Assembly: GCF_030252345.1 (NCBI RefSeq)
Contig: NZ_CP126980.1
Span: 829,501 to 893,500 of the forward strand
DNA: 64,000 nt
Source of the DNA: Actinoplanes oblitus
GTDB lineage: Bacteria; Actinomycetota; Actinomycetes; Mycobacteriales; Micromonosporaceae
Direction: 5' to 3'
The position numbers were made by a program, and so were the translations under genes. Position 1 is the stretch's first letter, and each line of letters opens with the position of its first letter. Positions 1 to 64,000 of this stretch are shown in pieces. The notes below the pieces were generated by a model. It made no database searches and was not told where the DNA came from. It worked only from the letters and a program-made list of their open reading frames with translations.

Positions 1-10
1 CCAAACCGAA

Positions 11-42
11 AGCGGCCCGGCGCTGAATGACGCCGGGCCGCT
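11..42 (-). terminator. Intrinsic terminator of ppc
   Basis: A perfect 12-bp inverted repeat (11-22 against 31-42, 8-nt loop) lies just past the ppc stop. On the minus strand it is followed by a T-rich stretch (ttcggttt), as expected for a rho-independent terminator. Confidence 0.8.
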
Positions 43-53
43 CGGTCAGACGA

Positions 54-2852
54 TCAGCCGGTGTTGCGCATGCCGGCGGCGATGCCGTTGACAGTGGTGA
101 GCAGGGCCCGCTCCAGGGCCGTCGAGTCCGACGGCCCGCGGCGGACGCCCGGAGCGGTAGGCAGCTGGCGGCCGGTCTCGCCCAGGTCGCGGTACTGGCG
201 CAGCAGGGCCACCTGGAGGTGGTGCAGCGGCTCCAGGTACGTGTCGCGGACGCCGAGGGTGCGGGACAGCTCCGGCTGCGCCGCCAGGATCTGCGGCTCG
301 CCGGTGATGGCCAGGACCTCCTGGACGGTCCGGTCGTATTCCGCCTCGATGGTGGCGAAGATCGGGTGGAGTTCCGCCGGGACCAGCGTCTCGACGTATC
401 GGCGGGCGATCGAGAGGTCGGTCTTGGCCAGCATCATCGCCACGTTCGACAGGAACGTGCGGAAGAACTGCCAGTTCTCGTGCATCTCGTCGAGCACGTC
501 GCCGAGACCGGCGGCGCGGGCCGCGGCGAGGCCGGTGCCGACGCCGAACCAGCCGGGAACGATCTGCCGGGTCTGGGTCCAGCCGAACACCCACGGGATG
601 GCCCGCAGGCCGCCCAGGCCGGCGTCCGCGTTCGGCCGCTTGGCCGGGCGGGAGCCGATGTTCAGCGCGCCGAGCAGCTCGGTCGGGGTGGCCGCCCAGA
701 AGTACGCGGCCAGGTCCGGGTTCTCGACCAGTGCGCGGTACGCCCGGAACGCCGCGTCCGACGCGGTGTCCATGGTGGCGTCCCACACCTCGAGCCGGGA
801 CGGGTCGACCGAGAGGGTGGTGTGCAGCAGCGTGGCCTGCAGCACCGCCGCCGTGGTCAGCTCCAGGTTCTCCCGGGCCAGGGCCGGCACCGTGTACTTG
901 TCGGAGATGACCTCGCCCTGCTCGGTCACCTTGATCGCGCCGTCCAGCGTGCCGTACGGCTGCGCCAGGATCGCCTCGTGGGTCGGGCCGCCGCCGCGCC
1001 CGACGGTGCCGCCCCGGCCGTGGAAGAGCCGCAGCCGCACCCCGTGCCGGGCGGCCACGTCGCGCAGCGAGCGCTGTGCCTTGTGGATGCGCCACTGGCT
1101 GGTGGTGATCCCGGCCTCCTTGTTGGAGTCCGAGTAGCCGAGCATGACCTCCTGCACGTCACCGCGCGCCCGGACGATCTCCCGGTACGCCGGCATCGAC
1201 AGCATCTCGTCCAGCAGGTCGCCGCCGGCGTCCAGCTCGGCCGGGGTCTCCAGCAGCGGCACGATGTTGACCCGGGCCCGCCCGGTCTGGATGTCGATCA
1301 GGCCGGCCTCGCGGGCCAGCACCGCCGCGGCGAGCACGTCGTCGACGCCGAGGGTCATCGAGATGATGTAGGTCTCGATGACGTCCATGCCGAACCGGTC
1401 CTGCGCGTCCCGGATCGTGTGGAACACGTCGAAGGTCTTGCGCGCCGAGTCGGTCAGCGGGGTGTCCGCGCTGGACAGCGGCCGCCGCCCGGTCAGCTCG
1501 GCGGCGAGCAGCTTGGTGCGCTCGGTGCGGTCCAGGGTGGCGTAGTCCTCCACCTCGCCGACCTGGGTGTACATCTGCTGGAGCACCTCGTGGTGCTTCT
1601 CCGCGTGCTCGCGCACGTCGAGCGTGGCCAGTTGCAGGCCGAACGCCGACACCTGGCGGATCGCGGTGGACACCAGGCCGACAGCGGACAGCTGGCCGGA
1701 GTTGCGGGCCAGCGACGCGCGCATCAGCTCCAGGTCGGCGATCAGCTCGTCGCTGCCCAGGTAGTCGCGGCCGGCCACGTGCGGGGTGCCGCTCTGCAGC
1801 CGGGCCCGGGTGTTGGCCAGCTTCGCCTTGATCGCCCGTACCTTCAACCGGTACGGCTCCTCGGCGTTCACCCGGCGGAACCGGGGCGCCACCTCGGGCA
1901 GGTTGTCCAGGTCCTGGGCCAGGCTGGCGGAGAGGTCGAGGGAGACCCCGCGCAGCCGGCGGGAGACGGACAGCTCCTCGATCAGCTTGTCCATCACCTT
2001 CTCGGCGGCCTGGATGCCGTGCTCGTGCTGGATGAGCAGCACGTCGCGGGTGACGGCCGGGGTGACGAACGGGTTGCCGTCCCGGTCGCCGCCGATCCAC
2101 GAGCCGAAGGTGAGCGGGCGGGACGTCGGCGCGGTCTCCACGCCCAGCCGGCGCAGCGTCTCGGCCAGGTCGTCGAGCACCTGCGGGGCGGCCTCGGCGT
2201 ACAGGTCCTTGAGGTAGTAGACGGCGTTGCGGGCCTCGTCCAGCGGGTCCGGCCGGTCCAGTCGCAGCTCGTCGGTCTGCCAGAGCAGGTCGATCAGCTC
2301 GGCGAACCGCTTGGTGGAGACGGTGGTGTCGGTGTCGCCGTAGAGCGCGGCGGCCGCCGACTCGGCGTCCAGCGAGTCCGCGACCTGGCGCAGCTTGCTC
2401 AGGATCGAGCGGCGGGCGGCCTCGGTCGGGTGCGCGGTGAAGACCGGGCGGACCGCGAGCCGGCGGGCGGCCGCGGCGATCTCGTCGGCCGGGACGCCCT
2501 GCTCGGCGATCCGCTTGGCGGCCTGGTCCAGCCAGCCGCCCTCCTTGGCGCGGCGGCGCCGCAGGTCCCGGGCGCGGTGCACCTGCTCGGTGATGTTGGC
2601 CAGGTGGAAGTAGGTGGAGAAGGCCCGGGCCAGTTTGGTGCCGGTGGTGATGTCCATCGCGGCGAGCCGCTCGGCGGCCGCCGGCGCGTCCTGCCGGACC
2701 AGGGCCCGGATCTCCTCGACCAGGTCGAGCAGCGGCCGGCCTTCCTGCCTGGCCAGGGTCTGCCCGAGCAGCGTGCCGATCCGGCGGATGTCGGCGCGTA
2801 GCGCGGCGTCCGACCCCTCCGGCTCGTCGAGGTGGGCAGGCAGCTCTGTCAT
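54..2852 (-). CDS. ppc: Phosphoenolpyruvate carboxylase
   Basis: Carboxylates phosphoenolpyruvate with bicarbonate to oxaloacetate, the main anaplerotic entry to the TCA cycle in the cytoplasm. The 932 residues match the family's usual length. Visible family motifs are FTAHPTEA with the catalytic His near residue 141, GGDRDGNPFVT, LGYSDSNKEAG, the phosphoenolpyruvate-binding loop FHGRGGTVGRGGGP, and the canonical C-terminal RNTG that reaches the active site. The ATG start is preceded by a good ribosome binding site (aaggagcg). The gene stands alone, with a strong terminator behind it; the next minus-strand gene upstream ends about 170 bp away. Confidence 0.97.
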   Translation of the reverse strand: MTELPAHLDEPEGSDAALRADIRRIGTLLGQTLARQEGRPLLDLVEEIRALVRQDAPAAAERLAAMDITTGTKLARAFSTYFHLANITEQVHRARDLRRRRAKEGGWLDQAAKRIAEQGVPADEIAAAARRLAVRPVFTAHPTEAARRSILSKLRQVADSLDAESAAAALYGDTDTTVSTKRFAELIDLLWQTDELRLDRPDPLDEARNAVYYLKDLYAEAAPQVLDDLAETLRRLGVETAPTSRPLTFGSWIGGDRDGNPFVTPAVTRDVLLIQHEHGIQAAEKVMDKLIEELSVSRRLRGVSLDLSASLAQDLDNLPEVAPRFRRVNAEEPYRLKVRAIKAKLANTRARLQSGTPHVAGRDYLGSDELIADLELMRASLARNSGQLSAVGLVSTAIRQVSAFGLQLATLDVREHAEKHHEVLQQMYTQVGEVEDYATLDRTERTKLLAAELTGRRPLSSADTPLTDSARKTFDVFHTIRDAQDRFGMDVIETYIISMTLGVDDVLAAAVLAREAGLIDIQTGRARVNIVPLLETPAELDAGGDLLDEMLSMPAYREIVRARGDVQEVMLGYSDSNKEAGITTSQWRIHKAQRSLRDVAARHGVRLRLFHGRGGTVGRGGGPTHEAILAQPYGTLDGAIKVTEQGEVISDKYTVPALARENLELTTAAVLQATLLHTTLSVDPSRLEVWDATMDTASDAAFRAYRALVENPDLAAYFWAATPTELLGALNIGSRPAKRPNADAGLGGLRAIPWVFGWTQTRQIVPGWFGVGTGLAAARAAGLGDVLDEMHENWQFFRTFLSNVAMMLAKTDLSIARRYVETLVPAELHPIFATIEAEYDRTVQEVLAITGEPQILAAQPELSRTLGVRDTYLEPLHHLQVALLRQYRDLGETGRQLPTAPGVRRGPSDSTALERALLTTVNGIAAGMRNTG

Positions 2853-3025
2853 CGGGGCGCTCCTTCTTTCGGATGGCTCCAGGACGGCGCTGTCCCGACT
2901 TCGCCGATCGTATCGGCGTCCCCCGTCGCGGGGGTGAATTGAGTCAAGAGTCTCACGGTCGTTCAGGCGGTCCGCGTGCTGGCCCGGCCACCACCAAGAT
3001 CAAGACCGGTTTTCGGTACGCCCGG

Positions 3026-4807
3026 TCAGGCGGTCACCGGCACGGCCGGACGCACCGTCACGGGCGGCCGCCGGTCGCCCGGCCCGGCGTTGCCGGTACG
3101 GAGCCGGCCGGCGATCGCCGGTCCCGCGTTCCCGGCCAGCAGCAGCCGCCGCGGCGTGCCACCGGTACCCGCCTTGGTGACGAACGCACGCCGGGCCGCC
3201 GCGAAACCGGACCGGTCGGTGTAGATGTCCCGGCTCATCTCGGCGAGCTCCCGGGTCTCGTAGACGTCCAGCGGAACCCGCTCGGCGGCGAGCCGTCGTG
3301 CCTTCGCGGCGCGCCGCTTGCGCACCGTCCGGGGGTCCGCGTGCCGCTCGGCCAGCAGGGCGAGCCACTGCGCGTACGCCTCCGGGTGCCGCGGCCCGAC
3401 CTCGTCGACCAGCCCGATCCGGACCGCTTGCGCGGTGCTCACCGGCAGTTTGTCGTCGATCAGCCGCTGCGCCCGATCCGCGCCGACTCGCCGCGGCAGG
3501 CTGAAGGTGTGCAGCTCGGAGCCGTACAGGCCGATGTCGTAGTACGGGTTGAGCACGATGCCGTCCCGGGCCGCGACCACGTCCGCGCCCAGCCCGAGCA
3601 TCACCCCGCCGGCACCGGCGCTGCCCGCGTAGGCGGCCACCACCACCTGCCGGGTGCAGGTGATGATCTCCCGGCACACCTCGTTGATCGCCCGGATGTT
3701 CGCCCACGCGGTACCGGCCGGGTCCGGTGCCGCGTCGATCACGTTGAGGTGGATGCCGTTGCTGAACGCCTCGGTCCCGCCGCGCAGCACCAGCACCCGG
3801 GTGTCCTGCCCGGCCGCGTGCCGCAGCGCGGCCAGCAGGCGCCGGCAGTGCCCGGGCGCCATCGCGCCGTTGTAGAAGTCGAAGAACAGCCAGCCGATCG
3901 CTCCGGTGCGGCGGTAGCGGATCTGCCGGTACGTCTGCGGCGCCTCCGGCTCCTGGTCGGCGCCGAGCGGCGCGTGCGGCACCCCGCGCAGCCGCGCGCC
4001 GAGTGCCGTGGTGGCCGGCACCTTGATCCCCTCCGGCACCCTGAGGTGCCCGATCCACAGGCTGCCGTCGCCGGTCGCCACCAGCACCGCGCCCTGGCGG
4101 CGGCTCAGCAGCGTGCCGGGCCGGGCGCCGTGGGCCGGCCCGGGGTGCGCGTCGTAGACGTACGCGGGCAGCCCGCCCACCTCGGAGAGCACTCCCGGCG
4201 ACCCGTCCGCGGCCCGGATCCGCCGCAGGATGGTGTCGCCCGGCTCGCCCCAGTCGAAGGCCCGGTCGGACTGCCGCATCAGCGGCCGGGGCCGGGCGCC
4301 GGGCGTCTCGGTCGGCGTGTTCTCCGCCGGTACCGGGCGGAACGCCGGGTCGGCGGCCTTGGCCACCACCTCGAGGGCGCACTCCAGCGCGGCGTCCGAG
4401 ACCGGGCCGGCGTAGAGCGCCGACTTGCGCGGCGGGGCGGCCGGCAGCGGGAAGGTCCGGGTGGCCCAGATCGGCCCGGCGTCGAACTCCTCGACCGCCT
4501 GCAGCGCGGTGACGCCCCAGGTCCGGGCACCCTCGCTGATCGCCCAGTCCAGGGCGGACGGCCCGCGGTCGCCGACCGGGCCGGGATGCAGGATCACCGT
4601 GCGCCGGCGCTGCCACACCGAGGCCGGCACCCGGTGCTTGAGGAACGGGCAGAGGATCAGCTCCGGGTCGGCGGCGTGCACCCCGTCGGCGATCTGCTCC
4701 TCGCTCTCGGCGATGAGCAGGCCGACCTGGTGCCCGGCGTCGCGCAGCGCGCACCAGACCCGCTGACTCAAGCCGTTGAACGCGCTGACGAGCAGCAGGA
4801 TCCGCAC
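3026..4807 (-). CDS. hypX: HypX/HoxX-like hydrogenase maturation protein
   Basis: A 593-residue two-domain protein. The N-terminal part (about 1-270) resembles the formyl-tetrahydrofolate-using methionyl-tRNA formyltransferase fold and has the HypX signature HPGPVGDRGPSALDWA. The C-terminal part (about 290-540) is an enoyl-CoA hydratase/crotonase domain with SNGIHLNVIDAA and AGAGGVMLGLGAD. In the known family HypX makes CO from formyl-THF through formyl-CoA for the NiFe-hydrogenase active site under air. I chose the GTG at 4807 because AGGGGAGG lies four bases upstream; a longer frame from 4867 adds 20 unconserved residues. No hydrogenase or other hyp gene is in the window, so its partner must be elsewhere or the function differs. 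Confidence 0.88.
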   Translation of the reverse strand: MRILLLVSAFNGLSQRVWCALRDAGHQVGLLIAESEEQIADGVHAADPELILCPFLKHRVPASVWQRRRTVILHPGPVGDRGPSALDWAISEGARTWGVTALQAVEEFDAGPIWATRTFPLPAAPPRKSALYAGPVSDAALECALEVVAKAADPAFRPVPAENTPTETPGARPRPLMRQSDRAFDWGEPGDTILRRIRAADGSPGVLSEVGGLPAYVYDAHPGPAHGARPGTLLSRRQGAVLVATGDGSLWIGHLRVPEGIKVPATTALGARLRGVPHAPLGADQEPEAPQTYRQIRYRRTGAIGWLFFDFYNGAMAPGHCRRLLAALRHAAGQDTRVLVLRGGTEAFSNGIHLNVIDAAPDPAGTAWANIRAINEVCREIITCTRQVVVAAYAGSAGAGGVMLGLGADVVAARDGIVLNPYYDIGLYGSELHTFSLPRRVGADRAQRLIDDKLPVSTAQAVRIGLVDEVGPRHPEAYAQWLALLAERHADPRTVRKRRAAKARRLAAERVPLDVYETRELAEMSRDIYTDRSGFAAARRAFVTKAGTGGTPRRLLLAGNAGPAIAGRLRTGNAGPGDRRPPVTVRPAVPVTA

Positions 4808-4987
4808 GTTGCCTCCCCTAGGTCCGCCACGAAGTCTTGGCGGGGCCACCGCCCTGATGTCGGACATGCGGTGCGATGAGGCGCACGCGGCGGGAAGTGT
4901 CGGTGGGTCGGACTAAGCTGTGTGGCACAGACCCCCGCCCCACTGGGCGACCGGGGTTGTTCGTCGTGCCCTCGGGGGGTCCTCGTC

Positions 4988-7900
4988 ATGCAACTCGCCG
5001 GTCTCATCCCGGCCGCCCTGCGCGACCGCGGCCTCGCCCGGGCCCGTGACCTGGCTCGCAAGAGCTTCGTCGACGCCGACGCGCTGGACCTCACCGCGCC
5101 GGTCTCGCTGCGCCCGTTCGTGGTGGCCACGGTGGCCGGTCCGGCCGACGTCGGTGGCGCGCAGCGCCCGGTGCTCGCGGTCACCGCGACCTCGCGCGAG
5201 GCGGACGACCTGGCCGACGCGCTCGGCTGCCTGCTCGATCCGGACCAGGTCGCGGTCTACCCGTCCTGGGAGACGCTGCCGCACGAGCGGCTGTCCCCGC
5301 GCTCGGACACGGTCGGCAAGCGGCTGGCCGTGCTGCGCCGCCTGGCCCACCCCGGTGAGCAGCCCCTGCGGGTGGTCGTGGCGCCGGTCCGGTCGCTGCT
5401 GCAGCCGCAGCTCAAGGGCCTCGGCGACCTGGAGCCGGTGGAGCTGGTCAGCGGTCGTGCGGCCGAGCTGGAGGAGGTCGCCCGGCGGCTGTCCGACATG
5501 GCGTACGCGCGGGTCGACCTGGTCACCAAGCGGGGCGAGTTCGCCGTCCGCGGCGGCATCCTGGACGTCTTCCCGCCCACCGACGAGCACCCGTCCCGGG
5601 TGGAGTTCTGGGGCGACGAGGTGGAGGAGATCCGCACCTTCGCGGTCGCCGACCAGCGGACGATCGAGCAGGTCGAGCGGCTGTGGGCGCCGCCGTGCCG
5701 GGAGCTGCTGCTCACCCCGGCGGTGCGGGAGCGGGCCGCGGCGCTGGCCGCCCGGCACCCGGAGCTGGCCGAGATCCTGGACAAACTCTCCGCCGGCATC
5801 CCGGTCGAGGGGATGGAGTCGCTGGCCCCCGCCCTGCTGGACGGCACCGACAGCATGGAGCTGCTGATCGACTGCATGCCGGCGGGCACCCACGTGCTGC
5901 TCTGCGACCCGGAGCGGATCCGGACCCGGGCGCACGATCTCACCCGGACGTCGGACGAGTTCCTGGAGGCCTCCTGGGCCGCGGCGGCGGTCGGTGGTGA
6001 GGCGCCGATCGACGTCGGCGCCGTCGCGTTCCGCAGCCTGGCCGATGTCCGCGCGCACGCCGCGGTGCTGAAGCAGCCGTGGTGGACGGTCTCGCCGTTC
6101 GGCCTCGCCGCGCCGTCGGCCGACGAGGCGCTGCCCTGGGAGGACTCCTTGGCCGTCGAGGTCAGCCCGGACACCGGCGACGCCGTCGCGCTGGCCGCCC
6201 AGCCGGTGCCGCTCTATCACGGCGACACCGCGCGGCTGGCCGGCGACCTGTCCGGGTGGGCCGCCGCCGGCTGGGCGATCGCGCTGGTCTTCGAGGGCAA
6301 GGGGACCGCGCAGCGGGCCACCGAGCTGCTGCGCGACGCGGGTCTCGGGATCACCCCGGTCGACTCGATCAGCACCCCGATCGCCGACGGTCAGCTGCTG
6401 GTCACCTGCGGCGGGCTGAACCACGGCTTCGTCGACGAGGCCTCCCGGCTCGCGGTGATCACCGGTAACGACATCTCCGGTGGCCGCGGCGCGTCCACCA
6501 AGGACATGCGCAAGATGCCGGCCCGCCGGCGCAACACGATCGACCCGCTCGAGCTGAAGATGGGCGACTTCGTGGTGCACGAGCAGCACGGCATCGGCCG
6601 CTACATCGAGCTGGTGCAGCGCACCGTCAACGGCGCCGACCGGGAATACCTGGTGATCGAGTACGCCGCGTCCAAGCGCGGCCAGCCCGGCGACCGGCTC
6701 TACGTGCCCACCGACCAGCTCGACCAGCTCTCCCGCTACGTCGGCGGCGAGCAGCCCACGCTGCACAAGATGGGCGGCGCCGACTGGCAGAAGAGCAAGG
6801 CCCGGGCGAAGAAGGCGGTCAAGGAGATCGCCGCCCAGCTGATCCAGCTGTACGCCGCCCGGCAGGCCTCCAAGGGCCACTCGTTCGGGCCGGACACGCC
6901 GTGGCAGCGGGAGCTGGAGGACGCCTTCCCGTACACCGAGACGCCCGACCAGCTGGCCGCCATCCACGAGGTCAAGCACGACATGGAACTGCAGACCCCG
7001 ATGGACCGGCTGATCTGCGGCGACGTCGGTTACGGCAAGACCGAGATCGCGGTGCGCGCGGCGTTCAAGGCGGTGCAGGACGGCAAACAGGTGGCCGTTC
7101 TGGTGCCCACCACGCTGCTGGCCCAGCAGCACTACAACACGTTCACCGAGCGGATGAGCCAGTTCCCGGTGCAGATCAAGCAGCTGTCCCGGTTCCAGAC
7201 GCCGAAAGAGGCCGCGCTCACCCTGGAGCAGGCCGCCGACGGCACCGCCGACATCGTGATCGGCACGCACCGGCTGCTCTCCAAGTCGACCCGGTTCAAA
7301 AATCTCGGCCTGATCATCGTGGACGAGGAGCAGCGCTTCGGCGTCGAGCACAAGGAGCAGCTCAAGGCGCTGCGCGCGTCGGTGGACGTGCTGACCATGT
7401 CGGCCACCCCGATCCCGCGGACGCTGGAGATGGCGATCACCGGCATCCGGGAGATGTCCACCATCGCCACCCCGCCGGAGGAGCGGCACCCGGTGCTGAC
7501 CTACGTGGGGGCGTACGACGACAAGCAGGTCGCCGCCGCCATCCACCGGGAGCTGCTCCGCGACGGCCAGGTGTTCTACCTGCACAACCGGGTCGAGTCG
7601 ATCGACCGGGCGGCGCGCAAGCTGCGCGAGCTGGTGCCCGAGGCCCGGGTCGCGGTGGCGCACGGCCAGATGAGCGAGGAGCAGCTGGAGAAGGTGATGG
7701 TCGGCTTCTGGGAGAAGGAGTTCGACGTCCTGGTCTGCACCACGATCGTCGAGTCCGGCATCGACATCCCGAACGCCAACACCCTGATCCTGGAGCGCGC
7801 CGACCTGCTCGGCCTGGCCCAGCTGCACCAGATCCGCGGCCGGGTCGGCCGGGGGCGGGAGCGGGCGTACGCGTACTTCCTCTACCCCCGGGAGAAACCG

Positions 7901-8596
7901 CTCACCGAGCACGCCCACGAGCGGCTGGCCACCATCGCCCAGCACACCGAGCTGGGCGCCGGCATGTACGTGGCGATGAAGGACCTGGAGATCCGCGGCG
8001 CCGGCAACCTGCTCGGCGGCGAGCAGTCCGGCCACATCGAGGGCGTCGGCTTCGACCTGTACGTCCGGATGGTCGGCGAGGCGGTCAGCGCCTTCAAGGG
8101 CGAGCGGCCCGAGGAGGAGCCCGAGGTCAAGATCGACCTGCCGGTCGACGCGCACCTGCCCACCGACTACATCGCCGTCGAGCGGCTGCGCCTGGAGATG
8201 TACCGCAAGCTCGCCGAGGCCCGCGACGACGCCCGGCTGGAGGAGGTCATCGCCGAGATGACCGACCGGTACGGCGAACCGCCCGCCCCGGTGGTCAACC
8301 TGATCGCTGTCGCCCGGTTCCGCCAGCTGGCCCGGGCGTACGGCCTGACCGACGTCTCGATGCAGGGCAAGCATCTCCGCTTCGCCCCGCTCGACCTGCC
8401 CGACTCCAAGCAGCTGCGGCTCAAGCGCTACCACCCGGACTCGGTCTACAAGGCGGCGAACGATCAGGTCAGTGTCCCGCGGCCGAGCACCCGGCGGGTC
8501 GGCGGCGAGCCGCTGCGCGACCAGGAGCTGTTGCAGTGGTGCGCCCAGCTGCTCAAGGACGTGCTCGGCGACGCGCCCGTCCCGGCCCGCGTGTGA
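4988..8596 (+). CDS. mfd: Transcription-repair coupling factor Mfd
   Basis: Removes RNA polymerase stalled at DNA damage and recruits UvrA for nucleotide excision repair. The 1202-residue protein has the N-terminal UvrB-like region, the RNA polymerase interaction domain ([13 protein letters not shown] region), then the superfamily 2 translocase with Walker [10 protein letters not shown], the DEEQ box [13 protein letters not shown], and the TRG region, ending in the C-terminal regulatory domain. The ATG at 4988 gives the usual Mfd beginning; an upstream in-frame ATG at 4922 would add 22 unlikely residues. It is followed after 32 bp by a lipoprotein gene and then mazG, the order also seen around Rv1020-Rv1021 of M. 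tuberculosis. Confidence 0.97.
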
Positions 8597-8628
8597 CGGA
8601 TCACATTCCGCGTGAGACAGTGTTGACC

Positions 8629-9456
8629 ATGCAGCGTACCCGCCGACTCGCATCCATGGCCGTCGTCGCGTCACTGGCGATCGCCGGCCTCTCCGCCTGC
8701 CGCTCCGACCCCGCCGTCGCCGCCTACATCGGCGACAGCACGATCTCCGAGCGCCAGGTGGAGAGGGTCTGGGACGAGGCCCGGAAAGCGTTCGACGCGG
8801 AGACCGGCAAGCAGGTCGCCGCGGCCCAGGCCGCGGTCGACGACGCGAAGCGGAAAGTGGCCGCCGGCCAGGGCACCGAGGCGGACGTCCAGGCCGCCGA
8901 CGAGGCGCTCGCGCAGATCCCCAGGACGCTGCCGATCACCCGGACCGACGTGGTCAGCGCCCTGCTCAGCCGGAAACTGTTCGACCAGGTCGCGCAGCGG
9001 CACAGCGTCACGCTGCCGGCCGAGCTGGCCTACGACCGGGCCGGCGCCGCGGTCGGCCTGCCGGCCTCCACCGAGTACGTGCGGCTCTACACCCAGAACG
9101 CGGTCCTGCAGTACCTCGTGTCGCAGTCGATCACCGGTGCCGCCACGCTCAGCGACAAGGATCTGAAGGACGTCTTCCGGCGGGCCGGCGAGAAGCAGGC
9201 GATCCAGCCCGGCACCACCTTCGAGTCCTTCCGCGACGGGCTCAACCCCCAGCTCGCCGAGGAGCTGAAGACCGGGGTCGCGCTGCGCGACGAGCTCACC
9301 TCGGCGGCCGAGCCGCTGCACATCACGATCAACCCGCGGTACCGGCCGATGGAGATCGTCACGTACGCCTACCCGCGGCAGAACGCGCCGGCCCTGGACC
9401 TGGTCGGCGCTGCCCTGGACGACCAGGCCACGCTGCCGGTCCTCGACGTCTCTTGA
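8629..9456 (+). CDS. SurA N-terminal-like lipoprotein
   Basis: A 275-residue exported lipoprotein. The N-terminus has basic residues, a hydrophobic segment and a lipobox ending LSAC at about residue 24, so the mature protein should be lipid-anchored on the outer face of the membrane. After it comes YIGDSTISERQVE, which resembles the start of SurA/PrsA-type foldases, and a helical charged region. No peptidyl-prolyl isomerase domain is recognisable. A chaperone or foldase-like role is inferred. It lies between mfd and mazG on the same strand and its stop overlaps the mazG start, so the three are probably one operon. Confidence 0.8.
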   Translation: MQRTRRLASMAVVASLAIAGLSACRSDPAVAAYIGDSTISERQVERVWDEARKAFDAETGKQVAAAQAAVDDAKRKVAAGQGTEADVQAADEALAQIPRTLPITRTDVVSALLSRKLFDQVAQRHSVTLPAELAYDRAGAAVGLPASTEYVRLYTQNAVLQYLVSQSITGAATLSDKDLKDVFRRAGEKQAIQPGTTFESFRDGLNPQLAEELKTGVALRDELTSAAEPLHITINPRYRPMEIVTYAYPRQNAPALDLVGAALDDQATLPVLDVS

Positions 9457-10412
9457 GCGCCCGGATCGTCCTGCTGGTCACCTCGCCGCGGCTGCCGGCG
9501 GGGCTGCTCACCGCCGAGGCGTGGGACACCGTGCGGTCCGGTCCGGTCTTCGCCGCCGCCGACTCCGAGCAGGCGATGGCGCTGCGGGCGGCCGGGGTGC
9601 CGGTCACCGTGCTGGACACCGACGCGCAGGGGCTGCTCGACGCGATCGGCCCGGCGCCGCTCGCGGTCTGGCTGGCCGGCCCGCACGGCGACCAGCCGTT
9701 CGCCAGGCAGCTCGGCCTGCGGCTGGCCCGGGAGCCCGGCCTCGCCGAGCTGGAGCTGATGTACGGCTCCTGGGACCCGCCCGGCGCCCGGCTGCTGGAC
9801 GCGGTGGCGGTGATGGACCGGCTGCTCTCGCCCGGCGGCGACCCGTGGAAGCGGGCGCAGAGCCACCGGACGCTCGCGCCGTACCTGCTGGAGGAGAGCT
9901 ACGAGGCGTACGACGCGATCGAGCGCGACGACCTCGACGAGCTCCGCGAGGAGCTGGGTGACGTGCTGCTGCAGATCGTGCTGCACGCCCGGCTCGCCGA
10001 GGAGCTGCCGGACGGCCGGGCGTGGAACGTCGACGACGTGGCCGGGACCCTGGTGGAGAAGATGGTGCGGCGCAACCCGCACGTCTTCGCCGGCGAGCGG
10101 GTCGAGGACATCGAGGAGATCACCGCCAACTGGGAGCGGATCAAGCGCGAGGAGAAGGCGCGGGAGTCCGTCCTGGACGGGGTGGCGCTGAGCCAGCCCG
10201 CGCTGGCGCTGGCCGCCAAGATCCTGCAGCGGGCCGAGCGCGGGGCTGTCGACGTGCCGTTGCCGGTCGGCGACGACCTCGGCCCGGCGCTGTTGCGCCT
10301 GGTCGCCGACGCCCGGGCGGCCGCCCGCGATCCGGAGGCGGAGCTGCGGCGGGCCACTTTGGCGTACGCCGAAGCCGTGCGTGCGGCGGAAATTGTCGGA
10401 CCCGCCGAGTAG
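9453..10412 (+). CDS. mazG: MazG family nucleoside triphosphate pyrophosphohydrolase
   Basis: Hydrolyses (d)NTPs, particularly aberrant ones, to monophosphates and pyrophosphate. The 319-residue protein has a MazG helical domain from about residue 115, with the metal-binding pattern LLEESYEAYDAIE then ELREELGDVLLQI. The N-terminal 110 residues look like a degenerate methylase-type extension seen in actinobacterial MazG. The start is taken as TTG at 9453, which overlaps the TGA of the preceding lipoprotein gene and implies translational coupling. Its place downstream of mfd and upstream of eno matches M. tuberculosis Rv1021. Confidence 0.92.
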   Translation: MSARIVLLVTSPRLPAGLLTAEAWDTVRSGPVFAAADSEQAMALRAAGVPVTVLDTDAQGLLDAIGPAPLAVWLAGPHGDQPFARQLGLRLAREPGLAELELMYGSWDPPGARLLDAVAVMDRLLSPGGDPWKRAQSHRTLAPYLLEESYEAYDAIERDDLDELREELGDVLLQIVLHARLAEELPDGRAWNVDDVAGTLVEKMVRRNPHVFAGERVEDIEEITANWERIKREEKARESVLDGVALSQPALALAAKILQRAERGAVDVPLPVGDDLGPALLRLVADARAAARDPEAELRRATLAYAEAVRAAEIVGPAE

Positions 10413-10422
10413 TTTTCTCGGC

Positions 10423-12039
10423 ATGCCGGAGTTTGTGCCGCTCGCCGACCGCATCGCCGACGCTCTGCTGGAGAGCGACCCCGTGACGGCCCTCTACGCG
10501 GGGGACCATCGCTTCGACGATCGCCTGCCCGACCTCTCCACCGGCGGGGTCCAGGCCCGGGTCGCCATGCTGCGCGACGCGGCCGACGCGCTCAGCGGGA
10601 TCGACGCCGACGCGCTCGACGCCGAGGAGCAGGCCGACCACGCCATCCTCACCGCCCAGGTGGAGCGCGGGCTGTTCGAGCTCACCGACGTCCGTGAGCA
10701 CGAGTGGAACCCGTTGGAGCACAACCCCGGCCCGCTGCTGCACGGCCTGCTGTCCCGGCCGTTCGCGCCGCCCGCCGAGCGGCTGGAGAGCCTGCGCGGC
10801 CGGCTCGCGGCGCTGCCCGACGCGCTGGTCACCGCCCGGTCGGGGCTGCGCGACGTGCCGCGCGTGCACGCCGAGACCGCGGCCGGCCAGTTCGCCGGCA
10901 CCGCCGGGCTGATCCGCGACGAGCTGCCCGTGCTGCTCGACCAGGAGCCCGGGCTGCGCGGCACCGTCGAGCCGGTCGCCGAGGCCGCGCTCCGGGCGCT
11001 CGGCGAGTTCGACGGCTGGCTGCGCGGCCTGCTGGAGGGCGGGGAGCCCGGCCGCGACCCCCGGCTCGGCCGCCGGCTGTGGGAGGCGCGGCTGTGGCAC
11101 ACGCTGGACACCGAGCTCTCCGCGGCCGAGGTGCTCGCCCGGGCCCGGGCGAATCTCGACCGGGTCGGCGCCGAGCTGCGCGTCCTCGCCGCCGAGCTGG
11201 TGGGTGGGCCGGCCGCCGACGAGACGGTGCGCCGGGCGCTGGACACCATCGCCGAGAAACATCCGGACAACGCGACGATCGTCGGCCTGGCCCGGCTGAC
11301 GATGGACGAGGCGACCGCGTTCGTCCGGGAGCACGACGTGGTGTCGCTGGTGGACGACCCGTGCGTGATCGAGGAGATGCCGGAGTTCGCCCGCGGCGTG
11401 GCGGTGGCCTATTGCGATCCGCCCGGCCCGCTGGAGACGGCCGACGTGCCGACGTTCTACTGCATCGCCCCGGCGCCGTCGAGCTGGTCCGCCGAGCGGG
11501 TCCGCAGCTTCTACCGGGAGTACAACCACGAGATGATCCGGAACCTCACCGTGCACGAGGCGATGCCCGGCCACTTCCTGCAGCTGGCGCACGCCCGGCG
11601 GTTCCGGGGCAGCAGCAAGGTGCGGGCGCTCGGCTGGTCCGGCCCGTTCGTCGAGGGGTGGGCGGTCTATGCCGAGGAGCTGATGGCCGGTCTCGGCTTC
11701 GGCGGCACGGCGGTGCGGTTGCAGCAGCTCAAGATGCAGCTCCGGATGAGCCTGAACGCGATCATCGACCAGCTGGTGCACTGCGAGGAACTGCCCGAGG
11801 AGGAGGCGATGGCGCTGATGACCGGGCGCGGCTTCCAGGAGGAGGGCGAGGCGGCCGGCAAGTGGCGGCGGGCCCTGCTCACCTCGACCCAGCTCTCCAC
11901 CTACTTCGTGGGGTACACCGAGGTGTCCGCCATCGCCGCCGCGCGCCCGTTCGGCGCGACGCCGAAAGCGTGGCACGACGCGATGCTGGCGCACGGCTCG
12001 CCGCCGCCACGCCACCTGCGGGCTCTCCTGGGGGTCTGA
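10423..12039 (+). CDS. DUF885 family putative metallopeptidase
   Basis: A 538-residue member of the DUF885 family, which is widespread in actinobacteria and thought to be zinc-peptidase-like. The C-terminal half carries VHEAMPGHFLQLAHA, an HExxxGH motif typical of the family, followed by EGWAVYAEELM, which supplies a further conserved Glu. There is no signal peptide, so it should be cytoplasmic. The ATG at 10423 is 10 bp after mazG and the gene probably shares its transcript. The substrate is unknown. Confidence 0.88.
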   Translation: MPEFVPLADRIADALLESDPVTALYAGDHRFDDRLPDLSTGGVQARVAMLRDAADALSGIDADALDAEEQADHAILTAQVERGLFELTDVREHEWNPLEHNPGPLLHGLLSRPFAPPAERLESLRGRLAALPDALVTARSGLRDVPRVHAETAAGQFAGTAGLIRDELPVLLDQEPGLRGTVEPVAEAALRALGEFDGWLRGLLEGGEPGRDPRLGRRLWEARLWHTLDTELSAAEVLARARANLDRVGAELRVLAAELVGGPAADETVRRALDTIAEKHPDNATIVGLARLTMDEATAFVREHDVVSLVDDPCVIEEMPEFARGVAVAYCDPPGPLETADVPTFYCIAPAPSSWSAERVRSFYREYNHEMIRNLTVHEAMPGHFLQLAHARRFRGSSKVRALGWSGPFVEGWAVYAEELMAGLGFGGTAVRLQQLKMQLRMSLNAIIDQLVHCEELPEEEAMALMTGRGFQEEGEAAGKWRRALLTSTQLSTYFVGYTEVSAIAAARPFGATPKAWHDAMLAHGSPPPRHLRALLGV

Positions 12040-12064
12040 CCGGCACGTCCGGGCGCAGGCGCAG

Positions 12065-12127
12065 ACGCCCGCGGCGGAGCCGGAGACGCCCGCGGCGGAG
12101 CCGGAGACGCCCGCGGCGGAGCCGGAG
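12065..12127. repeat. Three 21-bp tandem repeats
   Basis: The unit acgcccgcggcggagccgga(g) occurs three times without change at 12065-12085, 12086-12106 and 12107-12127. It fills the gap between the convergent DUF885 and lipoprotein genes. Confidence 0.9.
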
Positions 12128-12132
12128 CGCGG

Positions 12133-12777
12133 TCAGCGGGAGCGGTGGTCGTGGACCCGCACGCCCGCCGGCAGGCGGAAGCCGTCCGGGTCGGCGCGGG
12201 AGGTGAGCTCGGTCAGGGTGATCTCCAACCGGGTCGTCCCGCCTACCGTGCCGGTGAAGGCGGCCAGCGTGCCGTCCCCGGTCACGCAGGCCTCGTAAGC
12301 GGCCGGCCCGCCCCATCGGACGCAGGCGGCGTGCCGCTGGGCGATGGTGGTGTCCCGCTGGGAGATCACCAGGGCCGGGTCGGTCTCGGCCGAGCGGAGC
12401 ATCGTGGCGACCGCCTCCGGGGTGATCAGACCGGTGGCGGCCGGCAGCTCGGGGTCGGCCTTGGCGGTGATGACGCAGGCCGCCGCGTCGCACCGGGTGG
12501 TGTCGGCCGGGGTGACGATGAGCCGCCCGGCCGGCCAGCGGTACGCGGTCCGGGCCGGGTCCTGTGCCCGGGCCACCGTGGCGGTGCCGCCGTCGGCCAG
12601 GCGGTAGATGGCGGTGTAGGTCAGGCCGGCCGAGTCGGCGAGCTGGCCGGCGATCACCGCCACCGCGTCGGCCGGGCCGACCCCGGCGGCGCTGGCCTGA
12701 TCGACACCGGTGCAGGCCGCCCCGGCGAGCAGCGCGCCGGCGGCCAGTAATCCATTCACGAAACGACGGCGGGCCAC
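12133..12777 (-). CDS. Putative lipoprotein of unknown function
   Basis: About 214 residues. After a basic start comes a hydrophobic stretch and a lipobox LAGAAC, so it is probably a membrane-anchored lipoprotein. Two Cys pairs (CDAAAC and CVRWGGPAAYEAC) in the mature part could form disulfides. I do not recognise the family. The start is uncertain: in-frame GTGs lie at 12777, 12783 and 12786 and an ATG at 12825; 12777 gives the most normal signal peptide. It faces the DUF885 gene and sits behind a PilZ gene on the same strand. Confidence 0.7.
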   Translation of the reverse strand: MARRRFVNGLLAAGALLAGAACTGVDQASAAGVGPADAVAVIAGQLADSAGLTYTAIYRLADGGTATVARAQDPARTAYRWPAGRLIVTPADTTRCDAAACVITAKADPELPAATGLITPEAVATMLRSAETDPALVISQRDTTIAQRHAACVRWGGPAAYEACVTGDGTLAAFTGTVGGTTRLEITLTELTSRADPDGFRLPAGVRVHDHRSR

Positions 12778-12860
12778 GATCACCACCCTGGCCCAACCCC
12801 GATGTCGCGCGCAAACGATATCCACCGATCAATGGACCGGCGGACCGATCAATCGTTCAT

Positions 12861-13490
12861 TCAGGCGGACTCCGCGGTTCTGGCGCGCATCTGGAGCTGA
12901 TAACGCATGACATAACGGCGAATGATCTTCGCCTGCCACTCCTCCGGGTCGTAGAGCGCGACCATCTCCACCGAGAGCGGCCCGCGTACCGGCACCTGCT
13001 GGCGCATCGCGCTGGCCTTCGTCACGGTGGCCGGCAGCTCGATCACGTCCGGCCCGAGCTGCGTCCGCAGCGACACCTCGTGGCCGGGCCGCACCTCGAC
13101 GTCGGTGAAGTGCGCGCGCACCGAGCGCTCACTGATGTCGTGGACCCAGCCGATCGCCTCCGGGAGCTCGGGGCGCGTCATCACGATCGGCTCGCCGCCG
13201 CCGCCGCGCACGTAGAGCCGGTTCTGGTTGATCTGCGGCTCCCCGATGAACCGCAGCTCGGCGCGGTTCTCGTCGACAGCGGCGACCGCGGCGGACACCT
13301 CGAACCGGCCGCGGGGCGCGGCTGCCCAGCGCAGCGTCACCGTGGCGCCGGTGGCCGGTACGTCGGCACGGGGGAGCGAGACGGTCACGGCCGCGGCGGA
13401 GGCGGCCACGACACGGACGCCGGAGTGGCATTCGCCGCCGGCCTCCATCTCGATGTGTGAGCCGTCCTCGGGAAACAGGCTGCTGCTCAT
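12861..13490 (-). CDS. PilZ domain protein, probable c-di-GMP sensor
   Basis: A 209-residue soluble protein with a YcgR-like layout: an N-terminal beta-rich domain followed by a PilZ domain. The PilZ c-di-GMP motif is present as RLYVR (RxxxR) and then DISERS, where the usual DxSxxG has Ser in place of Gly. The ATG at 13490 follows AGGGGGC at good spacing; the in-frame ATG at 13532 lacks one. The gene diverges from eno with a 249-bp gap. A GGDEF/EAL protein elsewhere in the window fits c-di-GMP signalling in this organism. Confidence 0.82.
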   Translation of the reverse strand: MSSSLFPEDGSHIEMEAGGECHSGVRVVAASAAAVTVSLPRADVPATGATVTLRWAAAPRGRFEVSAAVAAVDENRAELRFIGEPQINQNRLYVRGGGGEPIVMTRPELPEAIGWVHDISERSVRAHFTDVEVRPGHEVSLRTQLGPDVIELPATVTKASAMRQQVPVRGPLSVEMVALYDPEEWQAKIIRRYVMRYQLQMRARTAESA

Positions 13491-13527
13491 AGTGCCCCCT
13501 GTTTCGGCAGGCGAGCCGCTGTTTTGA

Positions 13528-13654
13528 GGCATACCGGCGAGTCAAGTTGCCGGGCGGGCGGCCGAGGGCCCGGGAAAATCACCCACCCGGCGACCGGCTG
13601 CCGGGGCATACCGGCCGGTGAAGTTGACCGGGCGGCCGAACGAGCGCCCGGTGG
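13528..13654. repeat. Two imperfect direct repeats between pilZ-type gene and eno
   Basis: A segment starting ggcataccggc occurs at 13528-13574 and again at 13605-13654, both continuing (g/c)aagttg and a GC-rich hairpin. The second copy contains an 8-bp stem, 13627-13634 with 13645-13652. The pair sits in the divergent promoter region. Confidence 0.6.
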
Positions 13655-13724
13655 GCTCGATACGCTCAGGAGCGTGGTCGGCCCGCAGGGTCGCGGACCG
13701 AAACTGTATTCGTACAACGCTTAG

Positions 13725-15023
<1,299 letters not shown>

Positions 15024-15047
15024 CACCGGACCGGCAGATCATGGGTG

Positions 15048-15075
15048 GTGGCACCCGCCCGGCGGTGGGTGCCAC
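15048..15075 (+). terminator. Hairpin after eno
   Basis: Arms 15048-15056 and 15067-15075 form a perfect 9-bp GC-rich stem in the eno-ftsB gap. No T-run follows, so it may only attenuate read-through. Confidence 0.45.
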
Positions 15076-15115
15076 AATCCGTGACGGTCGTATCGATCGG
15101 GGGGAGGGCCGACGG

Positions 15116-15712
15116 ATGACACAGCGCCGCATGCCGAGCGGTCAGGGCCCGTCCCGTCGCGCGACCGGCGCCACCGGCCGTCCCGGCTCGCGGACCCGGG
15201 TCACCGGTCCGGTCCGGACCGAGGCACGCCCGACCGTGCGGGTGCCCACGTCCCGCTCCGCGCGGCCGGCCGGCTCCCGGCGGACGTCACAGTCCGGCGG
15301 CCCGGCGGCCAAACGCACCGCCGCCCCACGCCCGCGCTCGCTGACCAGCCGGGCCACCGTCCTGCTCGCGATCTTCGTGGTTCTCGCCCTGGCCTACACC
15401 TACCCGTTGCGGATCTACCTGCAGCAGGAGGCGCAGATCGCGGAGATGGAGCGGGCGCAGGCCGCCCAGCAGGCCAAGATCGCCGAGACCCGCAAGGAGC
15501 TGGCGAAGTGGGGCGACGACGACTACATCCGGATTCAGGCCCGGGAGCAGGGTTTCTTCGTGCGCCCGGGTGAGACGCCGCTGCGGGTCTACTCCGACCC
15601 GGACGCCGCGGCTCGCGAGTCCGATCAGAAATCCCCGGCGGCCGCTCCGGACCGCTGGTACGACACGCTGTGGCACAGCGTCCAAGCCGCCAACGCGGAG
15701 CCTTCGAACTGA
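15116..15712 (+). CDS. ftsB: FtsB/DivIC-type septum formation initiator
   Basis: A 198-residue bitopic membrane protein of the divisome. A long basic, Arg/Pro-rich cytoplasmic region (about 1-80) is followed by one transmembrane segment (VLLAIFVVLALAYTYPL), then a coiled coil (QQEAQIAEMERAQAAQQ and onward) and the conserved DDYIRIQAREQGFFVRPGE that marks DivIC/FtsB of actinobacteria. ATG 15116 follows GGGGGAGGG. The stop overlaps the start of the next gene (TGATG). It corresponds in place to Rv1024. Confidence 0.92.
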   Translation: MTQRRMPSGQGPSRRATGATGRPGSRTRVTGPVRTEARPTVRVPTSRSARPAGSRRTSQSGGPAAKRTAAPRPRSLTSRATVLLAIFVVLALAYTYPLRIYLQQEAQIAEMERAQAAQQAKIAETRKELAKWGDDDYIRIQAREQGFFVRPGETPLRVYSDPDAAARESDQKSPAAAPDRWYDTLWHSVQAANAEPSN

Positions 15713-16212
15713 TGGAAGCACCAAGCCCCGCCGACCTCGACATCGTGGCGGCCCAGCTCGGCCGCCGTCCCCGCGGCACCCGGGCGATCGCGCACCGCTG
15801 CCCATGCGGCAACCCGGACGTGGTGGAGACCTCACCGCGGCTGGACGACGGCACGCCGTTCCCGACGATGTACTACCTCACCTGCCCGCACGCCACCGCC
15901 GCCTGCTCCCGGCTGGAGTCGGCCGGCGTGATGCGCGACATGCAGGAGCGGCTCAGCACCGACCCGGAGCTGGCCGCCCACTACGCCCGCGCGCACCGGG
16001 ACTATCTGGACCGGCGCCAGGCGATCGACGACGTGCCGGAGATCCACGACGTCTCGGCCGGCGGCATGCCGGACCGGGTGAAGTGCCTGCACGTCCACCT
16101 GGGACACGCGCTGGCCGCCGGCCGCGGGGTGAACCCGTTCGGCGACGAGGTGCGGGACGCCGTCGAGCCGTGGTGGGCCGAGGGCCCCTGCGTCAAGCGC
16201 GACGAATGCTGA
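15712..16212 (+). CDS. DUF501 family protein
   Basis: A 166-residue cytoplasmic protein of unknown function that nearly always follows divIC in actinobacteria (Rv1025 position). Conserved features visible are CPCGNPDVVETSPRL, YYLTCP, and VKCLHVHLGHALAAG, giving several Cys and His residues that could bind metal. Its start overlaps the ftsB stop and its own stop overlaps the next start, so it is translated as part of a coupled operon. Confidence 0.9.
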   Translation: MEAPSPADLDIVAAQLGRRPRGTRAIAHRCPCGNPDVVETSPRLDDGTPFPTMYYLTCPHATAACSRLESAGVMRDMQERLSTDPELAAHYARAHRDYLDRRQAIDDVPEIHDVSAGGMPDRVKCLHVHLGHALAAGRGVNPFGDEVRDAVEPWWAEGPCVKRDEC

Positions 16213-16700
16213 TCCGCCGCGCCCGGACCGGCGACGTCAAGGCGATCCGTGCCCTGGTCGACACGTACACCACCGACCGGCGGCTGCTCAGCAAGGCGAC
16301 GGTCACCCTCTACGAGTGCGTCCAGGAGTTCTGGGTGGCAGTCGACGAGGACGACGTGGTGGTCGGCTGCGGCGCCCTGCACGTGATGTGGGAGGACCTG
16401 GCCGAGATCCGCACGGTCGCCGTGCACCCCGACAAGCGCGGGCACAAGATCGGCCACAAGATCGTCGGCGCGCTTCTCGACCAGGCGCGTGAGCTGGGCG
16501 TACGCCGGGTCTTCTGCCTCACCTTCGAGACCGGGTTCTTCGGCTCGTTCGGGTTCACCGAGATCGACGGCGCCCCGGTGCCGCACGCCGTCTACGAGCA
16601 GCTGCTGCGCTCCTACGACGAGGGTGTCGCCGAGTTCCTCGACCTGGAGCGGGTCAAGCCGAACACGCTGGGCAACAAGCGGATGCTGCTGCACCTGTGA
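16206..16700 (+). CDS. argA: ArgA-like amino-acid N-acetyltransferase (GNAT)
   Basis: A 164-residue GNAT protein closely resembling the short actinobacterial N-acetylglutamate synthase (Rv2747 type), which makes N-acetylglutamate for arginine synthesis. Matching features are RARTGDVKAIRALVDTY, LYECVQEFWVA, GCGALHVMWEDLAEIRTVAV, the acetyl-CoA loop region RGHKIGHKIV, LTFETGFFGSFGF and the C-terminal VKPNTLGNKRMLL. The ATG overlaps the DUF501 stop. In M. tuberculosis this gene is not next to DUF501, so the location is a local feature. Confidence 0.85.
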   Translation: MLIRRARTGDVKAIRALVDTYTTDRRLLSKATVTLYECVQEFWVAVDEDDVVVGCGALHVMWEDLAEIRTVAVHPDKRGHKIGHKIVGALLDQARELGVRRVFCLTFETGFFGSFGFTEIDGAPVPHAVYEQLLRSYDEGVAEFLDLERVKPNTLGNKRMLLHL

Positions 16701-16728
16701 ACGCCGGACACCGGGGGGAAGGGCACCC

Positions 16729-17640
16729 ATGAGAGTCGCCGCCATCGACTGCGGGACCAACGCGATCCGCCTGCTGATCGCCGACGTCGACGGCGATCGG
16801 CTGACCGACGTCGTACGGAAAATGGTGATCGTCCGTCTCGGCGAGGGCGTGGACCGTACCGGGATGCTGTCACCCGCCGCGATCGAGCGCACCCGGGTCG
16901 CGCTGGCGGGTTACGCCGCGGAGATCGCCGCGGCCGGTGTCCGGAGGACCCGGATGTGCGCCACCTCGGCCTCCCGGGACGCCTCGAACGCGCAGGATTT
17001 CCGGGACATGGTCCGCGGCGTGCTGGGCCTGGACCCCGAGGTGATCTCCGGCGCGGAGGAGGCTGCCCTCTCCTTCCTCGGCGCGGTCAAGGGCCTCGAC
17101 GCTCCGGGCCCCTACCTGGTCTTCGACCTGGGCGGCGGTTCCACCGAGTTCGTCACCGGGACGGACACCGTCGAGCACGCGATCTCGATGGACATCGGCT
17201 GCGTCCGGATGACCGAGCGGCACCTGCACGACGACCCGCCGACCGCGGACCAGCTGGCGGCGGCCGAGAAGGACATCACGGCCGCCGTGGACACCGCCCT
17301 GGCGGCCGTCCCGGGCCGGGAGGCGCGCACCCTGGTCGGCCTGGCCGGTACGGTCGCCACCGTGGCGGCGCTGGCGCACGACCTGCCGGAGTACGACTCG
17401 GCCCGCATCCACCACAGCCGGGTCAGCCGGGACGCGGTCAGCCGGGTCACCGGCGACCTGCTCGGGATGACCGTCGAGCAGCGGCGGGCGCTGCCGGTGA
17501 TGCATCCGGGCCGGGCCGACGTGATCGGCGGCGGGGCCTTGATCATGCGCGTCATCATGGAGCGTTCCGGCCAGCACACGGTGATCGCCTCGGAGCACGA
17601 CATCCTCGACGGGATCGCGTTCGGCCTGGCCGCCGACTGA
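16729..17640 (+). CDS. ppx: Exopolyphosphatase, Ppx/GppA family
   Basis: Hydrolyses terminal phosphate from polyphosphate and/or pppGpp. The 303-residue sugar-kinase/Hsp70-fold protein has the phosphate-1 motif DCGTNAIRLLIAD at the N-terminus, CATSASRDASNA, and the phosphate-2 motif FDLGGGSTEFV. It lacks the HD and C-terminal domains of the long enterobacterial Ppx, as usual for actinobacterial Ppx1. It closes the eno block, as Rv1026 does. Polyphosphate kinase 2 and a CHAD protein lie about 20 kb away. Confidence 0.93.
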   Translation: MRVAAIDCGTNAIRLLIADVDGDRLTDVVRKMVIVRLGEGVDRTGMLSPAAIERTRVALAGYAAEIAAAGVRRTRMCATSASRDASNAQDFRDMVRGVLGLDPEVISGAEEAALSFLGAVKGLDAPGPYLVFDLGGGSTEFVTGTDTVEHAISMDIGCVRMTERHLHDDPPTADQLAAAEKDITAAVDTALAAVPGREARTLVGLAGTVATVAALAHDLPEYDSARIHHSRVSRDAVSRVTGDLLGMTVEQRRALPVMHPGRADVIGGGALIMRVIMERSGQHTVIASEHDILDGIAFGLAAD

Positions 17641-17867
17641 TCGCCCACGGTCGGCCGACCGGACATTTCGAAATACCGTTTCGGCCATTTTTCGCCACCC
17701 CGGTGTCGCTGCGGCGGCACCCTGCGTCATTTTCCCAGCAAAGTCTCAGGGCTCCACCTGTGATTGTCGATAACCGCAGGTGAAGTGGGGTCGCGCGATC
17801 CTCCGGCGGGTCGTTATCCTCGCCTGCCAAGCGATCGGGCCTCGATCGTGCGTGAAAGGAAACGTCA

Positions 17868-18440
17868 ATGTCGAACCCGGTTGAGCCGACTCCGTACGGC
17901 GCGAACGTTCCGCCGGCCACCGGCGGTCCGGCCTACCCGCCGCCGAACGGTGGCGCCGCCGGCTTCCCGCCGCCGAACGCCGGCGCCCAGGGCTTCCCGC
18001 CGGCCGGTGGCGCTCAGGGCTTCCCGCCGGCTCCGGGCGCTCCCGGCGCCCCGGGCTTCCCCGGTGCCCTCCCGACCCCGCCGAAGAAGTCGGCGGGCAA
18101 GAAGGTGCTCAGCGTCCTCGGCGTGATCGCCGTGATCATCGTGGTCGCCGGGCTGAAGTTCGGCCTGCGCAGCGCGCTCTCCTCGGACCCGACCGCGGAT
18201 GCCAAGGTCGGTGACTGCATCTCGGTGAACAGCGCTCTGAAGGACGAGGCGTCGGACACCGACGCCAAGATCGTCGAGTGCTCCTCGTCGGACGCCAAGT
18301 TCACCGTGATCGGCCGCGTCGAAGGCGTCAGCGACGTGAACAGCACGGCGTGCGACAAGTTCTTCAAGGAGGGCGACGAGGGCGCCGTGCTCTCCAGCGA
18401 CAAGGGCAAGGGCTACCTGCTCTGCGTGAAGACCAAGTAA
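17868..18440 (+). CDS. Proline-rich LppU/SCO3897-like membrane protein
   Basis: 190 residues. The first 65 are a Pro/Gly/Ala-rich disordered tail with repeated GFPP blocks, followed by a Lys-rich patch, one transmembrane segment (VLSVLGVIAVIIVVAGLKF) and an exported domain starting AKVGDCISVN with four Cys, as in the LppU/SCO3897 family. Function is unknown. GAAAGGAAA precedes the ATG. It is transcribed alone: a 227-bp gap lies in front and a strong terminator behind. Confidence 0.78.
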   Translation: MSNPVEPTPYGANVPPATGGPAYPPPNGGAAGFPPPNAGAQGFPPAGGAQGFPPAPGAPGAPGFPGALPTPPKKSAGKKVLSVLGVIAVIIVVAGLKFGLRSALSSDPTADAKVGDCISVNSALKDEASDTDAKIVECSSSDAKFTVIGRVEGVSDVNSTACDKFFKEGDEGAVLSSDKGKGYLLCVKTK

Positions 18441-18456
18441 GCGGCACCGAGTAGGT

Positions 18457-18499
18457 CCACCGGGGGTGGTGCGTCGTCACGGCGTACCACCCCCGGTGG
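18457..18499 (+). terminator. Strong hairpin terminator
   Basis: Perfect 14-bp arms (18457-18470 and 18486-18499) close a 15-nt loop just after the proline-rich membrane protein gene. Confidence 0.8.
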
Positions 18500-18511
18500 C
18501 ATTCTGGTCCG

Positions 18512-19264
18512 GTGCAACCGTCCGAGGCGTCACCGCGTACCCCCGAGGGGGTTGCCGCACAGGCGGCCTCGGCCGCCTCGCTGCCCGTGCTGGACGCGCG
18601 CGTCGCGGATTGTTTCGCCTGTCCCCGGCTGGTCGCCTGGCGCACCGACGTGGCCACGGTCAAGCGCGCCTCGTTCCGTGACCAGGATTACTGGGGGCGC
18701 CCGGTGCCCGGTTTCGGCCCGGCGGACGCCTCGATCGCCGTGCTGGGCCTCGCGCCCGCCGCGCACGGCGGCAACCGGACCGGCCGGATCTTCACCGGCG
18801 ACCGCTCCGGCGACGTGCTCTTCGCCGCCCTGCACCGCGCCGGGCTGGCCAACCAGCCGACCAGCGTCGCCGCCGATGACGGCCTGGAGCTGCGGCACAC
18901 CCGGATCTTCTCGGCGGTGCGCTGCGCCCCGCCGGACAACAAGCCCACCCCACAGGAGCGGGACACCTGCGCGCCCTGGTTCCAGCATGAGCTGACGCTC
19001 ATCAGACCCACCTTGCAGGCCGTGGTCACGCTTGGCGCGTTCGCCTGGGCCGCCTGGTGGCCGGCGATGCGATCGGCGTACGGGGTACGCCCGCCCGTCC
19101 CTCGCCCGAAATTCGGGCACGGCGCCGAGGTGCACCTGCCCGGCGTGCCCCCGGTGCTGGGCTGCTTCCACGTCAGCCAGCAGAACACCTTCACCGGCCG
19201 GCTCACCCCCGGCATGCTGGACGAGGTGTTCACCCGTGCGAAGGTTCTGGCGGGCCTGGCATGA
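18512..19264 (+). CDS. Uracil-DNA glycosylase, family 5 (UdgB)
   Basis: Removes uracil and deaminated purines from DNA in base excision repair. About 250 residues with the family's iron-sulfur cysteines (CFACPRL, CAPPDNKP and CFHVSQQ region), the active-site motif LGLAPAAHGGNRTGR and the second motif HVSQQNTFTGRLT. The start is GTG 18512, 12 bp past the upstream terminator stem, so a later start is possible. It precedes the DUF4129/MoxR cluster by 51 bp. Confidence 0.9.
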   Translation: MQPSEASPRTPEGVAAQAASAASLPVLDARVADCFACPRLVAWRTDVATVKRASFRDQDYWGRPVPGFGPADASIAVLGLAPAAHGGNRTGRIFTGDRSGDVLFAALHRAGLANQPTSVAADDGLELRHTRIFSAVRCAPPDNKPTPQERDTCAPWFQHELTLIRPTLQAVVTLGAFAWAAWWPAMRSAYGVRPPVPRPKFGHGAEVHLPGVPPVLGCFHVSQQNTFTGRLTPGMLDEVFTRAKVLAGLA

Positions 19265-19315
19265 TGCGAGTCCTGTCCGATTCCCTCCTCGAGTCACGGA
19301 TCTGAAACCGCCCGC

Positions 19316-20008
19316 ATGGACCTCAAGATGGTGCGCCGCTGGTGGCCGCTGGCCGCCGTCATCGGCCTGCTCTTCGTGACCTCGCTGGCGGCCACCCGAT
19401 CCGCGCCGCAACTGGACCGGATCACGCCGAGAGCGACAGCCACGCCCACCCAGGCGCCGCTGCTGCCGCCCACCGCCCGCCCGACGCCCTCGTCGACCAC
19501 CGAGACCCCGGTCGAGGCGGCCCGCGGCCTGCCCGACTGGGTCGGCACCGCGACCACGGTCATCCTGGTCATCCTGGTGGTCGTCATGGTGGTGGTGCTG
19601 TCCTGGGCGCTGATCCGGGACGCCGGTCGCCGGCGGCGCAACCGGACCGGCCGCCTCGCCCCGCGTCGCGCCGGGCAGACCGCCGAGGACCTGGTCGCCG
19701 CGCTCGACGCCGGCCTGGAGGAGCTCTCCGACACCGACCGTGACCCGCGTCGCGCGGTGATCGCCTGCTGGGTGCGCCTGGAGCAGGCGGCCGCCGCGGC
19801 CGGCACCCCGCGGCATCCCGGCGACAGCCCGACCGACCTGGTCGGCCGGCTGCTCGCCGAGCAGCGGGTGGACGCGACGGTGCTGGCCGCGCTGATGGAG
19901 GTGTACCGGGAGGCCCGGTACGCCACGCACGCCGTCGACGACCACATGCGCCAGCAGGCCCGGTACGCGCTGGAGCGCCTGCGCGCCGACCTCGGGGCCC
20001 TGGCATGA
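19316..20008 (+). CDS. DUF4129 domain membrane protein
   Basis: 230 residues. An N-terminal hydrophobic segment acts as signal or first membrane span, a Pro/Thr-rich linker lies outside, and a second span (TTVILVILVVVMVVVLSW) leads into a cytoplasmic helical DUF4129 domain with CWVRLEQAA and the ending YREARYATHAVDD. DUF4129 proteins are regularly found with MoxR and DUF58 proteins and sometimes transglutaminases. Its stop overlaps the next gene's start (ATGA). Confidence 0.85.
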   Translation: MDLKMVRRWWPLAAVIGLLFVTSLAATRSAPQLDRITPRATATPTQAPLLPPTARPTPSSTTETPVEAARGLPDWVGTATTVILVILVVVMVVVLSWALIRDAGRRRRNRTGRLAPRRAGQTAEDLVAALDAGLEELSDTDRDPRRAVIACWVRLEQAAAAAGTPRHPGDSPTDLVGRLLAEQRVDATVLAALMEVYREARYATHAVDDHMRQQARYALERLRADLGALA

Positions 20009-20583
20009 GCGACGGGGGACTGGGCGGGCTGTTCGAGGGCGCCGCCGCGCCCGCCTCGGCGGAGCCCGCGCCGCGGGTGCGCCGGCGGCGCTCGCCGGCC
20101 GCCCGGATCATCGGCAACCTCGTCCTGGTGGCCGCGGCCACAGTGGTCGTGGTGGCCGCCCTGCGGGCCGGCTCGGTGCGCGCTCCACTGCTGCTGGTGG
20201 TCGCCCTGATCGCCGGGTTGCGGCTGGTCACCATCGCGGCCGCGGCGGTCCGCCCGCCGAAACCCGGCAAGGGCGGTGCCGGGGCCGGCGGCGCCTCGGC
20301 CCGGGCCACCGACTCGCTGCGGGCCACCGTGCGCCGGTGGGAGAAGACACTCGACAAGGCGCACTCCGACCCGGACACCTATGCGCGTAACGTTCTGCCG
20401 GTGCTCGGCGAGCTCGCCGACGAGCGGCTGCGGCTGCGGCACGGCCTGACCCGGTCCACCGACCCGCGTCGCGCCCGGGAACTGCTCGGCGAGCCGGCCT
20501 GGGCGGTACTGTCCGACTCCGGTCGGCACGGGTTGAAGACGCGGGACCTGGAGACGTACGTACAAGCGATGGAACGACTGTGA
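20005..20583 (+). CDS. Small membrane protein of the MoxR cluster
   Basis: 192 residues. Two adjacent hydrophobic segments (about 35-52 and 58-80) follow a basic stretch, and the C-terminal 100 residues are charged and helical. I do not recognise a named family. It overlaps the DUF4129 gene by four bases and is followed by moxR after 13 bp, so it probably works with them at the membrane. Confidence 0.75.
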   Translation: MSDGGLGGLFEGAAAPASAEPAPRVRRRRSPAARIIGNLVLVAAATVVVVAALRAGSVRAPLLLVVALIAGLRLVTIAAAAVRPPKPGKGGAGAGGASARATDSLRATVRRWEKTLDKAHSDPDTYARNVLPVLGELADERLRLRHGLTRSTDPRRARELLGEPAWAVLSDSGRHGLKTRDLETYVQAMERL

Positions 20584-20596
20584 GAAAGGTGCGCCG

Positions 20597-21598
20597 GTGA
20601 CGCAGCAAGGCGTGCAGGCTCTTCCCCCGTACGAGGTGGGGCGGCTGGCCGGCGCGGTCCTCGACGCCGTGAACAGCGTCGTGGTCGGCAAGCGGGAGGC
20701 GCTCGAGCTGGTGCTGGCCGGCATCCTGGCCGGCGGGCACGTCCTGCTGGAGGACCTGCCCGGCCTGGGCAAGACGCTTACCGCGCGCTCCTTCGCCCAG
20801 GCGCTCGGGCTCGACTTCCGGCGTCTGCAGTTCACCCCCGACCTGCTGCCCGCCGACGTCACCGGCTCGTTCCTCTACGACCAGCGCAAGGGCGACTTCG
20901 CGTTCCGGGCCGGCCCGGTCTTCACCAACATGCTGCTGGCCGACGAGATCAACCGGACGCCGCCGAAGACCCAGTCCGCCCTGCTCGAGGCGATGCAGGA
21001 GAAACAGGTGTCGGTGGAGGGCGTGACGTACCGCCTGGACCCGCCGTTCCACGTGCTGGCCACCGCCAACCCGATCGAGTACGAGGGCACGTACCCGCTG
21101 CCCGAGGCACAGCTCGACCGGTTCCTGCTCCGGGTGTCGTTCGGCTATCCGACCGCCGAGGAGGAGTGGGAGGTGATGCGCCGCCGGATGTCCCGCCGTC
21201 AGGAGGAGGCGCAGCTCGCCCCGGTGGTCGACGCCCGGACGCTGCAGGTCATGCAGGCCGCGCTGGAGTCGGTGACGGTCGAGGACTCGATCGGCCGGTA
21301 CATCGTGTCGCTGGCCGCGGCCACCCGCGAGCACAGCGCGGTGCTGGTCGGCTCGTCCCCGCGTGGCTCGCTCGCGCTGCTCCTGCTGGCCCGGGCCCGG
21401 GCGGCGATGTCCGGCCGGGACTACGTGGTGCCGGAGGACGTGAAGGACGTCGCGGTGCCGGCCCTGGCCCACCGGATCACGCTGCGCCCGGAGATGTGGC
21501 TGCGCCAGGTGAACCCGGCGTTCGTGGTGCAGGAGGTGCTCAGCGCGGTGCCGGCCCCGGCCAGCGGGGCGCTTCCCACGTACGCGCGGCATGACTGA
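20597..21598 (+). CDS. moxR: MoxR family AAA+ ATPase
   Basis: A 333-residue AAA+ ATPase of the MoxR type, a chaperone-like family that assembles or activates protein complexes. Walker A is DLPGLGKTLTARS, Walker B LLADEINRTPPKTQ with the MoxR-typical continuation SALLEAMQEKQVS, sensor 1 is TANPIEYEGTYPLPEAQ, and a C-terminal lid domain follows. GTG 20597 is preceded by AAAGG. The gene overlaps the DUF58 gene by 8 bp, the usual partner pair. Confidence 0.95.
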   Translation: MTQQGVQALPPYEVGRLAGAVLDAVNSVVVGKREALELVLAGILAGGHVLLEDLPGLGKTLTARSFAQALGLDFRRLQFTPDLLPADVTGSFLYDQRKGDFAFRAGPVFTNMLLADEINRTPPKTQSALLEAMQEKQVSVEGVTYRLDPPFHVLATANPIEYEGTYPLPEAQLDRFLLRVSFGYPTAEEEWEVMRRRMSRRQEEAQLAPVVDARTLQVMQAALESVTVEDSIGRYIVSLAAATREHSAVLVGSSPRGSLALLLLARARAAMSGRDYVVPEDVKDVAVPALAHRITLRPEMWLRQVNPAFVVQEVLSAVPAPASGALPTYARHD

Positions 21599-22895
21599 AC
21601 CTGTCGCTCCGAGCTGGGCGCCGACCCGGGCGCTCGGCCGCTCGGTGCTGCTCACCGGGCTGCTCCTGCTGCTCGGCGTGGCGCTGGGCCGGGTCGACCT
21701 GGTCCTGCTGGCCGCTCCGTTCGCGATCGGCGCGGCGCTGAACCTGCGCCGGATGCCGCAGGCGGTGCCCGAGGTGACCATCACCGCCGACGAGGCCCAC
21801 CTGGTCGAGGGCGGCGCGGTGCAGGCCGGCCTGACCGTGGCCAACCCGGACGCCCTCGGCTACGACCTGGTGGTGGTCCGCACCAAGACCTCACCGTGGC
21901 TGCGCCTGCAACACGCCGACCGGCCGTTCGCGATCACCGTCCCGTCCGACGGCTGGGCCGCGATCGACCTGCCCGGCGAGGCGCTGCGCTGGGGCCGGCA
22001 GGACGTCGGACCGGCCGCCGCGGCGGCGGCCGCCTGCGGTGGGCTGCTGTCCTGCCGCCCGGTGGTCACCCCGGCGCACGGCGTCCGGGTCTACCCGGTC
22101 ACCGAGCCGTTCAAGGCCACCGAGTCGATGCCGGCCGCCGCCGGCCTGGTCGGCGCGCACCGCTCGCGGCGGCTCGGCGAGGGCGGCGAGCTGGCCGGCG
22201 TGCGGCAGTTCGCGCCCGGCGACCGGCTGCGCCGCATCGACTGGCGGGTGTCGCTGCGCACCCGGGACCTGCACGTCGCGTCCACCCTCTCGGACCGGGA
22301 CGCCGAGGTGCTGCTGCTGCTCGACCTGCTCGGCGAGGTGGGCCTCTCCGGCGGGGTGGGCGGCACGTCGTCGGTGCTGGACACCACGGTCCGGGCCGCC
22401 GCCGCGATCAGCGAGCACTACCTGCACCGCGGCGACCGGGTGTCGTTGCTGGAGTACGGCGCCACCGCCCGCCGGCTGCGCGCCGCGTCCGGCCGCCGGC
22501 AGTACCTGACGGTGCTGGAGTGGCTGCTCGACGTCCACGCCGACCCGGTCGACGAGGAGTACGAACCGGCGCTCGGCTCGCACCAGATCTCCACCTCCGC
22601 GCTGGTCGTGGTGCTCACCCCGCTGATCGACCCGCGCGCCGCCGACATGCTGGCCCAGCTCACCCAGGCCGGCCGGTTCGTGGTCGCCGTGGACACGCTG
22701 CCGGCCGACGCCGCCCCGCCGGTCCGCAACCAGTGGAGCCCGCTGGGCACCCGGCTGTGGCGGATCGAGCGGGAAAATGTGCTGGGCCGGCTCCGCGAGC
22801 ACGGCGTGCCGGTGGTGTCCTGGGCCGGCGCCGGCAGCCTGGATCTGGTGCTGCGCGACGTGGCCCGGATGGCTGCCGCGCCGAGGGGGCGATGA
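21591..22895 (+). CDS. DUF58 domain protein (VWA-like, MoxR partner)
   Basis: 434 residues. Two hydrophobic segments near the N-terminus (about 20-55) anchor the protein, followed by a beta-rich region and the DUF58 core with the hallmark FAPGDRLRRIDWRVSLR and then a von Willebrand A-like fold with DRDAEVLLLLD. In the known family these act with MoxR ATPases. Translation is coupled to moxR by overlap, and the next gene's GTG begins two bases after the stop. Confidence 0.92.
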   Translation: MTEPVAPSWAPTRALGRSVLLTGLLLLLGVALGRVDLVLLAAPFAIGAALNLRRMPQAVPEVTITADEAHLVEGGAVQAGLTVANPDALGYDLVVVRTKTSPWLRLQHADRPFAITVPSDGWAAIDLPGEALRWGRQDVGPAAAAAAACGGLLSCRPVVTPAHGVRVYPVTEPFKATESMPAAAGLVGAHRSRRLGEGGELAGVRQFAPGDRLRRIDWRVSLRTRDLHVASTLSDRDAEVLLLLDLLGEVGLSGGVGGTSSVLDTTVRAAAAISEHYLHRGDRVSLLEYGATARRLRAASGRRQYLTVLEWLLDVHADPVDEEYEPALGSHQISTSALVVVLTPLIDPRAADMLAQLTQAGRFVVAVDTLPADAAPPVRNQWSPLGTRLWRIERENVLGRLREHGVPVVSWAGAGSLDLVLRDVARMAAAPRGR

Positions 22896-22896
22896 C

Positions 22897-23460
22897 GTGC
22901 TGGCGACGCTGCTGCACCGGCTCGGCCGGATCCCGACGCTGGTTCGCCGGGCCACCGTGCTGCCGTTCCTGGTCCGCTGCGGGGTCGCGCTCTGCGGCCT
23001 GCTGGCCACCGCGGTCGCCTGGCCCACCGAGCTGCTGGCCAGCCAGTTCGTGCTGCTGCCGCTGGCGGTGGCGATCTGGCCGGCGGTCGCGCCGCGCGGC
23101 CGGGGCGCCAGCTTCGCCGCGCTGCTGACGGTGGGCGGCTGGATCGTCGACACCGCGGGGTACGACTCCCGGATCGCGCTGTGGCGGGTGCTGTCCCTGG
23201 CCACCCTGCTCTATCTCGGTCACACGCTCACCGCTCTGGCCGCCGTTCTGCCCTCCGACGCGGTGGTCAACCTGGACGTGCCCGGTCTCTGGCTGGGCCG
23301 GGCGCTGATCGTGGTGCTGATCTCCGCGGTGTTGACGGTGCTCGCTCTCGGGCTCACCGAGGACCTTGGGGGTGAAGCGTTCCAATTGGCCACACTGGTC
23401 GGATTGGCTGCTGCGACGGGTGTGACGATTCTTTTGGTTCGCCTTACCAGGAGAAGTTGA
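22897..23460 (+). CDS. Polytopic membrane protein at end of MoxR operon
   Basis: 187 residues with about five hydrophobic segments and short loops. No family recognised. GTG 22897 starts two bases after the DUF58 stop with GAGGGGG upstream, so it is the last gene of the DUF4129-MoxR-DUF58 operon. In many such operons a transglutaminase membrane protein sits here; this one is much shorter and lacks a Cys-His-Asp catalytic set. Confidence 0.75.
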   Translation: MLATLLHRLGRIPTLVRRATVLPFLVRCGVALCGLLATAVAWPTELLASQFVLLPLAVAIWPAVAPRGRGASFAALLTVGGWIVDTAGYDSRIALWRVLSLATLLYLGHTLTALAAVLPSDAVVNLDVPGLWLGRALIVVLISAVLTVLALGLTEDLGGEAFQLATLVGLAAATGVTILLVRLTRRS

Positions 23461-23558
23461 ATTCCGGGGAGTTTATGTGGCCTTCGACACTTGACTTTCA
23501 AGGTTGCGATGGTCACAGAACGACGCATGAACTGCCCGTCGCGCGCGAGAATAGGGGC

Positions 23559-24929
23559 GTGAATCCGCCGCGCATAGTCGTCGTAGGTGCAGGTCATGTC
23601 GGGCTGTACACGGCCCTACGCCTGTCCAAGAAGCTGAACCGGAACCACGCCGAGGTCGTTGTCATCGACCCCGTGCCGCACATGACCTATCAGCCGTTCC
23701 TGCCCGAGGCAGCGGCCGGTAGCATCTCGCCGCGCCACGCCGTTGTGCCGCTGCGCCGTGAGCTGAAGAAGTGTCGCATCGTCTCCGGTGAGGTCACGAA
23801 GGTCGAGCACGCTCGCAAGACCGTGACCATCCAGCCGATCGACGGCCCCTCCTACGAGATGGCCTACGACCACATCGTGGTGGCGCCCGGCTCCGTCTCG
23901 CGGACTCTCCCGATCCCCGGCCTCAGCGAGATCGGTATCGGTCTCAAGACCATCGGTGAGGCCATCTACCTGCGTAACCACATCCTCGACCGGCTCGACG
24001 TCGCCGCCGTGACGCCGGACCCCGAGGTGCGCAAGGCCTCGCTGAACTTCGTCTTCGTCGGTGGTGGCTTCGCCGGCATCGAGGCGCTCGCCGAGATGCA
24101 GGACGTGGTCGCCGACGCGCTGAAGTACTACCCGGAGCTGGACCCCAAGGAGGTCCACTTCATCCTGGTCGAGGCGACCAACCGGATCCTGCCCGAGGTC
24201 GGCCCGGAGATGGGCGCCTACGCCGCCCGTCAGCTCGCCGCCCGCGGCATCGACCTGCGCCTGGACACCTTCCTCAACTCGTGTGTCGACGGCCAGATCG
24301 AGCTCTCCGACGGTGACTCGTTCCGCGCCGAGACCCTGGTCTGGACGGCCGGCGTCAAGCCGTCCCCGATGCTGCAGCAGACCGACCTGCCGCTCGGCCC
24401 GCGCGGGCACGTCAACTGCCTGCCCACCCTGCAGGTCGCCACGCTGGAGGGCGAGGTGCTCGACGGCGCCTGGGCCGCCGGTGACTGCGCGCAGGTCCCC
24501 GACCTGACCAACCCGGGTGGCTGGTGCTCGCCGAGCGCCCAGCACGCGGTGCGGCAGGCCAAGGTGCTCGCCGACAACATCCGTCAGGTCGTCCTCGGCG
24601 GCGCCCCGGTGGAGTACCGGCACAAGCACGTCGGTGGCGTCGCCGGCCTGGGCATCAACAAGGGTGTCGCGCACGTCTACGGCATCAAGGTCAAGGGCTA
24701 CCCGGCGTGGCTGATGCACCGCTTCTACCACGTCAGCCGGATCCCGTCGTTCAACCGCAAGGTGCGGGTGCTCGCCGACTGGGTGCTGGCCTTCGTGCTC
24801 AAGCGGGAGACCGTGGCGCTCGGCCAGCTGCACGCGCCGCGTGAGGAGTTCCTCGAGGTGACCCCGCCGGTGGCGCCGAAGCCCAAGGCGGAGGAGAAGT
24901 CGGCCGACAAGGTCGGCTCCACCCGCTGA
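23559..24929 (+). CDS. ndh: Type II NADH dehydrogenase
   Basis: Single-subunit, non-proton-pumping NADH:quinone oxidoreductase of the inner membrane face. 456 residues with two Rossmann motifs: VVVGAGHVGLYTAL for FAD at the N-terminus and VFVGGGFAGIEALAE for NAD(P)H at about residue 160, and the FAD-binding WAAGDCAQVPD. The C-terminal region supplies the amphipathic membrane anchor and ends in a Lys/Glu/Pro-rich tail. The GTG at 23559 fits the family start; the frame open from 23457 adds 34 unconserved residues. Confidence 0.94.
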   Translation: MNPPRIVVVGAGHVGLYTALRLSKKLNRNHAEVVVIDPVPHMTYQPFLPEAAAGSISPRHAVVPLRRELKKCRIVSGEVTKVEHARKTVTIQPIDGPSYEMAYDHIVVAPGSVSRTLPIPGLSEIGIGLKTIGEAIYLRNHILDRLDVAAVTPDPEVRKASLNFVFVGGGFAGIEALAEMQDVVADALKYYPELDPKEVHFILVEATNRILPEVGPEMGAYAARQLAARGIDLRLDTFLNSCVDGQIELSDGDSFRAETLVWTAGVKPSPMLQQTDLPLGPRGHVNCLPTLQVATLEGEVLDGAWAAGDCAQVPDLTNPGGWCSPSAQHAVRQAKVLADNIRQVVLGGAPVEYRHKHVGGVAGLGINKGVAHVYGIKVKGYPAWLMHRFYHVSRIPSFNRKVRVLADWVLAFVLKRETVALGQLHAPREEFLEVTPPVAPKPKAEEKSADKVGSTR

Positions 24930-24933
24930 CCGA

Positions 24934-24950
24934 CGGCCCTTTCCGGGCCG
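24934..24950 (+). terminator. Short hairpin after ndh
   Basis: A 6-bp GC stem (24934-24939 with 24945-24950) lies directly after the ndh stop, with a tttcc loop. It is a weak terminator candidate. Confidence 0.45.
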
Positions 24951-25006
24951 GCAGCAAGGCCGTTCCCCATCACCCGGGCGGCACCAGCTACGGTGTTCGC
25001 AGGCCC

Positions 25007-25089
25007 GCCCGGGTGGTGGAATGGCAGACACGGCCGCCTTAAAAGCGGCTGCCCTCACAGGCGTGCGGGTTCGAGACCCGCCCCGGGCA
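25007..25089 (+). tRNA. tRNA-Leu (UAA)
   Basis: An 83-nt class II tRNA. Acceptor arms GCCCGGG (25007-25013) and CCCGGGC (25082-25088) pair fully with A as discriminator. The anticodon stem GCCGC/GCGGC encloses loop CTTAAAA with anticodon TAA at 25040-25042. A long variable arm (TGCCCTCACAGGCGT) and the T-loop TTCGAGA are present. CCA is not encoded. Confidence 0.97.
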
Positions 25090-25098
25090 CAGATAACG

Positions 25099-25129
25099 AA
25101 GCGGTCGCGACGTGATGTCGCGGCCGCTT
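25099..25129 (+). terminator. Terminator of tRNA-Leu
   Basis: 13-bp stem with one G-U pair (25099-25111 against 25117-25129) followed by ggcttttg, ten bases after the tRNA. Confidence 0.85.
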
Positions 25130-25184
25130 GGCTTTTGTGGGCGTTTGTGCTCGCCCGGATACCACCGCCTGTCCGGTCGCACCC

Positions 25185-25198
25185 ATGACACCTGTCAT
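25185..25198. promoter_or_regulatory. 14-bp palindrome, possible operator
   Basis: ATGACACCTGTCAT is a perfect inverted repeat with a two-base centre, 104 bp before the start of the Bax-inhibitor-1 family gene. It looks like a regulator half-site pair. The regulator is unknown. Confidence 0.45.
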
Positions 25199-25301
25199 TT
25201 TCAGCCTGCTCACAGCTTCACCGAGCGGCAGTCCGCGCGTACAGCGCTTACCCTGGAGCTACAGGCATTGTTGTGCCGAACCTCAAGGGAGGCTGGACAC
25301 A

Positions 25302-26183
25302 GTGAAGACTTCTAACCCGGTGCTCTCGCGCCTCGGCCAGGCGGCCGAGCGGGAGCGGACGGCCGGGTACGGGCCATCTGGGCCGGCCGGGCACGCGGGT
25401 TACGGTCAGCCGGGTTACGGTGCGCCGGGCTACGGTCAGCCGGCCTACGGTGCGCCGGGCTACGGCCAGCCGTACCCGACCGCTGATGGCTACGCCGCCG
25501 CCCCGCCCTCCGTGCAGCCGATGACCATCGACGACGTCGTCGTCAAGACGGTCACCCTGCTGGGCATCACCGGCATCACCGCGATCGCCGCGTGGAACCT
25601 GATCCCGACGGAGCTGACCGGCATCGCGTGGATCGGCGCCGCCATGGTCGGCGTCGTGCTCGGCATGGTCATCTCGTTCATGCGGGTCGCCAACCCGGCG
25701 CTGGTCATCGCGTACGCGGTGGTCGAGGGCGTCTTCGTCGGCATGGTCAGCAAGGCGTTCGAGACGATCTTCGGCTACGAGGGCATCGTCCTGCAGGCGG
25801 TGGTCGCCACCTTCGGCGTCTTCTTCCTGATGGCGGCGCTCTACCGAGCCCGGGTCATCCGCGCCACGCCGAAATTCCAGCGCATCATGATCTCGGTGAT
25901 GGCCGGCCTGTTCGCGGTCATGCTGATCAACTTCGTGCTGTACCTGTTCGGCGTCAACACCGGCCTGCGCGACAACGGCCCGCTCGGCTACGCCTTCAGC
26001 CTGGTCTGCATCGTCGTCGCCTCGCTGAGCTTCATCCTGAACTTCAACGAGATCGAGGAGGGCGTCCGCGCCGGCCTGCCGCGGCGCTACTCGTGGACCG
26101 CGGCCTTCGGCATCCTGGTCGGCCTGGTCTGGCTCTACATCGAGATCCTGCGCCTGCTCAGCTATCTCCAGGGCGACGACTGA
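25302..26183 (+). CDS. Bax inhibitor-1/YccA family membrane protein
   Basis: 293 residues. A Gly/Tyr/Pro/Ala-rich cytoplasmic tail with repeated GYG-QP/AP blocks (about 20-60) is followed by seven transmembrane segments typical of BI-1/YccA, a pH-sensing leak channel or protease-modulator family. The GTG at 25302 has AAGGGAGG upstream. The long tail is common in actinobacterial members. It is transcribed alone, with a tandem hairpin region behind it and a palindromic candidate operator in front. Confidence 0.9.
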   Translation: MKTSNPVLSRLGQAAERERTAGYGPSGPAGHAGYGQPGYGAPGYGQPAYGAPGYGQPYPTADGYAAAPPSVQPMTIDDVVVKTVTLLGITGITAIAAWNLIPTELTGIAWIGAAMVGVVLGMVISFMRVANPALVIAYAVVEGVFVGMVSKAFETIFGYEGIVLQAVVATFGVFFLMAALYRARVIRATPKFQRIMISVMAGLFAVMLINFVLYLFGVNTGLRDNGPLGYAFSLVCIVVASLSFILNFNEIEEGVRAGLPRRYSWTAAFGILVGLVWLYIEILRLLSYLQGDD

Positions 26184-26648
26184 CGGTTCGTCAGCAGCCG
26201 CCACCGGGACGCCCGGCCCGCCTCTTCCGCGGTCCGGGCGTTGCCCACCACCGACGCCCGGCCCGCCTCGCGGTCCGGGCGTCACCCTTTGCGCCTTTCC
26301 GCGGTTCCCGTTTTCGCATGCCTTTTCCCGGCTGACGCGGCGCGCGTCACCGATTCGGGTCGCTACGGCATGTCCGGTGCTCCTCTCCCGGAATGCGCTT
26401 TTCCCGACCGCCCGTCGATTTCCTCCGGAAAGCGTCCCGATTAGCCCACGGATCGCATTCCGCAAAACAATTTCCGGTACGCCGGGAAAACGGTGGTCGC
26501 CTCGCCACCCGGCCACCGCCGGTAAGAACAACGCTGCCGGCTCGCCGGGGATGCGCGGGGCGCCCGGCTCGCCCCGGACCGGGCGGGCGTCGCGTCCAGG
26601 GACGGGCGGAGCGCGGGCCGGTGCCGGGGCGGCGGGTAGGCTCGCCGG
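26184..26648. other. Non-coding gap with tandem hairpins
   Basis: 465 bp without a convincing gene. The first 100 bp hold two tandem inverted repeats that probably end transcription of the upstream gene. The middle (about 26290-26500) is less GC-rich than its surroundings and could hold the promoter of the following small gene; I see no clear -35/-10 pair. Confidence 0.6.
26208..26283. repeat. Tandem inverted repeats, double terminator
   Basis: gacgcccggcccgcctc followed by gcggtccgggcg occurs at 26208-26241 and, with a 4-bp deletion in the centre, at 26253-26283. Each copy forms a CGCCCGG/CCGGGCG stem. Confidence 0.75.
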
Positions 26649-26954
26649 GTGTCCGAGTTCGCGACCTCCGTCGAGCGGCTTCTGACCCAGGTGCGGCACT
26701 GGGAGGAGCGGCGCTGGGCGGCATCCGCCGGTGCCGGCAGCAAGGGCGACCTGGCCCATCGGCTGGTGCAGCGCCTGGCCGACCTGGGTGCCGAGGCGGA
26801 GGGACGATCGGCGCGCGCGGTGCCGCGGCTTCCGGACCTGGTGCTGCCCGACCAGTTGCGGGTCGTCGCCGATGACATCGTCACCGCCGGGCCTTCCGCC
26901 GACCTGCTGACCCGCGCCACCACCGCCGTCGACGAGACCCGTCAGCTGCTCTGA
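26649..26954 (+). CDS. Small hypothetical protein
   Basis: 101 residues, Arg/Leu/Ala-rich and predicted largely helical (SVERLLTQVRHWEERRW at the start, TTAVDETRQLL at the end). No membrane segment, signal or known motif. GTG 26649 start; ribosome binding site weak. Codon third positions are GC-rich throughout, which supports coding. It stands alone between repeat-rich gaps. Confidence 0.6.
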   Translation: MSEFATSVERLLTQVRHWEERRWAASAGAGSKGDLAHRLVQRLADLGAEAEGRSARAVPRLPDLVLPDQLRVVADDIVTAGPSADLLTRATTAVDETRQLL

Positions 26955-27027
26955 GGGGGCCGCTGGTGGCTGCGAGGGGCTGGGTTGGGGCGTCGTCCCG
27001 CCCTCGACCGGTGGGAGCCGGCTGACT

Positions 27028-27149
27028 CGCGGAGGGGCCGGCCGTCAGGCTGCCCGGCTCGGTCACCAGTGGAGGGGCCGGGCCGCCCAGGGTGCCCTGT
27101 TCGGTCACGCGCGGTGGGACCAGGCCGCCAGGGTGCCCGGCTCGGTCAC
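27028..27149. repeat. Three degenerate 39-42-bp direct repeats
   Basis: Copies at 27028-27066, 27067-27108 and 27109-27149 share a ggaggggcc-like start, a cagg(g)tgccc core and the ending tcggtcac. Confidence 0.75.
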
Positions 27150-27216
27150 CCGCGGCGGACGTGCCGGCGAAGGGCCGGGCGACCGGCGTACCGAAAGTGG
27201 GTCAGGGAGACGAAGC

Positions 27217-27242
27217 GGGCCCGGCGCGCAGACGCCGGGCCC
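27217..27242 (-). terminator. Terminator of the thiolase gene
   Basis: Perfect 10-bp arms gggcccggcg and cgccgggccc (27217-27226, 27233-27242) with a 6-nt loop, 41 bp after the minus-strand thiolase stop. Confidence 0.75.
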
Positions 27243-27283
27243 GGAGTGGTCGCTGCCGACCGGGTGTGAAACGACCTGACGGG

Positions 27284-28528
27284 TCAGCTGAGCCGCTCGA
27301 TGACGAGGGCCATGCCCTGGCCACCGCCGACGCACATGGTCTCCAGGCCGATCGACTTGTCGTGCCAGTCGAGCGAGTTGATCAGGGTGCCGGTGATCCG
27401 GGCGCCGGTCATGCCGAACGGGTGGCCGACGGCGATGGCGCCGCCGTTCACGTTCAGCTTCTCCAGCGGGATGCCCAGGTCCTGGTACGACGGGATGACC
27501 TGGGCGGCGAACGCCTCGTTGATCTCGACCAGGTCGACGTCGTCGATGGTCATGCCGGCCCGCTTGAGGGCCTGCTTGGAGGCCTCGACCGGGCCGAGAC
27601 CCATGATCTCCGGGGAGAGCGCGGTGACGCCGGTGGAGACGATCCGGGCGAGCGGGGTGATGCCCAGCTCCCGGGCCTTGGTGTCGCTCATCACGACCAG
27701 CGCGGCGGCGCCGTCGTTGAGCGGGCAGCAGTTGCCGGCGGTGACCCGGCCGTCCTCCCGGAAGACCGGCTTGAGCTGGGACACCGCGTCCAGCGTGACG
27801 CCCGGGCGGGGGCCGTCGTCCTTCGACACGACGGTGCCGTCGGGCAGGGTCACCGGGGTGATCTCACGGGCCCAGAAACCGTTGGCGATGGCCTTCTCGG
27901 CCAGGTTCTGCGAGCGGACGCCGAACTCGTCCATCTCCTCGCGGGAGACGTTCTTCAGCTGGGCGAGGTTCTCCGCGGTGTAGCCCATCCCGATGTAGAT
28001 GTCGGGGAGCAGGCCGTCCTCGCGCGGGTCGTGCCAGACCCCGCCGTTCTTCGCGGTGGCGGCGGTGCGGGCCCGCGCGTCGGCGAACGCGGGATTTTCC
28101 CAGCCGCCGCCGACCAGCTCCTGCGCGGCCGAGGGCAGGCCGTCGGAGCTGCCCCGGGCGAACCGGGAAACGGTCTCCACACCGGCCGAGATGAAGATGT
28201 CGCCCTCGCCCGCCTTGATGGCGTGGAACGCCATCCGGGTGGTCTGCAGCGACGACGAGCAGTACCGGGTGATGGTGGCGCCCGGCAGGCCGTCCAGGCC
28301 CAGCTTGGTGGCGACCACGCGACCCATGTTGAAGCCCTGCTCACCGCCGGGCAGGCCACAACCGAGATAGAGGTCCTCGATCAGGGTGCGGTCGAGCTCG
28401 GGCACCTTGTTGAGCGCGGCGTCGACGATGGTGGCGGTGAGGTCGTCGGGGCGCAGATCCTTGAGCGAGCCCTTGTGGGCGCGACCGATCGGCGAGCGGG
28501 CAGTGGCGACGATGACAGCTTCCGGCAT
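27284..28528 (-). CDS. Acetyl-CoA C-acyltransferase (thiolase)
   Basis: Thiolytic cleavage of 3-ketoacyl-CoA in beta-oxidation, or condensation of acetyl-CoA. 414 residues with the nucleophilic Cys in RYCSSSLQ near residue 89, the signature NVNGGAIAVGHPFGMTGAR containing the catalytic His, and the C-terminal CVGGGQGMA with the second catalytic Cys. The ATG start has no upstream gene nearby. Its position next to SGNH hydrolases and cystathionine beta-synthase matches M. tuberculosis Rv1074c (fadA3). Whether it is degradative or biosynthetic cannot be told from sequence. Confidence 0.93.
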   Translation of the reverse strand: MPEAVIVATARSPIGRAHKGSLKDLRPDDLTATIVDAALNKVPELDRTLIEDLYLGCGLPGGEQGFNMGRVVATKLGLDGLPGATITRYCSSSLQTTRMAFHAIKAGEGDIFISAGVETVSRFARGSSDGLPSAAQELVGGGWENPAFADARARTAATAKNGGVWHDPREDGLLPDIYIGMGYTAENLAQLKNVSREEMDEFGVRSQNLAEKAIANGFWAREITPVTLPDGTVVSKDDGPRPGVTLDAVSQLKPVFREDGRVTAGNCCPLNDGAAALVVMSDTKARELGITPLARIVSTGVTALSPEIMGLGPVEASKQALKRAGMTIDDVDLVEINEAFAAQVIPSYQDLGIPLEKLNVNGGAIAVGHPFGMTGARITGTLINSLDWHDKSIGLETMCVGGGQGMALVIERLS

Positions 28529-28584
28529 GGCCCCAGTTTACTTACGGGTAACATGGTCGGAAGTGTGGATTCGTCACACCTGCT

Positions 28585-29373
28585 TCATACTCCGCTCATC
28601 GCGGCCTTGGCGACCGCCGGGTAGAGCGCGTGCGCCCAGACCCGGTAACCGTCAGCGGACGGGTGGAACCCGTCGTAGCAGAGCGTTCCCGCGTCGGCGC
28701 GGAACACCGCCCCGGTCTCCGCGCCGAGATCGACCACCGAGCCGCCCGCCTCGATCACCGCCTTGGCCTGGGCCCGCGCCATCCGGCGGCCGACCAGCCC
28801 GGCGATCTGCCGCAGCGGCGGCGCCAGCGAGCGCATCGCGCCCAGGTCGGGGCAGGTGCCGACGACCACCTGCACGCCTGCCGAGCGGAGCCGCCGCACC
28901 GCCTGGCCGAGGTGACCGGCCGCCTCCTCGGGGTCGCGCAGCGAGGTGGCGTCATTCGACCCGATCAGGATGACCGCGACGTCCGGCCGGGCGCCGAGCA
29001 GGGCCCGGGCCACCTGGGTGGCCAGGTCCATCGACCGGGAACCGGCCACGCCGACGCTGGACAGCAGCACGTGCCGCGGGCCGGTCTCCGGCGAGCCGTC
29101 GGCGACCAGCCGGGCCAGTTGCCCGCCGACCGTGTCGGCCAGCCACTCCACGCCGACCCCGACCGCTGCCGAGTCGCCGAGCAGCACCAGCCGCAGCGGC
29201 GGGGCGCCGGCCGGGCCCATCGAGGTGCGCAGTGCCAGACCCATGGTGGGTTTCGCATAGCGGCGGGCCTTGGCGGCCAGCATCTCCCCGGCGAGCAGGG
29301 CGGCACCGCCCAGCGCGCCGGCGAGCAGGCTCGTGGCCGCGGCCTTGGTCAATCGTTCCGGCAGCCCAGCCAT
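28585..29373 (-). CDS. SGNH/GDSL hydrolase, membrane-anchored (paralogue 1)
   Basis: 262 residues. A hydrophobic N-terminal segment (AGALGGAALLAGEMLAA) serves as anchor or signal. The SGNH blocks are LLGDSAAVG (Ser nucleophile), GSND and the C-terminal DGFHPSADGY with catalytic Asp and His. It is an esterase or lipase-like enzyme of unknown substrate, presumably acting outside the membrane. The ATG 29373 follows agggaggcggg; the frame open to 29487 is not needed. A paralogue lies directly upstream on the same strand. The place corresponds to Rv1075c. Confidence 0.88.
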   Translation of the reverse strand: MAGLPERLTKAAATSLLAGALGGAALLAGEMLAAKARRYAKPTMGLALRTSMGPAGAPPLRLVLLGDSAAVGVGVEWLADTVGGQLARLVADGSPETGPRHVLLSSVGVAGSRSMDLATQVARALLGARPDVAVILIGSNDATSLRDPEEAAGHLGQAVRRLRSAGVQVVVGTCPDLGAMRSLAPPLRQIAGLVGRRMARAQAKAVIEAGGSVVDLGAETGAVFRADAGTLCYDGFHPSADGYRVWAHALYPAVAKAAMSGV

Positions 29374-29417
29374 GTCCCGCCTCCCTTGCGTCCGGTCGAT
29401 TCGATGATCCTTGCCTT

Positions 29418-30419
29418 CTACCCTACGGCGCTGGCGGCACCCGGCTTCGAGCCAGAGCCGAACCAGTGCCGCGACTCCCCGAACCACGGGTGCCGCCGCA
29501 ACTGCGCCCAGCGCCCGCCGGCCCGGATCGGGCTGACCTCGGTGCCCGGCGAGCGGACCGCCTCGTCGGCGGCCTCCGGCAGGGTGCGCACCGCCTCGGC
29601 GACCGGCACGGCGGGGCGGTCGTCCTCGCCCAGGGCAGCCATCACCGTCGGCATCATCACGGCCGCTGCTCGTGCGTACCCCTCGGCGGACGGGTGGAAA
29701 CGGTCCGAGCCGAACATCCGGGCCGGGTCCGCCTCGAACATCGGGCCGAGCAGGTTGCCGATCGACACGGTCCGGCCCCCGGCGCCGACCACCGCCACCG
29801 TCTGCGCGGCCGCCAGCTGGCGGCTCCAGCGCCGGGCCAGCCAGCGCAGCGGCGGCTTGATCGGCTGGATCGCCCCGATGTCCGGGCAGGTGCCGACGAC
29901 CACCCGGCAGCCGGCCTCGCGCAGCCGGCGCACCGCGTCGCCGAGGTGCCGCACCGCCGAGGCCCGGGCCGAGACGTGGGTGACGTCGTTACCGCCGATC
30001 AGGATGATGGCCAGGTCCGGCTGATATTCCAGGGCGGCGTCGACCTGCCAGGGCAGGCCGGCCGAGACGCTGCCCACCACGGCCAGGCGGTGCAGGCGGA
30101 CCGGGCGGTGCAGGCGGCGGGAGATGCCGGTGGCGAAGAGCGCGCCAGGGGTCTCCCGGGGCCGGTGCACGCCGTAACCGGCAGCCGACGAGTCACCCAG
30201 GATCACCAGGTTGAGTGGTTTGCCGGGCAGTTTCGGGCCGTAGAGGCCGTCGCCGCGCGGCGGTGGCGCCTCGGCCAGCGGGATGATCCGGCGCGCGTCG
30301 GCGGCCTGCCGCAGCAGGAGCCCGGCGGAGAGGGCGGTGACGCCGGCGAGTGCCCCGGCGATCTGCCCGGCGGCCTTGATGCGCTGCCGGGTGCCGCTGC
30401 TGATGAAAATGCTGTTCAC
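29418..30419 (-). CDS. SGNH/GDSL hydrolase, membrane-anchored (paralogue 2)
   Basis: 333 residues, clearly related to the downstream neighbour. It has an N-terminal membrane segment (AGALAGVTALSAGLLL), LGDSSAAGYG, IGGNDVTH, GTCPDIGAI and DRFHPSAEGY. Compared with paralogue 1 it carries an extra C-terminal extension of about 60 residues, rich in Glu, Arg and Trp, without known function. Starts at GTG 30419 after GAGGGAG. The two genes are 44 bp apart and look like a tandem duplication. Confidence 0.87.
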   Translation of the reverse strand: MNSIFISSGTRQRIKAAGQIAGALAGVTALSAGLLLRQAADARRIIPLAEAPPPRGDGLYGPKLPGKPLNLVILGDSSAAGYGVHRPRETPGALFATGISRRLHRPVRLHRLAVVGSVSAGLPWQVDAALEYQPDLAIILIGGNDVTHVSARASAVRHLGDAVRRLREAGCRVVVGTCPDIGAIQPIKPPLRWLARRWSRQLAAAQTVAVVGAGGRTVSIGNLLGPMFEADPARMFGSDRFHPSAEGYARAAAVMMPTVMAALGEDDRPAVPVAEAVRTLPEAADEAVRSPGTEVSPIRAGGRWAQLRRHPWFGESRHWFGSGSKPGAASAVG

Positions 30420-30601
30420 AGTCTCCCTCGCTGTCGTCCGAAGGGAACCAACCGGCCCGGCGTTCGCTTCCCGCGGTGGCAGGAGCGGTCCGGCACGGCC
30501 TAGATCGGCACCTGGCGTCGGGATTCGAGGCTAACTCGCGTCCGCGAGGGGCAATCATGGCGGACCCAAGTCATGCTGGAGTTGCGGAAAGGGGAACAGA
30601 C

Positions 30602-30946
30602 ATGGCCAAAACACTGAAGCGTACGGCGGCCTTCACCGCGCTGGGCCGGGCCCTGATGGCCGGCGCCCGCGGCGGGCCGTCGCTGAGCCGGCGACTCGGG
30701 GCGATCCCACGGATGCTCAAGGCGACCGCCAAGGGTGAGTACGACGGCGGCATGCGGCTGGCCCTGATGGCCGCCGCGACGGCCTATGTGATCTCTCCCA
30801 TCGACGCCGTTCCGGAGGCCTTCCTCTTCGTCTTCGGCCTGGTCGACGACGCGGTGGCGATCACCTGGCTGGCCGGCACGGTGCTCAGCGAGACGGAGCG
30901 GTTCCTGGAGTGGGAGCGGGTGACGAAGCCCGCCGTCGTACGCTGA
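30602..30946 (+). CDS. YkvA family (DUF1232) membrane protein
   Basis: 114 residues. The DUF1232 hallmark ATAYVISPIDAVPEAFLFVFGLVDDAVAI (here split over two hydrophobic segments, about 55-95) is present, after a basic N-terminus. The function of the family is unknown. ATG 30602 follows gaaagggga. It diverges from the SGNH genes and ends three bases before the cystathionine beta-synthase start, so the two are probably co-transcribed. Confidence 0.87.
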   Translation: MAKTLKRTAAFTALGRALMAGARGGPSLSRRLGAIPRMLKATAKGEYDGGMRLALMAAATAYVISPIDAVPEAFLFVFGLVDDAVAITWLAGTVLSETERFLEWERVTKPAVVR

Positions 30947-30949
30947 AGC

Positions 30950-32308
30950 GTGCGCTATTACGACAACGTGGTCGAGATCATCGGCAACACCCCGCTGGTC
31001 CGGCTGAACAGCGTGACCGAGGGCATCAGTGCCACAGTGCTGGCCAAGGTCGAGTACATGAATCCCGGCGGTTCGGTGAAAGACCGGATCGCCCTGCGGA
31101 TGGTCGAGGACGCCGAGGCCGCGGGGCTGCTCAAGCCCGGTGGCACGATCGTCGAGCCGACCAGCGGCAACACCGGGGTCGGCCTGGCCCTGGTGGCGCA
31201 GCAGCGGGGCTACAAGTGCGTCTTCGTCTGCCCGGACAAGGTCAGCGAGGACAAGCAGAACGTGCTGCGGGCGTACGGCGCCGAGGTCGTGGTCTGCCCG
31301 ACCGCTGTGGCTCCGGAGGACCCGCGTTCCTACTACAACGTTTCCGACAAGCTGACCCGGGACATCCCGGGCGCCTGGAAACCCGACCAGTACAGCAACC
31401 CGGCGAACCCGCGGTCGCACTACGAGCAGACCGGCCCGGAGCTCTGGGAGCAGACCGAGGGCAAGATCACCCATTTCGTGGCCGGTGTCGGCACCGGCGG
31501 GACGATCAGCGGCGTCGGGCGCTACCTCAAGGAGCGGGGCGACGTCCGGGTGATCGGCGCCGACCCGGAGGGCTCGGTGTACTCCGGCGGCACCGGCCGG
31601 CCCTACCTGGTGGAGGGCGTCGGCGAGGACTTCTGGCCGACGGCGTACGACCAGCAGGTCACCGACGAGGTCATCAAGGTCAGCGACTCGGACTCGTTCG
31701 AGATGACCCGCCGCCTGGCCCGCGAGGAGGGGCTGCTGGTCGGTGGCTCGTGCGGGATGGCAGTGGTCGCGGCGCTCGAAGTGGCTCGCAAGGCCGGCCC
31801 GGACGACGTGGTGGTGGTGCTGCTGCCGGACGGCGGCCGCGGTTACCTCTCCAAGATCTTCAACGACAAGTGGATGGCCCGGTACGGGTTCCTGCGTACC
31901 CCCGGCGACGCGCCGACGGTGGCCGACGCGCTGGCCGCCAAGGGTGCGGAGATCCCGCCGCTGGTGCACGTGCACCCCACCGAGACGGTCCGCGACGCGA
32001 TCGACTACATGCGGGAGTACGCGGTCAGCCAGCTCCCGGTGCTCAAGGCGGAGCCGCCGGTGGTGACCGGTGAGGTGGCCGGCTCGATCTCGGAGAAGGC
32101 GCTGCTCGACGCGCTGTTCACCGGGCAGGCGCACCTGCACGACACGATCGAGCGGCACATGAGCGAGTCGCTGCCGATGATCGGTGGCGGTGAGCCGGTG
32201 AGCGAGGCGGTGGCGTTGCTGGAGAAATCGGACGCGGCGATGGTTCTGGTGGACGGCAAGCCGGCGGGCGTGCTGACCCGTCAGGATCTGCTCGCCCATC
32301 TCTCCTGA
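30950..32308 (+). CDS. cbs: Cystathionine beta-synthase
   Basis: PLP enzyme joining serine and homocysteine to cystathionine in reverse transsulfuration. 452 residues. The N-terminal fold type II domain has the PLP lysine in NPGGSVKDRIA (about residue 44), the substrate loop TSGNTGVG and the phosphate-binding GTGGTISGVG. Two C-terminal CBS domains (about 335-452) are present, giving possible allosteric control by an adenosyl ligand. The haem-binding N-terminus of the animal enzyme is absent. GTG 30950 start. Corresponds to Rv1077; metB lies 10.6 kb downstream after an insertion. Confidence 0.94.
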   Translation: MRYYDNVVEIIGNTPLVRLNSVTEGISATVLAKVEYMNPGGSVKDRIALRMVEDAEAAGLLKPGGTIVEPTSGNTGVGLALVAQQRGYKCVFVCPDKVSEDKQNVLRAYGAEVVVCPTAVAPEDPRSYYNVSDKLTRDIPGAWKPDQYSNPANPRSHYEQTGPELWEQTEGKITHFVAGVGTGGTISGVGRYLKERGDVRVIGADPEGSVYSGGTGRPYLVEGVGEDFWPTAYDQQVTDEVIKVSDSDSFEMTRRLAREEGLLVGGSCGMAVVAALEVARKAGPDDVVVVLLPDGGRGYLSKIFNDKWMARYGFLRTPGDAPTVADALAAKGAEIPPLVHVHPTETVRDAIDYMREYAVSQLPVLKAEPPVVTGEVAGSISEKALLDALFTGQAHLHDTIERHMSESLPMIGGGEPVSEAVALLEKSDAAMVLVDGKPAGVLTRQDLLAHLS

Positions 32309-32322
32309 GCGGTCCGCACTCT

Positions 32323-32412
32323 TTCTGCTCCTTCTCTCGAGCGCTCCGCCGGTTCTGCTTCTCCTCTCGAACGCTCCGCCGGTTCTGCTCCTTCTCTCGA
32401 GCGCTCCGCCGG
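32323..32412. repeat. Three 30-bp tandem repeats
   Basis: Copies at 32323-32352, 32353-32382 and 32383-32412 share ttctgctccttctctcgagc followed by gctccgccgg with few changes. They lie between the convergent cbs and protease genes. The 30-bp period keeps reading frame: on the minus strand it reads as a repeated decapeptide RRSAREKEQN, but no gene is supported there. Confidence 0.9.
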
Positions 32413-32442
32413 CCTCGGTGCCCCACCTGCCGGGGCCGGCGG
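32406..32442. terminator. Bidirectional terminator candidate
   Basis: Perfect 9-bp arms ccgccggcc (32406-32414) and ggccggcgg (32434-32442) between two convergent genes, overlapping the last 30-bp repeat. Confidence 0.5.
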
Positions 32443-32445
32443 AGT

Positions 32446-33375
32446 TCAGGTCAGCTCGGCCGGCAGGGCGACCACGTCCACCAGTGCGTTGCGGCGGAGC
32501 AGGGTGATCGGCAGGTCCACGCCGATCGCCGGTCCCAGCATCAACCGCTGCAACGCCCGCACCGATCCGACCGGGCGCCCGCCCGCGGTGATCAGCACGT
32601 CGCCCAGGTAGATCCCGGCCAGCCCGGCCGGGCTGCCCGGCACCACCTCCACCACCCGCAGCCCGTGCTGCTGCGCCAGTCGTCCGGCCAGCTGCGGCGG
32701 CAACGGGATGGGCACCCCGGCGACGCCGAGCCAGGCGCGCCGGACCCGACCGGTGGCGACCAGGTCGCCGATGATCGAACGGGTGGTGCTGTTGATCGGG
32801 ACGGCCAGGCCCAGGCCGTACCCGGCGACAGCGGTGTTCACGCCGACCACGGTGCCGGTGGAGTCGGCCAGCGCGCCGCCGGAGTTCCCCGGGTTCAGTG
32901 CCGCGTCGGTCTGGATCACGTCGTCGATGATCCGTACCCGGCGGCCGTCCCGGGCCGGCAGCGAGCGGCCCAGGCCGGAGACCACGCCCGCGGTGACCGA
33001 GCCGGCCAGGCCCATCGGGTTGCCGACCGCCACCACGAGCTGGCCGATCCGCAGCCGGTCGGCGTCGCCCAGCGGCGCGGCCGGGGCGCCCGGGCGGTGC
33101 ACCCGGACCACCGCGAGGTCGGCGAGCGGGTCCGCGCCGACCACGTCGAAGGGCGTGTCGGTGCCGTCCGCGAACGCCGCCGAACCGGTGGTGGCGCCGG
33201 CCACCACGTGTGCGTTGGTCAGCAGGAACCCGTCGTCGGTGAAGGTGACCGCGGAGCCGGCGCCGCCGCGCGGAGAACTGATCGTGAGGGCCGCCACCGA
33301 GGGCAGGAGACGGCTGGCCACACCGGTGACGATGCGGCTGTAGGCATCGAGCGCTTCGGACTCTTCGGTGTCCAT
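32446..33375 (-). CDS. Trypsin-like S1C serine protease with PDZ domain (HtrA-like)
   Basis: About 309 residues. The trypsin-like domain has His in TNAHVVAG, Asp in DLAVVRVH and Ser in NPGNSGGALA; a PDZ domain fills the last 90 residues. HtrA proteases degrade or refold misfolded proteins. I placed the start at ATG 33375, since the 60 extra residues available from 33555 are not domain-like. Neither form has an obvious signal peptide or membrane anchor, which is unusual for HtrA and suggests cytoplasmic action or a missed leader. Confidence 0.85.
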   Translation of the reverse strand: MDTEESEALDAYSRIVTGVASRLLPSVAALTISSPRGGAGSAVTFTDDGFLLTNAHVVAGATTGSAAFADGTDTPFDVVGADPLADLAVVRVHRPGAPAAPLGDADRLRIGQLVVAVGNPMGLAGSVTAGVVSGLGRSLPARDGRRVRIIDDVIQTDAALNPGNSGGALADSTGTVVGVNTAVAGYGLGLAVPINSTTRSIIGDLVATGRVRRAWLGVAGVPIPLPPQLAGRLAQQHGLRVVEVVPGSPAGLAGIYLGDVLITAGGRPVGSVRALQRLMLGPAIGVDLPITLLRRNALVDVVALPAELT

Positions 33376-33576
33376 GCCAGGGTCAACACCGGGCCCGGAG
33401 ACGTCGATGCCGGTAGATCGTCCGCCGTCGGCGAACACGACAACGGGGACACTGTGGACATCTACCGTCACAGATAGTCGCCACAGTCGCACACACAGTC
33501 CGACCAGCGGGGGACCCGATGCGGTTGTATGTGTCGTGACGGAGCTATGAGCCACTCCCGGACGAAGGGGTAGGGA

Positions 33577-33870
33577 ATGGTCGACGTCGACGAGGCGGCA
33601 CCTGCCGACATCGTGGATCGCCTACTGTGGCAGGACGCGCAGCAGATGCTCGGGCGGCACCTGACGGCCGGCCCGGACGGCAACTGTGTCTGGTGTGGAT
33701 GGCGGTGGCCCTGCTCGGCCCGCCGGCTGGCGGAGCGCGCCGACGCGGTGTCCCGCCGGCCCTGGCGCGAGGCCTGGACCCTGCGACACGACCGCAACAG
33801 TCTGCCGGCCGCGATGTCCGAGCGCGGGCGCCCGGACCACAACCATCATCATCGGAGGTACCTGGACTGA
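33577..33870 (+). CDS. Small Cys/His-rich protein, possible metal binder
   Basis: 97 residues with a central CVWCGWRWPC cluster (three Cys) and a C-terminal HNHHHRR tail. Both suggest a zinc-binding site, by inference only. The N-terminus is acidic and helical. ATG 33577 follows ggggtaggga. It diverges from the HtrA gene. I do not recognise a named family. Confidence 0.65.
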   Translation: MVDVDEAAPADIVDRLLWQDAQQMLGRHLTAGPDGNCVWCGWRWPCSARRLAERADAVSRRPWREAWTLRHDRNSLPAAMSERGRPDHNHHHRRYLD

Positions 33871-34707
33871 GACTTCGACGTCGCCGACGAGCTTGACCGT
33901 CCCCCGGCAAGCCTTGGCTTCCCGGCCCGGCGTACGTCTCCCGGCGGTGACGCCGGGGCGCCCCGCCAGCGCTCCGGTATTCCCGCGCCCAAGCCCGCTC
34001 ACAACCGGGCACGGATCAGCACGCCTCCGCTGATCCGCGCCTCCGGCCAGGCGCACCGGTTCGAGCGGGGCGGTTGGCGGGAGCGCGTGACTACAGGTTC
34101 CCCCGCATTCACTCGGTCGCGCGTTCCCGCCCAACCAGCGCTTTTCCTGGCCGGCCATCGTTTCTCTTTTACGCGCGTCCGCCATGGTGCGGATCGCATG
34201 CTCCCGCGCGGGCCGGGCCCGGCGATCTGGCCGCTGCGCGTCCACAGCGATCGTCGGCCCCTTCATTGCCCGTGGGCGGTCCGGGAAACCCATCCCCGTT
34301 CGCACCCACCGCCTGTTCAGAGCCCGACTTGGTCCGCCCGCGCCTGCCTTGCCCGGATCGCGGCGTAAGCCGCCCGCCATGGTGTGCCCGGCTCCGGTAG
34401 CAGCCTGAGCCGGTCTCGTCCGCTGCGCGCTCGACCCGCGCCCGCTGCGCGCTCAGCCCGGCCGCAGTCTGAGCCGTCTCCCTGCGGCGTGTGCCGTCCC
34501 GGTCGTCGTCGGGGCCCTCCCGCCCGCGGTCCTGTCCGCCGGCTGTTCTGCAGCCCTGCCCCCGGCGGCGCGCTCAATCCGTTGCAGCACGCCCCCCGTC
34601 CGCACTGCCCTTTTCTGCTGCAGCCCAGCACGCCTCGTCTGAACCCCACCCGCGCTGCCCGCTTCCCTCCCCGGCGCCAGCCCTGAGCGCTCGGTCCGCA
34701 CCCCCGG
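33871..34707. other. Long non-coding gap with dispersed repeat
   Basis: 837 bp between convergent genes. It contains a copy of a dispersed repeat (34169-34291) and, at 34400-34480, a degenerate direct repeat with cgctgcgcgctc twice. Several short frames run through it but none has a ribosome binding site, a consistent codon pattern or a known motif. Confidence 0.6.
34169..34291 (-). repeat. Dispersed approximately 120-bp repeat, copy A
   Basis: Matches the reverse complement of 57948-58070 with about 14 mismatches over 123 positions (hand count). Both copies lie in gaps between convergent genes. The best conserved core includes gcatgctcccgcgcgggccg and gcgatctggccgctgcgcgt. Confidence 0.85.
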
Positions 34708-35211
34708 TCACAGCGGGTGGGAGTAGCGGAGTTGGGGGACAGGAACGTCGTTTACAGGCTCGGTCCGGGTGGCGCCGTCGGGATGCCAGCCACCTCTCTC
34801 ATAGAAGCGACGGGCCTGATGGTTTTCGGTCAGGACCCACAGGACCGCGCGGTCACCGCCGATGCTGGGCAGCTCCTTCAGCGCGTGGATCATCAGGGCG
34901 CGGCCGATGCCGGTGCCGATGTGGTCGGGGTCCACGTGGATGGCGTAGAGCTCGGCAGCCTCCGGGGTCTCGCTCGGGCCCAGGTAGCTGAAGCCGGCCA
35001 GCTCGCCGTCCACCTCGGCGAGGGTCAACCGGTGGGTCTCCCGCTCCCATCGCCAGCGCTCGGCCCACCACTCGCCGAACGACTCCGCGCTGCGGGCCTC
35101 GAGCACCTCACGGCTGATGAAACCGGAGTAGGTGGCCACCCGGGAACGCTGGTGCAGGGCGCCGACCCGGAACGGATCGGCGTCATCGGCGGGACGCAGC
35201 AGAACGCTCAT
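34708..35211 (-). CDS. GNAT family N-acetyltransferase
   Basis: 167 residues. The acetyl-CoA-binding motif A is YAIHVDPDHIGTGIGRALM, followed by LWVLTENHQARRFYERGGW (motif B), a common layout for small-molecule or protein acetyltransferases. Substrate unknown. ATG 35211 was chosen because the residues encoded upstream in the same frame (to 35274) are not GNAT-like. Confidence 0.88.
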   Translation of the reverse strand: MSVLLRPADDADPFRVGALHQRSRVATYSGFISREVLEARSAESFGEWWAERWRWERETHRLTLAEVDGELAGFSYLGPSETPEAAELYAIHVDPDHIGTGIGRALMIHALKELPSIGGDRAVLWVLTENHQARRFYERGGWHPDGATRTEPVNDVPVPQLRYSHPL

Positions 35212-35594
35212 GCGGTCGAGAGTAGTGCCGGATCTCGGGGGACAACCGGTTGTCCACAATGCTGGTTCGTCCACAGGGCGGTTCGCGGACCTCGGTGTTT
35301 CCCGGCAGACTGGTCAGCGGAGGACCCCCGGGAGGGTGGGACCTGTGGGCGCGGCGTCCGGACGAGACCTGCGGAGGAGACCTGCGGAGCGGTTTCCGGA
35401 CGAGACCCGCGGGGCGGCCTCCGGACGAAACCTGTGGTTCGGGACCTGCGGGCGCAGCCCCGGGCAAGACCCGCGGGTGCGACCTGTCGGCGGAACCACC
35501 CGCCTGCGGCCCGAACCCGCTGGCACCGCCAAAGCCTCGACCAACGCCGAACGCGGATCCGCCCCCGATCACCCCGCCAGCAGACCCCGCCTGA
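35212..35594. other. Repeat-containing non-coding gap
   Basis: 383 bp with no supported gene. About 35350-35480 holds degenerate copies of a unit like ccggacgagacccgcggggc (see findings). Confidence 0.55.
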
Positions 35595-36488
35595 TCAGCG
35601 CCGCCCAGGAAACGGAACGCGCAACAGATCCTCAGCGACGGTGATCGGCCCGTCGAACTCCTTGCGGGCCTCCTCCAGGAACCGGGACGGGTCCGGATAG
35701 CGCTGGGAGAAATGGGTCAGCACCACGTGCCGCACCCCGCACTCCCGGGCCACCGCCGCCGCCTGCCCGGCCGTCAGATGCCCCACCTGCGCCGCCATCC
35801 CGGCGTCCTCGGCCAGGAACGTCGACTCGATGACCAGCAGGTCCACTCCCTGCGCCAGGGCGTAGACGTTGTCGCACAGGCCGGTGTCCATCACGAACGC
35901 CATGCTCTGCCCGGGGCGCTCCGTGCTCACCTGTTCCAGGGTCACCGCGCCGGCCCGGCCGGTCCGCTGCAGCTCGCCGACGGCCGGCCCGCTGATCCCG
36001 TGCGCGGCCAGCAGCTCCGGCACCATCCGGCGGGAGTCCGGCTCGGTGAGGCGGTACCCGTACGTCTCGATGGAATGACGCAGGGGCAGCGCCGTGAGGC
36101 GCCCGGCGGACGTCTCCGCGACGAACGCCGCGCCCACCGGCGACGGCACGATGTCGGCATTGTCCCAGTAACTGGTGGCGTGCCGGAGACGGTGGTAGAA
36201 CTCCTGGCCGCCGGCCGGATAGTGCACCGAGACCGGATGCGGCACCCGGTCCAGCGAGATGCGCTGCAGGATGCCGGGCAGGCCGAGGCTGTGGTCGCCG
36301 TGGAAGTGGGTGACGCAGATCCGGGTGATCGGGGTGACCGGCAGGCCGGCCAGCAGCAGCTGCCGCTGGGTGCCCTCGCCGGGGTCGAACAGGATCACCT
36401 CGTCGTCGAAGCGGAGCAGGTAACCGTTGTGGTTGCGGTGACGGGTCGGCACCTGGCTGGCCGTGCCCAGCACGATCAGCTCACGCAT
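35595..36488 (-). CDS. rnz: Ribonuclease Z
   Basis: Endonuclease that cuts the 3' trailer from tRNA precursors to allow CCA addition. 297 residues of the metallo-beta-lactamase fold with the zinc motif [13 protein letters not shown] near residue 62, a [10 protein letters not shown] loop typical of RNase Z, the exosite region, and the later metal ligands in FVMDTG and LTHFSQRY. The start ATG 36488 gives the standard MRELIVLG beginning. The 310-bp leader holds a strong nested stem-loop (36610-36701). The tRNA in this window lacks an encoded CCA, so this enzyme is needed for its maturation. Confidence 0.95.
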
Positions 36489-36533
36489 CGTGTAGTTCGC
36501 GCATCGAGCGCCCCCGGTCGGAAAATGAAGCGA

Positions 36534-36606
36534 CCCCCGGGGACTTCCATGCTCTCCGCGTTGACGAAGATCATGGTCCGGTCGGACAAGGCCGGATCCC
36601 CGGGGG
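36534..36606. repeat. Inverted repeat in the rnz leader
   Basis: cccccgggga (36534-36543) and tccccggggg (36597-36606) are perfectly complementary. The loop of 53 nt contains ttgacgaagatcatgg. It lies between the nested stem-loop and the rnz start. Confidence 0.65.
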
Positions 36607-36609
36607 CCG

Positions 36610-36701
36610 GGTGGCTGTCTGGTACTCGCCGGGCCGCTGCCACACGGTCTCGACGCATTCAAAACGAAGCTGTCAAGGACAGCGGCTAGCGGACAGCCAC
36701 C
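36610..36701 (-). ncRNA. Candidate structured RNA (nested stem-loop)
   Basis: The two ends pair over 10 bp (36610-36619 with 36692-36701). Inside, 36633-36641 pairs with 36677-36686 (9 bp, one bulged A). Inside that, 36652-36660 pairs with 36666-36674 (8 bp, two bulges) around the loop aaaac. The strand is uncertain; minus is preferred because a TATAGC -10-like box lies at 36716-36721 and rnz follows. On that strand a GTG-started ten-codon frame (36705-36673) overlaps the first arm. Not recognised as a known RNA family. Confidence 0.5.
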
Positions 36702-36715
36702 TCACGAGTCCCGTT

Positions 36716-36721
36716 GCTATA
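36716..36721 (-). promoter_or_regulatory. Candidate -10 box upstream of the structured RNA
   Basis: TATAGC on the minus strand, preceded by TTG. Transcription would begin near 36709, eight bases before the first stem arm. No good -35 hexamer is seen. Confidence 0.3.
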
Positions 36722-36798
36722 CAACTTCGGACCACCTCCCTTCACGTGTACGGCCACGTTAACCAGCCACGGCCGCCCGCGCCAACGGTTTTGAATCA

Positions 36799-37752
36799 CT
36801 AGAGACGCGGGAATACCCGCGGGCCGGAGTCGGTGTACTCCACCACCAGCGAGGCCGGGCCGACGATCAGCGGGTCGGGGCGGCCGACCACCTCCTCGTC
36901 CTTCCCGGCGTACTCGAAGCGGCTCAGCACGTGCCGCATCGCCTCCAGCCGGGCGCGTTTCTTGTCGTTGCTCTTCACCACGGTCCACGGCGCGTCGGCG
37001 GTGTCGGTGTAGAAGAACATCGCCTCCTTCGCCTCGGTGTAGTCATCCCATTTGTCGAGGGACTCCAGGTCCATCGGCGAGAGCTTCCACTGCCGGACCG
37101 GGTCGACCTGGCGGATGGCGAAGCGGGTGTGCTGCTCCTTCTGGGTCACCGAGAACCAGAACTTGACCAGCTTGATGCCCGAGTTGACCAGCATCCGCTC
37201 CAGTTCCGGGGTCTGCCTGAGGAACTCCAGGTACTCCTTGCGGGTGCAGAAGCCCATCACCCGCTCCACGCCGGCCCGGTTGTACCAGGACCGGTCGAAG
37301 AGCACGATCTCACCGGCGGACGGCAGGTGCTTGATGTAGCGCTGGTAGTACCACTGCGTGCTCTCCCGCTGGTTCGGTTTCTCCAGCGCCACCACGGAGG
37401 CGCCGCGCGGGTTGAGGTGCTCCATGAAGCGCTTGATGGTGCCGCCCTTGCCGGCGGCGTCCCGGCCCTCGAAGAGGATCACCAGGCGCTCCCCGGTGTC
37501 CTTGCACCAGTTCTGCAGCTTCAGCAGCTCGATCTGGAGCAGCCGTTTGTGGTGGTCGTACTGCGCGCGGGACAACCGGTCGTCGTACGGGTAGTCCTCC
37601 CGCCACGTGTCCACCGGGGTGCCGTCCGCGTTCAGCAGACGCGGGTCATCGTCCTCGTCGTCGACCACGCGGTACCCGGTCAGCTCGGCGATCGGCCCCG
37701 CGTAGGGGTGGGTGATCGCCTCTTCGTACTCAGAGTCGACTTCAGTGCTCAT
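36799..37752 (-). CDS. ppk2: Polyphosphate kinase 2
   Basis: Transfers phosphate between polyphosphate and nucleotides (usually GTP or ATP synthesis from polyphosphate). 317 residues with Walker A EGRDAAGKGGTIKRF, the Walker B region EIVLFDRSWYNRAGVE and the lid region VTQKEQHTRF. This is the one-domain class I PPK2 length. It lies four bases after a CYTH-CHAD gene on the same strand, so they form an operon; CHAD domains bind polyphosphate, which links their roles. Confidence 0.95.
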   Translation of the reverse strand: MSTEVDSEYEEAITHPYAGPIAELTGYRVVDDEDDDPRLLNADGTPVDTWREDYPYDDRLSRAQYDHHKRLLQIELLKLQNWCKDTGERLVILFEGRDAAGKGGTIKRFMEHLNPRGASVVALEKPNQRESTQWYYQRYIKHLPSAGEIVLFDRSWYNRAGVERVMGFCTRKEYLEFLRQTPELERMLVNSGIKLVKFWFSVTQKEQHTRFAIRQVDPVRQWKLSPMDLESLDKWDDYTEAKEAMFFYTDTADAPWTVVKSNDKKRARLEAMRHVLSRFEYAGKDEEVVGRPDPLIVGPASLVVEYTDSGPRVFPRL

Positions 37753-37755
37753 CTG

Positions 37756-39207
37756 TCACGCCTTCATCAGCCAGCGACGAACCTTTTTACGCCGTGACGC
37801 CCGCTTCAGCACGGGGACGGCGTTGAGCGTCTCCTTACCCACGGCCTCCTGTCGACCGTAGAGGACGCCGAAGTGGAAACTGTCCGGCCCGATTTCACGC
37901 AGGGTTTCCCGGGCGATCGTGGAGTCCTGGTGGGCGCCCAGGCCGTCCTGCAGGCCGGTGAGCGCCTTGACCAGCTTCTTGGCGGGTTTGCCGGCCTCCG
38001 GGGCGATCAGTTCGACCGCGTACCGGGCCTGTTTGTACTTCTTGCGGGCGGCGTGCAGCTCCTCGTCGACGCCGTCGGCAAGTGCGGTGTCCAGCCGATC
38101 GTCCGCCTTGGCGAGCACCGCACGGACCCGTTTCGCCGGGTTGCCGGCGGCCGGCAGTGGGGCGTCGACCAGCGCGTCGATCCGGTCCAGCAGGTTCAGG
38201 TAGCGGTCGCTGTCGAGGGCGGCGACCAGTTCCTCGCGGCCCTTGGCGACCCGGTGCTCCAGGGCGGCCCGGATCCGGTGCGCGGTGGCCCGGAACTCCG
38301 GCCCGGACTCGGCGACGCCGGCCAGCAGCTTGCCCTCCAGCACCTGCGGGTCGCGGACCGCGCCGAGCACCCCGGCCAGCCAGCGCAGCTCGTCGCCGAG
38401 CTCGGCGGTGTCCTGCTCCGGGAACCAGCGGCGGAAGCTTTTCAGGGTGCTGCGCAGCCGGCGGGTCGCCACGCGCATCTTGTGTACGGCGTCCTCCTCG
38501 CCCCGCCGGGCCGCCGGGTCGTGCTCGATGATCGCGTCGCGCTGCTCCCGGGCGTACCGGGAAACGGGGTTGATCTTGTTTTTGCCGGACTCCGGTGGCG
38601 TGAGCCGGCCGGCCAGCGCGCGGGCCACCTTGGACGGGCCCGCGGCGGGACTGGCACCCGCCTTGAGCAGTACCTTCTCCACCTCGGCGAGCACCTTCTC
38701 GTCGCCGTCGACGAGTTCGACCTCGATCTCCTGCCAGGCGCTGTGGTCGTCGCCGGACTCGGCACGCACCTGGTCCTGGGCGATCAGCGCGAGGGTGCGG
38801 CCGGACTCGTCGCGCAGCGGCGTCTCGACGCGGTGGGTCCGCAGCCGGGCCACCGGCGCCAGCGGCCGGTGCCGGACGTAGGTGCGGACCAGCGCGAGCA
38901 ACTCGTCGGGCACCTGCTCGCTCGCACCGGACATCCGGTGCTCCTTGCGGCCGTCCCCGTCGGCGGGGGTCTTCAGGTGCCAGCCCGCGTCGTGGCCACC
39001 GGAGCGGCGCCGAAGAGTCCGGCGATTTTTCATCAACCGGAGGTCCTCGGTGTCGAAGTACGTGGCGTCGAGATCGTGGGTCTCGGCACCGTCGACCCGG
39101 GCGATGCCGGCGGCACCGGTCAGGTCCGGAAGCTGGAAGGACTCGGGGACGTCGTACTTGCGTTCGGTCTCGGTCGCGGTCTCCACCCGATCAATGGTGC
39201 CCGCCAC
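37756..39207 (-). CDS. CYTH and CHAD domain protein
   Basis: 483 residues. The N-terminal CYTH domain (about 10-190) has the ExExK motif as ETERKYDV and hydrolyses or binds triphosphate compounds in the known family. The C-terminal CHAD domain (about 210-483) is helical with conserved His/Arg/Lys residues (VHKMRVATRRLRSTLKSFR), which bind polyphosphate. First gene of an operon with ppk2. Such proteins associate with polyphosphate granules, and the pairing with PPK2 supports that here. Confidence 0.93.
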   Translation of the reverse strand: MAGTIDRVETATETERKYDVPESFQLPDLTGAAGIARVDGAETHDLDATYFDTEDLRLMKNRRTLRRRSGGHDAGWHLKTPADGDGRKEHRMSGASEQVPDELLALVRTYVRHRPLAPVARLRTHRVETPLRDESGRTLALIAQDQVRAESGDDHSAWQEIEVELVDGDEKVLAEVEKVLLKAGASPAAGPSKVARALAGRLTPPESGKNKINPVSRYAREQRDAIIEHDPAARRGEEDAVHKMRVATRRLRSTLKSFRRWFPEQDTAELGDELRWLAGVLGAVRDPQVLEGKLLAGVAESGPEFRATAHRIRAALEHRVAKGREELVAALDSDRYLNLLDRIDALVDAPLPAAGNPAKRVRAVLAKADDRLDTALADGVDEELHAARKKYKQARYAVELIAPEAGKPAKKLVKALTGLQDGLGAHQDSTIARETLREIGPDSFHFGVLYGRQEAVGKETLNAVPVLKRASRRKKVRRWLMKA

Positions 39208-39338
39208 GGCCGTTTCGACACAGCGATGTCTCAGGTTGCCCTGGCATCGTGAAATTCTGCCCCGGTTCCCGATCGCCGCCGCGATCCGACCGGGGCGGCG
39301 GTGTTGTCACATCCCGGAAACCACCGAGGAGTCGCGGT

Positions 39339-39509
39339 ATGGAGAAGTCGGATCGTCGCCAGGTCTCGCTCGCCGGCCTGCGGTTGATCGGAGCCGGCGC
39401 GGTGCTGGGTCTGGCGCTCGCGGCGCCGGTGAGCCCGGCGCAGGCCGCGCCGCCGCGTCCGGACACCGCGCCGGTCGCCGAGCACGACACCCCGCACCCG
39501 GACCGCTGA
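39339..39509 (+). CDS. Small secreted peptide
   Basis: 56 residues. A basic N-terminus is followed by a hydrophobic core (LIGAGAVLGLALAAPV) and a signal peptidase site after PAQA, leaving a mature peptide of about 20 residues rich in Pro, Asp and His (APPRPDTAPVAEHDTPHPDR). ATG 39339 has gagga upstream. It diverges from the CYTH-CHAD gene. The function is unknown. Confidence 0.6.
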   Translation: MEKSDRRQVSLAGLRLIGAGAVLGLALAAPVSPAQAAPPRPDTAPVAEHDTPHPDR

Positions 39510-39558
39510 TCCGCTTCCGGTTTTCCCGGACATTTCCGGTACGCCCGTACGCGCCCTC

Positions 39559-39906
39559 TCAGGCGCGCGCCGAGCGGCTCGTGTGCAGGTAGAGGGCGCG
39601 CGAGTAGTTGGCTGCCGCCGCGCCGTAATACATCGACGCCAGTGACACGTAGAAATTGTTGTTGGTGATCGCGTTCTTCGCGGCCGTCGACGCCGACCAG
39701 CGGATCTCCGCGTCCGTAGTGCCGATGCCCCGGCGCTCGCAGCGCAGCCGGTTCATCTCCTTGCCGGTCTTCCACATGTTCAGCGCGTTCTCGGCCTCGC
39801 GCATCATCGCCCGAGCCTGCTCCAGCAGGGCCTCGGCCTGCGCCCAGGCGTCCCGCTCGTCCGGATTACGGAACCGTTCGTCGTGGTGAAACAGGCTCGC
39901 TGACAT
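39559..39906 (-). CDS. Hypothetical helical protein
   Basis: 115 residues, rich in Ala, Met, Asn and Tyr (AMMREAENALNMW, AAKNAITNNNFYVS, SMYYGAAAANYSR). It is probably all-helical with no signal peptide. ATG 39906 follows gtgggaggtgg, a strong ribosome binding site. The Asn/Tyr/Met content is unlike neighbouring proteins. No family recognised. Confidence 0.65.
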   Translation of the reverse strand: MSASLFHHDERFRNPDERDAWAQAEALLEQARAMMREAENALNMWKTGKEMNRLRCERRGIGTTDAEIRWSASTAAKNAITNNNFYVSLASMYYGAAAANYSRALYLHTSRSARA

Positions 39907-40002
39907 TGGTCCACCTCCCACGTGTCTCACTTTCGAGTGTGCGGTGAGAGGTCGGGACCTGTCGATTTTTGTACCTCGACGGCGTGAACATTTCCGGTCA
40001 AA

Positions 40003-40038
40003 CAGCGCCGCGCCGGATTTCACAGCGCCGCGCCGGAG
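40003..40038. repeat. 16-bp direct repeat
   Basis: acagcgccgcgccgga occurs at 40003-40018 and 40023-40038, separated by tttc, between two minus-strand genes. Confidence 0.8.
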
Positions 40039-40065
40039 TGACCCGGCCGGTCGGTCAGCCCGGGC

Positions 40066-40377
40066 TCAGCGGGCGCCGTCCTGCACCGGGTAGTGGATGA
40101 CGACGACACCACCGGTGGCGTAGTTGGCGACATCGGCAGTCACCTGCCGGCCCTGCGGAGACGCCCTCGCCGCGGTCATCGCCGCGGCGTCGGCGAACTC
40201 GGCCTCGAAGACCGCGAAGTACGGCGGCTGTCCCTGGGTCGCTGCCACGTCGAAGCTGTAGCGCCACGCGAGCAGGCCCGGCATGCGCGTGACCAGCGGG
40301 AGATGGCGGGTCACGTAGTAGTCGCGGAAGTGGTCGGGATCGGCGGGCTCGGGATACAGCACCAGCAGCTTGTGCAT
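40066..40377 (-). CDS. EthD family protein
   Basis: 103 residues of the ferredoxin-like EthD/dimeric alpha-beta barrel fold: LVLYPEPADPDHFRDYYVTRHLPL at the N-terminus (with DPxxFxxYYxxxHxPL) and VIHYPVQDG at the end. Such proteins assist or carry out oxidation steps in ether, aromatic or polyketide metabolism. ATG 40377 follows ggaggttgtc. It diverges from an HxlR regulator, which probably controls it. Confidence 0.85.
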   Translation of the reverse strand: MHKLLVLYPEPADPDHFRDYYVTRHLPLVTRMPGLLAWRYSFDVAATQGQPPYFAVFEAEFADAAAMTAARASPQGRQVTADVANYATGGVVVIHYPVQDGAR

Positions 40378-40531
40378 GACAACCTCCGTTCGGCGGCGAG
40401 GCGGCCACGACATCCCGGGCCGTCGCCGTCTCGGCACCGCCACCTCCGACGCCCGGCCGGTCGCCGAACCCCGTGGTGATCGCCTCCCAAAGCCCCCTGA
40501 GTGCTTCGGAAATCGAATCGATGAGAGGCAC

Positions 40532-40537
40532 GATAAT
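40532..40537 (+). promoter_or_regulatory. Candidate -10 box of the hxlR-type gene
   Basis: GATAAT about 41 bases before the ATG at 40578. It is flanked by a loose inverted repeat with arms starting gcttcg (40502) and ending cgaagc (40554), a possible autoregulatory operator. Confidence 0.35.
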
Positions 40538-40577
40538 GTGTCGGATATCGAAGCGGCAAGAGGGGACGGGGCGACGG

Positions 40578-40931
40578 ATGGCGGGACCCATGCCGGGACG
40601 GGCGGTCCGCGGGTCGAGCACCGGCCGGCCACTGATGGCCGCCCTCGACCTGTTCGGCCGCAGGTGGAACCTGCGCATCGTCTGGGAACTGCGACACGGG
40701 CCGGTCGGGTTCCGCGCGCTGCGGGAGCGCTGCGACAACATGTCCTCCAGCGTGCTGCGGCAACGACTGACCGAGCTGCTCGACGCCGCCCTCGTCGAGC
40801 AGCATCCGGACGCCAGCTACGCCCTCACCGAGCTGGGCCACAGCGCCCGCCGCGCGCTGCGCCCACTCATCCGCTGGTCCGCGGAGTGGGCCGAGACCCT
40901 CTCCGCCGCCGACTCCGAAGAGGCCCGCTAG
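40578..40931 (+). CDS. HxlR family transcriptional regulator
   Basis: 117 residues of the winged-helix HxlR (DUF24) type: ALDLFGRRWNLRIVWEL (the conserved GGKWxLxIL-like start), FRALRERCDNMSSSVLRQRLTEL (recognition helix) and the wing YALTELGHSARR. No conserved sensing Cys is at the N-terminus, so redox control is not evident. The start could be as early as 40536. It diverges from the EthD gene. Confidence 0.9.
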   Translation: MAGPMPGRAVRGSSTGRPLMAALDLFGRRWNLRIVWELRHGPVGFRALRERCDNMSSSVLRQRLTELLDAALVEQHPDASYALTELGHSARRALRPLIRWSAEWAETLSAADSEEAR

Positions 40932-40999
40932 CGGTTCTGCCATCGAAGCGGGGTGGACGCGGCACATGTGGCACCAGCCGTGCCGGCCGCCGGTGTCGC

Positions 41000-41016
41000 G
41001 TCCGCGGCCCGCGGAC
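41000..41016. terminator. Short hairpin between convergent genes
   Basis: gtccgcg/cgcggac 7-bp stem with 3-nt loop, between the HxlR gene and the next minus-strand gene. Confidence 0.4.
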
Positions 41017-41073
41017 TTCGCCGTTTCCCGCTCGCGCGGAGCCGGCATTCCGGCACAAGGCTCCAGGCCAGGC

Positions 41074-41667
41074 TCACTCGATGAATTTCGAGTCCGTATA
41101 GCCCATCTGGCGCATCTTCGAGGCCGTGAACACGACCACGATCTCGTCCCCCGGAATGAACACGCTTTCCGGGTTGGGGAACTGCGGAATACCGGCGACG
41201 AACCACACCGGGCCGCCGTCGAAGTCCAACCGCAGAGCGGTGGGAACGTCTACGTCATGCGATCGGCCGACCACTTGACCGTTCGACCGCATGGCAGGTC
41301 CGATAGTGAACCGTTCCCATGACACCCGCGCATCGCGCACCGGCTGTCCCAGCACCGCTGTCCAGCGCGAGTCGGTACTCGGCCCGACCCGTTGCGTCCC
41401 ATTCTGGTCGACGTGGCGGTCAATCGGTTGCAGGAATACCTCGACGCCGTACGGATAGAACGTCGCAGTCCAGGTCACCGTCACCGGACCCGCACCGGTC
41501 GTCAACTGCACGCCCATCACCGCGTGGTGCCAATCGCCGAAGTCCCACTCGGCGTCCGGCCCCATGCCGTTCAGGTCCCAATATCCGACGGAAAGCACGC
41601 GGCGGCCCCGCAGCGAGCCGACTCGACGGTCGAAGTCGGCGCGTACCTCGGAATCTTGGATGGTCAT
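41074..41667 (-). CDS. Hypothetical protein of atypical composition
   Basis: 197 residues, probably beta-rich and soluble, with several Trp and Asp clusters (VLSVGYWDLNGMGPDAEWDF, TWTATFYPYGVEVFLQ). Base composition is visibly lower in GC than surrounding genes and codons such as GAA, AAT and CGA are frequent, which suggests later arrival. ATG 41667 has ggggaga upstream. I do not recognise the family; its end is a soluble tail (TDSKFIE). Confidence 0.65.
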   Translation of the reverse strand: MTIQDSEVRADFDRRVGSLRGRRVLSVGYWDLNGMGPDAEWDFGDWHHAVMGVQLTTGAGPVTVTWTATFYPYGVEVFLQPIDRHVDQNGTQRVGPSTDSRWTAVLGQPVRDARVSWERFTIGPAMRSNGQVVGRSHDVDVPTALRLDFDGGPVWFVAGIPQFPNPESVFIPGDEIVVVFTASKMRQMGYTDSKFIE

Positions 41668-41777
41668 AGCTGCAGGATCTCCCCGCAATGCCGGGCCCGA
41701 CAACACCGTTGACAACCGGCGGTCGTACGCGAAACTGCCGCCGAAGTGCCGTAACTCGGCCAACCGGTTCCCACGCG

Positions 41778-41807
41778 AGGGCCGCTGCCGGGAAAGGCAG
41801 CGGCCCT
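41778..41807. terminator. Terminator of msrA
   Basis: A perfect 12-bp stem agggccgctgcc/ggcagcggccct (41778-41789, 41796-41807) with gggaaa loop, 22 bp past the msrA stop on the minus strand. Confidence 0.75.
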
Positions 41808-41828
41808 ACGGCGGTGGGACTAAACAGA

Positions 41829-42494
41829 TTAAATGGTCTTTGCCACGCCAGTAGGACAAGTCAGGCCGTTGGGGCCGTGATTGCAATAACCGTTCGGGTT
41901 CTTCGTGGGGGCGAGGTACTGCTGGTGGTAGTCCTCGGCGTAGTAGTACTCGCCGAGCGGGCGGATCTCGGTGGTGATCTCGCCCAGGCCGGCCTTGCTG
42001 ACCACCGGCTGGAACGCCGCCAGGGACGCCCGCGCGGTCTCGGCCTGCGCCTCCGTGGTGGTGTAGATCGCCGAGCGGTACTGGGTACCCACGTCGTTGC
42101 CCTGGCGCATGCCCTGCGTCGGGTCGTGGTTCTCCCAGAACGCCTTCAGCAGCCGCTCGTAGCTGATCTTGCTGGGGTCGTAGACCACCTGCACGACCTC
42201 GGTGTGGCCGGTGGTGCCCGAGCACACCTCCTCGTAGGTCGGGTTGGCGGTGAACCCGCCGGCGTACCCGGCCGAGGTGGAGTGGACGCCCGGCAGCTGC
42301 CAGAAGATCCGCTCGGCGCCCCAGAAACAGCCCATCCCGAAGACGGCGACCTCGTAGCCGGTCGGCCACGGGCCCTCCAGCGGGGTGCCCAGGACCTCGT
42401 GCTTGTCGGAGACCGGCATCGAGATCAGCCGGCCCGGCAGCGCGGTCTCGGCGGTGGGCAGGTCAAGCTTCTTGTGCCGCAGGAACACGGTCAC
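41829..42494 (-). CDS. msrA: Peptide methionine (S)-S-oxide reductase
   Basis: Reduces the S form of methionine sulfoxide in proteins. 221 residues with the catalytic [10 protein letters not shown] near residue 54, [19 protein letters not shown], and the C-terminal EDYHQQYL and Cys pairs ([11 protein letters not shown]) that act as resolving cysteines. GTG 42494 overlaps the stop of the HIT gene (GTGA), so translation is coupled. A perfect terminator follows. Confidence 0.96.
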
Positions 42495-42937
42495 TCCCTT
42501 CGTCCGCTGTCTGTAACGCCGAGGCGGCGGTATTCCTTACCGATGTTCTCGGCGAACTCCGCCGCCTCCTCGTCGCCGGCGTACTTGTGCCGGGGCCAGA
42601 AGAATCCGCGCAGGCCGTCGCCCTTGGTGCGGGGGACGACGTGGGTGTGCAGGTGGGGCACCGACTGGGAGACGAGGTTGTTCATCGCGACGAAGGTGCC
42701 GGTGCTGCCGGTGGCGCCGGGGACCGCGGCCGCCACCCGCTGAACGAAGGCGAAGTATCCCGGAAGGAGCTCGGCCGGGAGGTCGACGAGCTGGACGACG
42801 TGCGGCCGTGGAACGACCAGGACATGCCCCTTGAAGACCGGCCTGGTGTCGAGGAAAGCGAGCCCGGCAGCCTCGTCGGCGACCTTGAACGCGGGCACCT
42901 CGCCCGCCACGATTCGACAGAACACGCAGTCGGCCAC
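42491..42937 (-). CDS. HIT family protein
   Basis: 148 residues of the HIT hydrolase/transferase fold with the triad HLHTHVV (HxHxH) near residue 111, and the N-terminal zinc-type CVFC. HINT-type members hydrolyse adenosine phosphoramidates. Forms an operon with msrA and diverges from metB with 24 bp between, so the two promoters overlap. Confidence 0.92.
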
Positions 42938-42961
42938 GGAGTGAGACTAGCCTTGCGCTAC

Positions 42962-44128
42962 ATGACAACCGATCACAATCTGGCCGGTGGAGCAGGCTTC
43001 GACACCCTCGCCATCCACGCGGGCCAGGACCCGGACCCCCGCACCGGCGCGGTGGTTCCGCCGATCTATCAGACCAGCACGTACGCACAGGACGCGGTCG
43101 GTTCCCCCCGGCTCGGCTACGAGTACAGCCGCTCCGGCAACCCGACCCGGGACTCGCTGCAGGAGTGCCTCGCGGCGATCGAGGGCGGCCGGCGTGGGCT
43201 GGCCTTCGCCAGCGGTCTCGCGGCCGAGGACACCCTTTTGCGTACGGTCTGCCGGCCCGGTGACCACGTCGTCATCCCGAACGACGCCTACGGCGGCACG
43301 TACCGCCTGTTCGCCAAGGTCGCCGAGCGGTGGGGTCTGGCCTGGACCGCCGCCCCGCTGGACGACCTGGACGCGGTGCGCGCCGCGTTCCGCCCCGGCC
43401 ACACCCGGATGATCTGGGCCGAGACGCCGACCAACCCGCTGCTCAACATCGCCGACATCCCGGCGCTGGCCGGGCTGGCCCACGAGTACGACGCGCTGCT
43501 CACGGTGGACAACACGTTCGCCTCGCCGTACCTGCAGCAGCCGCTCGCGCTGGGTGCCGACGTGGTGGTCCACTCCACCACCAAGTACCTGGGCGGACAC
43601 TCCGACGTGGTCGGCGGCGCCCTGGTGGTGGCGGACACCGGCCTCGGCGACGAGCTGGCGTTCCACCAGAACGCGATGGGCGCGGTGAACGGTCCGTTCG
43701 ACGCGTGGCTGACCGTGCGCGGCATCAAGACCCTTGGCGTACGCATGGACCGGCACTGTGACAACGCCGAGCGGATCGTCGCCTTCCTGAGCGAGCACGA
43801 GAAGGTGTCCCGGGTGCTCTACCCGGGGCTGGACTCGCACCCGGGGCACGAGACAGCGGCCAAGCAGATGCGCCGGTTCGGCGGCATGGTGTCGTTCCGG
43901 GCGGCCGGCGGCGCCGAGCAGGCGATCGAGATCTGCAACCGGACGAAGCTCTTCGTGCTCGCCGAGTCGCTGGGCGGGGTCGAGTCGCTGATCGAGCACC
44001 CGGGCCAGATGACACATCTGTCGGCTGCGGGCTCAGCGCTTGAAGTTCCCGCCGATCTCGTGCGACTGTCTGTCGGCATCGAAACCGTTGACGATCTGCT
44101 CGCCGACCTGGAGCAGGCGCTCGGCTAG
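42962..44128 (+). CDS. metB: Cystathionine gamma-synthase/lyase
   Basis: PLP enzyme of the Cys/Met metabolism family: cystathionine gamma-synthase or, with cbs present, gamma-lyase. 388 residues with [27 protein letters not shown], the PLP lysine in [13 protein letters not shown] and [12 protein letters not shown]. The region just before ATG 42962 lacks a clear ribosome binding site, so the mRNA may be nearly leaderless. Corresponds to Rv1079. With cbs upstream it can complete reverse transsulfuration to cysteine. Confidence 0.92.
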
Positions 44129-44154
44129 GCATCGGAACCGCGGGAGATTCGGCG

Positions 44155-45513
44155 ATGGACACGACGACCTGGGTGGGCGCCACCGCGAAACAGATCGCTA
44201 GGGCGGTCCGGCGCGGGGATACCAACGCCACCCAGGTCGTGGCCGACCACCTGGAGCAGATCGGCATCTCCGACCCGGCGCTCGGCGCGTTCCGGGTGGT
44301 CCGCGGCGGTGAGGCGATCACCGAGGCGGAAAAGGTCGACGAGCAGGAGGACCTGGCCAATCTCCCGCTGGCCGGGGTGCCGGTGGCGGTCAAGGAGAAC
44401 ACCGCGGTGGCCGGCCTGCCGACCTGGCACGGTTCGGCCGCGGCCCGTACCGCGGAGGTGGCCGAGGAGGACCACGAGGTGGTCCGCCGGCTGCGCGGGG
44501 CGGGCGCGGTGGTGGTCGGCGTCACGAAGATGCCGGAGATGGGTCTGTGGGCGGTCACCGACGACGAGAACGGGCCGACCCGCAATCCGTGGGACCTGGA
44601 CCGCACGCCCGGTGGCTCGTCCGGTGGCTCGGCCGCCGCGGTGGCCGCCGGGCTGGTCCCGATGGCGCAGGGCAACGACGGGCTCGGCTCGATCCGGATC
44701 CCGGCGGCCTGCTGCGGCCTGGTCGGCCTCAAGCCGGGCCGCGGCGTGGTGCCCGTCGACTTCGGCGACAAGGACTGGTTCGGCCTGGTGGAGAACGGCG
44801 TGCTGACCACCACGGTGGCGGACGCCGCGCTCGGCTTCAGCGTGCTGGCCGGGATGGCGCCGGCCAAGCTGGTCGAGCCGGCGCGGCTGCGGGTCGGGGT
44901 GTCGCTGCGCTCGCCGATCTCCGGGGTCAAGCCGGACGAGGCGAACGTCTCGGCGGTCACCAAGGCGTCGAAGCTGCTGGTCGACGCCGGGCACGACACG
45001 GTGGTGGCGGATCCGCGCTATCCCACCGCGGTGCAACTCGGCGTGCTGGCCACCTGGTTCGCCGGGGCGTACAAGAACTCCGAGGGTCTTGATCTGCGCA
45101 CCCTGCAGCCGCGCACCCGGCGGCACATCCGGCTCGGCCGGGCCGCGACCCGGGCCGGGCTGGTCCGCGAGTCGCAGCGGGCCGCGTGGCGGGAGCGGTC
45201 GATCGGCTTCTTCGCCGACCGCAACGTGGACCTGCTGCTCACCCCGGCGCTGGCCACCGCCCCGCCGCCGGCGCTGCAGTACTCGTCGATCCCGTGGTAC
45301 CGCAACATGCGCGCGAACGCCGAGTACGCGCCCTACGCGGCACCGTGGAACTTCGCCGGGCTGCCGGCCATCGTGGTGCCGGTCGGGTTCCGGCCGGACG
45401 GGCTGCCGCTCGCCGTGCAACTGGTCGGCCCGCCGGACTCGGAGCTGCTGCTGCTCTCGGTGGCCGGCCAGTTCGAGGTGCGGAACCCCTGGCAGCGTCA
45501 CGCCCTCGTGTGA
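44155..45513 (+). CDS. Amidase signature family enzyme
   Basis: 452 residues of the amidase signature family with the Ser-cisSer-Lys triad: Lys in VAVKENTAV, the Gly/Ser-rich [16 protein letters not shown], and the nucleophile region [18 protein letters not shown]. Hydrolyses an amide bond; substrate unknown, and GatA is unlikely because GatB/C are not nearby. ATG 44155 lies 26 bp after metB. Confidence 0.9.
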
Positions 45514-45545
45514 TGAATCCCGGACGGGTGGCACGATGGGTCCCC

Positions 45546-46781
45546 ATGACCGACCTGCTCTCCCTGTCCGACGTCGAGGCGGCCCGGAAGCTGCTCGGCG
45601 AGGTCGTCAAGACCACGCCGCTGGTGACGTCCCGCCCGCTCTCCGAGATCACCGGGGTGCCGGTCTGGCTCAAGTGCGAGCACCAGCAGCGCGCCGGGTC
45701 CTACAAGGTGCGCGGCGCCTACACCCGGATCGCCCGGCTCTCCGAGGCCGAGCGGGCGCGCGGGGTGGTCGCGGCCAGCGCCGGTAATCACGCGCAGGGC
45801 GTGGCGCTGGCGGCCGGCCTGCTGGGCATCAAGGCGACCGTCTTCATGCCGGAGGGCGCGCCGCTGCCCAAGGTCACCGCGACCAAGGGGTACGGCGCTG
45901 CCGTCGAGTACGCCGGGACCAGCGTCGACGACGCGCTCGCCGCGGCCGGCGACTTCGCCCGGCGGACCGGGGCGGTGCTGATCCACCCGTTCGACCACCC
46001 GGACGTGATCGCCGGGCAGGGCACCGTCGCGCTGGAGATCCTGGAGCAGTGCCCGGAGGCGAGCACCATCGTCACCGCTGTCGGTGGCGGTGGACTGATC
46101 TCCGGCCTCGCCGTCGCGGCCAAGGCGCTCCGGCCCGACCTGCGGATCGTCGGGGTGCAGGCGAGCGGGGCCGCCGCGTTCCCGCCCTCGCTGGCCGCCG
46201 GTGCCCCGCACAAGCTGGACGCCTGCGCCACCATCGCGGACGGCATCGCCGTGCTGCGGCCCGGCGACCTCACCTTCGCGCACGTCGCCAAGCTGGTCGA
46301 CGACGTCGTCACGGTCACCGACGAGGACCTGTCGGCGGCGCTGCTGGTGCTTCTCGAGCGGCACAAGATGGTGGTCGAGCCGGCCGGCGCCGCCGCGGTG
46401 GCGGCCCTGCTCACCGGCGCCTACGTGCCACCGCGCGACGGCGGCCCGGTGGTGGCCGTGCTGTCCGGCGGCAACATCGACCCGATGCTGCTGCTGAAGG
46501 TCATCGAGCACGGTCTCGCCTCGGCCGGCCGCTACCTGCGCCTGGCGGTGCGCTGCACCGACCGGCCCGGCCAGCTGGCCCGGATGCTGCGCGAGATCGC
46601 CGAGCAGCGGGCCAACATCGTCGACGTGGTGCACTCCCGGCAGAGCCCCCGGCTGGGCTTCGGCGAGGTGGAGGTGGCGCTCTCGGTGGAGACCCGCGGC
46701 CCGGCCCACTCGGCGGCGCTGATCAGCGCCCTGCGCGACGCCGGTTACCGGGTCGCCCTGCTGGCCGACGCGACCCCCTGA
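45546..46781 (+). CDS. ilvA: Threonine ammonia-lyase
   Basis: PLP enzyme deaminating threonine to 2-oxobutanoate for isoleucine. 411 residues. The PLP lysine is in QQRAGSYKVRGA near residue 56, SAGNHAQG binds the phosphate or substrate, and VGGGGLISG binds the PLP phosphate. A single ACT domain at the C-terminus (about 335-411, RLAVRCTDRPGQLARMLREI) suggests amino-acid feedback. Same strand as amidase and metB; all handle amino-acid carbon. Confidence 0.95.
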   Translation: MTDLLSLSDVEAARKLLGEVVKTTPLVTSRPLSEITGVPVWLKCEHQQRAGSYKVRGAYTRIARLSEAERARGVVAASAGNHAQGVALAAGLLGIKATVFMPEGAPLPKVTATKGYGAAVEYAGTSVDDALAAAGDFARRTGAVLIHPFDHPDVIAGQGTVALEILEQCPEASTIVTAVGGGGLISGLAVAAKALRPDLRIVGVQASGAAAFPPSLAAGAPHKLDACATIADGIAVLRPGDLTFAHVAKLVDDVVTVTDEDLSAALLVLLERHKMVVEPAGAAAVAALLTGAYVPPRDGGPVVAVLSGGNIDPMLLLKVIEHGLASAGRYLRLAVRCTDRPGQLARMLREIAEQRANIVDVVHSRQSPRLGFGEVEVALSVETRGPAHSAALISALRDAGYRVALLADATP

Positions 46782-46826
46782 CCGGAGGTTGCCGAGGCGC
46801 CCGCCGACCATGGATGATCCTGCTTC

Positions 46827-48086
46827 GTGTCGATGGTCTCGGTGGTGACGAGCTGCCCGAAGTGCACGGCGGCGACGATCAGCAAGCGGTCCGCTGAGCC
46901 CTGGTGTCCCGCCTGTGAATGGAACCTGGACCGGTTCGAGGCGGACCGGGCGCCGGAGCTCGGCTGGCGCTGGCTGGACCGGCGGCTGTTCGGTGCGGCG
47001 TACCGGCTGACCGAGCGACAGTTCGCCGAGCTGAAGGGCGCGCCCCGGGCCGGCCGTCCGGCGTCCGCCGCCCGGATCGCCACCATCGCCCTGTCGGTGG
47101 TGCTGCTCGCCGCGGTCGCCGCGCTGCTGGTGACCGGCGTCTGGCTGGCCACCTACGACTTCTTCGCCCCGATCAACCTGATCGGGGCGTTGCTGGTGCT
47201 GATCGCTGTGGCGCTCCGCCCCCGCCTGGGCCGGCTGTCCCGACTCACCGCGGGCCGGCAGGAGCTGGACCGGTCCACCGCGCCGGCCCTGTTCGCGGTG
47301 ATCGAGCGGGTGGCCGCGGCGGTCGGCGCGCCGATGCCGGACGTGGTGCTGCTCTCCGCCGACCGGAACGCGTTCACCACCACGGTCGGGCTGCGCCGCC
47401 GTCGTGTGCTCTGCCTGGGCGCCCCGCTCTGGGCGGTGCTGGACCCGCAGGAACGGGTTGCGCTGCTGGGGCACGAGCTGGGCCACTTCGTGAACGGGGA
47501 CGTCCGCCGTGGCATGGTGACCCAGGCCGCGGTGACCACTCTCGGACAGGTGGCGTACCTGTTGGCGCCTCGGGGGCGCCGCAGCGGCTTCGTCGAGATG
47601 GTTGTCGACCTTCTGGCCCGGACGGCGGCCCGCCTCTTCCTGGTGCTGCACCTGGTGCTGGTGTGGATCAGCATGCGTGACTCCCAGCGCGCCGAGTACC
47701 GGGCCGACGAGATGGCGGCGCGGGCCGGCGGCAGCGACGCGGCGATCCGGCTGTCCGACCAGTTCCTGTTCGACGACGCGATCGACACCGTGGTGCGGCG
47801 GGAGGCTCGGGCCGGCAACGGCGCGGCGGCGTGGCGGACCGCCGCGGACGAGGCGCGCACCGGGCTGTCCGTGGACGTTTCGGCGTTCCGGCAGCTCAGT
47901 AGGCGTACCGAAGCATCGCTTTTCGCTTCTCATCCGCCCGCTGGACTGCGGGCCGGACTGATCGCCGCGCGGGCCGCCCAGCCGGCCGCTGTCGTCCTGA
48001 CGGAGCCGGAACGGGCCCGGATGGACGACGAGCTCGCGGCGCACTACGAGCGAGTGCGCCGCGAGCTCGCCGCAGCGGTCTGGTGA
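46827..48086 (+). CDS. M48 family metalloprotease with N-terminal zinc ribbon
   Basis: 419 residues. An N-terminal zinc ribbon (CPKC at about 12 and CPAC at about 30) is followed by two membrane segments near 90-130 and the HtpX-like protease domain with zinc motif GHELGHFVNGD, then a second membrane region and the third ligand region YRADEMAARAGG. A role in membrane-protein quality control is inferred. GTG 46827 or ATG 46833 start. Convergent with greA, three bases apart. Confidence 0.88.
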   Translation: MSMVSVVTSCPKCTAATISKRSAEPWCPACEWNLDRFEADRAPELGWRWLDRRLFGAAYRLTERQFAELKGAPRAGRPASAARIATIALSVVLLAAVAALLVTGVWLATYDFFAPINLIGALLVLIAVALRPRLGRLSRLTAGRQELDRSTAPALFAVIERVAAAVGAPMPDVVLLSADRNAFTTTVGLRRRRVLCLGAPLWAVLDPQERVALLGHELGHFVNGDVRRGMVTQAAVTTLGQVAYLLAPRGRRSGFVEMVVDLLARTAARLFLVLHLVLVWISMRDSQRAEYRADEMAARAGGSDAAIRLSDQFLFDDAIDTVVRREARAGNGAAAWRTAADEARTGLSVDVSAFRQLSRRTEASLFASHPPAGLRAGLIAARAAQPAAVVLTEPERARMDDELAAHYERVRRELAAAVW

Positions 48087-48089
48087 GGG

Positions 48090-48584
48090 TCAGCCCTCGA
48101 AGGCGCCGAACTTGACGACGGTGACCTTGATGTCGGCGCCGCTGGGCGCGGTGTAGGTCACGGTCTGGCCCGGGCGGGCGCCGAGGATCGCCTTGCCGAG
48201 CGCCGACTCCGGGCTGTACACGGTGAGGTCGGTGGTCGACGAGATCTCCCGCGAGCCGAGCAGGAACGTCTCGGTGTCGGCCTGGTCGTCGTCGAAGTAG
48301 ATCGTCACGACCGAGCCGGGCACCACGCTGTCGGCGGCCTGGACCTCGCCGACCTCGGCGTTGCGCAGGAACTCCTTCAAGTACAGGATCCGGCCCTCCT
48401 GGCGGCTCTGCTCCTCGCGGGCCGCGTGGTAGCCGCCGTTCTCCCGGAGGTCGCCCTCCTCGCGCCGGGCGTTGATCTCCGCCGCTATCGCCGGCCGGCC
48501 TGCGATCAACTCGTCGAGCTCGGCCTGCAGCCGGTCGTATGCGTCCTGGGAGAGCCAGGTCTTCGGCGCCTCGGAACTGGACAC
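48090..48584 (-). CDS. greA: Transcription elongation factor GreA
   Basis: Rescues backtracked RNA polymerase by stimulating transcript cleavage. 164 residues: N-terminal coiled coil with the acidic tip in REEGDLRENGGYHAAREEQ, then the FKBP-like C-terminal domain ending FGAFEG. GTG 48584 has AAGGAGA upstream. Order greA, DUF4307, mca, small membrane protein matches Rv1080c-Rv1083. Confidence 0.95.
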   Translation of the reverse strand: MSSSEAPKTWLSQDAYDRLQAELDELIAGRPAIAAEINARREEGDLRENGGYHAAREEQSRQEGRILYLKEFLRNAEVGEVQAADSVVPGSVVTIYFDDDQADTETFLLGSREISSTTDLTVYSPESALGKAILGARPGQTVTYTAPSGADIKVTVVKFGAFEG

Positions 48585-48721
48585 GGTCGATCTCCTTGCT
48601 GGACGTGAAGTGCGAAAAGCTGAAACGGGCAGTGCACAACGTGAGTGCGTCGGAACGCAGCGAATCACCAACCTTACCAGCGGTACGCCGCACGCCGGAC
48701 CGGTCGATCTCCCGCCCGAGG

Positions 48722-49144
48722 TCAGCCGGCCGGGCGGCAGCTCATCACGTCGCCCACCGAACCGCGCGCGGTCGTCGGCACCGTCTCGGAGACCACTACC
48801 TCGCCGCCGCCGTCCGGGGCGGGCACGGTGACGGTCCGGGTTCCCAACTCGTAACCCTGGTAATCGCGGGCCCGCAGCACGCAGGAGGCGGTCTCGCCGG
48901 CCGGCACCCGGACCCGGAATTTGATCACCATCTGGGTGTCGGCGGGCTCGTTCCAGCCGATGATCTCCGGGCGGTAATCGGTCTGCCCGAATTTCTGGTA
49001 ATAGGCCCAGGTCACCCCGAGGGCGGCGATCCCGAAGACGGCGGCGGCCACGATCAGCGGCAGCGGGCGGCGCCGGCGGCCGTCCCGGCGCCGGCCGTAT
49101 CGCCCGGGCGGGAAAACCGGAGTTGTGGCGCGCGTCTCGCTCAC
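48722..49144 (-). CDS. DUF4307 membrane protein
   Basis: 140 residues. A basic N-terminal patch (RRRDGRRRR) precedes one membrane span (IVAAAVFGIAALGVTWAYY); the exported domain is beta-rich with a conserved pair of Cys (SCVLRARDYQGYE and MSCRP). Unknown function. The family is conserved between greA and mca in actinobacteria. Confidence 0.88.
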   Translation of the reverse strand: MSETRATTPVFPPGRYGRRRDGRRRRPLPLIVAAAVFGIAALGVTWAYYQKFGQTDYRPEIIGWNEPADTQMVIKFRVRVPAGETASCVLRARDYQGYELGTRTVTVPAPDGGGEVVVSETVPTTARGSVGDVMSCRPAG

Positions 49145-49276
49145 CTGGCGGCCCTCTCGTGCGTTTGTCGTCGGGTAATCGGCAAGAATGGCAGTGTTTC
49201 ATCATCGCAGCCGAGCTCGCGCTGTCGGCCGGCAGGCTGCTGGCTGGCAGGCCAGGTCGAGAGGGTCTTAACAACT

Positions 49277-50158
49277 GTGGCTGAGCAACTGCGTCTCATG
49301 ACTGTGCACGCGCACCCCGACGACGAGTCCAGCAAGGGTGCCGCCACGATGGCGAAATACGTCGCGGAGGGTGCCCAGGTGCTCGTGGCCACCTGTACCG
49401 GCGGCGAGCGCGGCAGCGTGCTGAACCCGAAGATGGACCGCCCCGAGGTGCTGGCGGACATCACCAACATCCGCCGCAAGGAGATGGACCGGGCCCGCGA
49501 GATCCTCGGGGTGGACCAGGCCTGGCTCGGCTTCGTCGACTCCGGGCTGCCCGAGGGCGACCCGCTGCCGCCGCTGCCGGAGGGCTGCTTCGGCCTGCAG
49601 GACCCGCAGGAGGCGGCGAAACCGCTGATCAAGCTGATCCGCGAGTTCCGCCCGCACGTCATGACCACCTATGACGAGAACGGCGGTTACCCGCACCCCG
49701 ACCACATCATGTGCCACAAGGTGTCGGTGGTCGCGTTCGACCAGGCCGGTGACCCGGAGCTCTACCCGGAGCTGGGTGAGCCGTGGCAGCCACTGAAGCT
49801 GTACTACAACTCCGGCTGGACCCGGGCGCGGATGCTCGCGCTGCACGAGGGCATGCTCGCGGCCGGGCTGGAGTCGCCGTACGCGGAGTGGCTGGAGAAA
49901 TGGTCGGACCGGCAGGACCGGGGCGACAAGATCACCACCCGGGTCGAGTGCGGGGAGTACTTCGCGGTCCGCGACGACGCGCTGCGCGCGCACGCCACCC
50001 AGGTGGATCCGGACGGGTTCTGGTTCCACATCCCGCTGGAGATGCAGCAGAAGGTGTGGCCGACCGAGGACTTCGAGCTGGCCCGCTCACTGGTGGACAG
50101 CCCGATTCCGGAGTCCGACCTGTTCGCGGGCATCCGGGAGAAGGTCGAGGCGGCCTGA
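49277..50158 (+). CDS. mca: Mycothiol S-conjugate amidase
   Basis: Cleaves mycothiol S-conjugates of electrophiles and antibiotics to give mercapturic acids for export. 293 residues of the LmbE/MshB zinc-deacetylase fold: the zinc motif HAHPDDESSKGAA near residue 11 and the third ligand in HPDHIMCH near residue 142. GTG 49277 gives the usual Mca beginning (EQLRLMTVHAHPDDE). It indicates that the organism makes mycothiol, an actinobacterial marker. Confidence 0.95.
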   Translation: MAEQLRLMTVHAHPDDESSKGAATMAKYVAEGAQVLVATCTGGERGSVLNPKMDRPEVLADITNIRRKEMDRAREILGVDQAWLGFVDSGLPEGDPLPPLPEGCFGLQDPQEAAKPLIKLIREFRPHVMTTYDENGGYPHPDHIMCHKVSVVAFDQAGDPELYPELGEPWQPLKLYYNSGWTRARMLALHEGMLAAGLESPYAEWLEKWSDRQDRGDKITTRVECGEYFAVRDDALRAHATQVDPDGFWFHIPLEMQQKVWPTEDFELARSLVDSPIPESDLFAGIREKVEAA

Positions 50159-50174
50159 GCAGTACGCTTGGGTC

Positions 50175-50525
50175 GTGGACATTCTCGCGGTCAACAACTT
50201 CGGGGACACCCGGGGCGGCGGCCTCGCCGGCCCCATGGGCCTGTTCCTGATCGTCCTGATGTGTATTGCGACGGTCGCGTTGATCCGCAACATGAACAAG
50301 CGCATCCGTCGGCTTCCCGACAGTTTTGACGCCGAAGCCGAGCGTGGACGTGTGGCGGAAATCGCGCGGCTCAATGCGGATCTCGAGCGGTCCGGCGGCG
50401 ACGGCACCGGTGATGTCGAAGCGGATCGATCGACCAAGACCGGCGGTGGCGCGGAGTCCGAGGTGGCGGCGGTCGCCGACGACAAAACCGAGTCCGCATC
50501 GGACACCGGCCGCGACTCGCGCTGA
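50175..50525 (+). CDS. Small membrane protein (Rv1083-like)
   Basis: 116 residues. One membrane span (LFLIVLMCIATVALI) is followed by NMNKRIRRLPDSFD, the conserved part of the family next to mca, and then a low-complexity Asp/Glu/Ser/Thr tail. GTG 50175 starts 16 bp after the mca stop, so they are co-transcribed. Function unknown. Confidence 0.87.
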   Translation: MDILAVNNFGDTRGGGLAGPMGLFLIVLMCIATVALIRNMNKRIRRLPDSFDAEAERGRVAEIARLNADLERSGGDGTGDVEADRSTKTGGGAESEVAAVADDKTESASDTGRDSR

Positions 50526-50760
50526 TCGTCGCGTCGCCCATCGCACCGGCCGTCCGGCCCGCGGTGGGCGACGAGTGGCGCCGGTCGTTCGCCGTCAAGC
50601 CCTGTTGCGTTCATCGGTATTGATTTAGCCTTCCGCCGGGGGCCATACGGCTTCCGGGACCCTGCGCGGAAGGGGGCGCCGAGATGAGTGCATTCCGGCG
50701 CCGAGTCGCTCCAGGGCATCTGCACGTGCATCGTCTCGTGCCATGCCGGCAGGCGCGATC

Positions 50761-53271
50761 ATGAGCGGTCCATCCGCACCGCACCGTCGTGCGTGGACCG
50801 CCCTGACCGGCCGTTCCCGGCCGGTGCGCGTGCTGACCGTCACCGTCGTGGTCGCCGCCGTCGCCGCGGTGCTCCTCGGCGCGCTGCAACCCCCGCACCT
50901 GCCGCCCGGCAGCCCGCTCTCCGCCGTGGACGGCGTCTGCGTGGCCACCGTGCTGGCCGCCATCGCTCAGCTGGCCGGCCTGCGCTTCCGGCTCGGGCCG
51001 GACGCGATCTCGGTGAGCTGGGCCGAGGCGGCGGTGGTGGTCGGCCTGGTGATCTGCCCGGCCGGCTGGCTGCCGGCCGCCACCCTGGCCGGTATCGGCG
51101 CCGCCTGGCTGCTGCTGGCCTGGCTGACCGGGGTGCGCAACCCGGCCGAGATCGTCCACCTGGTCGCCTCGATGACGCTCGGTGTCTCGGCGGCCGCCCT
51201 GGTCACGTCGCTGCTGGCCGACGGCGCCGGGGTGCGCAGCGGCCGGCTGGCGCTGGCCCTGGTCGCCGGTGCGGCCACCTACTTACTGATCACTTTCGGC
51301 CTGGTGGTGCTCACCCTCACCCTGGAGCGCGACGTCCCGCCGGCCCAGCTCGCCGCCAAGGTGCTCTACGCCAAGGCGCCGATGTCGGCCGGCAACGTGA
51401 TCGTCGGCCTCGGCGCGGTCGTCGCGCTGGTCCGCGAGCCGCTCTGGCTGCTCGCCTTCGGCCCGGCGCTGTGGCTGCTGCACCGCACCTACCGCTTCCA
51501 CCTGCGGGCCGCCGAGGAGCGCCGGATGTGGGAGGCGTTCGCCGCCGCCACCGCGCGCCTGCCCGGTGTGAGCGAGGCCGAGGTGGCCCGGGCCGGACTG
51601 CGCGGCGCGCTGGACGTCTTCGGTGCCCGCCGCGTGCAACTGGAGTTGCGCTCCGAGCGGGGCAGCCGGAAATACACCGAGGACGGGCCCGGGCAGAGCC
51701 CGGACGTCACGCACTCCGGGCCGGCGGTCACCCGCAGCATGGCGGTGGCCGGCCGGCCGGTCGGCGAGCTCACCCTGTGGCTCGGCGAGCCGACCCTGCC
51801 GGTGCCGCACGACGAGGCGGCGCTCACCGCGTACGGGGAGGCGCTGGCCGGGGCGCTCCGCGACGCGGCCGCCCACCAGCGGATCGCCGAGCTGGACGCC
51901 CGGGTCGCGCACGACCGGGTGCACGACCCGCTGACCGGGCTGATCAACCGGGCCGCGCTGGTCAGCGACGGGGACGCGGTGCTGCGCGCCGGCGAGCGCG
52001 GCCGGCCGGCCGCCCTGCTGCTGCTCGACGTGGTGGACTTCCGCGAGGTGAACAGCACGCTCGGGCACCGCGGCGGCGACGAGGTGTTGCGGCTGATCGC
52101 CGAGCGGCTCACCGAGCAGGCCCGGCCCGGCGAGCTGGTCGCGCGGACCGGCGACGACGAGTTCGCCCTGCTGGTGCCCCGGCTGACCACGCTGGCCGGC
52201 GCCTCCGGGGCGCCGCACTCGCTCTCCCAGGCCCTGCGCCGGGCCCGGGAGCTGGTCGAGCAGCTGCGGCTGCCGATGCGGGTGGCCGGGGTGCGGCTCG
52301 CCGTCGAGGTGACCGTCGGCGCTGTGGTCGCCCCGGCCGGCCAGGTCGAGGTGGGTGAGCTGCTGCGCCGCGCCGCGCTGGCCGCCGGCCGGGCCCGGGA
52401 GCAGGGGCTGACCGTCGGCACGTACGACAGCGGCCAGGACGCCAGCAGCACCGACCGGCTGGCGCTGCTCGCCGAGCTGCAGGACGCGTTCGCCGCCGAC
52501 GACCAGATCGTGCTGCACCTGCAGCCCGCCGTCGATCTGATCACCGCTGAGCCGACCGGCTGCGAGGCGCTGGTCCGCTGGCGGCACCCGCGGCGCGGCC
52601 AGCTCTCCCCGGCCGAGTTCCTGCCCGCGGTGGAGCGCAGCGAGCTGCTCATCCCGTTCACCCGGCGGGTGCTCGACCTGGCCCTGGCCGCCGCCGCCGA
52701 CTGGACGGCGCACGGCATCGACGTGCCGGTCTCGGTCAACGTGTCGGCTCGCAGCCTGACCGACCCGACCTTCCCGGCCCAGGTCACCGAGGCGCTGCGG
52801 CGGCACCGGACCCCGGCCTCCCGGCTGGTCCTGGAGATCACCGAGTCGGTGGCGATCAGCGAGCAGGAGATCGTCGACGAGGTCCTCGCGCGGCTGCGGG
52901 CCGGTGGGGTGCAGGTCTCGCTGGACGACTTCGGCACTGGGTTCTCCTCGCTCGCCTCGGTCACCCGGATGCCCGTCGACGAGATCAAGATCGACCGTAC
53001 GTTCGTGGACGAGATGATCGACTCGGCGGCGGCCGGCGCTGTGGTGCGCGGCGCTGTCGAGCTGGGCGCGCGGCTCGGCGTCCGGGTGGTGGCCGAGGGG
53101 ATCGAGACCGTCGAGCAGCGTGCGGCGCTGATCGCGCTCGGCTGCCCGTCCGCACAGGGTTACCACTTCTGCAAGCCGATGCCCGCTGACAAGATCGTGC
53201 AGGCGCTGTCCCAGCTGCGGGACTCCTCGTCGGCCAAGGTGACCCCGCTGCGCGCCGACGACGCCTCCTGA
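50761..53271 (+). CDS. Membrane GGDEF-EAL protein, probable c-di-GMP phosphodiesterase
   Basis: 836 residues. Several membrane spans fill the first 210 residues, then a GAF-like stretch, a GGDEF domain and an EAL domain. The GGDEF active-site loop is degenerate (RTGDDEF), so cyclase activity is doubtful. The EAL domain keeps EALVRW, NVSARSL, DDFGTGFSSL, IKIDRTFV and AEGIET, so it should hydrolyse c-di-GMP. The start may be ATG 50743 or 50761. Confidence 0.9.
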   Translation: MSGPSAPHRRAWTALTGRSRPVRVLTVTVVVAAVAAVLLGALQPPHLPPGSPLSAVDGVCVATVLAAIAQLAGLRFRLGPDAISVSWAEAAVVVGLVICPAGWLPAATLAGIGAAWLLLAWLTGVRNPAEIVHLVASMTLGVSAAALVTSLLADGAGVRSGRLALALVAGAATYLLITFGLVVLTLTLERDVPPAQLAAKVLYAKAPMSAGNVIVGLGAVVALVREPLWLLAFGPALWLLHRTYRFHLRAAEERRMWEAFAAATARLPGVSEAEVARAGLRGALDVFGARRVQLELRSERGSRKYTEDGPGQSPDVTHSGPAVTRSMAVAGRPVGELTLWLGEPTLPVPHDEAALTAYGEALAGALRDAAAHQRIAELDARVAHDRVHDPLTGLINRAALVSDGDAVLRAGERGRPAALLLLDVVDFREVNSTLGHRGGDEVLRLIAERLTEQARPGELVARTGDDEFALLVPRLTTLAGASGAPHSLSQALRRARELVEQLRLPMRVAGVRLAVEVTVGAVVAPAGQVEVGELLRRAALAAGRAREQGLTVGTYDSGQDASSTDRLALLAELQDAFAADDQIVLHLQPAVDLITAEPTGCEALVRWRHPRRGQLSPAEFLPAVERSELLIPFTRRVLDLALAAAADWTAHGIDVPVSVNVSARSLTDPTFPAQVTEALRRHRTPASRLVLEITESVAISEQEIVDEVLARLRAGGVQVSLDDFGTGFSSLASVTRMPVDEIKIDRTFVDEMIDSAAAGAVVRGAVELGARLGVRVVAEGIETVEQRAALIALGCPSAQGYHFCKPMPADKIVQALSQLRDSSSAKVTPLRADDAS

Positions 53272-53302
53272 GCACCGCTCCTCCAGGTGACCGTGCGCTG
53301 AC

Positions 53303-53428
53303 ATGCGCCTGGTCGAGCCGCGCCTGGTGGAGCGCCGCTTCGCCGGCCCGCGCTTCGTCCAGCGGCGCCTTGTTGATCGCCGCGCCCGAGTTGCCCGCTC
53401 GTTGATCGTCACGTTCCGGCCGGCGTGA
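53303..53428 (+). CDS. Possible 41-residue ORF with pentapeptide period
   Basis: ATG 53303 to TGA 53428 encodes 41 residues: R(L/F)V-containing five-residue units (RLVEP, RLVER, RFAGP, RFVQR, RLVDR) repeat because the DNA has a 15-bp period. No ribosome binding site is evident. It ends 12 bp before the DUF255 gene. It may be an upstream ORF or simply a repeat in non-coding DNA. Confidence 0.3.
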   Translation: MRLVEPRLVERRFAGPRFVQRRLVDRRARVARSLIVTFRPA

Positions 53429-53440
53429 GAGGCTGGGGAC

Positions 53441-55432
53441 ATGGCCAACCGTCTCGCCGACGCCACCTCGCCCTACCTGCTGCAGCACCGGGACAACCCG
53501 GTCGACTGGTGGCCGTGGTGCGAGGAGGCGTTCGCGGAGGCCCGCCGGCGGGACGTGCCGGTGCTGATCTCGGTCGGTTACGCGGCCTGCCACTGGTGTC
53601 ACGTCATGGCGCACGAGTCCTTCGAGGACGAGGCGGTCGCCGCGCGGCTCAACGAGAACTTCGTGGCGATCAAGGTGGACCGCGAGGAGCGGCCCGACGT
53701 GGACGCCGTCTACATGACCGCCACCCAGGCGATGACCGGGCAGGGTGGCTGGCCGATGACGGTGTTCGCCACCCCCGGTGGGGACCCGTTCTTCTGCGGC
53801 ACCTACTTCCCGAAACCACACTTCAACCGCCTGCTCGACTCGGTCACCACGGCCTGGCGGGACCAGCGGGACGACGTGCTCAAGCAGGGCGCGGCGGTGG
53901 TCGAGGCGGTCGGCGGCGCCCAGCTGGTCGGCGGGCCGACCGCGCCGATCTCGGCCGAGCTGCTGGCCGCCGCGGCCGAGGGGCTGGCCAAGGAGCACGA
54001 CCAGACCTACGGCGGGTTCGGCGGCGCGCCCAAGTTCCCGCCGCACATGAACCTGCTGTTCCTGCTGCGCCACCACGAGCGCACCGGCTCGGCCGAGGCG
54101 CTGGAACTGGCCCGGCACGCCGGCGAGCAGATGGCCCGCGGCGGCATCTACGACCAGCTGGCCGGCGGTTTCGCGCGCTACGCGGTGGACGCGCACTGGA
54201 CCGTGCCGCACTTCGAGAAGATGCTCTACGACAACGCGTTGCTGCTGCGGGTCTACACCCAGCTCTGGCGGCTGACCGGGGACGTGCTGGCCCGGCGGGT
54301 GGCCGACGAGACCGCCGCGTTCCTGCTCCGTGACCTGGGCACGCCGGCCGGTGGGCTGGCCTCGTCGCTGGACGCGGACACCGACGGGGTGGAGGGTCTG
54401 ACATACGCGTGGACCCCGGCCCAGCTCACCGAGGCGCTCGGCGAGGACGACGGCGCCTGGGCGGCCGACCTCTTCCGGGTCACCCCGGACGGCACGTTCG
54501 AGCACGGCACGAGCGTGCTGGTCCTGGCCCGCGACATCGACGCCGCCGACCCGGAGATCACCGCTCGCTGGCGGGACGTCCGCGCCCGGCTGCTCGCGGC
54601 CCGCGCGCGGCGGCCACAGCCGGCTCGCGACGACAAGGTCGTCGCCTCCTGGAACGGGCTGGCGATCACCGCGCTGGCCGAGCACGGGGTGCTGACCGGG
54701 TCGCCGGAGTCCCGTTCGGCGGCTGTCGCGCTCGCCGAGGCGCTGGCCGATCGGCACCTGGTGGACGGGCGGCTGCGGCGTGTCTCCCGGGACGGCCGGA
54801 CCGGCGAGCCCGCCGGGGTGCTCGACGACTACGGGTGCGTCGCCGAGGCGTTCCTGGCGGTGCACCAGATCACCGCGGATCCGCGCTGGTTGCGGTCGGC
54901 GGGCGGCTTGCTGGACGTCGTTCTGGCCCATTTCGGTACGCCGTCGGGTGGCTTCTACGACACCGCCGACGACGCCGAGCAGCTGCTCACCCGCCCGGCC
55001 GACCCGACCGACAACGCCACGCCGTCCGGGCTGGCGTCGGCGTGCGCGGCGCTGGTCGGTTACGCGGCGCTGACCGGCGAGACGGCGTACCGGGAGGCGG
55101 CGGACGCGGCCCTGGCCACGGTGGGTCCGCTGATCGGCGGGCATCCGCGGTTCGCCGGTTACTCGGCGATGGTGGCGGAGGCGGCGCTGGCCGGTCCCTA
55201 CGAGATCGCAGTCGCCACCGACGACCTGGCCGACCCGCTGGTCACCGAGGCCTATCGAGAGGCCCCGGCCGGCACCGTCATCGTCGCCGGCGCCCCGGAC
55301 CTGCCGGGCGTGCCGCTGCTGGCCGACCGCCCGATGATCGACGGCAAACCCACCGCCTACGTGTGCCGCGGTTTCGTCTGCGACCGCCCGGTCACCTCTC
55401 CCCAGGAGCTGATCGCCCGCTTCCAGCGCTGA
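53441..55432 (+). CDS. Thioredoxin-domain protein, DUF255 (YyaL family)
   Basis: 663 residues of the YyaL/SPATA20 family. The N-terminal thioredoxin-like domain has the active-site [16 protein letters not shown] near residue 51 and GGWPMTVF. The remainder is an alpha-barrel of the six-hairpin glycosidase type, with conserved [12 protein letters not shown]. Role unknown; the family is thought to modify or fold proteins or saccharides. Position corresponds to Rv1084. It converges with the Uma2 gene. Confidence 0.93.
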
Positions 55433-55438
55433 CCGGCG

Positions 55439-55999
55439 TCAGCTCGCCGGCGGCAGGTGATCGCCCGGGGCGGACTGCAAGAGCCAGGCGAGGGGCAGCT
55501 TGGTCGCCGTCTCGCAGTCGTCGCTGCCGTTGCTGCGATAAAGGGTCACCGTGTTCGCCGGATCGCGGTCGACCACCCAGTAGTGGGGGATGCCGGCGCG
55601 AGCATATTCCTTGACCTTGTGCTCCCGATCGGTGGTCCGGGAACTGGGCGAGACGATCTCGATGGCTAGCACCAGGCGGGTTGTCTTCGGCCAGACTCCC
55701 TGCGGAGGCTCTGTCCAGAGAGTCACATCCGGTATGCGACCACCGTCGCCCTCCGGCAGTGAAATGCGGATGCCCACGGCTTGCAGGATCTGCCGCGGCG
55801 GCCAACCGGCGGCGAGGAGCCATGCGAACAGGTCGCTGGCGATTCCGGCGTGCTCCGCATCGGGCGGCAGCGTGATGGTGACCACGCCCTCGGCGCTGAG
55901 CTCGAACCGATGGCCGTATTCGTCGGCCTCGATCATGGCGGTGAGGTTGTTGAGCGTGACGACAGGCGGCACGGACTTGGCGAATGCCTCTGCGCTCAT
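55439..55999 (-). CDS. Uma2 family endonuclease-like protein
   Basis: 186 residues of the Uma2/DUF820 restriction-endonuclease fold. The PD-(D/E)xK type residues are visible as PDVTLW, AIEIVSPSS and KVKEYARAGIPHYWVVD. These proteins are common and often multi-copy in actinobacteria and cyanobacteria; the role is uncertain. It is one of few mobile-type genes in the window and stands alone. Confidence 0.88.
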   Translation of the reverse strand: MSAEAFAKSVPPVVTLNNLTAMIEADEYGHRFELSAEGVVTITLPPDAEHAGIASDLFAWLLAAGWPPRQILQAVGIRISLPEGDGGRIPDVTLWTEPPQGVWPKTTRLVLAIEIVSPSSRTTDREHKVKEYARAGIPHYWVVDRDPANTVTLYRSNGSDDCETATKLPLAWLLQSAPGDHLPPAS

Positions 56000-56180
56000 A
56001 CCGCCGTGCTAGTGGCTGCGCCTGCCGCTTTCCTCCATCACGCGGGGTCGTCCGGTGTCTGGCGGGAAGGGCTGCGGGCGTACCGGAAGCAGGTTTTGAT
56101 CTCGGGGTGGCTGATCGGAAATGGGACGGCACCGGGTTGATTTCCGGAGGTCGGGAGGGCGTCGCTAGGCTGGGCGGGCG

Positions 56181-57323
56181 ATGGATACCCGAACCGGTCT
56201 GCCTGTGGTCGGCATGGTGGGGGGCGGGCAGCTGGCCCGGATGACCCACCAGGCCGCTATTTCCCTGGGTCAGTCACTGCGCGTGCTCAGTGAGAAGCCC
56301 GATGACTCCGCTGCCCTGGTCGCGGCGGACGTGCCGATCGGCACGCACACCGATCTCGCGGCGCTGCGTGAGTTCGCCAAGGGGTGCGACGCTGTCACCT
56401 TCGACCACGAGCATGTGCCGACCGAGCACATCGAGGCGCTCGAGGCCGAGGGCGTGAAGATCTTCCCCGGGTCGAAAGCGCTGGTCTTCGCTCAGGACAA
56501 GGGCATGATGCGGGAGCGGCTGGGTGCGCTCGGCGCGCCGGTGCCGCGCTGGGCGCGGGTCAGCACGGCCGCCGAGATCGAGGCGTTCGCCGGTGGGTCC
56601 TGGCCGGTGGTGGCCAAAGCCACCCGAGGCGGGTACGACGGCCGTGGCGTCTGGATGGTCGGCTCCCGGGAGGCGGCCGAGGACCTGGTGTCGACGGGCA
56701 TCCCGCTGATCGTCGAGGAGCGGGTGCCGTTGCGGCGCGAGCTGGCGGCGCTCGTGGCGCGGTCGCCGTTCGGGCAGGTCGCGGCGTACCCGGTGGTGGA
56801 GACGGTGCAGCGGGACGGGATCTGCGTGGAGGTGATCGCGCCGGCTCCGGACCTTTCCGAGGAGCGCGCGCTCGACGCCCAGCAGCTCGCCATCGACCTG
56901 GCCACCGAGCTGGGCGTGGTCGGCCTGCTCGCCGTCGAGCTGTTCGAGACCGACGCCGGCATCGTGGTGAACGAGCTGGCGATGCGCCCGCACAACTCCG
57001 GGCACTGGACCATCGAGGGGGCCCGGACCTCGCAGTTCGAGCAGCACCTGCGGGCCGTCCTGGACTATCCGATGGGCGCCACCGCGCTGACCGCCCCCGT
57101 CGTGGTGATGGCGAACGTGCTGGGTGGCGAGCCTGGCGGGATCTCCATCGACGAGCGGCTGCACCACCTGTTCGCCGAGGTCCCCGACGCCCGGGTGCAC
57201 CTCTACGGCAAACAGGTCCGGCCGGGCCGCAAGATCGGGCACGTCACGGTGCTCGGCGACGATCTGACATCGGTACGCGCGCGGGCCGCGCGAGCCGCTC
57301 GGTGGCTTCAGGAAGGCAAGTGA
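56181..57323 (+). CDS. purK: N5-carboxyaminoimidazole ribonucleotide synthase
   Basis: ATP-dependent carboxylation of AIR to N5-CAIR, the first half of the CAIR-forming step in purine synthesis. 380 residues of the ATP-grasp fold: [12 protein letters not shown] at the N-terminus, [16 protein letters not shown], and [24 protein letters not shown]. The stop overlaps the purE start by one base (TGATG), the standard purKE operon. Confidence 0.96.
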
Positions 57324-57820
57324 TGGCACCCTCCGTCGGCATCATCATGGGCAGCGACTCGGACTGGCCGACCATGGAGGCGGCCGCCCTGGCGCTGGCC
57401 GAGTTCGAGGTGCCGTTCGAGGTCGGCGTGGTCTCCGCGCACCGGACCGTACGCAAGATGGTGGACTACGCGGAGTCGGCGGCCGGGCGCGGCATCAAGG
57501 CGATCATCGCGGGGGCCGGTGGCGCGGCGCACCTGCCGGGCATGGTCGCGGCGCTCACCCCACTGCCGGTGATCGGCGTCCCGGTGCCGCTGAAGCACCT
57601 GGACGGGATGGACTCGCTGCTCTCGATCGTGCAGATGCCGGCCGGTGTCCCGGTGGCCACCGTGTCGATCGGCGGGGCGCGCAACGCGGGGCTGCTCGCG
57701 GTCCGGATCCTCGGGGCTTCCGACCCGGCGCTGCGGCAGAAGATGGTCGACTTCCAGGCCGGTTTGGAGAAACTGGTCGCGGAGAAGGACGCCGCTCTCC
57801 GCGACAAGCTGCTCGGTTAG
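57323..57820 (+). CDS. purE: N5-carboxyaminoimidazole ribonucleotide mutase
   Basis: Moves the carboxyl group of N5-CAIR to give CAIR. 165 residues with [16 protein letters not shown] and [11 protein letters not shown], the class I PurE pattern. Follows purK with overlap. In M. tuberculosis purK-purE is followed by an acyl-CoA dehydrogenase (fadE25); here a 4.9-kb gene sits between. Confidence 0.96.
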
Positions 57821-57947
57821 CGGTGGTGGGTCGTGTCGCCGGCCTGAGGTGACGGAGCACGCTCGGGGCCCGGCGTGGGCGCGGGGTGGAGCCTGCTGGG
57901 TTCCGCGTGCCGGGACGCGTGTGTGGACATCGCGACGGTGGGCACCG

Positions 57948-58070
57948 GGGTTTCGGTGACCACCCACGGGCCGTGAAGGGTGCGGCGATCGCTCTGGACG
58001 CGCAGCGGCCAGATCGCCGCGCCCGGCCCGCGCGGGAGCATGCGGTCCGCACCTCGGCGGACGCGCGTAA
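57948..58070 (+). repeat. Dispersed approximately 120-bp repeat, copy B
   Basis: Reverse-complement match of 34169-34291. It lies in the convergent gap between purE and the 1644-residue membrane protein gene. Confidence 0.85.
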
Positions 58071-58099
58071 AGGAGTATCCGAATCTGATTCTGCCGTGG

Positions 58100-61000
58100 T
58101 CAGCGCATCTGGGAGACGCGGGTGCGGAGTTCCTGGGTGCGGCGGCGGCTTTCGCTGGTGGCGCCCAGGAAGATCAGGATCACGCCGACCGGGACCAGGG
58201 TGACCCACGGGCCGCCCAGGCTGAAGACGAACTTCAGGGCGGCGACCACGGTGGCGAGGGTGCCGATCAGCACCGGGGCCTGCTGGCGGGTGCGGGAACC
58301 GATGATCAGGGTGGTCACGCCGCCGAGCAGGAGCATCAGGGCTCGGGCGTCCTGGTGGCCGCCGGCCAGCACGATGCCGATGGTGGGGACGAAAGCGGCC
58401 AGCAGGGCCGGGCCGTAAGCCGCCCAACTGCTCAGCTCGGGGCGGTGGTGCGCCTCGACGATGCCGACCGCGAGGGCCAGCGCCGCGAACGGCAGCGTGT
58501 AGGCCTCCGGCAGCGCCACCTCGGCCAGCGCGATGAACAGCCACCAGCCGACGATCTCGAAGCCGACGGCGAGCCAGAACATCAGGCGGCGCTGGCTCGG
58601 CGTGCGGTCCGGGCGGGACGCGGTCAGGCCGAGCACCGCGCCCCAGGCGGCCAGCAGCGCGGCCAGGTGGGCCGGTGAGTCGAAGGCCAGCGCGCCGGCG
58701 ATGGCCGCCGAGGCGTAACCGCTCCACTCGACGGTGACCGCCTCGGCGCGGTACTGCGCCAGGCCGAGCCGGGGGAGCAGCGACTCCAGGGCGAGCAGGC
58801 CGGCGCCCACGGCGAGCACGCCGAACGCCGCCCAGTGCCGGTCCAGGCCCGCCGCGATCGCCCCGGCCAGCACGAACATCTGGCCCATCAGCGCGGCGAA
58901 CAGCCAGCCCAGCAGGCGCGCGGCCGAGGTGCGCCCGGCGACCGCGGCGACCAGGCCGACGCCGACCGCACTGCCCAGGGTGAACAGCGTGAGATCCTGC
59001 CGCGCCAGGCTGCCGGCCAGGCCGGCGCCACCGGCCAGCAGGCCGATCACGAACACCACGGTCCGGGTACCGCGCAGCAGCGGCGCCCGGGTGGCGCCGG
59101 GCGGCAGGGTGAGCGCCAGGCCGAGCATCGAGATGGTGAAGACCACCAGCGCCGCGCCGGTCGCCGCCGGGAACCCGGCGTGCAGCGCGAGCGGGGTGAT
59201 CAGCAGGGTGATCGCCACCCCGGGCAGGATCACCGGGACGGTCTCGGCGGGACGTCCGCCGAATCCGAGGGCGGCCAGCGCGGCCGCCCCGGTGAGCAGC
59301 ACCGCGGCGAGGGCGCTGGTGGCGTCGACGTTGCCGGCGTCCGGGGTGATCAGGGCCGGGACCGGGCCCTGCCAGACCGCGCTGAGCTGTTTCATCGGGT
59401 CGACCAGCGCCGCGCGCAGGGCCGGGGCCAGCGAGAAGAGCGCCAGCACGGTGGGCAGCAGGGCGAGCATCACCGCGCCGGTGGCCGGGTCCTGCAGCCA
59501 GCGCTGGTAGAGGCCGCTGCCCCGGACCCGGCGGGCCCGGTGGTAGCGGATGTCGCCGGCCGGGAACTCGTCGACCACGGCGGGCCGGGTCGGCAGCGGG
59601 ACGGCGCCGCGCAGCATCTCGGCGAGCACCCCGAGCAGGGCGGCGGCCGCGGCGTAGAGCGCTGTCGGGTACGACGTCCCGACCGACACCAGCGCGGTCA
59701 CCGTCGAGCCGAGCACCAGCCCGATGGTGGCCCAGGGCAGGTACTGCGGGACGTGCTTGCCGAACATGGCAAGCAACGCCAGGCCCATGCTGGAGCCGGC
59801 CAGGGCGGCGGTCAGCACCACCTGGGCGTCCGAGCCCTGCTCGGCGGCGAACGCGGCGAGCATCCCGGGCATGGCGAGCAGCACGGCAGCGGTGGCGGCA
59901 CCGCCGACCTGCGCCCGGTGCGGGGGCAGCAGGCCGCGCTCCGCGTCGCGGACCTGGGGGAACCGGGCGGTCACCGCGACCAGGGAGCCGAGCAGCACCA
60001 CGGTGAGCAGGGCCATCCCGGTCGACCAGGGGCGGGCCAGACCGACCGTGGCGGCGTGCAGCAGGACCACGCCGGCCACTGTGGCGCGGGCCCGGGCCGC
60101 GTGCGGGTCGTTGGTGGCCAGGGCGGCCATCGCGTACGCGGTGGCCACGGCGGCGCCGATCAGCAGCGGGGACCACCAGGGCAGCCCGAGTGCCCAGGGC
60201 GCACCCATCGCGGCCAGCGCGGCACAGACCCCGGAGGCGTAGTGCGACCACGGCTTGGGCAGCCCGATGGCGGCCGTGATGGCGACCATGACCAGGGCGA
60301 ACGGGGCCTGCCAGGCACCCGCCGGCGGAGCGGCGACGAAGTGGTCGACGTCGGACTGCCACAGCGGGCCGGGCGCGGACAGGATCCGCAGGCTGCCGCC
60401 GACCGCCTGCCAGCCGGCCAGTCCGGCGACCACCAGCGCGGCGATCCCCAGGCCGCGGGCCGGGCCGCGTTTCCAGTCGTCCATCAGCACCGTCACGCCC
60501 ATGCCGACCAGCAGCACCACCACGCCGGCCACGGCCAGCGGAGCGGTCGGGAAGGCGAGCGCGGCGACCCGCGCCAGCGCGCCGCAGATCGCCACGGTGG
60601 CGGCCGCGGCGGCCAGGTCCGGGCCGTCCAGGTCCCGATCGGTACGGCCGCGGTTGTCGATGGTCTTGGCGAGGAAGAGCAGCAGCGCGGCGCCGAGCAG
60701 CAGCGCGCCGACGCACACGTCGGGGATCGTGCGGCCGGGCGCGAACAGCGCGGCAGCGGCCATCGCCAGCGCGCCCACGCCGGTGCCGGCGGTCAGCGGG
60801 AAGCTGATCTCCCGGCGGGCCACCTGGAACACCGCGGCGTAGCTGAGCGTGCCGGCCACCGCGAGGAAGCCGGCGGCCAGCGCCGGGACGGTGGCCGCGG
60901 CGGTGGGCGGCGGGCCCTGCCCGGTGTCCGAGATGGCCAGCGCGGCGGTCACCGCGGCGCCCGGGATGGCCAGCGCGGCAGCGCCGGCCGCCCAGTCGCC

Positions 61001-63034
61001 GACCACCCAGGCGAACAGCCGGACCGGGATCTGCCGGGCCGCGATGGTGACCATCACGCCGGCACCGGCCAGTGCGGTCAGCACCGCGGCGGTCAGCCAG
61101 GTGGCGGAGAGCGCGGCGCCGGCCCCGAACAGGCCGACCACGCCGGCCGCCACGACGTGGGTGATCGCCATCCGATGGGTGCTCGACCAGAGGCCGGCCC
61201 CGCCCAGCCCGATCGCCGCCAGCACCAGCGGCCAGGGCGCCTCGGACCAGTTCAGGCCGAGGGAGACCGGCAGGGCCAGGGCGGTCATCGCGATGCCGAG
61301 CACGGCGCCCTCGTGCCGGATGCCGGCCGGCAGTGCGAGCGCCGCGGCGATCGTCACCAGCAGCGCGCTGAACGCCAGCAGCCAGCCGGCCGGGCCGACC
61401 GCCTCGGCCATCGTCCGGGCGTAGCCGGCGATGTCGGCGTGCCAGATCGGACGGGCCGCGGCGACCGGGGCGATCGCGGCGCGGATCGTGTCGATCGCCA
61501 CCAGGAAGCCGATCAGGCCCAGGGCGGCGGTGGACGCGTACTGCGGGCCGGTGCGGACGTTCGCCGGCAGCAGGCCGACGACAGCGCCGGTGAGCGCCAC
61601 CGTGGCGGCCGCGATCACCAGCGTCCAGCGCGGGTCGATCACGTCGGCGACCCGGGCCGCGGCGCCGATCACCGCGAGGGTGAGCACGCCGCCGGCGATG
61701 TTGCGGGCCAGCGGCTGGTCGAGCAGCTGGGCGGCGGCCACCACGGTGCTCGCCGCGGCGATCAGGATCAGGCCGGAGCGCAGCGCGTCCGGAACCGCCT
61801 GGGCCTGCAGCAGCGCGACCGAGGAGTAGAGCAGGGCGCCCGCCGAGGCGGCGCAGAGCAGGGCGAAGGTCAGCTCGCGCAGCCAGTTCGCCGACGGCGG
61901 GACGGCGGGCGGGGCGAGCGGGACGGAGCCGGCGGGCTCGGCGCCCTCCGGTCGCGGACCGGGGAAGATCCGGGTCGGGATCCAGCGGCGGCGTTTCGGC
62001 TGCAGGCCGGGGATGATGAGGTCCGGCTCCTCCGGCAGCGACTCCGGCCGGGCGGTGCTCTCGGCGCGGGCCTCGGCCTCGGCTTCGGCGGCGGCGACCC
62101 GGTCGGCGGTGGTCGGCCGGCCCAGCGGCCAGCGCGGCACCAGCCGGCCCCGGCGCAGCACCCGGGTGAGCAGCAGCAGGTCGAGGACGGCCACCACGGT
62201 CAGCGCCATGCCCCAGCCGGCCGGGCTCTCGATCATCGGGTACGCCAGCAGGGGCGCGACCGGCTGGGTGGCGATCACCGTGGCGTACCGCGGGATGGCC
62301 AGGCGGGTGGCGCCGGCGTACACGAAACTGGCGATCGCGGTGACCGCGAAGGTGATGCCCAGGTAGAGCGGGGTGGCCACGTCCGGGCCGCCGGCCAGCG
62401 CGCTGCCGTGCAGCGTGTACAGCGTCATCGGCAGCAGGATCAGGCCGATCGCGGCGATCGTCTCGGCGGTCGAGGTGAGCGTGCGGCGGGCCACGCCGGG
62501 TGCGACGGTCAGCGCGATCGCGGTGAACAGGGCCAGGATCGTCGCCCGGGCGACCGGGTTGGAGAAGGCCACCCCGGCGAACACCACGGCGGCCACGCCG
62601 ATCAGCAGCGCGCCCAGGCCGAGCAGGAGGTTCTGCACCGACTTGGTGGACGCCTCGGGCGGGTGCTCCATCGGCGCCAGCGGCTCCCGGGGCGGGCGCC
62701 GCTCGGCACCGGGCACGCCGGACCGGCCGGGCACGCCGAGGCGCCGGGCGCCGGCCGGCGGGGGTGGCGCCTCCTGCGGGCCGGTGGCCCGGGTGCCGGG
62801 CGGTGGCGGGGGCGGGTAGTCCCCGGTGTCCGGCTGCGGGCGGCGCGCCTTGGTGCCGGCCTTCTGCTTCTGCGCGTGCGCCAGGATGTCGCGCTGGAAC
62901 TGGGCAGCCTGGATCTTGCTGGCGATCTTGGTGCGGGTGGCGGCGGCATCCATGTCCTGCACCTTGAGCGCCGCTATCGAGGCGTCGATCCGAGCCAGTT
63001 CGTCCTGATAGTCAGGCTCGTCAGCCTTCGCCAC
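58100..63034 (-). CDS. Giant polytopic membrane protein (SCO7613-type)
   Basis: 1644 residues. The first 75 are charged and helical, then a Pro-rich stretch leads into more than 40 hydrophobic segments spread to the C-terminus, with short Arg/Gly/Pro loops and two larger cytoplasmic-looking loops (about 280-320 and 1110-1190). The layout resembles the SCO7613 C-terminal domain family of streptomycetes. No catalytic motif is recognised. It could be a transporter-like, lipid-handling or scaffold protein; I cannot decide. It ends in a basic, soluble tail. Insert between purE and an acyl-CoA dehydrogenase. Confidence 0.83.
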   Translation of the reverse strand: MAKADEPDYQDELARIDASIAALKVQDMDAAATRTKIASKIQAAQFQRDILAHAQKQKAGTKARRPQPDTGDYPPPPPPGTRATGPQEAPPPPAGARRLGVPGRSGVPGAERRPPREPLAPMEHPPEASTKSVQNLLLGLGALLIGVAAVVFAGVAFSNPVARATILALFTAIALTVAPGVARRTLTSTAETIAAIGLILLPMTLYTLHGSALAGGPDVATPLYLGITFAVTAIASFVYAGATRLAIPRYATVIATQPVAPLLAYPMIESPAGWGMALTVVAVLDLLLLTRVLRRGRLVPRWPLGRPTTADRVAAAEAEAEARAESTARPESLPEEPDLIIPGLQPKRRRWIPTRIFPGPRPEGAEPAGSVPLAPPAVPPSANWLRELTFALLCAASAGALLYSSVALLQAQAVPDALRSGLILIAAASTVVAAAQLLDQPLARNIAGGVLTLAVIGAAARVADVIDPRWTLVIAAATVALTGAVVGLLPANVRTGPQYASTAALGLIGFLVAIDTIRAAIAPVAAARPIWHADIAGYARTMAEAVGPAGWLLAFSALLVTIAAALALPAGIRHEGAVLGIAMTALALPVSLGLNWSEAPWPLVLAAIGLGGAGLWSSTHRMAITHVVAAGVVGLFGAGAALSATWLTAAVLTALAGAGVMVTIAARQIPVRLFAWVVGDWAAGAAALAIPGAAVTAALAISDTGQGPPPTAAATVPALAAGFLAVAGTLSYAAVFQVARREISFPLTAGTGVGALAMAAAALFAPGRTIPDVCVGALLLGAALLLFLAKTIDNRGRTDRDLDGPDLAAAAATVAICGALARVAALAFPTAPLAVAGVVVLLVGMGVTVLMDDWKRGPARGLGIAALVVAGLAGWQAVGGSLRILSAPGPLWQSDVDHFVAAPPAGAWQAPFALVMVAITAAIGLPKPWSHYASGVCAALAAMGAPWALGLPWWSPLLIGAAVATAYAMAALATNDPHAARARATVAGVVLLHAATVGLARPWSTGMALLTVVLLGSLVAVTARFPQVRDAERGLLPPHRAQVGGAATAAVLLAMPGMLAAFAAEQGSDAQVVLTAALAGSSMGLALLAMFGKHVPQYLPWATIGLVLGSTVTALVSVGTSYPTALYAAAAALLGVLAEMLRGAVPLPTRPAVVDEFPAGDIRYHRARRVRGSGLYQRWLQDPATGAVMLALLPTVLALFSLAPALRAALVDPMKQLSAVWQGPVPALITPDAGNVDATSALAAVLLTGAAALAALGFGGRPAETVPVILPGVAITLLITPLALHAGFPAATGAALVVFTISMLGLALTLPPGATRAPLLRGTRTVVFVIGLLAGGAGLAGSLARQDLTLFTLGSAVGVGLVAAVAGRTSAARLLGWLFAALMGQMFVLAGAIAAGLDRHWAAFGVLAVGAGLLALESLLPRLGLAQYRAEAVTVEWSGYASAAIAGALAFDSPAHLAALLAAWGAVLGLTASRPDRTPSQRRLMFWLAVGFEIVGWWLFIALAEVALPEAYTLPFAALALAVGIVEAHHRPELSSWAAYGPALLAAFVPTIGIVLAGGHQDARALMLLLGGVTTLIIGSRTRQQAPVLIGTLATVVAALKFVFSLGGPWVTLVPVGVILIFLGATSESRRRTQELRTRVSQMR

Positions 63035-63240
63035 GGGACCCCCTCGCCAGCACTTCGCTCCGTAGTTAGAGCATGCCCGGTTGCGACACCATTAGAACAG
63101 TCTCAAGCGGGTCGAGATCTGTTGAAACGACCCCGAACCCGGCAGCGATATTCCGCACAGACCCGGTTCCGTTGCCCGCCGTGCGCTACGCGCCAGTAAC
63201 ATTGCGGCGGGTCCGTTGCTGAGGGAAGGTTAAGGCGAGC

Positions 63241-64000
63241 ATGACTGATTTCGATGTCTACCGGTTGCCGGAGGATCACGAGACCATCCGCGCCGCCGTG
63301 CGCGAGGTCTGTGACGCCCGGGTGGCTCCGAACGCCGCCGAGGCCGACGAGACCGGGGAGTTCCCCAAGGCGTCGTACGACGCCCTGCGCTCCTCCGACT
63401 TCCACGCCCCGCACATCCCGGTGGAGTACGGCGGCGCCGGCGCGGACGCCCTGGCGACCGCGATCGTGATCGAGGAGGTGGCCCGGGCCTGCGCGTCCTC
63501 GTCGCTGATCCCGGCGGTCAACAAGCTCGGTTCGCTGCCGCTGATCCTCTCGGCCTCCGAGGAGCTCAAGCAGAAGTACCTGTCGAAGGTCGCCGCGGGC
63601 GAGGGCATGTTCTCCTACTGCCTGTCCGAGCCGGAGGCCGGTTCCGACGCCGCGTCGATGACCACCCGCGCGGTGCGCGACGGTGACTTCTGGGTGCTCA
63701 ACGGCGTGAAGCGGTGGATCACCAACGCCGGGGTGTCGGAGTTCTACACGGTCTTCGCGGTCACCGACCCGACCGCCCGCTCGCGTGGCATCTCCGCGTT
63801 CGTGGTGGAGAAGTCGGACCCGGGCGTCAGCTTCGGCGCGCCGGAGAAGAAGCTGGGCATCAAGGGGTCGCCGACCCGCGAGGTGTACTTCGACAACGTA
63901 CGGATCCCGGCCGACCGGATGATCGGTGCCGAGGGCACCGGCTTCGCGACGGCGATGAAGACCCTGGACCACACCCGGGTCACCATCGCGGCGCAGGCGA
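63241..64000 (+). CDS. Acyl-CoA dehydrogenase (partial, cut by window end)
   Basis: FAD-dependent alpha,beta-dehydrogenation of acyl-CoA. At least 253 residues are visible. Motifs include FSYCLSEPEAGSDAASM (substrate and FAD region), LNGVKRWITNAG, and TRVTIAAQA near the cut. ATG 63241. It resembles M. tuberculosis fadE25, which also neighbours purKE. The end of the gene is outside the window. Confidence 0.93.
   Translation, partial: MTDFDVYRLPEDHETIRAAVREVCDARVAPNAAEADETGEFPKASYDALRSSDFHAPHIPVEYGGAGADALATAIVIEEVARACASSSLIPAVNKLGSLPLILSASEELKQKYLSKVAAGEGMFSYCLSEPEAGSDAASMTTRAVRDGDFWVLNGVKRWITNAGVSEFYTVFAVTDPTARSRGISAFVVEKSDPGVSFGAPEKKLGIKGSPTREVYFDNVRIPADRMIGAEGTGFATAMKTLDHTRVTIAAQA

Follow-up and report, generated by a model that had tools for sequence, protein, structure and literature searches.

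Comparative analysis indicated that the gap between ppk2 and rnz in our window, the whole stretch of 64,000 nucleotides analysed, carries Ms_IGR-5, a stand-alone RNA gene that could function as a mini-mRNA engaging ribosomes, either as a 30S trap or as a translation sensor. We give this ribosome-engaging reading as a whole a probability of about 0.5, and any single output of the RNA a much lower one. Comparison of homologous sequences demonstrated a complement to the 16S rRNA tail, the conservation of start, stop and frame of a short ORF, and the helices P1, P3, P4 and P5. Ms_IGR-5 is already catalogued and has been detected as an RNA in mycobacteria and Streptomyces; what the comparison newly points to is the 16S-tail complement, the mini-ORF, and the helices P1 and P3 together with a probable pseudoknot, which use codons of the ORF.

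The RNA gene, its surroundings and its range

An all-Rfam scan revealed that the minus strand at window positions 36749-36525 is a full-length match to RF02471 (Ms_IGR-5; 102.2 bits, cut-off 45; E 7.4e-22; model positions 1-184 of 184). A family does fit, although the original prediction knew of none, and its extent of 36610-36701 was too short. RF02471 was the sole family between 36300 and 36900 in an Rfam scan up to E 1; no known riboswitch aptamer family matched there, contrary to the suggested riboswitch-type leader, and no Ms1/6S, tmRNA or tRNA family matched at the place of Ms_IGR-5. The locus is arranged as follows.

36799-37752, minus strand: ppk2, polyphosphate kinase 2 (NCBIfam TIGR03707, 381.7 bits), upstream of the RNA
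36780-36785, minus strand: -35-like TTGGCG (TTG in other loci)
36756-36761, minus strand: -10-like TAACGT, a short distance ahead of the conserved ACAC 5′ end (TANNNT in other loci)
36525-36749, minus strand: whole RNA gene, 225 nt (match to Rfam RF02471, Ms_IGR-5)
35595-36488, minus strand: rnz, ribonuclease Z (NCBIfam NF000805, 487.8 bits), 36 nt downstream of the RNA

The RNA is thus flanked by the genes for RNase Z and PPK2; a third protein near it had no NCBIfam match. In 57 loci, about half of which belong to one genus, TANNNT was found 4-9 nt before the RNA in every case (57/57; shuffled mean, 2.9) and TTG at a spacing of 16-20 nt in 52 (0.18 when shuffled), and a consensus promoter scan of the window made no call for these boxes. 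The TATAGC proposed earlier as a -10 box is indeed present on the minus strand, but it falls within codons 2-3 of the conserved mini-ORF and was rejected as a promoter element. Several features of the surroundings were noted in passing: an extra ATG upstream of the rnz start opens a short overlapping frame (36481-36504, by eye); a tRNA gene lies on the plus strand of the window at 25007-25089; another tRNA gene closely follows the RNA on the same strand in five loci of the short-ORF lineages (L337, L350, L352, L354 and L094); and in many mycobacterial loci (L131, L132, L153, L194 and others) a co-directional gene precedes the RNA by about 47 nt and the gene downstream is often convergent, an arrangement that presumably resembles the Rv0812-Rv0813c gap of M. 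tuberculosis.

The prediction that the minus strand encodes a structured small RNA was borne out by the full-length family match and by the folding energies: -51.3 kcal/mol for the minus strand against -39.8 ± 3.8 for shuffled sequences (z, -3.05; equalled by 2 of 200 shuffles), with a weaker fold on the plus strand (z, -1.93; 12 of 200). The nested arms described earlier are present, with 10 bp between minus-strand positions 36701-36692 and 36619-36610 (GGUGGCUGUC/GACAGCCACC) and further arms inside, and the second 10-bp inverted repeat (36606-36597 with 36543-36534) corresponds to the terminator-like stem of Ms_IGR-5. The outer arms covary among relatives, the conservation that the prediction had proposed as its check, and the inner arms are almost invariant in the genus and family and therefore give no covariation signal.

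RF02471 was found in 55 of 60 genomes, with one match each, including our genome and each of the other 35 from its genus. Across 396 genomes of the phylum, the Rfam model matched 70 at E 0.001, 35 of them over the cut-off, whereas R1, a 72-position model of the 5′ domain, matched 180 at E 0.01 (113 of 237 genera) and about 151 at E 0.001 by a hand count of the table. The weakest R1 hits are less sure; three of the weaker ones (L362, L364 and L365; E 3e-4 to 5e-4) kept the site with ATA as the only start. Under strict filters, 216 of the 396 genomes had no R1 match, including all five listed from one family of the same class (f22), which suggests that Ms_IGR-5 is dispensable where it is absent. 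A plasmid search with the window sequence returned one match, to a Nocardia replicon, and a phage search returned none.

M. smegmatis is the source of IGR-5 (Li et al. 2013, as named in the available part of PMC10454040). In the portions of the sources accessible to us, Ms_IGR-5 was confirmed by RNA-seq in S. lividans (PMC8079986), listed as an sRNA unit in S. avermitilis (PMC8780764) and, in both M. abscessus and M. smegmatis, covered by ribosome footprints (PMC4974804), the last with its authors' warning that footprints on many ncRNAs do not necessarily mean translation. No function, ORF or 16S pairing was found for Ms_IGR-5 in the mostly open-access, partly available literature, and a word search of the accessible text of PMC8539372, PMC8388888, PMC11077062, PMC5521070, PMC4633059, PMC2864571 and PMC8628891 did not find Ms_IGR-5.

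The 16S rRNA tail complement, the mini-ORF and the helices

The elements within the RNA, in 5′-to-3′ order of their first base on the minus strand, are the following.

36745-36748, minus strand: P1 5′ strand, CACG (covariation)
36729-36744, minus strand: SD1, complementary to the 3′ tail of 16S rRNA (a run of 15 pairs in the window)
36686-36724, minus strand: mini-ORF of 12 codons, TTG (36724) to TAG (36686), starting 10 nt after GGAGG
36708-36711, minus strand: 5′ strand of the probable pseudoknot, GGAC, codons 5-6 (moderate)
36703-36706, minus strand: P1 3′ strand, CGTG, spanning codon 7 and base 1 of codon 8 (covariation)
36697-36703, minus strand: SD2, GAGGTGG, inside the ORF, with 11 nt from the end of AGG to the stop codon
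36692-36701, minus strand: P3 5′ strand, the first arm of the original prediction, within the ORF (covariation)
36669-36683, minus strand: small terminator-like hairpin just past the stop codon (seen on a scan)
36610-36619, minus strand: P3 3′ strand, GACAGCCACC (covariation)
36597-36606, minus strand: P4 5′ strand, terminator-like stem (covariation)
36577-36596, minus strand: P5 hairpin with a conserved apical GUCC loop (covariation)
36584-36587, minus strand: 3′ strand of the probable pseudoknot, GUCC in the P5 loop (moderate)
36534-36543, minus strand: P4 3′ strand (covariation)

The 5′ end of Ms_IGR-5 (36744-36729) is complementary to the 16S tail GGAUCACCUCCUUUCU over 15 contiguous bases, with a duplex energy of -27.1 kcal/mol. 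Part of the 16S 3′ tail is unpaired in the ribosome; in our genome, the 16S genes at three places end in GGATCACCTCCTTTCT, which we take to be the mature end. Among 42 genes of the window, for which the 25 nt upstream of the best of up to six candidate starts were considered, the longest run of pairs with the tail was 9 and the best duplex -18.0 kcal/mol. Of the 117 Rfam-model homologues, 116 have at least 15 contiguous pairs (15 or 16), as do 78 of the 79 members with a site in a held-out set of 80 fetched R1 hits, none of which had been used in building R1, for a total of 194 of 196; the remaining held-out member, L366, has no site and was left out of this count. The 29 distinct site sequences revealed 16S-compatible changes, with A or G opposite U, C or T opposite G, and no change opposite A or C, L043 being the sole exception; this comparison covered 197 sequences, of which 80 were selected by a pattern fixing GGAGGTGGTCC and are uninformative at those positions. 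The outermost base of the complement is free and was unpaired in 8 of the 29. Requiring the motif GG[AG]GGTG to locate the site removed none of the other 117 sequences, but both models favour this 5′ sequence. A loose pattern, RRGGRGGTGRTYY, occurred at 16 sites in the 9.8-Mb genome compared with 6 for the reversed control; three of the 16 are antisense to 16S genes, one is Ms_IGR-5, and most of the other 12 looked coding-like by eye.

Downstream of SD1, the start codon of the homologues lies 7-13 nt past GGAGG and is often weak, and the frame runs over 10-19 codons. When a stop was sought 8-14 nt after the AGG of an SD-like AGGT[GA], it was found in 194 of 197 homologues, at 11 nt (175), 10 nt (17) or 13 nt (2) past the AGG of SD2. 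The parsed sequences comprise 116 of 117 from the Rfam model (L112 unparsed) and 78 of 80 held-out ones (L361 and L366 unparsed; E 5.8e-5 and 1.1e-4, respectively), L001 having been dropped as a duplicate of L025 and of the window. In the 116, a canonical start stood in frame with the stop in 95 and only a near-cognate in-frame start in 21; canonical starts were distributed 97/2/3 over the three frames relative to the stop, and the stops were TAG (99), TGA (12) and TAA (5). The 78 held-out sequences gave the same kinds of counts: 64 with a canonical in-frame start, 14 with a near-cognate one only, canonical starts 64/0/5 by frame, and TAG/TGA/TAA 61/16/1. The 35 of 194 sequences with near-cognate starts only (CTG, ATC, ATT, ATA, ACG) are individually weak evidence for an ORF, and they may mean either that weak initiation is wanted or that the RNA is untranslated in some lineages. 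A short ORF overlapping the first arm had been predicted, and such an overlap exists, but the ten-codon GTG frame named for it (36705-36673) is in another frame than the ORF kept in relatives and was rejected.

The helices were compared with shuffled alignments, in which relatedness is left in place, and the covariation figures are accordingly not probabilities. For P1 (RNA bases 2-5) in 52 sequences, 97.6% of the cells were paired (70.7% when shuffled) and 48 cells carried double changes, compared with 10.2 when shuffled. P1, P3, P4, P5 and the pseudoknot, taken together in 32 sequences of the wider group, had 91.5% paired cells and a covariation of 0.351, against 0.186 for shuffled and at most 0.098 for slid alignments. 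The pseudoknot between the GGAC of the ORF and the P5 loop is probable, and the evidence for it is moderate by itself: its covariation was 0.148 compared with 0.107 ± 0.017 (7 of 500 shuffles reached this score), and its double-change pairs were no better than shuffled ones (434 of 500 shuffles reached their number). Over 78 distinct combinations, its mean helix score was 5.26 compared with 4.58 ± 0.09 after swapping of loops (0 of 300), a count that retained a few wrong automatic P5 loops and left out L085, L094 and L098, which have no loop; GUCG/CGAC exchanges were observed in distant lineages. In 74 of 112 start-bearing rows, the pseudoknot begins about 13 nt past the start codon, at the distance where the mRNA entry of a ribosome would lie. 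Two further pairings were discarded: P2, between the GUCC of SD1 and the GGAC of the ORF, showed no covariation, and the SD/ORF helix drawn in Rfam relies on bases that have other partners in P3. Ms_IGR-5 contains two copies each of GCTGTC and GACAGC, so that the corresponding pairings compete.

Alternative readings of the conserved features

Ms_IGR-5 might be an ordinary trans-acting sRNA whose C-rich stretches (CACCC, GGCCCCCG) pair with the SD regions of target mRNAs, the ORF serving only to tune stability. The C-rich stretches beside P3 and P4 are kept in the wider group, and the promoter-like boxes and the terminator-like stem would suit such an RNA. We nevertheless regard this explanation as unlikely, since it leaves the 15-16-nt complement to 16S rRNA, the conservation of start, stop and frame, and the spacing of SD2 unexplained, and by eye the 3′ half seems to differ much more from lineage to lineage than the 5′ domain does.

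That the 12-residue peptide is the active product of a dual-function RNA is quite improbable. All 80 loci assigned to named organisms contain a 12-codon ORF with T-[RCS]-E-V-A in the middle of its product, although the DNA pattern used to choose these loci already dictates part of the ORF, and 19 of the 80 have an additional out-of-frame start. Codon 7 changes together with its P1 partner, and the ORF varies from 10 to 19 codons in length. In 19 of the 194 parsed homologues, SD2 is read in another frame, which yields unrelated peptides (e.g., MLKTSGGDCS, MSESGSTGSGGASG and MDNLPSWRCDRTGGGVSR) while the start and stop are kept. We regard this change of frame with retention of start and stop as the strongest indication that translation terminating at that place is selected, and not the peptide; selection seems to act on translation, and the peptide is probably a by-product.

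An assembly aid, in which the RNA would pair with the 16S tail while the 30S subunit matures and be displaced afterwards, with the ORF as the release mechanism, appears about as improbable as the active peptide. It would account for the match of the complement to the 16S 3′ end as read in our own genome, although nothing specific to precursor rRNA was seen.

The original prediction had proposed a cis-acting leader or attenuator of rnz, which we now consider very unlikely and reject as a general function of the family, the linkage to rnz having been seen only in the genus and family. In the window rnz lies on the same strand 36 nt downstream, and it is downstream in all 25 same-genus loci, that of the window included, as well as in L044 of the same family, and in 5 of the 80 named loci, all from Micromonosporaceae (5 of the 9 named loci of that family). 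A terminator-like hairpin directly past the ORF stop in Micromonosporaceae would also fit a leader; of the 19 aligned rows from the genus and family, 18 share the same stem and L044 deviates at its last base, and in a test of terminator/antiterminator pairing it was almost invariant and hence without covariation. In contrast, no rnz was seen in 31 other loci, for which the flanks spanned at most 1.5 kb (with almost no downstream sequence for L041), or in 71 named loci outside Micromonosporaceae, and the RNA and its ORF are still conserved in these other families. When the closest downstream ORF was sought up to 300 nt away in 85 loci outside the genus and family, it was convergent in 51 and co-directional in 25; 6 had none, and in 3 it lay farther off. 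The corresponding numbers for the 71 named loci were 32, 28, 7 and 4. A simple GC3 rule, applied to the downstream sequence only, was used to call all of these neighbours. Co-directional neighbours are frequent, yet a fixed neighbour was not found. The sizeable co-directional share weakens the argument from orientation, and the lack of a fixed neighbour stands; the linkage to rnz may be a local add-on.

Least probable of all, and no more than a remote possibility, is an ordinary SD-hiding switch in which SD1 is kept mainly for pairing with an internal anti-SD: tail-like copies occur in some distant homologues (GGACCACCTCC in L056, GGATCACCTCC in L093; also L069, L072 and L060), with which SD1 could pair in cis in some lineages, but 25 of 116 sequences reached a shuffle fraction of at most 0.1, compared with about 12 expected by chance, and the window did not (0.24).

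Proposed mechanism and comparison with known systems

If Ms_IGR-5 is a mini-mRNA that engages ribosomes, its over-long SD1 would capture a 30S subunit, which would then meet the pseudoknot at its mRNA entry and hesitate. Continued translation would strip P1, the pseudoknot and P3, and SD2 would hold the terminating ribosome at the stop codon, giving two states of the RNA that are set by translation initiation. Under poor initiation, the RNA might hold 30S or 70S particles as a ribosome trap or hibernation aid; an alternative output would be the exposure of the C-rich 3′ strand GACAGCCACCC, reporting translation status. Such an RNA would count or park ribosomes via the 16S tail, with selection on the act of translation and not on the peptide. 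A catalogued sRNA for which no function was found in print would thereby gain a testable mechanism across the phylum. The analysis also revises the family structure and extends the detected range in the same 396 genomes from 70 with the Rfam model at E 0.001 to 180 with R1 at E 0.01 (about 151 at E 0.001).

Among known systems, tmRNA is likewise a ribosome-engaging RNA with a short ORF; unlike tmRNA, the ORF of Ms_IGR-5 has its own SD and start codon, and the RNA matches no tmRNA family. In leader-peptide attenuators and uORFs, too, translating a short ORF would rearrange a structured RNA, whereas no conserved downstream gene was found for Ms_IGR-5. RNAs of the Ms1/6S type are stand-alone actinobacterial RNAs of similar size; Ms1, however, binds the RNA polymerase core and has been searched for beside HAD hydrolase genes, according to the accessible part of PMC9130861. 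An Ms1/6S identity was rejected on the lack of an Rfam match and on the neighbours, RNase Z and PPK2 in place of a HAD hydrolase. The window RNA belongs with RF02471 by a full-length covariance match far above the cut-off, but the printed structure of that family differs from ours in that part of the SD is paired with the ORF and both P1 and the pseudoknot are missing.

A parallel in layout is CC2171 (Rfam RF01867), an alphaproteobacterial sRNA from Caulobacter, the consensus of which has the same complement, GAAAGGAGGUGAUCC, near its 5′ end, followed by GUG; the printed consensus contains GAAAGGAGGUGAUCCAGUG. A 5′ complement to the 16S tail followed by a short ORF is thus common to both RNAs, and they differ in phylum, peptide and helices. 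Below its threshold, the CC2171 model matched seven of 20 distant homologues, coinciding with them in place and strand (at most 30.2 bits, against a cut-off of 75), and it had no match at the place of Ms_IGR-5 in the window. The same model scored 17.7-23.2 bits at three unrelated places in our own genome and, up to E 1, matched 6 of 14 control genomes, with one match over the cut-off. By score, the weaker ones among the seven are no better than chance, because unrelated places score alike; what is shared is the place. Seven hits on alphaproteobacterial plasmids were examined of 19 records listed, from a query that itself contained the letters of the complement. In five of them (two from Methylobacterium and one each from Azospirillum ramasamyi, Sphingobium and Skermanella), 15-16 bases pair with the tail, GGAGG is followed 7 nt later by GTG or ATG, and the ORFs of 24-26 codons begin with MSHC. 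At the other two, which are Azospirillum plasmid loci (L377 and L378, about 500-700), ORFs of 57 and 59 codons that start with MSHG and look secreted by eye share the extended SD and ATGTCTCAT with CC2171-type RNAs, which may connect RNAs of this type with genes for small proteins.

The resemblance of Ms_IGR-5 to CC2171 appears to lie mostly in the complement and a 3′ stem, a shared feature and not proof of homology. We tentatively propose, as a possibility and not as our expectation, that the two represent branches or separate inventions of one unrecognised multi-phylum class, distinguished by a clamp on the whole 16S tail, a throw-away mini-ORF, an SD2 at the stop codon and a mechanical switch. 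Such a class would constitute an RNA-based counterpart of ribosome hibernation or of 30S-availability sensing.
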